Assembly: GCA_016210785.1 (NCBI GenBank) | Contig: JACQTN010000068.1 | Span: 1 to 19,770, forward strand | Origin: Armatimonadota bacterium | GTDB lineage: Bacteria; Sysuimicrobiota; Sysuimicrobiia; Sysuimicrobiales; JACQTN01 | Direction of reading: 5' to 3' | DNA length: 19,770 bases | In this document: in pieces, positions 1-19,770 of the stretch | Layout: each line of letters begins with the position of its first letter | How positions within the stretch are numbered: the stretch's first letter is position 1 | Translations under genes and position numbers: made by a program | The notes under the pieces: generated by a model | The model's input: the letters and a program-made list of their open reading frames with translations, nothing else | Told to the model about the DNA's origin: nothing | The model's database searches: none

Positions 1-230
1 ACTACGCGGAGATCCACGTGGCGCGCGACGGGCAGAACCTGGTGGTGGACTCCCGGCCCAGCGACGCCATCGCCCTGGCCCTGCGCGTGGAGGCTCCCAT
101 CTACATTGACGAGAAGGTAGCCGCGCAGGCCATCACGCTGAAGAAGCCTTTCGCGGAGAACGAAGTCGAGGAGTTCCGCAAGTTCCTGGAGCAGGTCAAG
201 CCGGAGGACTTCAAGCGCACCATCCACTGA
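1..230 (+). CDS. Bifunctional nuclease (BFN/DUF151) family protein, 3' end only
   Basis: Only the last 75 codons are inside the window; the reading frame is open to base 3 and the start lies upstream. The visible part carries the typical C-terminal half of the BFN domain: a strand followed by SRPSDAIALALRVEAPI, then a charged helical tail (EVEEFRKFLEQVKPEDF). Family members have been described as nucleases, or are linked to central metabolism and stress responses. The activity of this one cannot be judged from a fragment. A GTG at 18 is only an internal codon. The TGA at 228-230 lies one base from the stop of the convergent spoVR gene, so no separate terminator fits between them. The family call is confident; the function is not. 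Confidence 0.88.
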   Translation, partial: YAEIHVARDGQNLVVDSRPSDAIALALRVEAPIYIDEKVAAQAITLKKPFAENEVEEFRKFLEQVKPEDFKRTIH

Positions 231-231
231 G

Positions 232-1479
232 TCACGCGGCCGGCGGCTGCGGGTAGCACTTCCCGTTGGCCCACAGCCGCACGTTGGGCCCCCACAGCCC
301 GCGCACGGCCCGGAGAAACCGCTCGATCCGTTTGGGGTCCAGCTTCTTGTCCTCTTCGTGGTGCCGGAGCACCAGCTCGCCGCCGTCGCCGGGCTCCACC
401 TCGATGTGGGGTTCGCCCTTGTACAGCTTCTGGGCGATGAGCATGTCCTTGACCTGATGCAGGTCGTAGCTCTTGCTCTTCTCCTTGGGATCGTACACGA
501 ACAGGTCCAGCCGCTGGACCATCTCCTCCGTGAGCACCGCGTCCACCAGCCGGATATCGTCGTAGTCCCGGCGCACGCGCAGCACCTCGTCGAAGCCCCG
601 GGCGTCCCGGATATGCTTGAAGAGGGTGTAGCCGATGGTGTACGGGGCGGGCCGGTTGCTGAGCTGCACCGAGATGGTGGCCCACTCCCGGGTGCTGAGG
701 ATCTCCCGCAGCAGCTCCGCCTCCACGAAGGTGGCCCAGCCCTCGTTGATGATGTGGGTGCGCTGGATGATGTCGAAGTACTCGGCCTCTTCCCGGATCA
801 TGCGCAGCAGGTGGGTCTTCAGCACCAGCTCCGCGGCGTCGGCGGGCAAGCGGTCCATCACGTCCTCGGTCAAGGCCAGCTGGTCCAGCTCCGCATCGGT
901 CAGCCCCAGCGCCTCCTGGAGCCGGCGCCGGAGGCTCTCCCAGAACTTCTCCTCCAGGTAGTAGATCAGGCGCTTGTGGCGCTCGGCGGGATTGCGCTCG
1001 AAGGCATTGACGGAGGTGGCGACGGTGAGCATCTGGTTCAGGAGTTCCTCCACCTTCTCCCGCCCGTACTTCGCCTCGTAGGCACGGATGATGCGGGCGT
1101 GCAGCTCCGCCTCGTTGAGCATGTTCTTGTTGGACTTCCGGTACCAGTGGTTGTTGCGAAAGAAGTCCACGTGCCCGTAGACGTGGGCGATCACCAGCAC
1201 GTTCTGCAGGTAGGTGTTGGTGTGGCGCAGGAAGGCGTAGGACGGCGAGGTGTTCAGCACCAGCTCCAGGATGCTGAACACCTCCTTGGCCTGCTGGATA
1301 GACAGCTCCTTGTAGGCCCCGCCCCACAGCCAGTGCACGAACCGGTTGGGCAGGCCCATGCTGGCCACTTCTGCGATCTCGTCGCTGTCGGTGAGGCGGA
1401 AGAAGACCGGGTCAAAGGAGAGGCCCCGGTCCCGGGCCAGCCGCTCCAGCCTGGCGATTACCTTCTGATACTCCTGCAT
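232..1479 (-). CDS. spoVR: SpoVR family protein
   Basis: The product is 415 residues, somewhat shorter than the roughly 470-510 usual for the family. Hallmarks are an N-terminal segment with NRFVHWLWGGAYKEL (about 45-59), VIAHVYGHVDFF (96-107), a second conserved block HIINEGWATF (242-251) and APYTIGYTLFKHIRD (278-292). In Bacillus, SpoVR is needed for normal spore cortex formation; in non-spore-formers the gene travels with prkA and yhbH, and its biochemistry is unknown. The ATG at 1479 is chosen because it follows an AAGGAG, although about 17 bases away, and no better in-frame start is present. It overlaps the end of yhbH by 22 bases, so translational coupling is likely. It is the third and last gene of the operon. 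Confidence 0.93.
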   Translation of the reverse strand: MQEYQKVIARLERLARDRGLSFDPVFFRLTDSDEIAEVASMGLPNRFVHWLWGGAYKELSIQQAKEVFSILELVLNTSPSYAFLRHTNTYLQNVLVIAHVYGHVDFFRNNHWYRKSNKNMLNEAELHARIIRAYEAKYGREKVEELLNQMLTVATSVNAFERNPAERHKRLIYYLEEKFWESLRRRLQEALGLTDAELDQLALTEDVMDRLPADAAELVLKTHLLRMIREEAEYFDIIQRTHIINEGWATFVEAELLREILSTREWATISVQLSNRPAPYTIGYTLFKHIRDARGFDEVLRVRRDYDDIRLVDAVLTEEMVQRLDLFVYDPKEKSKSYDLHQVKDMLIAQKLYKGEPHIEVEPGDGGELVLRHHEEDKKLDPKRIERFLRAVRGLWGPNVRLWANGKCYPQPPAA

Positions 1480-2645
1480 GGCCGCCGCCCCGCTCGCTCC
1501 TTGAAGAAGTTGAGAAACTCCGCCATGGCGCCCTTGACCGACTCCAGATCCGTCAGGTTGGCGAAGGTGGCGCTGGGATGCCGGCGGGCCGCCTCCTGGA
1601 CGTGCTCGCTGAACCCGCCCACGCTGCGACCGCCGGGGTTCACGTGCCCGTAGCACACCAGGTCGAAGCGCTCCAGGGCCTCCTCGTACCGGCGCTTGGC
1701 CAGGTCGAAGTCGCTGCTGCTGGTCTCGCCGTCGGTGAACAGGAACAGGAACTTGTCGTACTCGGTGACGCCCTCCAGCAGCTCCATGGCCTTCTCGAAA
1801 CCGGCGGAGATGTGGGTGCCGCCACTGGACTCCACGGAGAAGAACTCGTCCCGCGACTTCTCCTCCGCCACATCCTGGAAGACCACGTACTTGCGCAGGT
1901 TGGTGGGGTAGCGCTGCTCCAGGTAGTACCAGAGGACGAAGATGGTCTTCCGCACCAGCGACAGGTATTCCCCGCGCATGGAGCCCGAGATGTCCAGGAC
2001 GTAGATCTCCACCGAGCGATGGTTCTCGAAGCTGGAGGGGTCCTCCACGAAGTACCAGGCGTCCTGCTGGATGTCCACGTCGAAGTCCAGCACGCCCCGC
2101 TCCCGCGCGTTGCGGCGGAGGGAGTGCAGCATGGTCTCCTCCAGGTTCAGGTCCGCCCGCAGGCCGATGCGGTCCAGGTCGTCCAGCTCGGCGATGTCCT
2201 CGCTCTCCACCTCGCCTTGACCCACCGGCTCGTGGAAGGCGGGGAGCTCCATCTGGCCGATGAGCACCTCCTGGGCCAGCCGCACGAACTCGTCGAAGTC
2301 CAGCTCCACGCGCAGCTCGCGGCCGTGGTGATCGCCGCCCAGGATGCCGCCCAGCATCTGCATCTCGCCGCCGGCGTCCTGGCCGCCCTTGCCGGCCCCC
2401 TTCCCGCCGCCCTGGCCGCCCTGCCCCTGGGCCAGGACGGGGACCTCCTCCCCGTACTTCAGCGTGGGCAGATCCAGCGTGGCGATCTGCGTCTTCACCC
2501 GTCCGTCGACGATCAGCTCTTTCTGCTGGATCAGATCGTTGAGGTTGTTCTTGATGTACTCACGCAGGAGATGGTCGTGCTTGGACTGGGCGATCCGCCC
2601 CCGGCGGATACGCATGCCGTCGTAGGCGCGTCTGGCCGCCGCCAT
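1458..2645 (-). CDS. yhbH: DUF444 vWA-domain protein (YhbH/YeaH)
   Basis: The product is 395 residues. The N-terminus is a basic helical segment, followed by a Gly/Gln/Lys low-complexity stretch (72-93) and a C-terminal von Willebrand A domain from about 210. The metal-ion-dependent adhesion site looks complete: DISGSM (D218, S220, S222), T277 in SSGGTHIS, and D305 in FTDGETS. The family is cytosolic and genetically linked to PrkA; it is a sporulation or stationary-phase stress protein whose partner is probably the kinase. The start ATG at 2645 follows a GGGGAG lying in the 9-base gap after the prkA stop, so the two genes are tightly coupled. The C-terminal RAGRRPCRSIRR is encoded in the overlap with spoVR and is probably not part of the fold. 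Confidence 0.94.
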   Translation of the reverse strand: MAAARRAYDGMRIRRGRIAQSKHDHLLREYIKNNLNDLIQQKELIVDGRVKTQIATLDLPTLKYGEEVPVLAQGQGGQGGGKGAGKGGQDAGGEMQMLGGILGGDHHGRELRVELDFDEFVRLAQEVLIGQMELPAFHEPVGQGEVESEDIAELDDLDRIGLRADLNLEETMLHSLRRNARERGVLDFDVDIQQDAWYFVEDPSSFENHRSVEIYVLDISGSMRGEYLSLVRKTIFVLWYYLEQRYPTNLRKYVVFQDVAEEKSRDEFFSVESSGGTHISAGFEKAMELLEGVTEYDKFLFLFTDGETSSSDFDLAKRRYEEALERFDLVCYGHVNPGGRSVGGFSEHVQEAARRHPSATFANLTDLESVKGAMAEFLNFFKERAGRRPCRSIRR

Positions 2646-2654
2646 GTCTCCCCC

Positions 2655-4376
2655 CTAGAAGCTCCGGCCGATCACCTTGAACAGCGCTCGCGCACAGGTG
2701 GGACAGTAGCCGTGCTCCTCCGTGGCGGTCTGGTACAGGATGTCGAGCACCTCCCGGCTCTCCGCGTCCAGCTCCTCGCTCTTGTCGTACAGGCGCAGGC
2801 AGTTCTTGATCTTGTTGAAGACGATCTCGTTGATGGCCGTGCGCAGGTGGTCGTTGTCGCGGTACGACATCCGGCGCAGCTCGTCCTTGCGCTCCAGCAG
2901 CACGTTCTCGAAGGCCGCCCGCCCCTGCCGGCTGAGCTGGCGCTTCTGCACCATGATGCCCTCGATCTCGTTGATCAGCTCCTCCTCCCCCTCCTGCAGA
3001 GGCTCCCCGGTCACCTTGTGCGCCGCGGCGTCCAGGTAGTTGAGGTAGTAGTTCTGGCCGTAGTCGTAGAAGCGGGCCGGCACCACCGTCTCCACGATCA
3101 TGTCCACCTTGCGGTTGATGAAGTCCACCTTGGTCTCTTCGAAGGTCTTGAGGAGCTCCTTCACGTTGAGGTCCTTGATGGACTGGTGCTCGAAGGCCCG
3201 CTCGATGGCCCGGGCGATGACCTCCAGGTCGATGCACGAAGTCGCCGCGGTGTAAGCGTAAGAGAAGGCATCCTCGAAGAAGCGCGGGCTCAACCCGCGC
3301 AGGCCGCCCGACTCTTCGCGCGTCTTGAGGGCGTAGCGGGCGGCCAGCTCGTACACGTCCTCCGGCACGTGCTTGGCTTCCCCGCGCACCCGTTGGGCCC
3401 GCGCGATCAGGTCTTTGTAGATCCGCTTCTCCCCCTCCAGGTCGGTGTTGTAGGGGAAGTCAATCTTGTGGATGCGGCCGCGCAGCGGCTCCATGATGTC
3501 CTCGGCCAGGAAGACATTGTACTCGGGGTAGTTGCTGTGGCCGATGACCACGCAGTCCGCGTGCACGGTGGGGAAGTTGGCCAGGTCAATGCGCTTGGAC
3601 TGGATCAGCTCCAGCAGCAGCGACAGCAACTGGCGCCGGCTCTTGAAGACCTCCGTCCAGTCCAGGATGCCGCGGTTGGCCCAGATGATCTTGCCCTCGA
3701 AGTCGTACGCCTGCGGATCGTAGGTGGACCCCCGCTGCTTGAGCAGGGCGAAGTTGATGTTGCCCACGAAGTTGGTGATGTCTTCGCGGCGGAGGTCGGT
3801 GGGCGTGTGCTTGGCCACCCCCACCTTGTCGCGGGCGGAGACGGAGATGCGGTGCACCGGGACGTGCGCCCAGCTCCCGTGCTGATCTATCAGGCGCTCG
3901 CAGAGGGGGCACGGGACCGCCTCCTCATGCCAGTAGAAGCCCTCGCGCTCCAGTTGATCGCGGGGGATCAGGTCGAAGGGATGCTGGTGGAAGGGACAGC
4001 CGTCCACGGCGTGCAGGACCCCGTCCCGCGTGCGGGAGTACTCCTCCAGCCTGCGCTTCAGCTTGTCCACGGTCATGGACTTGCCTGAGCCTTGCGGGCC
4101 CACCAGCAGCAGCATGCGCCGCTCCATACTCATGGCGTAGGCCTTGAAGTACGCCACGATGTCGTCGAGCTGACGGTCCATGCCGTAGATGCCCTGGAAG
4201 ACCGCCTCCTTGCCGAAGTAGTCGATCATATCGGCAATGTAGTGGTGGGTGGTCCGGGCCAGCCGGCGGTCGTCGCGGGCCGCGCTCAGGTAGTCGCCGA
4301 CGGTCTGCAGTCCCTGCATCATTGCCTCCCCACTCCCATACCCCCGGCTCGTCTCTTTCTGACCTATCGCGCTCAT
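2655..4376 (-). CDS. prkA: PrkA family serine protein kinase / AAA+ protein
   Basis: The product is 573 residues with an AAA+ core at the N-terminal half: Walker A GPQGSGKS (93-100), CVVIGHSNYPEYN (275-287) and the RGRIHKIDFPYN block (299-310). The C-terminal kinase-like region follows. Two CxxC pairs (C156/C159 and C558/C561) could bind zinc, which is inference. PrkA proteins are reported as serine kinases in several bacteria and as an ATP-dependent protease in Bacillus; they act in the cytosol in stress or sporulation. The ATG at 4376 has AGAGGTGA 8-10 bases upstream. An alternative pair of ATG codons at 4322/4319 sits directly behind GGAGTGGGGAGG and would remove about 18 residues. First gene of the prkA-yhbH-spoVR operon; see the upstream minus-strand promoter. 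Confidence 0.95.
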   Translation of the reverse strand: MSAIGQKETSRGYGSGEAMMQGLQTVGDYLSAARDDRRLARTTHHYIADMIDYFGKEAVFQGIYGMDRQLDDIVAYFKAYAMSMERRMLLLVGPQGSGKSMTVDKLKRRLEEYSRTRDGVLHAVDGCPFHQHPFDLIPRDQLEREGFYWHEEAVPCPLCERLIDQHGSWAHVPVHRISVSARDKVGVAKHTPTDLRREDITNFVGNINFALLKQRGSTYDPQAYDFEGKIIWANRGILDWTEVFKSRRQLLSLLLELIQSKRIDLANFPTVHADCVVIGHSNYPEYNVFLAEDIMEPLRGRIHKIDFPYNTDLEGEKRIYKDLIARAQRVRGEAKHVPEDVYELAARYALKTREESGGLRGLSPRFFEDAFSYAYTAATSCIDLEVIARAIERAFEHQSIKDLNVKELLKTFEETKVDFINRKVDMIVETVVPARFYDYGQNYYLNYLDAAAHKVTGEPLQEGEEELINEIEGIMVQKRQLSRQGRAAFENVLLERKDELRRMSYRDNDHLRTAINEIVFNKIKNCLRLYDKSEELDAESREVLDILYQTATEEHGYCPTCARALFKVIGRSF

Positions 4377-4525
4377 CGTGGGGTCTCACCTCTTACTCTT
4401 ATTACGTATACGAAGGCGAACCGGCCCTTCTTCCGGGCGCGGCGCCGGCATGGGACTTTCGGGCAATGATGCGCGCGCGATGTCACGAGATGGTCACGAG
4501 GCGCGGGGACCGTGAGGAGGAGCGA

Positions 4526-4609
4526 ATGGCGCCAGTGGGATGCATAGACGAAGGAGAAACGATCGGCGGCGATTCCATTGAAACCGCGCGGCCCAGGAAG
4601 GAAGGTTAA
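4526..4609 (+). CDS. Small ORF, 27 codons, strong ribosome site
   Basis: The ATG at 4526 has AGGAGG at 4515-4520 with 5-base spacing, the best ribosome site in this intergenic region. The 27-residue peptide begins MAPVGCIDEGET, is acidic in its first half, and is not Arg-rich like the chance frames around it. Its TAA (4607-4609) falls inside the loop of the hairpin at 4589-4628, a layout seen in leader peptides. Against it: no clear rightward promoter upstream, no gene directly downstream, and no recognisable family. It may be chance. Confidence 0.3.
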   Translation: MAPVGCIDEGETIGGDSIETARPRKEG

Positions 4610-4628
4610 CGCCTTCACCCCTGGGCCG
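4589..4628. other. Two-part perfect hairpin
   Basis: CGGCCCAGG (4589-4597) pairs exactly with CCTGGGCCG (4620-4628). Inside, GAAGG (4601-4605) pairs with CCTTC (4612-4616) around a 6-base loop TTAACG, separated by a symmetrical 3+3 internal loop. Neither strand has a U-run after it, so it is not a standard intrinsic terminator. It lies in the predicted minus-strand leader of prkA and over the stop of the rightward small ORF. Confidence 0.5.
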
Positions 4629-4840
4629 TGCCGAGATCGGATCGCGCTGCGGCGTCGTCGCGCGGGCGGGTGTCCCCGGCTTTGATGCAGCCGGCGTTCG
4701 ACCCGTCGTGCCGCGCGTGGAGAGACCGTCCCCCGTGCGGGGTGTCCTGGCGGTCGCGCCAGAGGCCTCGCGCGCAGACCTGCGAAGCGCCGCAACCGGC
4801 TGGCGGTCAGCGTCATATCCGGTAGCCAGCTTTGACGAGC

Positions 4841-4869
4841 AGTATAGCGCGCATCGGCCGGGATGTCAA
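4841..4869 (-). promoter_or_regulatory. Minus-strand sigma70/sigmaA promoter
   Basis: On the minus strand a perfect TTGACA (4869-4864) is followed, after exactly 17 bases, by TATACT (4846-4841), in DNA that is otherwise very GC-rich. The start of transcription would be near 4834. The only gene downstream on this strand is prkA, about 460 bases away, so it drives either a long prkA leader or a small RNA. Confidence 0.65.
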
Positions 4870-4921
4870 ACATGCGATCGGTATGGGGCGGAAACGCGCC
4901 TGCCGCGCAGCGTCCGGCGTC

Positions 4922-4951
4922 GGGAGGCGCGGGAAGTCCGGCCCGCCTCCC
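4922..4951. other. 8-bp hairpin between divergent promoters
   Basis: GGGAGGCG (4922-4929) pairs exactly with CGCCTCCC (4944-4951) around a 14-base loop. It lies between the two divergent -35 boxes and has no U-run on either side. It may be an operator or chance in GC-rich DNA. Confidence 0.3.
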
Positions 4952-4983
4952 TGATACACGCACGTGATGTTCGTTGTTTTCTC

Positions 4984-4996
4984 GTCTTGTCAAGAC
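4984..4996. promoter_or_regulatory. 13-bp palindrome over the -35 box, candidate operator
   Basis: GTCTTG-T-CAAGAC is a perfect inverted repeat with one central base that covers the whole -35 hexamer of the rightward promoter. The first gene downstream is a ribbon-helix-helix protein, a class that commonly represses its own promoter through short palindromic half-sites. Autorepression is therefore a reasonable inference, not shown. Confidence 0.4.
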
Positions 4997-5016
4997 ATCG
5001 CATGATCGCATATAAT
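4987..5016 (+). promoter_or_regulatory. Rightward sigma70/sigmaA promoter of the T4SS-like cluster
   Basis: TTGTCA (4987-4992), 18-base spacer, then a perfect TATAAT (5011-5016). Transcription would start near 5023, giving a leader of about 26 bases before the ATG at 5049. It is one of the few AT-rich islands in the window and is well placed for the tandem RHH gene and the genes behind it. Confidence 0.75.
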
Positions 5017-5048
5017 AGGAAGCGCAGATCACCATGGGAGGGATTGCC

Positions 5049-5429
5049 ATGAGCCCACGCCGTCGCATGCGCACCGCCCCATCCACCCGCACCTCCTACG
5101 TCGGGATGTACGCGCCCGAGATGTTCCGCCGCAGGCTGCGCGTCCGCCTCCTGGAGGAGGGCAAGCCCATGCGCCAGCAGCTCCAGGAGTGGATCGCCGA
5201 GTACATTAGCAGCCCGTCCCTCAAGTCCCCGCCCCGCCGGCTGCGCGGGTTCACCAAGAACGCGGTCCAGGTCGGGGTGCCCTTGCCGGAGGACCTGGCA
5301 CGCAAGTTCCGTGCCAGACTCATCATGGACGGGCTCACCGCCAGCGAGTGGGTGACCCGGCGCATCGCCGAGACCATCGGCGAGTCGGTGGAGCGGCTGG
5401 AGGAGGCAGGGCGGCGCGGCCGGCGATGA
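5049..5429 (+). CDS. Tandem ribbon-helix-helix DNA-binding protein (TraY-like architecture)
   Basis: The product is 126 residues. Two ribbon-helix-helix units sit in one chain: residues 16-53 and 73-110. They align without gaps, and by hand 13 of 38 positions are identical, including VG, PE, RxxRxRL, G and IAExI. Each has a short strand (YVGMY / QVGVP), a first helix starting after PE and a second helix ending in IAE. A basic N-terminal arm and a basic tail flank them. Such a single-chain pseudo-dimer is the design of TraY, the F-plasmid oriT-binding accessory protein; single-unit relatives are dimeric repressors. The start ATG at 5049 is preferred to 5034 because GGGAGGGA precedes it by about 5 bases. 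The stop overlaps the next ATG (ATGA). Role: autoregulator or DNA-processing accessory; undecided. Confidence 0.85.
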   Translation: MSPRRRMRTAPSTRTSYVGMYAPEMFRRRLRVRLLEEGKPMRQQLQEWIAEYISSPSLKSPPRRLRGFTKNAVQVGVPLPEDLARKFRARLIMDGLTASEWVTRRIAETIGESVERLEEAGRRGRR

Positions 5430-6409
5430 GCGGGCGCGCCGCCCTGCTGCTGGCCGCCCTGGTCGCCGCGGCCGCGGGAAGCGGAGGCGCCTCCGCGCAG
5501 CCTGCGGCGCCGTCGATCTTCACGGTCGTCGCGGCCGATCCGCCGGCGAGAACGCTGGTCAAGCTCGCGCCCGGCTTCGCGGCCGTCTTCCAGTTCGATC
5601 GCGCCATCACCCGCGTCGCGCTGGGCGACGACCGCCTGGTGGCCTTCCACGTGGACGCGGATCGGGGCGACCTGACCATGAAACCCGTGGCCTCTTCCGG
5701 GCGAACCAACATGGTCGTCTGGACGGGGCCTGGCCTCACCCTGTGGGAACTGGTCATCACGCGCGACGAGCGCACGGCGGACGTGATCCGCGTGGTCAGC
5801 GCGCCGCGGCCGGAGGATCAGGGCACGGCGCGGCCGGCGTCATCGCCGGCCGCGCCGGCATCGACACCTTCCACGCCGGGAACCGCGCCAGCCCCGGCGT
5901 CCGCCGGCGCGGGCCCGGGTGCTGGCGCCAACAGCGCGCCTGCCGCAGCAACGCAGTCTCCCGGGGCACCCCGTCTGGCGCCGGGGAGCGTACTGCAGGC
6001 GCCGGCGGGGCCTCAGGAACCTGCGCCTTCCTTCTTGCAGGCGAGCGCGCAGGGCGACGGCGTGGAGGCCATCTTTCAGGCGGTCCGGGTGCGCTGGGGC
6101 GTGGTGGTGCGATACCGTGTCCGCAACCGCAACACCGAGGGCACGCGATTCCGGATCCAGCCCGAGCGCATCCTGGTCCGCGCCCACGACCGCATCGTCC
6201 CGTATGCCCTGGTGCGGCAGCCCGCGGCCCAGGCGCCGCGGGACGTGCTCGCGCCGGGCGCGACCGAGACCGGCATGATGACCGTGCCCGGCCGGATGAC
6301 GCAACTCCAGGTGCTCTTTCCGATTTTTCCCGATGGCCCGGGGCTGCCCGTCATGCTCGAGGCCGGCTTCACGGGTCTGCACCGTCTGGTGATCCAGCCG
6401 GAACCCTGA
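5426..6409 (+). CDS. Exported VirB9 / CpaC-N-terminal-like protein
   Basis: The product is 327 residues. A signal peptide is clear (1-24, ending ASA-Q). Residues about 40-125 resemble the N-terminal beta domain shared by VirB9/TrbG proteins and the pilus-assembly N-domain of CpaC: FDRAITRVALGDDRLVAF, then LTMKPVASSGRTNMVVWT. An Ala/Pro/Gly-rich linker (about 128-200) follows, then a second beta-rich domain (about 205-327) with VVVRYRVRNRN and LAPGATETGMMTVP that I do not recognise. It lacks the usual VirB9 C-terminal domain I would expect. In T4SS, VirB9 with VirB10 forms the envelope core; Pro-rich linkers suit envelope-spanning proteins. Its start overlaps the RHH stop by 4 bases, so the two are co-translated. 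It could instead be a Tad-related accessory. Confidence 0.6.
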   Translation: MSGRAALLLAALVAAAAGSGGASAQPAAPSIFTVVAADPPARTLVKLAPGFAAVFQFDRAITRVALGDDRLVAFHVDADRGDLTMKPVASSGRTNMVVWTGPGLTLWELVITRDERTADVIRVVSAPRPEDQGTARPASSPAAPASTPSTPGTAPAPASAGAGPGAGANSAPAAATQSPGAPRLAPGSVLQAPAGPQEPAPSFLQASAQGDGVEAIFQAVRVRWGVVVRYRVRNRNTEGTRFRIQPERILVRAHDRIVPYALVRQPAAQAPRDVLAPGATETGMMTVPGRMTQLQVLFPIFPDGPGLPVMLEAGFTGLHRLVIQPEP

Positions 6410-6442
6410 TTCGCCCACCCCAGCGCCTCCACATGGCGTGAC

Positions 6443-7420
6443 GTGGACGACCTGGCGCCGCTGCTGGCCGCGCTCCCGCGGACGATCCGGGAACCGATCC
6501 TCCACCACGGGACCGCGGGGCTACGCGAAGTCGTCCTCGACCTGGGCCGTGTGCCCGAGCTGCGCTACGATCGCGGCGCCGTGTTGCTGCCGGGCGCCGT
6601 CACGCGGGAGGACATCCAGTACGTGGGCGGACGCCTCGACCGGTTCCGGGAGGACAACCGCACTGGCATCGAGCGCACGCTGCACCGCATCGCCTGCATC
6701 CGCGACCGCTACGGCACCATCATCGGGTACACGTTCCGCGTCGGGCGCCCGCTGATCGGCGCCGCGGGTGGGCTGCGCGATCTGCTGGCCGGCGGGAAGA
6801 GCATCCTGCTCCTGGGCGCGCCGGGCACCGGCAAGACCACGCTGATGCGGGACGCCGCGCGCATCCTGGCCGACGACCTGGGGCGCAAGGTCGTGATCGT
6901 CGACACCAGCAACGAGATCGGCGGCGACGGTCAGATCCCTCACCCCGCCATCGGCCGGGCGCGCCGGTTGCAGATCCCGGCCGGCGACGGCACCCGCCCC
7001 ATGCTCGAGATCCAGGCGGCGATTCTCCTGCAGGCTCTCGCCAACCACACGCCCGAAGTCATCATCGTGGACGAGTTGGGGTTCGAGGAGGACGCCCGCA
7101 TGGCCCGCACCATCGCCCGTCGCGGCGTGCAGTTGCTGGCCACCGCGCACGGGCGCCGCCTGAGCGACATCCTGCACAACCCCGATCTCGCCGGGCTGCT
7201 GGGCGGCGTCCACGTGCTGCCGCTGGGCGCCGAGGAAGCGCGCGCGGGGACGTCCCGGTTTGTCAGGGAACGGATCGGCCCCCCGGTCTTCGAAGTCGTC
7301 GTCGAGGTGATCCAGCCCGGGCTCGTCGCCGTCCACTCCCAGGTGGCGGAGTCGTGCGACCGGATCCTGCTCGGCCTTCCCCCACACCCGGAGCTGCGGG
7401 ACATTTCCATCAACCGCTGA
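6443..7420 (+). CDS. SpoIIIAA/Ycf45-type ATPase
   Basis: The product is 325 residues. The N-terminal 110 residues are an adaptor-like region ending IIGYTFRVGRPLIGAAGG. The ATPase domain has Walker A GAPGTGKT (125-132), VVIVDTSNEIGGDGQIPHPAIGRARR (150-175) and Walker B EVIIVDELG (205-213). RGVQLLATAHG (227-237) and NPDLAGLLGG complete a pattern diagnostic of the SpoIIIAA/Ycf45 group (COG3854). SpoIIIAA powers the forespore channel in Bacillus and belongs to the same superfamily as the type II/IV secretion ATPases such as VirB11. The R3H domain often found at the C-terminus of relatives is not evident. The GTG at 6443 has no clear ribosome site. Lying between VirB9-like and VirB10-like genes, it is a candidate for the VirB11 role. 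Confidence 0.88.
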   Translation: MDDLAPLLAALPRTIREPILHHGTAGLREVVLDLGRVPELRYDRGAVLLPGAVTREDIQYVGGRLDRFREDNRTGIERTLHRIACIRDRYGTIIGYTFRVGRPLIGAAGGLRDLLAGGKSILLLGAPGTGKTTLMRDAARILADDLGRKVVIVDTSNEIGGDGQIPHPAIGRARRLQIPAGDGTRPMLEIQAAILLQALANHTPEVIIVDELGFEEDARMARTIARRGVQLLATAHGRRLSDILHNPDLAGLLGGVHVLPLGAEEARAGTSRFVRERIGPPVFEVVVEVIQPGLVAVHSQVAESCDRILLGLPPHPELRDISINR

Positions 7421-7453
7421 ACCACTTCGCGCCCACCGGCCGCGGGAAACCCC

Positions 7454-7482
7454 TTGACACACGAAGAATCATATGATATTTT
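7454..7482 (+). promoter_or_regulatory. Internal promoter with spacer palindrome, leaderless start
   Basis: A perfect TTGACA (7454-7459), a 17-base spacer and TATTTT (7477-7482; 4 of 6 matches) would start transcription near 7489, only about 3 bases before the ATG at 7492. The spacer contains a perfect 10-bp palindrome, ATCATATGAT (7468-7477), a possible operator. No ribosome site precedes the ATG, consistent with a leaderless mRNA. Confidence 0.55.
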
Positions 7483-7491
7483 GAGTTCACG

Positions 7492-8922
7492 ATGTGGCAC
7501 CTCCCCGACGACCTCCGCGCTCAGATCGAAGCCGCTCTCGGCGAGCCGTGGCCCGACGATGCGTCCGCGCGGACCGCCGTGCTCACGCGCCTGCGCGTCG
7601 AGGATCCGGACCTGTACCGCGCCGTCATCGCAGAACTCTCGGGATCGCCCGTGGCGCTGACCGTGGAGGTGGAAAACCGCCGGAGGATGCGGCGGGAACG
7701 GCTGGAGGACCTGATCCTGGGATGGGCGCGCAAGCGCAGCCAGACCGGAGAGATCATCGTGCACCGGCGGCGCCTGCATGTGGTGCTGCTGCTGGCCGGG
7801 GGCGTGGCGCTGCTGGCGCTCATGGGGTTGTCGCTGGTCGCGCGCCCGCCCCAACCCACGGTCCCCGCCTCGATCGCGCCGGCGTCGGCCCCACCGCTGT
7901 CATCGGGCAGCCGCGCGCCCGGTCCTGGAAGTCCCGGCGCGGGCGCTTCGCGGCCACGGACTCCGGAGGCAACCTCAGACCGCGGGACCCCCTTGCCGCC
8001 AGACGCCGGCGCGCCCGCGTCGCCAGCCACGGCTCTCCCTCGTCCGCCGCTCCCTCCATTCCCTCCCGCGCCGATCATGACGCCGGCGCCTCGACCCTCG
8101 CGGCCCGCGGAGGCTGGCGATCCGGACATCCCCGAACTCCCCGACGCGGATGACGCGCCGCCGGGAACCGCGCAGCCCGGCGATCGGCCCGCGGCTCGAG
8201 ACGGCGCCGCGCAGGTGGTCGTCTTCAGCGCCCAGGGCACGGCGTCGTCATCCACGCCCATGCCGTTCAACACACCTGGTCGCGCTTCCGAGACCGGTCC
8301 CGTCGTCTACGAACCTGACCGTACGCTGTCCGCGTCTGCCACACAGGCCGCGCGCTCGCCGGGAGCGGATCCCCCCAACCCCACGACTCCTCCCCCCGCT
8401 CCTCCGGCGGGTGCGCGCCTGTCTGGCAGGCTGCTGACCGGGATATCGCTGGTGCCCAACCTCACCGTCCCCGTGGCGGCCGGGTCGGGCACCCCTGAGG
8501 CGGTGTGGCTGGGCGAGGCCTCGGTGGATGCCGCGGGCCTGCTGCGGGTGGTGTTCACGCGGGTGGTGGTGGACCAGAGGGAACGCCAGGTGCACGCCAT
8601 CGCCCTCGACCACGGCGCGCAGCGCCCGGGGCTGGCCGCCGCCACGGTCATGCGCACGCCCGACGCGGCCGCGGCGGCGGTGCGCGTGGGGATGGAGGCG
8701 GCGAGCGATTACCTCCGCCTGCTCTCGCAGCAGCGCCAGGTTACCATCACTAACGGCTGGGCCACCATCAACGCGGGCGAGCCTCCGCCGCTGTGGGCCG
8801 TCGCCGCCGGGCGCCTTGCCGGACTGATGGCACAGTGGCAGGCCTCCGACCGGCCGGTGCCTGTCACCGAGGTGCGCGCCGGCACGCCCATCACGATCCT
8901 CATCCTCCAGGGAGGTCCGTAG
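7492..8922 (+). CDS. VirB10/TrbI-like envelope-spanning protein
   Basis: The product is 476 residues. Layout: cytosolic helical N-terminus (1-93), one membrane segment (95-117), a long Pro/Ala/Ser-rich region (118-307) and a beta-rich C-terminal domain (308-476). That domain starts ARLSGRLLTGISLVPN and ends VTEVRAGTPITILIL. The opening 'G..L.TGI', the central AIALD and the closing 'PGT-like' strand follow the pattern of the VirB10/TrbI/DotG C-terminal domain. VirB10 connects the inner-membrane energy system to the outer core complex. The start ATG at 7492 has no ribosome site, but sits directly behind its own promoter. I would put the family call at about two in three; the arrangement next to VirB2-, VirB3- and VirB4-type genes supports it. 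Confidence 0.65.
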   Translation: MWHLPDDLRAQIEAALGEPWPDDASARTAVLTRLRVEDPDLYRAVIAELSGSPVALTVEVENRRRMRRERLEDLILGWARKRSQTGEIIVHRRRLHVVLLLAGGVALLALMGLSLVARPPQPTVPASIAPASAPPLSSGSRAPGPGSPGAGASRPRTPEATSDRGTPLPPDAGAPASPATALPRPPLPPFPPAPIMTPAPRPSRPAEAGDPDIPELPDADDAPPGTAQPGDRPAARDGAAQVVVFSAQGTASSSTPMPFNTPGRASETGPVVYEPDRTLSASATQAARSPGADPPNPTTPPPAPPAGARLSGRLLTGISLVPNLTVPVAAGSGTPEAVWLGEASVDAAGLLRVVFTRVVVDQRERQVHAIALDHGAQRPGLAAATVMRTPDAAAAAVRVGMEAASDYLRLLSQQRQVTITNGWATINAGEPPPLWAVAAGRLAGLMAQWQASDRPVPVTEVRAGTPITILILQGGP

Positions 8923-8980
8923 GTCCCGTTATTCTGTGCTAGGAGGTGCCTGGTTTGGCATTCCCCAGACAGATTCCTCG
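8920..8980 (+). repeat. Leader repeat, copy A (before the VirB2-like pilin)
   Basis: This 61-base segment, beginning at the TAG stop of the virB10-like gene, matches the minus-strand segment 19750-19690 before tadB without gaps at 48 of 61 positions by hand count. The core CTGGTTTGGCATT is identical, as is CCCAGACAG. It holds the ribosome site AGGAGG (8941-8946) and a TTG (8955). Similarity stops at the next gene's start and does not extend upstream of the TAG. Confidence 0.85.
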
Positions 8981-9284
8981 AATGCGCCGCGCCGCGACCC
9001 TTGCCGCCGTCGCCGCCGCCCTTGCCGCCGCGCCACTGCCCGCGGCGGCCCAGGCCCCCTCGTCCGGTGACCTCCTCAGCCCCCTGACCAGGCTGGCCCA
9101 GCAGGTCTCGGCGAGCCTGGTCGGGCCGCTGGGACTCGCCATCGGAATCGCCACGCTCGCGGGTGCCGCGGTGAGCGTCGCCATGGGGGGCGCCCGCTCC
9201 TTTCGATGGGTGATGTGGGTCCTGATCGGAGTGGCCATCCTGTTCGGGGCACCCACGATCATCCAGTTTATCGTGGGGAAGTGA
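8955..9284 (+). CDS. VirB2/TrbC-like pilin subunit
   Basis: The product is 109 residues from TTG 8955 (AGGAGG 8 bases upstream). It has a basic N-terminus, a signal peptide (about 10-33, ending PAAAQ), a short polar part, and two membrane segments (54-77 and 85-106) joined by GGARSFRW. This is the size and layout of VirB2/TrbC pilins, which are inserted in the inner membrane and then assembled into a pilus. The alternative start ATG 8982 gives a cleaner signal peptide. The bases 8955-8981 would then be an in-frame leader, matching the separate leader before tadB. The product is followed one base later by the VirB3-like gene. The sequence alone cannot exclude another small two-helix membrane protein; the gene order makes pilin likely. 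Confidence 0.72.
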   Translation: MAFPRQIPRMRRAATLAAVAAALAAAPLPAAAQAPSSGDLLSPLTRLAQQVSASLVGPLGLAIGIATLAGAAVSVAMGGARSFRWVMWVLIGVAILFGAPTIIQFIVGK

Positions 9285-9285
9285 C

Positions 9286-9600
9286 GTGGTCCGCCACCGC
9301 CTCTACCGGCAGGTCGACGATGCGGTCACCGTCCTCAGCCTGGACCTGGACGATCTCTTCGTGCTGACGGCCTCCTTCATCGTCATCGTCCAGGTGGTCC
9401 GCACCGCCGGCGCGTGGCTGGGGTGGGTGCGGCTGCAGATGGTCGTCGCGCTGGTTGTCACGACGGTGGGGTTCTGGGCGTGGCGGCGCCTCAAGGCCAG
9501 GCTGCCACGGTTTTACCTGCGGCATCTCCTCCAATACCTGGCGGAGGCCGACGCCTACATCGTCACGGTGGATTACGAGGCGCTACCGCTGCTGCTCTGA
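9286..9600 (+). CDS. VirB3/TraL-like inner-membrane protein
   Basis: The product is 104 residues. It has a short N-terminus (HRLYRQVDDAVTVLSLDLDDL), two membrane helices (about 23-43 and 50-66), then a basic loop RRLKARLPRF and a helix LRHLLQYLAEADAY. This resembles TraL/VirB3: small proteins that sit in the inner membrane and hold VirB4. It starts with GTG one base after the pilin stop and lies directly before virB4, the usual VirB2-VirB3-VirB4 order. Sequence similarity to known VirB3 is weak by eye, so the call rests mainly on topology and position. Confidence 0.62.
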   Translation: MVRHRLYRQVDDAVTVLSLDLDDLFVLTASFIVIVQVVRTAGAWLGWVRLQMVVALVVTTVGFWAWRRLKARLPRFYLRHLLQYLAEADAYIVTVDYEALPLLL

Positions 9601-9608
9601 GGCCGTGG

Positions 9609-9629
9609 TCTCCGCGCCACGCGCGGAGA
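9609..9629. other. 8-bp hairpin just after the VirB3-like stop
   Basis: TCTCCGCG (9609-9616) pairs exactly with CGCGGAGA (9622-9629) around a 5-base loop, 8 bases after the upstream stop codon. No U-run follows. It could protect the upstream mRNA end or lower expression of virB4 relative to the pilin. Confidence 0.4.
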
Positions 9630-9697
9630 GCGGTCCGCGGGATTGCCGGCGTCATCGGTCCCGAGGCGGCAGCGGGGAGAGGACCGCGCAGCGCGAC

Positions 9698-9711
9698 ACG
9701 GGCCGGCCCGT
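9698..9711. other. 14-bp perfect palindrome before virB4
   Basis: ACGGGCCGGCCCGT is fully self-complementary and ends 10 bases before the virB4 ribosome site GGAGG (9721-9725). It may be an operator or a chance GC palindrome. Confidence 0.3.
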
Positions 9712-9730
9712 CCGTGCCCCGGAGGTGGCG

Positions 9731-12256
9731 ATGTTCACCCACACCACGGAGGAGATGGAGTCGCTGACCTCCCGCCTCTCCTACTGGACGATCCGGGACG
9801 GCGTCCTGGTGCTGGCGGACGGGTCCTATCAGATCGGCCTGCGCGCGGCGCTGCCGGCCACGGAGGCCTGGAGCGAGGACCGCACCGCGGCGCTCAACCG
9901 GCAGCTTCAGCGGCTGCTCAACCACGCGGTCCCCGAGGGGGAGTGCCTGCGCGCCATCGTGGAGGTCCATCCCGACTGCCGCGCCCTGCTGCAGGCGCAC
10001 GCCGACGGCGCAACCACGTCTCACTCGCGGGTGCGGGCGATTCACCGCTGGCGAATCCAGGAACTATCCAGGCAGCAGGCGGCAGGGCGCATCGCGGTCT
10101 ACCACCTGTGGCTGACCCTTTCTTACCACCCGCCGGGACGGCGGCGCCGCTGGCAGCCGATTCCCGCGGCCGAGTACGCGGTGCACCTGCGGGAGATCGA
10201 GGTGATGCGCGAGGTGCTGCTGGCCAACTGCACGCGGGCCGAGATCGCCGCGTCGCCCCTGAGCGACGAGGAGTACCTGGAGGTGATCTGGCGGTACTTC
10301 AACCCGGCGCGCAAGCGCTTTCTCGATCCTCCCGCCGTGCCTCGCAGCAACCAGCGGCTGGAGATCCCCCGCCGGGTGTTGCACGCCGCCCCGTACCTGG
10401 CCATGGCCTCGGTCCGCTCGCGCGCCGCTCGCAGCGACCTGTACCGGCGGTACAACTACCTGTGGCTGGACGACCACGCGGTGAAGGCGGTCTCGCTGGA
10501 CCAGTTGCCCGACGAGGCCACCACCGAGAACCTGCTGCGCGAGCTTCTCCTCCTGCCCCATTACTTCTGGCTGGTGGTGGAGTACTGGCACGAGCCGCGC
10601 ACGGACGCCATCAAGCGCCTGGAGGTCAAGAGCCGCATGGCCTACGCCGCGCGTTTCAGCAACCCGGCCAGCGAACGCGAAGATCCCAAGAGCGCCGTCA
10701 TCTCCGCCGACCTGGAGCATCTGCTCCGCCGGCTGCACTCCAGCGACACGCGGGTCTTCCGCGCCGGCGCCGCGGTGGTGCTGCAGGAGCCGTCCCTGGA
10801 GGCGGCGCAGGAGGCGGCCCGGCACGCCATCGACGCCTTCCACCAGGTGGCCGGCGTGGAGGCGATCGACGAGTCGGTGGGGCTGCTACACCAGTTCCTG
10901 GCCCTGGCGCCCTTCTCCGGAGAGCCCACGGTCAGGCTCTTCCGTGTGCTGACCGAGAACGCGGCCGACTTCTTCCCCGCCGTCGGGCCCTGGCCCGGTT
11001 CCCCCCGGCCCACGGTGGTGTTCTGGAACCGGCTCAACGGGCTGACGGCGGTCGACCCGTTCGACCCGCGGGCGCCGGCGTGGAATGGGGTCATCGTAGG
11101 AGAAACGGGTTCCGGGAAGACCTACCTCGCCCACCAGCTTCTCTTTCAGCTGCTGGCGGTCGATCCCGAGATCATCATCGTAGACCGCGGCGGCGGGTAC
11201 GCGACCCTCGTGGCGGCGCTGGAGGGGCAGCACGTCCGTCTGGATCCCACCGGCGGCATGGCGCTGAACCCATTCGACCTTCCGGAAGGCGTGGATGAAC
11301 CTGACGACGCCAAGGTGGCCTTCCTGGTGACCATGGTCAACTTCATGGTGGCCGAGGGACCTCAGCCGCTGAGCCGGTTGGAGAAGGCGCTGCTGGAGGC
11401 CGCCGTCCGACAGACCTACTGGCGCGCGCGGGGAGAACCGGTCTTCCTGCGCGACCTGGTGCACCGGCTGCGCACCATGGAGGAGATGGGCAGCCACTCC
11501 CTCGATCTCCAGGAACGCCATCTCGCCCAACAGATCGCGACGCGCCTCCACCAGTGGACGGAAGACGCGGTCTACGCCCGTTTCCTCGACCGGCCCACCA
11601 CCATCACGCTGGACGCCGACCTTGCCTACTTCGACACGGAAGGGCTGGATCGCTATCCCGACCTCCTGCCCGTGGCAATCCTCTTGCTCACCGACCTGGT
11701 GTGGCGCCGCGTACGGCGCTCCACCGGCCGCTCCAAGATGGTGGTGATCGACGAGGCGTGGGCGCTGCTGGCCAACCCCATCGCCGGGCAGTTTCTCGAT
11801 GATCTGTACCGACGCTTCCGGCGATACGGGGCGGGCGTCCTGGCCATCAGTCAGAAGCTGGAGGACTTCGAGGGTGAGCACGCGCGCGGGGTGCTGGCCA
11901 ACGCGCAGTTTCGCTACCTGCTGCGGGTCAAGGACACGGCGCGGGCCTCCGAGCTGGCGGGGCTGAACGAGCGCGAGCGGCGGCTGCTGGAGTCGCTCAC
12001 GCAGATCCGGGGCCGCTACAGCGAGGTCCTGTGCACGGTGGACTTCTCGGAGGGACGGGAAGGCGGCGTGCTGGTCGTCCGCGGCACGAGCCTGGAGGAC
12101 TGGATCGCGACGTCCCACGAGGGGGACCGCCGGCAGCGCGACGGGGTCGCGGAGCAACGCGGAGGCTTGTGGGAGGCGGTGTGCCACCTGGCGGAGGCCG
12201 AACCGCGGGGCATGGGCGCAGGTGGACGGACCCTGTACGCGGGCCGGGCGGGATGA
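9731..12256 (+). CDS. virB4: VirB4/TraC-type conjugation ATPase
   Basis: The product is 841 residues. The N-terminal half (about 1-430) is the VirB4/TraC-type domain. The C-terminal ATPase carries Walker A GETGSGKT (457-464), the strand IIIVDRGGGY, MALNPFDLP, Walker B VVIDEAW (D674, E675) and a GVLAISQ sensor strand. This is the motor ATPase at the cytosolic face of every T4SS, and it drives pilus assembly and substrate transfer. The ATG at 9731 is chosen because GGAGG lies 5 bases upstream; the frame is open further 5', but that part is a shadow of the VirB3-like gene. There is a 130-base gap before it with a hairpin and a palindrome. It is the best-supported T4SS gene in the window. Confidence 0.95.
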   Translation: MFTHTTEEMESLTSRLSYWTIRDGVLVLADGSYQIGLRAALPATEAWSEDRTAALNRQLQRLLNHAVPEGECLRAIVEVHPDCRALLQAHADGATTSHSRVRAIHRWRIQELSRQQAAGRIAVYHLWLTLSYHPPGRRRRWQPIPAAEYAVHLREIEVMREVLLANCTRAEIAASPLSDEEYLEVIWRYFNPARKRFLDPPAVPRSNQRLEIPRRVLHAAPYLAMASVRSRAARSDLYRRYNYLWLDDHAVKAVSLDQLPDEATTENLLRELLLLPHYFWLVVEYWHEPRTDAIKRLEVKSRMAYAARFSNPASEREDPKSAVISADLEHLLRRLHSSDTRVFRAGAAVVLQEPSLEAAQEAARHAIDAFHQVAGVEAIDESVGLLHQFLALAPFSGEPTVRLFRVLTENAADFFPAVGPWPGSPRPTVVFWNRLNGLTAVDPFDPRAPAWNGVIVGETGSGKTYLAHQLLFQLLAVDPEIIIVDRGGGYATLVAALEGQHVRLDPTGGMALNPFDLPEGVDEPDDAKVAFLVTMVNFMVAEGPQPLSRLEKALLEAAVRQTYWRARGEPVFLRDLVHRLRTMEEMGSHSLDLQERHLAQQIATRLHQWTEDAVYARFLDRPTTITLDADLAYFDTEGLDRYPDLLPVAILLLTDLVWRRVRRSTGRSKMVVIDEAWALLANPIAGQFLDDLYRRFRRYGAGVLAISQKLEDFEGEHARGVLANAQFRYLLRVKDTARASELAGLNERERRLLESLTQIRGRYSEVLCTVDFSEGREGGVLVVRGTSLEDWIATSHEGDRRQRDGVAEQRGGLWEAVCHLAEAEPRGMGAGGRTLYAGRAG

Positions 12257-12280
12257 CGCGGCGGTGATGGCAGGAGGGAC

Positions 12281-12358
12281 AATGGCACGGGGTGATGCCG
12301 GTTCGGTGGTGTGCCCGCGCCCAAGGGAAGAGCGGGTCGTGCGATGCGGAGTGGTGTG
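12281..12358 (+). CDS. Small ORF, 25 codons, with ribosome site
   Basis: The ATG at 12281 follows AGGAGG (12271-12276) after 4 bases and is in the 127-base gap between virB4 and the VirB5-like gene. The peptide is Arg/Val-rich with two Cys and no lipobox, so it is not an obvious VirB7 lipoprotein. Only position and the ribosome site support it. Confidence 0.25.
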
Positions 12359-12383
12359 AGGTCCTGGTGCGTGGAGGCGTGAC

Positions 12384-13418
12384 GTGAAGCCACGGAGCGC
12401 GGGGGCGCGATGGGATGGCACGGGCGGAGTGAGAGCACGCGCGGGGCGAGCGACCGCGGGGCGAACGGGCGGCAGGAAACTCCGCGCCGCGCGAGCTCTC
12501 GCGGCGGTCGTGACGCTTCTCGTCGTCGTGGCGCCGGGGCCGCGCGCGACCGCTCAACCCACAGAGTTTCCGGATCTGGAACCTGTCCCTGGCCAGATCT
12601 CCCGGATGGGACGCCTGGTCCAGCAGGTCATGGACATGCTGGCGCGGTGGGAAACCGTGCTGACGGCACGCGGCGAGGAACTTTCGTCGGACATCCTCCG
12701 CCCGCTGATCAACATCCGGGAGTCGCGGCGCGTGCTCACCACTCTGACAACGCAACTCCGGCGCTTCAGCCGTCTGCTGGAGGCTGCGGAGCGCCGGGCC
12801 CGGCGGGGCATAGAACAGATCCCCGGGGCGGGACGTGCGGGCTCGCTCCTGACGACCTACGGGACCCGCAACCGGTTCCTGACCCGCCGGGTGGACGAGA
12901 TCGCGGCGACAGAAGCCGTGGTGGTGGGCAGTGCCGTGCACGCCACGGCCGTGGCCCGCGCCTCCACGGCGGTGGCGCGGCACGTGACCAGCGACTCCCG
13001 GCTGGCCCGGCAGGCCCAGCAGGCGCGGGCCACCGCGGCGGCCCTGCGGCGGTCCGCGACCAACCTCCCCAGCACCCGCGCCGCCATGCAGGTGATGATC
13101 GTCGGGCAGGCCTCCACGCTCCAGCACCAGGTGTTGGTTGGCCACAGGCTGGGGGAGCGCCTGGCGTACCTGGGCGAGGAGATAGCCGCGCTGTCGCACC
13201 AGGCCGCGGCCGTCGAGACCACCCTCGCCCACCAGTTGCTGGTGCAGAACCGCGACCGCATGGACGACCTGGCCGCGACGCTGGTCCAGCTCGATCTGAC
13301 CCGGGAGGTGAGCGTGCAGACGCTGAGCCGCGGGCTGCGCCCGTTCCTTGACATCGACGCGCGGGAGCAGGAACAGGACCTGCTGCAGCTCGTGCGGTGG
13401 CAGGGGCGATCGCGGTGA
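12384..13418 (+). CDS. Exported helical protein, VirB5/TrbJ-like
   Basis: The product is 344 residues. A basic extension (1-36) precedes a signal peptide (about 37-57, VVTLLVVVAPGPRATAQ). The mature part is almost entirely helical, with coiled-coil-like stretches. Around 235-270 lies AMQVMIVGQASTLQHQVLVG, similar in style to the TrbJ/VirB5 'GN..L..QL..L' region. VirB5/TrbJ proteins are periplasmic and sit at the tip or base of the conjugative pilus. The GTG at 12384 has GGAGG 6 bases upstream. The stop overlaps the next start (GTGA). Position between VirB4 and VirB6 is the classic place for VirB5. A generic periplasmic coiled-coil protein remains possible. Confidence 0.58.
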   Translation: MKPRSAGARWDGTGGVRARAGRATAGRTGGRKLRAARALAAVVTLLVVVAPGPRATAQPTEFPDLEPVPGQISRMGRLVQQVMDMLARWETVLTARGEELSSDILRPLINIRESRRVLTTLTTQLRRFSRLLEAAERRARRGIEQIPGAGRAGSLLTTYGTRNRFLTRRVDEIAATEAVVVGSAVHATAVARASTAVARHVTSDSRLARQAQQARATAAALRRSATNLPSTRAAMQVMIVGQASTLQHQVLVGHRLGERLAYLGEEIAALSHQAAAVETTLAHQLLVQNRDRMDDLAATLVQLDLTREVSVQTLSRGLRPFLDIDAREQEQDLLQLVRWQGRSR

Positions 13419-14497
13419 CGCCTTCGGTCGGCCACGATCCCCAACAACTGGTGGCGGCCCTGAAGCGGACGCTGGAACAGGCGGGCGCCGGCGCCCACGT
13501 CCACGGCGCGGCTGTCGCGGTGCTGCTGGCGCTGGGGCTGGTGGCCATCGTGCGGGCCACCACCACGGGGGAAGGACGGCCGCTGGTCGAGGCCCTCGTC
13601 CGCCTGGCCCTGGCCGGGTGGGCGGTGGAAGCCGCGCCGTCGATCAGCGCGCACGCGGCGCTGCTCTTTGCGAACCTCTCCAACGCCGGGTTCCAGGCCC
13701 TCAGCGGCGTGGTCAGCCGGCCGGCCCTGGAGAGTGCGCTACGGGAGTTCGCCGCGGCGGCGGAGAGTCTCACGGAGACGCTGGTCGGGGGCCAGGCCGC
13801 CGGCGGGCCTCTGGGTAATCTCCCGGTCACCGCCGCGCTGCCGAGGGTCGCCGAGACGATCAGCAGTCTCACCCATCGCGGCGTCGCCACCATCGGCCTC
13901 GGCATGGGCCTGCTCTTCGCGGCCTACTACGTGCTCAGTTTCTGGGCGCGGCTCGTGCTCATGGTGTCCTCGCTGCTGGCTCCGCTGTCGTTTGCCTGTC
14001 TCGCCCACCCGCGCACCGACCACCTGGGATGGCTGTGGGTGCGGACGACGCTGCGGGCGTGCCTGACCATCTTCCTGGGCAATCTGGTGCTGACCGCCGC
14101 GGTGTACCTGGGCATCCTCCGCCCGCTGGAGGAATTCAGGCAGGCCGCGCCCATGGAACGCCTGGCGCAGCTTGCGCTGCCGGTCTCCGCGGTCGCCGCG
14201 TTGGGATTTGGCATCATCGCGCTGCTCAAAGTGGAGGGGATCGCGGCGGGGTGGATCGAAGGTGGGGTGGCCTCGGTGCGCACTTCGCTGCTGGCGGTCT
14301 GGAGCGAGTCGCGCGCGGCAGGCGCGGGTGCGGGCGTATCTGCGTCCCCCAGCGTGGCTCCCCCGCTGGTCCACACCGGGCTTCCCGTACCGTGGGAGTC
14401 CGCGGGCGAGCCTCGGCCGTGGCAGGCCTCCGCACCGTGGCAGGCTCCCATGCCCGATCCGCTTTTTCCACCGCCGGGAGGCTCGCGATGGCGGTAG
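13415..14497 (+). CDS. VirB6/TrbL-like polytopic membrane protein
   Basis: The product is 360 residues from GTG 13415, which overlaps the preceding stop by 4 bases; an in-frame GTG at 13397 lacks a ribosome site. Membrane segments lie at about 31-49, 155-174, 176-196, 214-234 and 250-271, with a possible one at 58-75. The central LLAPLSFACLAHPRTDHLGWLWVR (187-210) resembles the VirB6/TrbL loop between helices. The last 60 residues are Pro/Ala-rich with WQASAPWQAP and probably extracytoplasmic or flexible. VirB6 forms part of the inner-membrane channel. Sequence identity within this family is always low, so the call rests on topology, the central motif and gene order. Confidence 0.72.
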   Translation: MTPSVGHDPQQLVAALKRTLEQAGAGAHVHGAAVAVLLALGLVAIVRATTTGEGRPLVEALVRLALAGWAVEAAPSISAHAALLFANLSNAGFQALSGVVSRPALESALREFAAAAESLTETLVGGQAAGGPLGNLPVTAALPRVAETISSLTHRGVATIGLGMGLLFAAYYVLSFWARLVLMVSSLLAPLSFACLAHPRTDHLGWLWVRTTLRACLTIFLGNLVLTAAVYLGILRPLEEFRQAAPMERLAQLALPVSAVAALGFGIIALLKVEGIAAGWIEGGVASVRTSLLAVWSESRAAGAGAGVSASPSVAPPLVHTGLPVPWESAGEPRPWQASAPWQAPMPDPLFPPPGGSRWR

Positions 14498-14655
14498 GGG
14501 CAGTGCGCACCTCTCGCCAGACGATCGCCGTGTCTCTCATCCGAGCGATCGTTTGTCGATCCATCCGGATCGCTCGCGCCGGGCCCGGCGCGCACGGAGG
14601 CGGCTCGCTGGCAACGAGGGCCGCGCGCCGGGAGGGCGACTGCGTGTCACCGTAA
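14488..14655 (+). CDS. Small ORF, 55 codons, overlapping virB6 end
   Basis: The ATG at 14488 overlaps the VirB6-like stop by 10 bases and has GGAGG at 6-base spacing. The peptide begins MAVGAVRTSRQTIAV and is basic; no family is recognised. Codon third positions are less GC-rich than in the neighbouring genes, which argues against it. The rest of the 261-base gap (14498-14758) shows no other gene. Confidence 0.28.
   Translation: MAVGAVRTSRQTIAVSLIRAIVCRSIRIARAGPGAHGGGSLATRAARREGDCVSP
14542..14576. other. Mutually exclusive hairpins
   Basis: CGAGCGATC (14542-14550) pairs exactly with GATCGCTCG (14568-14576). Alternatively CGATCC (14557-14562) pairs with GGATCG (14567-14572) around a 4-base loop. 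The two cannot form together, an arrangement used by attenuators, but no U-run follows. Confidence 0.35.
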
Positions 14656-14758
14656 TCGTGGCCGCCGTCACGTGCGGCGCGCCGCAGCCGCGTGCAGCCA
14701 GAGGCTGCGCGGGAACGCGTGGTGCGCCCACGCTGGTCCTCGGAGGGAGGTGACGCTC

Positions 14759-15586
14759 ATGGCGAGATGCGCCGCGAGACGACAGCAGGACGTGGGATGG
14801 GCAGCGAGAGCGAGAGGCGCGGCGGCCGCGCGCATGCAGCGAGGATGCATGCGGGCGAGGTGCGGGCTGGCGCGCGCGCGGCCTGAGGGGTGGTGGTGTC
14901 TGGCGGTCGTCGGGGCGACGGTGTTGCTGCTGCACGCGGGGTCCCGCCCCGCACACGGACCGTCGGCGGCCAACGCGGCCGCACGACCGGCCGGGATCAC
15001 CGCCGCCACGCTGTCCATGATTGTCGACGACCACGTGGAGGTCGTGCGCCACTGGCCCGGACGCACGCGCGACGTGCGGGTCCCGCCCTTTCAGGCACAG
15101 CTCTGGCGAAGCTGCCTGCCTGGGGACGGCGGGATCGTGCTCCTGGTGACCGCGCCGCTGTCGGCACCACCGATCTGGGCGCTCGGGTCCTCCTACTACG
15201 ACCCCGACGCGGGTGCGAAGACGATCGCGCGAATCGACGCCGGCGGCGAACGACGGGCCCCCCCACCCTCCGCCTGGATCGCGCAGGCCGCGGTGGCGGA
15301 GGCGGCCGCGGCCGCGGCGCTCGCCGCCGAGGGTCGCCGTCTGGAGCGAGGCGGGGACGAAGTTCGCGCGGTGGCCCGCGCGCTGCTGCGCGCCGCGACG
15401 CCGGGGTCGCCGGTGCATGAGGCACTGAAGGCGGCCCTTCCGGAGATCCGCAGCCTGCGCACGTATCAGCGCTACGGCTACGCCGTGTTCCTCATCTTTC
15501 GCTGGCAGCAGGTGGGACCCGTGATGGGATGCCTGCCCAGCGTCGCCGCGGTGCCCGAGGGTTATGGGATCCCGTTCACACGCTGA
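14759..15586 (+). CDS. Unrecognised membrane-anchored/exported protein
   Basis: The product is 275 residues from ATG 14759 (GGAGG 8 bases upstream). An Arg/Cys/Ala-rich N-terminus precedes one hydrophobic segment (about 46-62) that could be a signal anchor or signal peptide. The rest (70-275) is extracytoplasmic by prediction: a beta-like part (80-160; VEVVRHWPGRTRDVRVPPFQAQLW, IVLLVTAPLSAPPIWALG), an Ala-rich helix (172-195), and a C-terminal part with Cys120 and Cys258 that could form a disulfide. A later start at 14849 (M31) with GAGG in front would give a more compact signal sequence. I do not recognise the family. As the last gene of the T4SS-like cluster it may be a core or surface component; it does not look like VirB8. 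Confidence 0.7.
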   Translation: MARCAARRQQDVGWAARARGAAAARMQRGCMRARCGLARARPEGWWCLAVVGATVLLLHAGSRPAHGPSAANAAARPAGITAATLSMIVDDHVEVVRHWPGRTRDVRVPPFQAQLWRSCLPGDGGIVLLVTAPLSAPPIWALGSSYYDPDAGAKTIARIDAGGERRAPPPSAWIAQAAVAEAAAAAALAAEGRRLERGGDEVRAVARALLRAATPGSPVHEALKAALPEIRSLRTYQRYGYAVFLIFRWQQVGPVMGCLPSVAAVPEGYGIPFTR

Positions 15587-15670
15587 CGTCCGGGCGGAAG
15601 GCACGAAGGCGACAGAGGAGTCCGCCTCCACGGCCGGCGCGAAAATCCGCACCCGTCGGGGCCCAGGAAA

Positions 15671-15737
15671 CCGGCGCGGGCGGCGCAGCGCGGCTTCACG
15701 TCCCTCCCCGTCACCTTCACCGCGCCGCCCGCGCCGG
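15671..15737. terminator. 16-bp perfect inverted repeat between convergent genes
   Basis: CCGGCGCGGGCGGCGC (15671-15686) matches the reverse complement at 15722-15737 exactly, with a 35-base loop. The right arm is inside the last codons of the MFS gene (stop 15717-15719). It sits between the end of the T4SS-like cluster and the convergent MFS gene, so a bidirectional terminator is plausible. On the minus strand a short TTTCCT follows; there is no true U-run. Confidence 0.45.
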
Positions 15738-17198
15738 ACGCTCGCGGCGGTGCGCGGACCACTGGCCAGCGGGCACCCACGGCGAGATGGCGGTAACGGA
15801 AACGAGGACCAGAACACCCACCAGGTAGGGGAGCGGGAAGCCGAACTTGGCGACGGCGAGATATCCGAGCAGCGGACCCGAAGCCGCGCCGATGTCAACC
15901 CACGTGGCGAAGCGGCTCATGACCCGCGACATGGAGCCCGCGCCGCCCACGTCGCCCGCGGCGGCGGCAAGTGAAACGTTGAGCGCCACACCCGCCACCC
16001 ACAGGGCGGCCACCGAGACGGCGATGAGCGGCAGGCTCCGCGCCAGAGCGAGCCCGGCGAGGGCCGCGGCGGCGGCCAGCGCCGCGACGCGCAGCACGTG
16101 ACGCCGGCCCAGGCGATCCACCTGGTGGCCGACGGACGCCCCCAGGGCCAGGCCCACGCCGTCGTTCAGCGCCAGGAGGGCACCCGTTACCGTGGCCACG
16201 CCCAGCGTCTGGCCGGCGAGGGGCACGCCCCCGCCAAAGCGATCGATCAGCAGCCGACCCAGCGTGGCGCCCACCAGGCCCTCCACCACCAGGCTCTTGA
16301 CCAGTGCAGCGTAGGCGACCGCGCCGAGGCGCGCAGGTGGGGTCTCCCCGGGCGTCCCGCCCCGGTCGCGTGGTGTCTCGCGGTGCGCGGCGGCGACAGG
16401 GCCGCCGATCCCGGCGTCTGCGCTGGCCGGTCTCTGGTCGCTGCGCCCCCCGCCCCCTTCGTTGCCGCGCCCGCCCGCGCGGCTGCCCTTTCCCGTGCCG
16501 TTGCGGCCGTGTCCGACGGTGCCGCATCTTGCCCCGCAGTCGCCGGAGTGGTCCGCATTCTCGCCGCCGTCAGGCGCGCCCTCATGGAAAAGCGCTCCCG
16601 CCTTCGCCGTCGGTGAACGGCCGGTGCGCGCGGCGCGCACCGCGGGCCACGCCACGGCGATGCCGAGGGTTGTCGCCCCGGCGAGAAACAGCGCGGCGGC
16701 GCGGTGTCCGAGGCGGTCGGCCAGGTATCCGCCGCCCAACAGACCAATCAGGGAGCCGAAGCGAACAACGCCCCACGAGAGGCCGATGAGGCGGCCGCGG
16801 GCGGGCGGCGCCGCCTCCATCGCGGCCAGGTAGACACCGAGCCGCAGAAACGACCAGCACACGCCCCAGAGCACGCGGGCCGCGAGCAACACCGCCACGC
16901 CAGTGCCGGCTCCATACGTCCCGGTGGTGACCACGGCCAGCGCCACGGCCGCGGCAAATGGCCGCGGCCGTCCCCACCGCTCGAACGCCCACCCGGCAAA
17001 GGGGTTGGTGAGGAGGCGAATCCAGCGGTTGGCGCTCAACAGCAGGCCTACCGCGGCCAGAGGCACGCCGAAAGCCACAGTGTGACTCGGCAGGACGGCG
17101 TACATGAAGGCGTCGCCCATGAGGGCCAGAGCCACCGCCACCGAAGACGCCAGGACCTCCGGGGGAACGCGCCGCGCAGAGAAAGGACGGGATGCCAC
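15717..17198 (-). CDS. MFS transporter with long hydrophilic central loop
   Basis: The product is 493 residues. Hydrophobicity fits two six-helix bundles: helices within 13-188 and 293-472. Motif-A-like loops are NPFAGWAFERWGRP (65-78, helices 2-3) and GHQVDRLGRRHVL (357-369, helices 8-9). The central cytosolic loop (about 189-292) is roughly 100 residues, Gly/Arg-rich, and contains HSGDCGARCGTVGHGRNG (217-234), where His, Asp and Cys could bind a metal; this is inference. The substrate cannot be told. The GTG at 17198 has AAAGGG 4 bases upstream; a 340-base gap separates it from tadC, so it probably has its own promoter, which I could not identify. The right arm of an inverted repeat lies at its 3' end. 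Confidence 0.88.
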   Translation of the reverse strand: MASRPFSARRVPPEVLASSVAVALALMGDAFMYAVLPSHTVAFGVPLAAVGLLLSANRWIRLLTNPFAGWAFERWGRPRPFAAAVALAVVTTGTYGAGTGVAVLLAARVLWGVCWSFLRLGVYLAAMEAAPPARGRLIGLSWGVVRFGSLIGLLGGGYLADRLGHRAAALFLAGATTLGIAVAWPAVRAARTGRSPTAKAGALFHEGAPDGGENADHSGDCGARCGTVGHGRNGTGKGSRAGGRGNEGGGGRSDQRPASADAGIGGPVAAAHRETPRDRGGTPGETPPARLGAVAYAALVKSLVVEGLVGATLGRLLIDRFGGGVPLAGQTLGVATVTGALLALNDGVGLALGASVGHQVDRLGRRHVLRVAALAAAAALAGLALARSLPLIAVSVAALWVAGVALNVSLAAAAGDVGGAGSMSRVMSRFATWVDIGAASGPLLGYLAVAKFGFPLPYLVGVLVLVSVTAISPWVPAGQWSAHRRERPARAAR

Positions 17199-17511
17199 GT
17201 CCCTTTAGTACGCTCCCGAGTGCGCGTGTCCTCCGTGCGGTGGTCAGCCGGGGACGAGAGAACGGCAGCCACCGCACGGGAAGGGCGGCAAAGGATCGCG
17301 AGGTCGGGGGGCGAGTAGACAAGGGACGGCACGCGGGCGGCATGGTGACGAGGGAGAACGGTCGCGCCGGAAAAAGGTGCCGCAGGAGTGCGGTCGCGCG
17401 GGATCTCGGAGATCTCCTGCGTGCGGTTCTCCGCGCACGTGCAGGACGATGCCGCGACGAGTACGGTAGCGCCGGCGGCATGATGGTACCGCGAGGCGAC
17501 GATCCGACGAC
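17199..17511. other. Gene-free interval with inverted repeats, upstream of the MFS gene
   Basis: No convincing gene on either strand. It contains an exact 11-bp inverted repeat, CCGTGCGGTGG (17233-17243) with CCACCGCACGG (17269-17279), and an exact 8-bp one, CGCAGGAG (17381-17388) with CTCCTGCG (17414-17421). It also holds overlapping short palindromes around 17403-17417 (GATCTC-G-GAGATC, GGAGATCTCC). The 11-bp repeat would lie in the 5' leader or promoter of the MFS gene and may be regulatory. I could not find a good -35/-10 pair. Confidence 0.4.
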
Positions 17512-17548
17512 CGCGCGCTGAGCCGATGGAGCATCGGCTCAGCGCGCG
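17512..17548 (-). terminator. 17-bp perfect hairpin at the tadC stop
   Basis: CGCGCGCTGAGCCGATG (17512-17528) pairs with its exact reverse complement (17532-17548) around a 3-base loop GAG. The tadC stop codon (17541-17539) lies inside the stem. No U-run follows on the minus strand, so it acts either as an atypical terminator or as a 3' end stabiliser for the tad transcript. It is the most stable-looking hairpin in the window. Confidence 0.6.
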
Positions 17549-18456
17549 AACCATCCCTGGCGCATCACCTGAAGCGCCACCGGCCCGAGGAGAACAATGA
17601 ACAGTGTGGGGAAGATCAGCAGGACAAGCGGCACCAGCAGCTTGATCGGGAGTTGCTGGGCCTCCTCCTCTGACTTCCGCAGTGCCAGGTTCCGCAGGAA
17701 CGCCGCCTGCTCGCGCAACATCCTGACCGCCGGCGCGCCCAGGCGGAGGGCGTCGGCGACCGCGCGCAGCGCGTGGGTGACCTCGACGACGCCCGCGTGC
17801 TCCGCGATCCGCTCCAGTGCCTCCTCCCGGCTCTGCCCCCACGCCCGATCCTCCAGATAGCGCGCAAAGAGCCGGGACAGCGGGCCGCCGTCCAGCTCCG
17901 CGCACTCGCGCAGCACCACGTCAAGTCCCTGCCCCGCCTCGAGGCCCAGCGCGATCAGGTCCACCGCGTTGGGAAACGCCCCGCGCACCGCCCGCGCCCA
18001 CGCGGCGCGCCGCCGCGCGATCCACCATCCCGGGAGCGCAACCATGATCACCACCGCGGCGGCGATGCCAGCGCGGCCCGCCCGCGAAGGAAGCAACAAA
18101 GCGGCGATTGGCATGGCCGTCGCGGCGGCTGCGGCGAGCCCCAGCCGGACCGCCAGATAGGGCGCGGGCTCCCATCTCAGACCCGCCTGAAGCAAGCCGG
18201 CGCGCACGTCGCGTACGATTCGCGCGGGAAGAGCGCGTACCAGCCGCCGGCCGATCCATCGAAGTGGCCCTGCGCCGCGGCGGCCGCCGTCGCGGGTGCG
18301 CGCCGCGGCCGCGGCTCCAGCGAAGGGAAAGGTCCGCCCGGTGCGCCGCACGGCGACGCGAAGCCGCCGCACCGCGGGCGCCTCGGGCCACCTCAGCGCC
18401 GCCAGCCAGACGGCACCGTTGATAACCGCCGCGATCAGCAACGACCACCAGGCCAT
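17539..18456 (-). CDS. tadC: TadC-like T2SSF-domain pilus platform protein
   Basis: The product is 305 residues. Membrane segments lie at about 2-20, 103-123, 128-146 and 270-294. The cytosolic T2SSF domain (about 157-283) begins FPNAVDLIALGLEAGQGLDVVLRECAEL, the standard start in TadB/TadC, and continues to the conserved SEEEAQQLPIKLLVPLVLLIFPTLFIVLLGP. TadC and TadB form the inner-membrane platform on which the TadA ATPase assembles type IVc pili. The ATG at 18456 has GGGGAG about 10 bases upstream. A 48-base gap with a small GCCGGC/GCCGGC hairpin (18480-18494) separates it from tadB, so the two are cotranscribed. A very strong hairpin covers its stop. Confidence 0.92.
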   Translation of the reverse strand: MAWWSLLIAAVINGAVWLAALRWPEAPAVRRLRVAVRRTGRTFPFAGAAAAARTRDGGRRGAGPLRWIGRRLVRALPARIVRDVRAGLLQAGLRWEPAPYLAVRLGLAAAAATAMPIAALLLPSRAGRAGIAAAVVIMVALPGWWIARRRAAWARAVRGAFPNAVDLIALGLEAGQGLDVVLRECAELDGGPLSRLFARYLEDRAWGQSREEALERIAEHAGVVEVTHALRAVADALRLGAPAVRMLREQAAFLRNLALRKSEEEAQQLPIKLLVPLVLLIFPTLFIVLLGPVALQVMRQGWFAR

Positions 18457-18504
18457 GCGCCCAGAACTCCCCCCGCCTCGCCGGCGCTGCCGGCACCCTC
18501 TCGT

Positions 18505-19686
18505 CTAACCCATGCGCCCCAGGAGGCGACGGATCACCTGGATCCCGAGCGCCTGGAGCCCCAGCCCGATGGCCAGGAGCATCCGGCCAGCCCGCTCTTC
18601 GATCATCGGCGCGAAGAACGCCGGAGAAAGCAACACCAGCCCGCCGCTCACCACCAGCGGAAGCGCGCCGACCATCCAGGCGCTCAACCGAACCTGGGCG
18701 GTGAGCGCCCGCAACTGTCGGCGAAACGCGACGTGTGCCCGCAGTGCGGCAATCTGGGCCTCCAGCGTCACGCTCACCTCTCCTCCGCCGCGCAGCGCCA
18801 TCCGCAGTGCCGCGGTGGTCAGCGCCACACCCTCCGACGGCGCCTCGCGCCGCATGGCGACCAGCGCCTCCTCCAGCGGCACGCCGAGCCGGACCTGCCG
18901 GCAGCAGTGATCAAACACCGGCCCCAGCGGCGGCGGAAAACGGACACCCACGCTGCCCAGCCCCTCCTGCACGGTGTGCCCGGCCCGCAGGTGTTGCACC
19001 AGCATCGACAGCGCTTCCGGCAATTGCTCATCGAAGCGCTCCATGCGGCGGCGGCGCCGCTCCCGCAGCCACCAGGGGATGAGCATCGTCGCCGCAACGA
19101 CGCCGGCCGCCCCTCCCTCTGGCCCGCGCAGCGCGGTGCCCGCGATGCCACCCCCGGCGATCGCACCGGCCCCGAGCAGCACCGCGGATCGCGCGTCGAG
19201 AAAGAGCCCGGCGTGCGCCAGGCGTCCCTCAATCGCGGCGGTCATCCGCTCGTACCAGAAATCGCCCTGATCGCGCCACGCCCCCGCTCGATCGCGCCAC
19301 CGGCCGGTCCAGTCGCGCCACGCTCTGGCCCGGCCCTGCCACATGGCCGCCAGACGGTACCGCCCGCCGGCGACATGCAGGAGCGAGTCTCCCGATGCGG
19401 GTCGCAGTCCGTCCGGCGCGCCCGGAGCGCCTGCCCATGCGTACCGGTCCCCATGGACGGCCGCGCGCGCATGATCTGGAAACTGGCGGTCCTGCCGGCC
19501 CGCGAGCCGCGAGCGGTGGTGCGGTCGTGTGCCGGTCCCGGCGTACTCCCGCACCCGCAGCTGTCGGCCGCGCTGCCGGGGCGGCCGGAGATGCGCCTCC
19601 AGTCGCTCGCGCCCTGTGCGCGAGACCGGCCACAGCAGCCACCCCGCCAGCACCGCGGCCGCGCCCAGCAGGACCGTCAGCATCAT
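18505..19686 (-). CDS. tadB: TadB-like T2SSF-domain pilus platform protein
   Basis: The product is 393 residues. There is one N-terminal membrane helix (1-20), then an unusually long basic, Trp-rich cytosolic stretch (21-150) with repeated WRD units (RAWRDWTGRWRDRAGAWRDQ, 121-140). Two membrane helices (about 166-206) follow, then the T2SSF domain (about 218-340: FDEQLPEALSMLVQHLRAGHTVQEGL, then RGGGEVSVTLEAQIAALRAH) and C-terminal helices. Two consecutive ATG codons (19686, 19683) are possible starts; neither has a good ribosome site of its own. Initiation probably depends on a 10-codon leader ORF whose TGA overlaps the first ATG. The tadA ATPase would be expected upstream, beyond the window. 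Confidence 0.92.
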   Translation of the reverse strand: MMLTVLLGAAAVLAGWLLWPVSRTGRERLEAHLRPPRQRGRQLRVREYAGTGTRPHHRSRLAGRQDRQFPDHARAAVHGDRYAWAGAPGAPDGLRPASGDSLLHVAGGRYRLAAMWQGRARAWRDWTGRWRDRAGAWRDQGDFWYERMTAAIEGRLAHAGLFLDARSAVLLGAGAIAGGGIAGTALRGPEGGAAGVVAATMLIPWWLRERRRRRMERFDEQLPEALSMLVQHLRAGHTVQEGLGSVGVRFPPPLGPVFDHCCRQVRLGVPLEEALVAMRREAPSEGVALTTAALRMALRGGGEVSVTLEAQIAALRAHVAFRRQLRALTAQVRLSAWMVGALPLVVSGGLVLLSPAFFAPMIEERAGRMLLAIGLGLQALGIQVIRRLLGRMG

Positions 19687-19715
19687 CCGCTACGAAGCTG
19701 TCTGGGAAATGCCAA
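19683..19715 (-). CDS. Leader ORF (10 codons) coupled to tadB
   Basis: TTG at 19715 has AAGGAG (19730-19725) 9 bases upstream and encodes MAFPRQLRSG; its TGA overlaps the tadB ATG (ATGA). The first six residues equal those of the TTG-initiated VirB2-like pilin (MAFPRQ). The ribosome site, TTG and spacing are conserved with that locus, which supports real use. It could also be the remnant of a duplicated gene start. Confidence 0.5.
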   Translation of the reverse strand: MAFPRQLRSG

Positions 19716-19750
19716 ACCAGGGAGCTCCTTGGGCAAAGTAGCGGGGCCTA
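19690..19750 (-). repeat. Leader repeat, copy B (before tadB)
   Basis: This is the second copy of the 61-base leader repeat (copy A 8920-8980). Reading leftward it begins with TAG (19750-19748), which may be the stop of an upstream gene in a frame open to the window edge. It contains the ribosome site and TTG of the leader ORF and ends just before the tadB start. Most of the 13 differences between the copies are transitions. Confidence 0.85.
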
Positions 19751-19770
19751 GACGCCGCTGCCATCCCACC

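Follow-up and report, generated by a model that had tools for sequence, protein, structure and literature searches.

Two gene junctions in the window share one sequence

Why should two unrelated genes, one for a type IV secretion system (T4SS) pilin and one for TadB, lie directly behind the same run of about 60 bases? The window (the whole 19,770-nucleotide stretch of DNA analysed here) comes from a bacterium whose phylum is little studied and carries two copies of this sequence, A and B, listed with the neighbouring features in Table 1. Copy A (8920-8980, plus strand) and copy B (19750-19690, minus strand) align without gaps and are identical at 48 of 61 positions, as the sequence-only reading had reported. 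The similarity is real and has sharp ends. Any other 61-mer of the window agrees with copy A at 30 positions at best, and the best from 100 first-order Markov windows reaches 33. A 23-base core is present exactly twice in the window and absent from all of 200 dinucleotide shuffles. Both copies have the TAG at their start, AGGAG, and the run TTG GCA TTY CCC AGA CAG, with a distance of 8-9 nt from AGGAG to TTG. The run opened by TTG is in frame with the pilin gene at A and ends at B in a TGA that overlaps the tadB ATG, again in agreement with the earlier description. We find that this genome has 19 close copies and more than 100 related matches, A and B being among them.

The T4SS-like operon of the window (5426-14497) encodes a TrbC/VirB2 pilin, a TraC/VirB4-like ATPase and an ATPase with a Spore_III_AA match, together with several genes without a Pfam family. 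Elsewhere in the window, SpoVR, DUF444 (YeaH-like) and PrkA genes follow each other on the minus strand (232-4376).

Table 1. Coordinates of the repeat copies and adjoining features (window positions unless a locus is named). The strands of copies A and B are those in which the sequence-only reading took them as leaders, called the leader orientation in the text.
Feature	Position	Strand	Evidence or remark
Copy A of the repeat (subfamily 1)	8919..8982	+	R1 58.4 bits, E 2.0e-15; R2 8919-8976, 35.7 bits
Copy B of the repeat (subfamily 1)	19688..19752	-	R1 75.3 bits, E 1.0e-20; R2 19688-19751, 57.8 bits
TAG, outer end of copy A	8920..8922	+	Stop codon of the upstream gene (ORF 7492-8922)
AGGAGG and TTG (8955) of the proposed leader	8941..8957	+	Ordinary repeat sequence
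Gene upstream of copy A, T4SS-like operon	7492..8922	+	ORF; no Pfam family
TrbC/VirB2-like pilin gene, ATG 8982 directly after copy A	8982..9284	+	PF04956; homologues P0001-P0004 start here
TadB-like gene (T2SSF domain), ATG 19686, directly after copy B	18505..19686	-	PF00482
Head-to-tail array	L067:2021-2219		
Head-to-tail array	L068:3410-3720		
Head-to-tail array	L069:918-1098		

The shared sequence belongs to a repeat family

The family to which A and B belong is multi-copy, mostly intergenic, divided into subfamilies, partly arrayed, and seen only in its own genome among the 43 searchable ones of the phylum. With up to 3 mismatches, the core was found in 19 copies in its own draft genome (3.73 Mb, 72% complete) and the reversed control in none. 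These 19 aligned copies show a conserved stretch of about 62 bp with abrupt ends, and the repeat unit measures approximately 55-62 bp. The sequence-only reading had named a lack of further copies as what would refute it; the genome-wide search instead found copies in abundance. A model made from sequence only (R1) gave at least 86 matches at E ≤ 1 in the own genome (150 of 656 candidates scored), and a broad model built from 71 copies (R2) gave at least 124 matches at E ≤ 0.01 (118 of 1755 candidates scored). The phylum is represented here by one order of 43 genomes including the own genome, the others belonging to other families than that of the window. One pilin homologue bears the name Armatimonadota, and the lineage would possibly fit Candidatus Sysuimicrobiota. 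R1 applied across these 43 genomes returned 54 matches in the own genome and none in the other 42; R2, with filters that lose some weak matches, likewise returned none in those 42.

Iterating on the fetched stretches revealed further related subfamilies. One of them forms head-to-tail arrays of 3.1 to 5.3 units, each 58-59 bp long, at three loci (Table 1); at L067 and at L068, a longer insert made of similar modules (GGCACGTGCC...) interrupts one unit of the array. A degenerate core pattern had no match in genome_contigs or viral_contigs, and an 81-base stretch with one copy had none in plasmids or phages, although the own record is perhaps absent from each of these collections. A VirB4-like protein found no relative in genome_contigs, nor did a pilin homologue in viral_contigs. 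A short pattern for the repeat end discriminated poorly: with up to 2 mismatches allowed, it matched 340 times and its reversed control 298 times. We found no description of this repeat in the literature.

Contigs C46, C69 and C473 of G000 (loci L082, L076 and L071) each have a copy no more than about 5 bp from one end, and the repeat may break the assembly there. The stretches L071:1-110 and L072:2550-2660 are near-identical around a copy, with few differences, and are perhaps strain variants in the draft genome.

Copies lie between genes and at stop codons

For 84 copies with scores of 25 bits or more, each unit of an array being counted separately, placement was compared with genes called on the window and 60 fetched stretches by a purpose-written, crude codon-usage caller. 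Nine of the 84 lie mostly within called genes, against 66.5 under random placement. A called stop codon falls inside 27 of them, compared with a mean of 4.7 under random placement and with a mean of 5.7 and a maximum of 15 in 200 draws of non-coding windows. A slightly wider margin yields 28 gene ends in copies, and 26 of these run opposite to the leader orientation. Of those 26 genes, 17 use the TNN of GCTNNGAAGCTG, read in the sense of the gene, as their stop codon; in the rest the stop lies further in, five of them ending in an element-coded tail LRS. The two genes of the other orientation, one upstream of copy A and one at L054, stop at the TAG that lies at the repeat's other end. The repeat is enriched at stop codons in one orientation, with its outer bases serving as the stop of the neighbouring gene.

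The E subunit of the V-ATPase ends in ...VLWEG within a copy, its Pfam model being filled (199/199) at residue 191 of 193, and its counterparts in relatives end in LW plus 1-6 residues (12 readable of 14 loci). Since the spacer between the E and C genes varies from 0 to about 95 nt in relatives, this junction is evidence of a preserved C-terminus but not of a clean empty site. In HemA, 12 residues separate the start of the FDL motif from the end of the protein; because the tails of its relatives vary from about 9 to 45 (8 readable of 11), HemA shows only that nothing was cut off. The ends of NCBIfam models are reached in WecB (364/366), HemA (415/416) and ChrA (368/368); 2 of the 10 proteins scanned have no family. 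At L064:4441-4505 and L097:2464-2527, different called genes carry a similar element-coded tail, VGNVPxAKHLEA; in both, no stop codon stands at the repeat's first triplet and the open frame continues.

An element-free junction in a relative

The junction between the upstream gene and the pilin gene exists without the element in one relative, G004, with stop and start overlapping. The G004 pilin is 70% identical to that of the window. Its upstream gene ends ...TPVTILVLQGGSRP, with the TGA overlapping the pilin ATG, whereas the upstream gene of the window ends ...TPITILILQGGP at the TAG of the element, followed by the element and then by the ATG. The G004 homologue of the upstream gene ends two residues later than that of the window. 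Of 12 loci of relatives, the script resolved the same junction at all but L173, L174, L178 and L179, and its output was read by eye. Stop and start overlap at L168 and are separated by 1 base at L170, L171, L172, L175, L176 and L177; at L169 they stand apart by an unrelated spacer of 59 nt that carries an AGGAGG of its own. For tadA and tadB, the comparison covers one relative locus (L181, in G004), where stop and start overlap or lie a few bases apart; on the contig of the window, tadA is present with its last six codons only.

The repeat is probably of mobile type

We propose, with a probability of roughly 75%, that A and B are members of a lineage-specific family of small intergenic repeats that has spread as a non-autonomous mobile element. 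Movement is inferred from the copy number, the restriction to one genome, the subfamilies, the arrays and the element-free junctions. Copies would have spread and come to rest at or next to stop codons, where the harm would be small; the machinery that spread them may have been lost, or may be encoded in what this 72%-complete genome lacks. Insertion at the pilin and tadB junctions would have separated genes that overlap in a relative, and the AGGAG...TTG leader would be a by-product of the repeat sequence with at most a secondary use. Of the three options that the sequence-only reading had offered, a mobile leader cassette comes closest.

Neither a polymorphic copy nor an exact empty site at the nucleotide level was found, the nearest relatives being from other families. 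A search for the Y1 transposase (RAYT, PF01797) gave no match at E ≤ 0.1, and no sign of a RAYT/REP pair, in the sequenced part of this 72%-complete genome; it gave matches in 8 of 14 control genomes. By eye, the aligned copy ends have no terminal inverted repeats beyond CTAG-like letters, and the flanking letters of the copies do not match as target-site duplications would.

A more specific form of the mobile-element reading is tentative and, in our estimate, rather improbable: the machinery would recognise native stop codons (the TNN in GCTNNG) and insert in one orientation, so that the length of the host gene is kept. The element carries its own stops, so an insertion near a gene end would tend to supply one, and the enrichment at stop codons does not amount to proof of targeting. 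The N columns of TNN have 1.51 and 1.17 bits; inner columns 14, 20, 31 and 33 are equally variable, so this variation is no proof that the N bases derive from the target. If stop-codon homing were true, the element would occupy a niche that is nearly harmless and is offered by every kind of gene. It would also depend on a hypothetical enzyme of this phylum whose transposition chemistry involves neither terminal repeats nor target duplications.

The seat and orientation of the copies could also result from selection, if the repeat were a functional 3'-end element acting on the mRNA of any gene terminated by it, through stability, ribosome stalling at termination or intercistronic processing. 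This is unlikely, though it would account for the single orientation shared by 26 of the 28 genes ending in a copy. It would also fit the neighbours of the 76 listed copies, among which the commonest arrangement is co-directional, with both genes antisense to the leader orientation (31 copies). In E. coli, REPs within 15 nt of stop codons are reported to affect translation (PMC12306157). However, no covarying structure was found in the repeat, 13 of the 76 copies lie between divergent genes (7 others lie between convergent genes without overlap), and the two N positions at the stop codon vary freely, as do several inner columns.

Considerably less probable is a use of the leader at A and B themselves, in which AGGAG and TTG would couple a short leader to the pilin gene (in frame) and to tadB (through TGATG), perhaps replacing the coupling lost by insertion. 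The spacing of AGGAG 8-9 nt before TTG in both copies and the TGATG at tadB are consistent with such a use; so are the upstream-gene/pilin and tadA/tadB pairs of G004, which overlap or nearly so and could be coupled. The pilin homologues argue against it, and likewise against the shared translation-initiation module of the sequence-only reading: by database start calls, all four found (one being the window's own protein) start at the residue of ATG 8982 and not at TTG 8955, and in G004 the equivalent of ATG 8982 is the first possible start codon in the open frame. Furthermore, most of the 19 copies retain the AGGAGG and TTG letters regardless of which way the neighbouring genes run, and most copies lying antisense to both neighbours likewise retain AGGAG and TTTGGCAT. 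At L054 the frame continues past the fliF start, so there is no comparable leader.

Coordinated control of two surface machines, also suggested from the two window copies, does not agree with the wider neighbourhood of subfamily 1, which consists mostly of metabolic, transport, V-ATPase and Fe-S genes. The neighbour scan covered 20 of 30 listed called genes, with three window genes scanned separately. It identified an aminotransferase, a SufB/D protein, V-ATPase subunits, Opp permeases and solute-binding proteins, as well as FliF, PrpD, a GntR regulator and a spermidine synthase. Additional copies before other envelope genes would have supported the earlier reading; the copies adjoin unrelated genes, with FliF as the one flagellar neighbour. 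A regulatory leader for envelope genes was rejected on these varied functions of the scanned neighbours.

A conserved structured RNA (a riboswitch or a protein-binding leader), the RNA motif of the earlier proposal, is very improbable and was rejected on Rfam (no match at threshold, six sub-threshold matches, none over a copy), on RNAalifold (-2.79 kcal/mol for 19 copies, 0 of 10 pairs compensated) and on shuffle-controlled covariation. Most copies do have a weak dyad symmetry (AAG..G.GT / AC.C.CTT), with 83.1% of cells paired against 31-51% with slid partners, but the pairing equals that of shuffles (83.1 versus 83.2%) and the covariation is lower (0.129 versus 0.139). Alifold z-scores for four subfamilies in two orientations ranged from -3.77 to +0.38; the structure behind the lowest value, from one subfamily on the sense strand, has 5 pairs, and that behind the next (-2.29) has 4.

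Comparison with known repeats

The REP/BIME elements are the nearest described kind. They comprise GTAG- and CGTC-tagged families of 20-40 bp palindromes (Di Nocera et al. 2013, PMC3733652), which are intergenic, lie near ORF 3' ends, often supply a TAG stop from their termini and are sometimes clustered (PMC3733652); RAYTs are associated with them (PMC2817692). Our repeat resembles REPs in high copy number, intergenic location near ORF 3' ends, terminal stop supply and clustering. Unlike REPs, it has a unit of about 61 bp that is not palindromic; its only symmetry is an imperfect dyad, which does not covary. Neither GTAG nor CGTC was seen by eye in subfamily 1, and the tandem subfamily has CGTC near one end, perhaps by chance.

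MITE-type repeats (RUP, Correia/NEMIS, ERIC and RPE) are described in PMC2229807 as small, non-autonomous and intergenic, and able to fuse to ORFs and end them. Our repeat is likewise a small, probably non-autonomous intergenic repeat that can fuse to ORFs and end them, but by eye it shows no terminal inverted repeats and no target duplication. In Borrelia, IS605-derived stem-loops follow lipoprotein genes, with remnants at or after stop codons (PMC2775950). The seat at or after stop codons is common to both; those remnants, in contrast, are described there as derived from a known IS and as forming strong stem-loops. Integron attC sites were considered as a further candidate kind because copies follow stop codons. 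The repeat behaves like REP and MITE repeats but is set apart from REPs by its size and the lack of a palindrome, and from MITEs by the lack of terminal repeats. The family is real, somewhat unusual, and of a known kind, that of small interspersed repeats.

Implications for gene ends in this genome

What looked like a tempting shared leader for two secretion machines is a repeat family that is numerous enough to shape many gene ends. Its seat at stop codons, with an orientation bias of 26 to 2, sets target choice by a mobile element against selection for a 3'-end function. Where genes of this bacterium seem to have a short in-frame leader or tail, as with the LRS at the end of five called genes, the extension can be repeat sequence and not protein.
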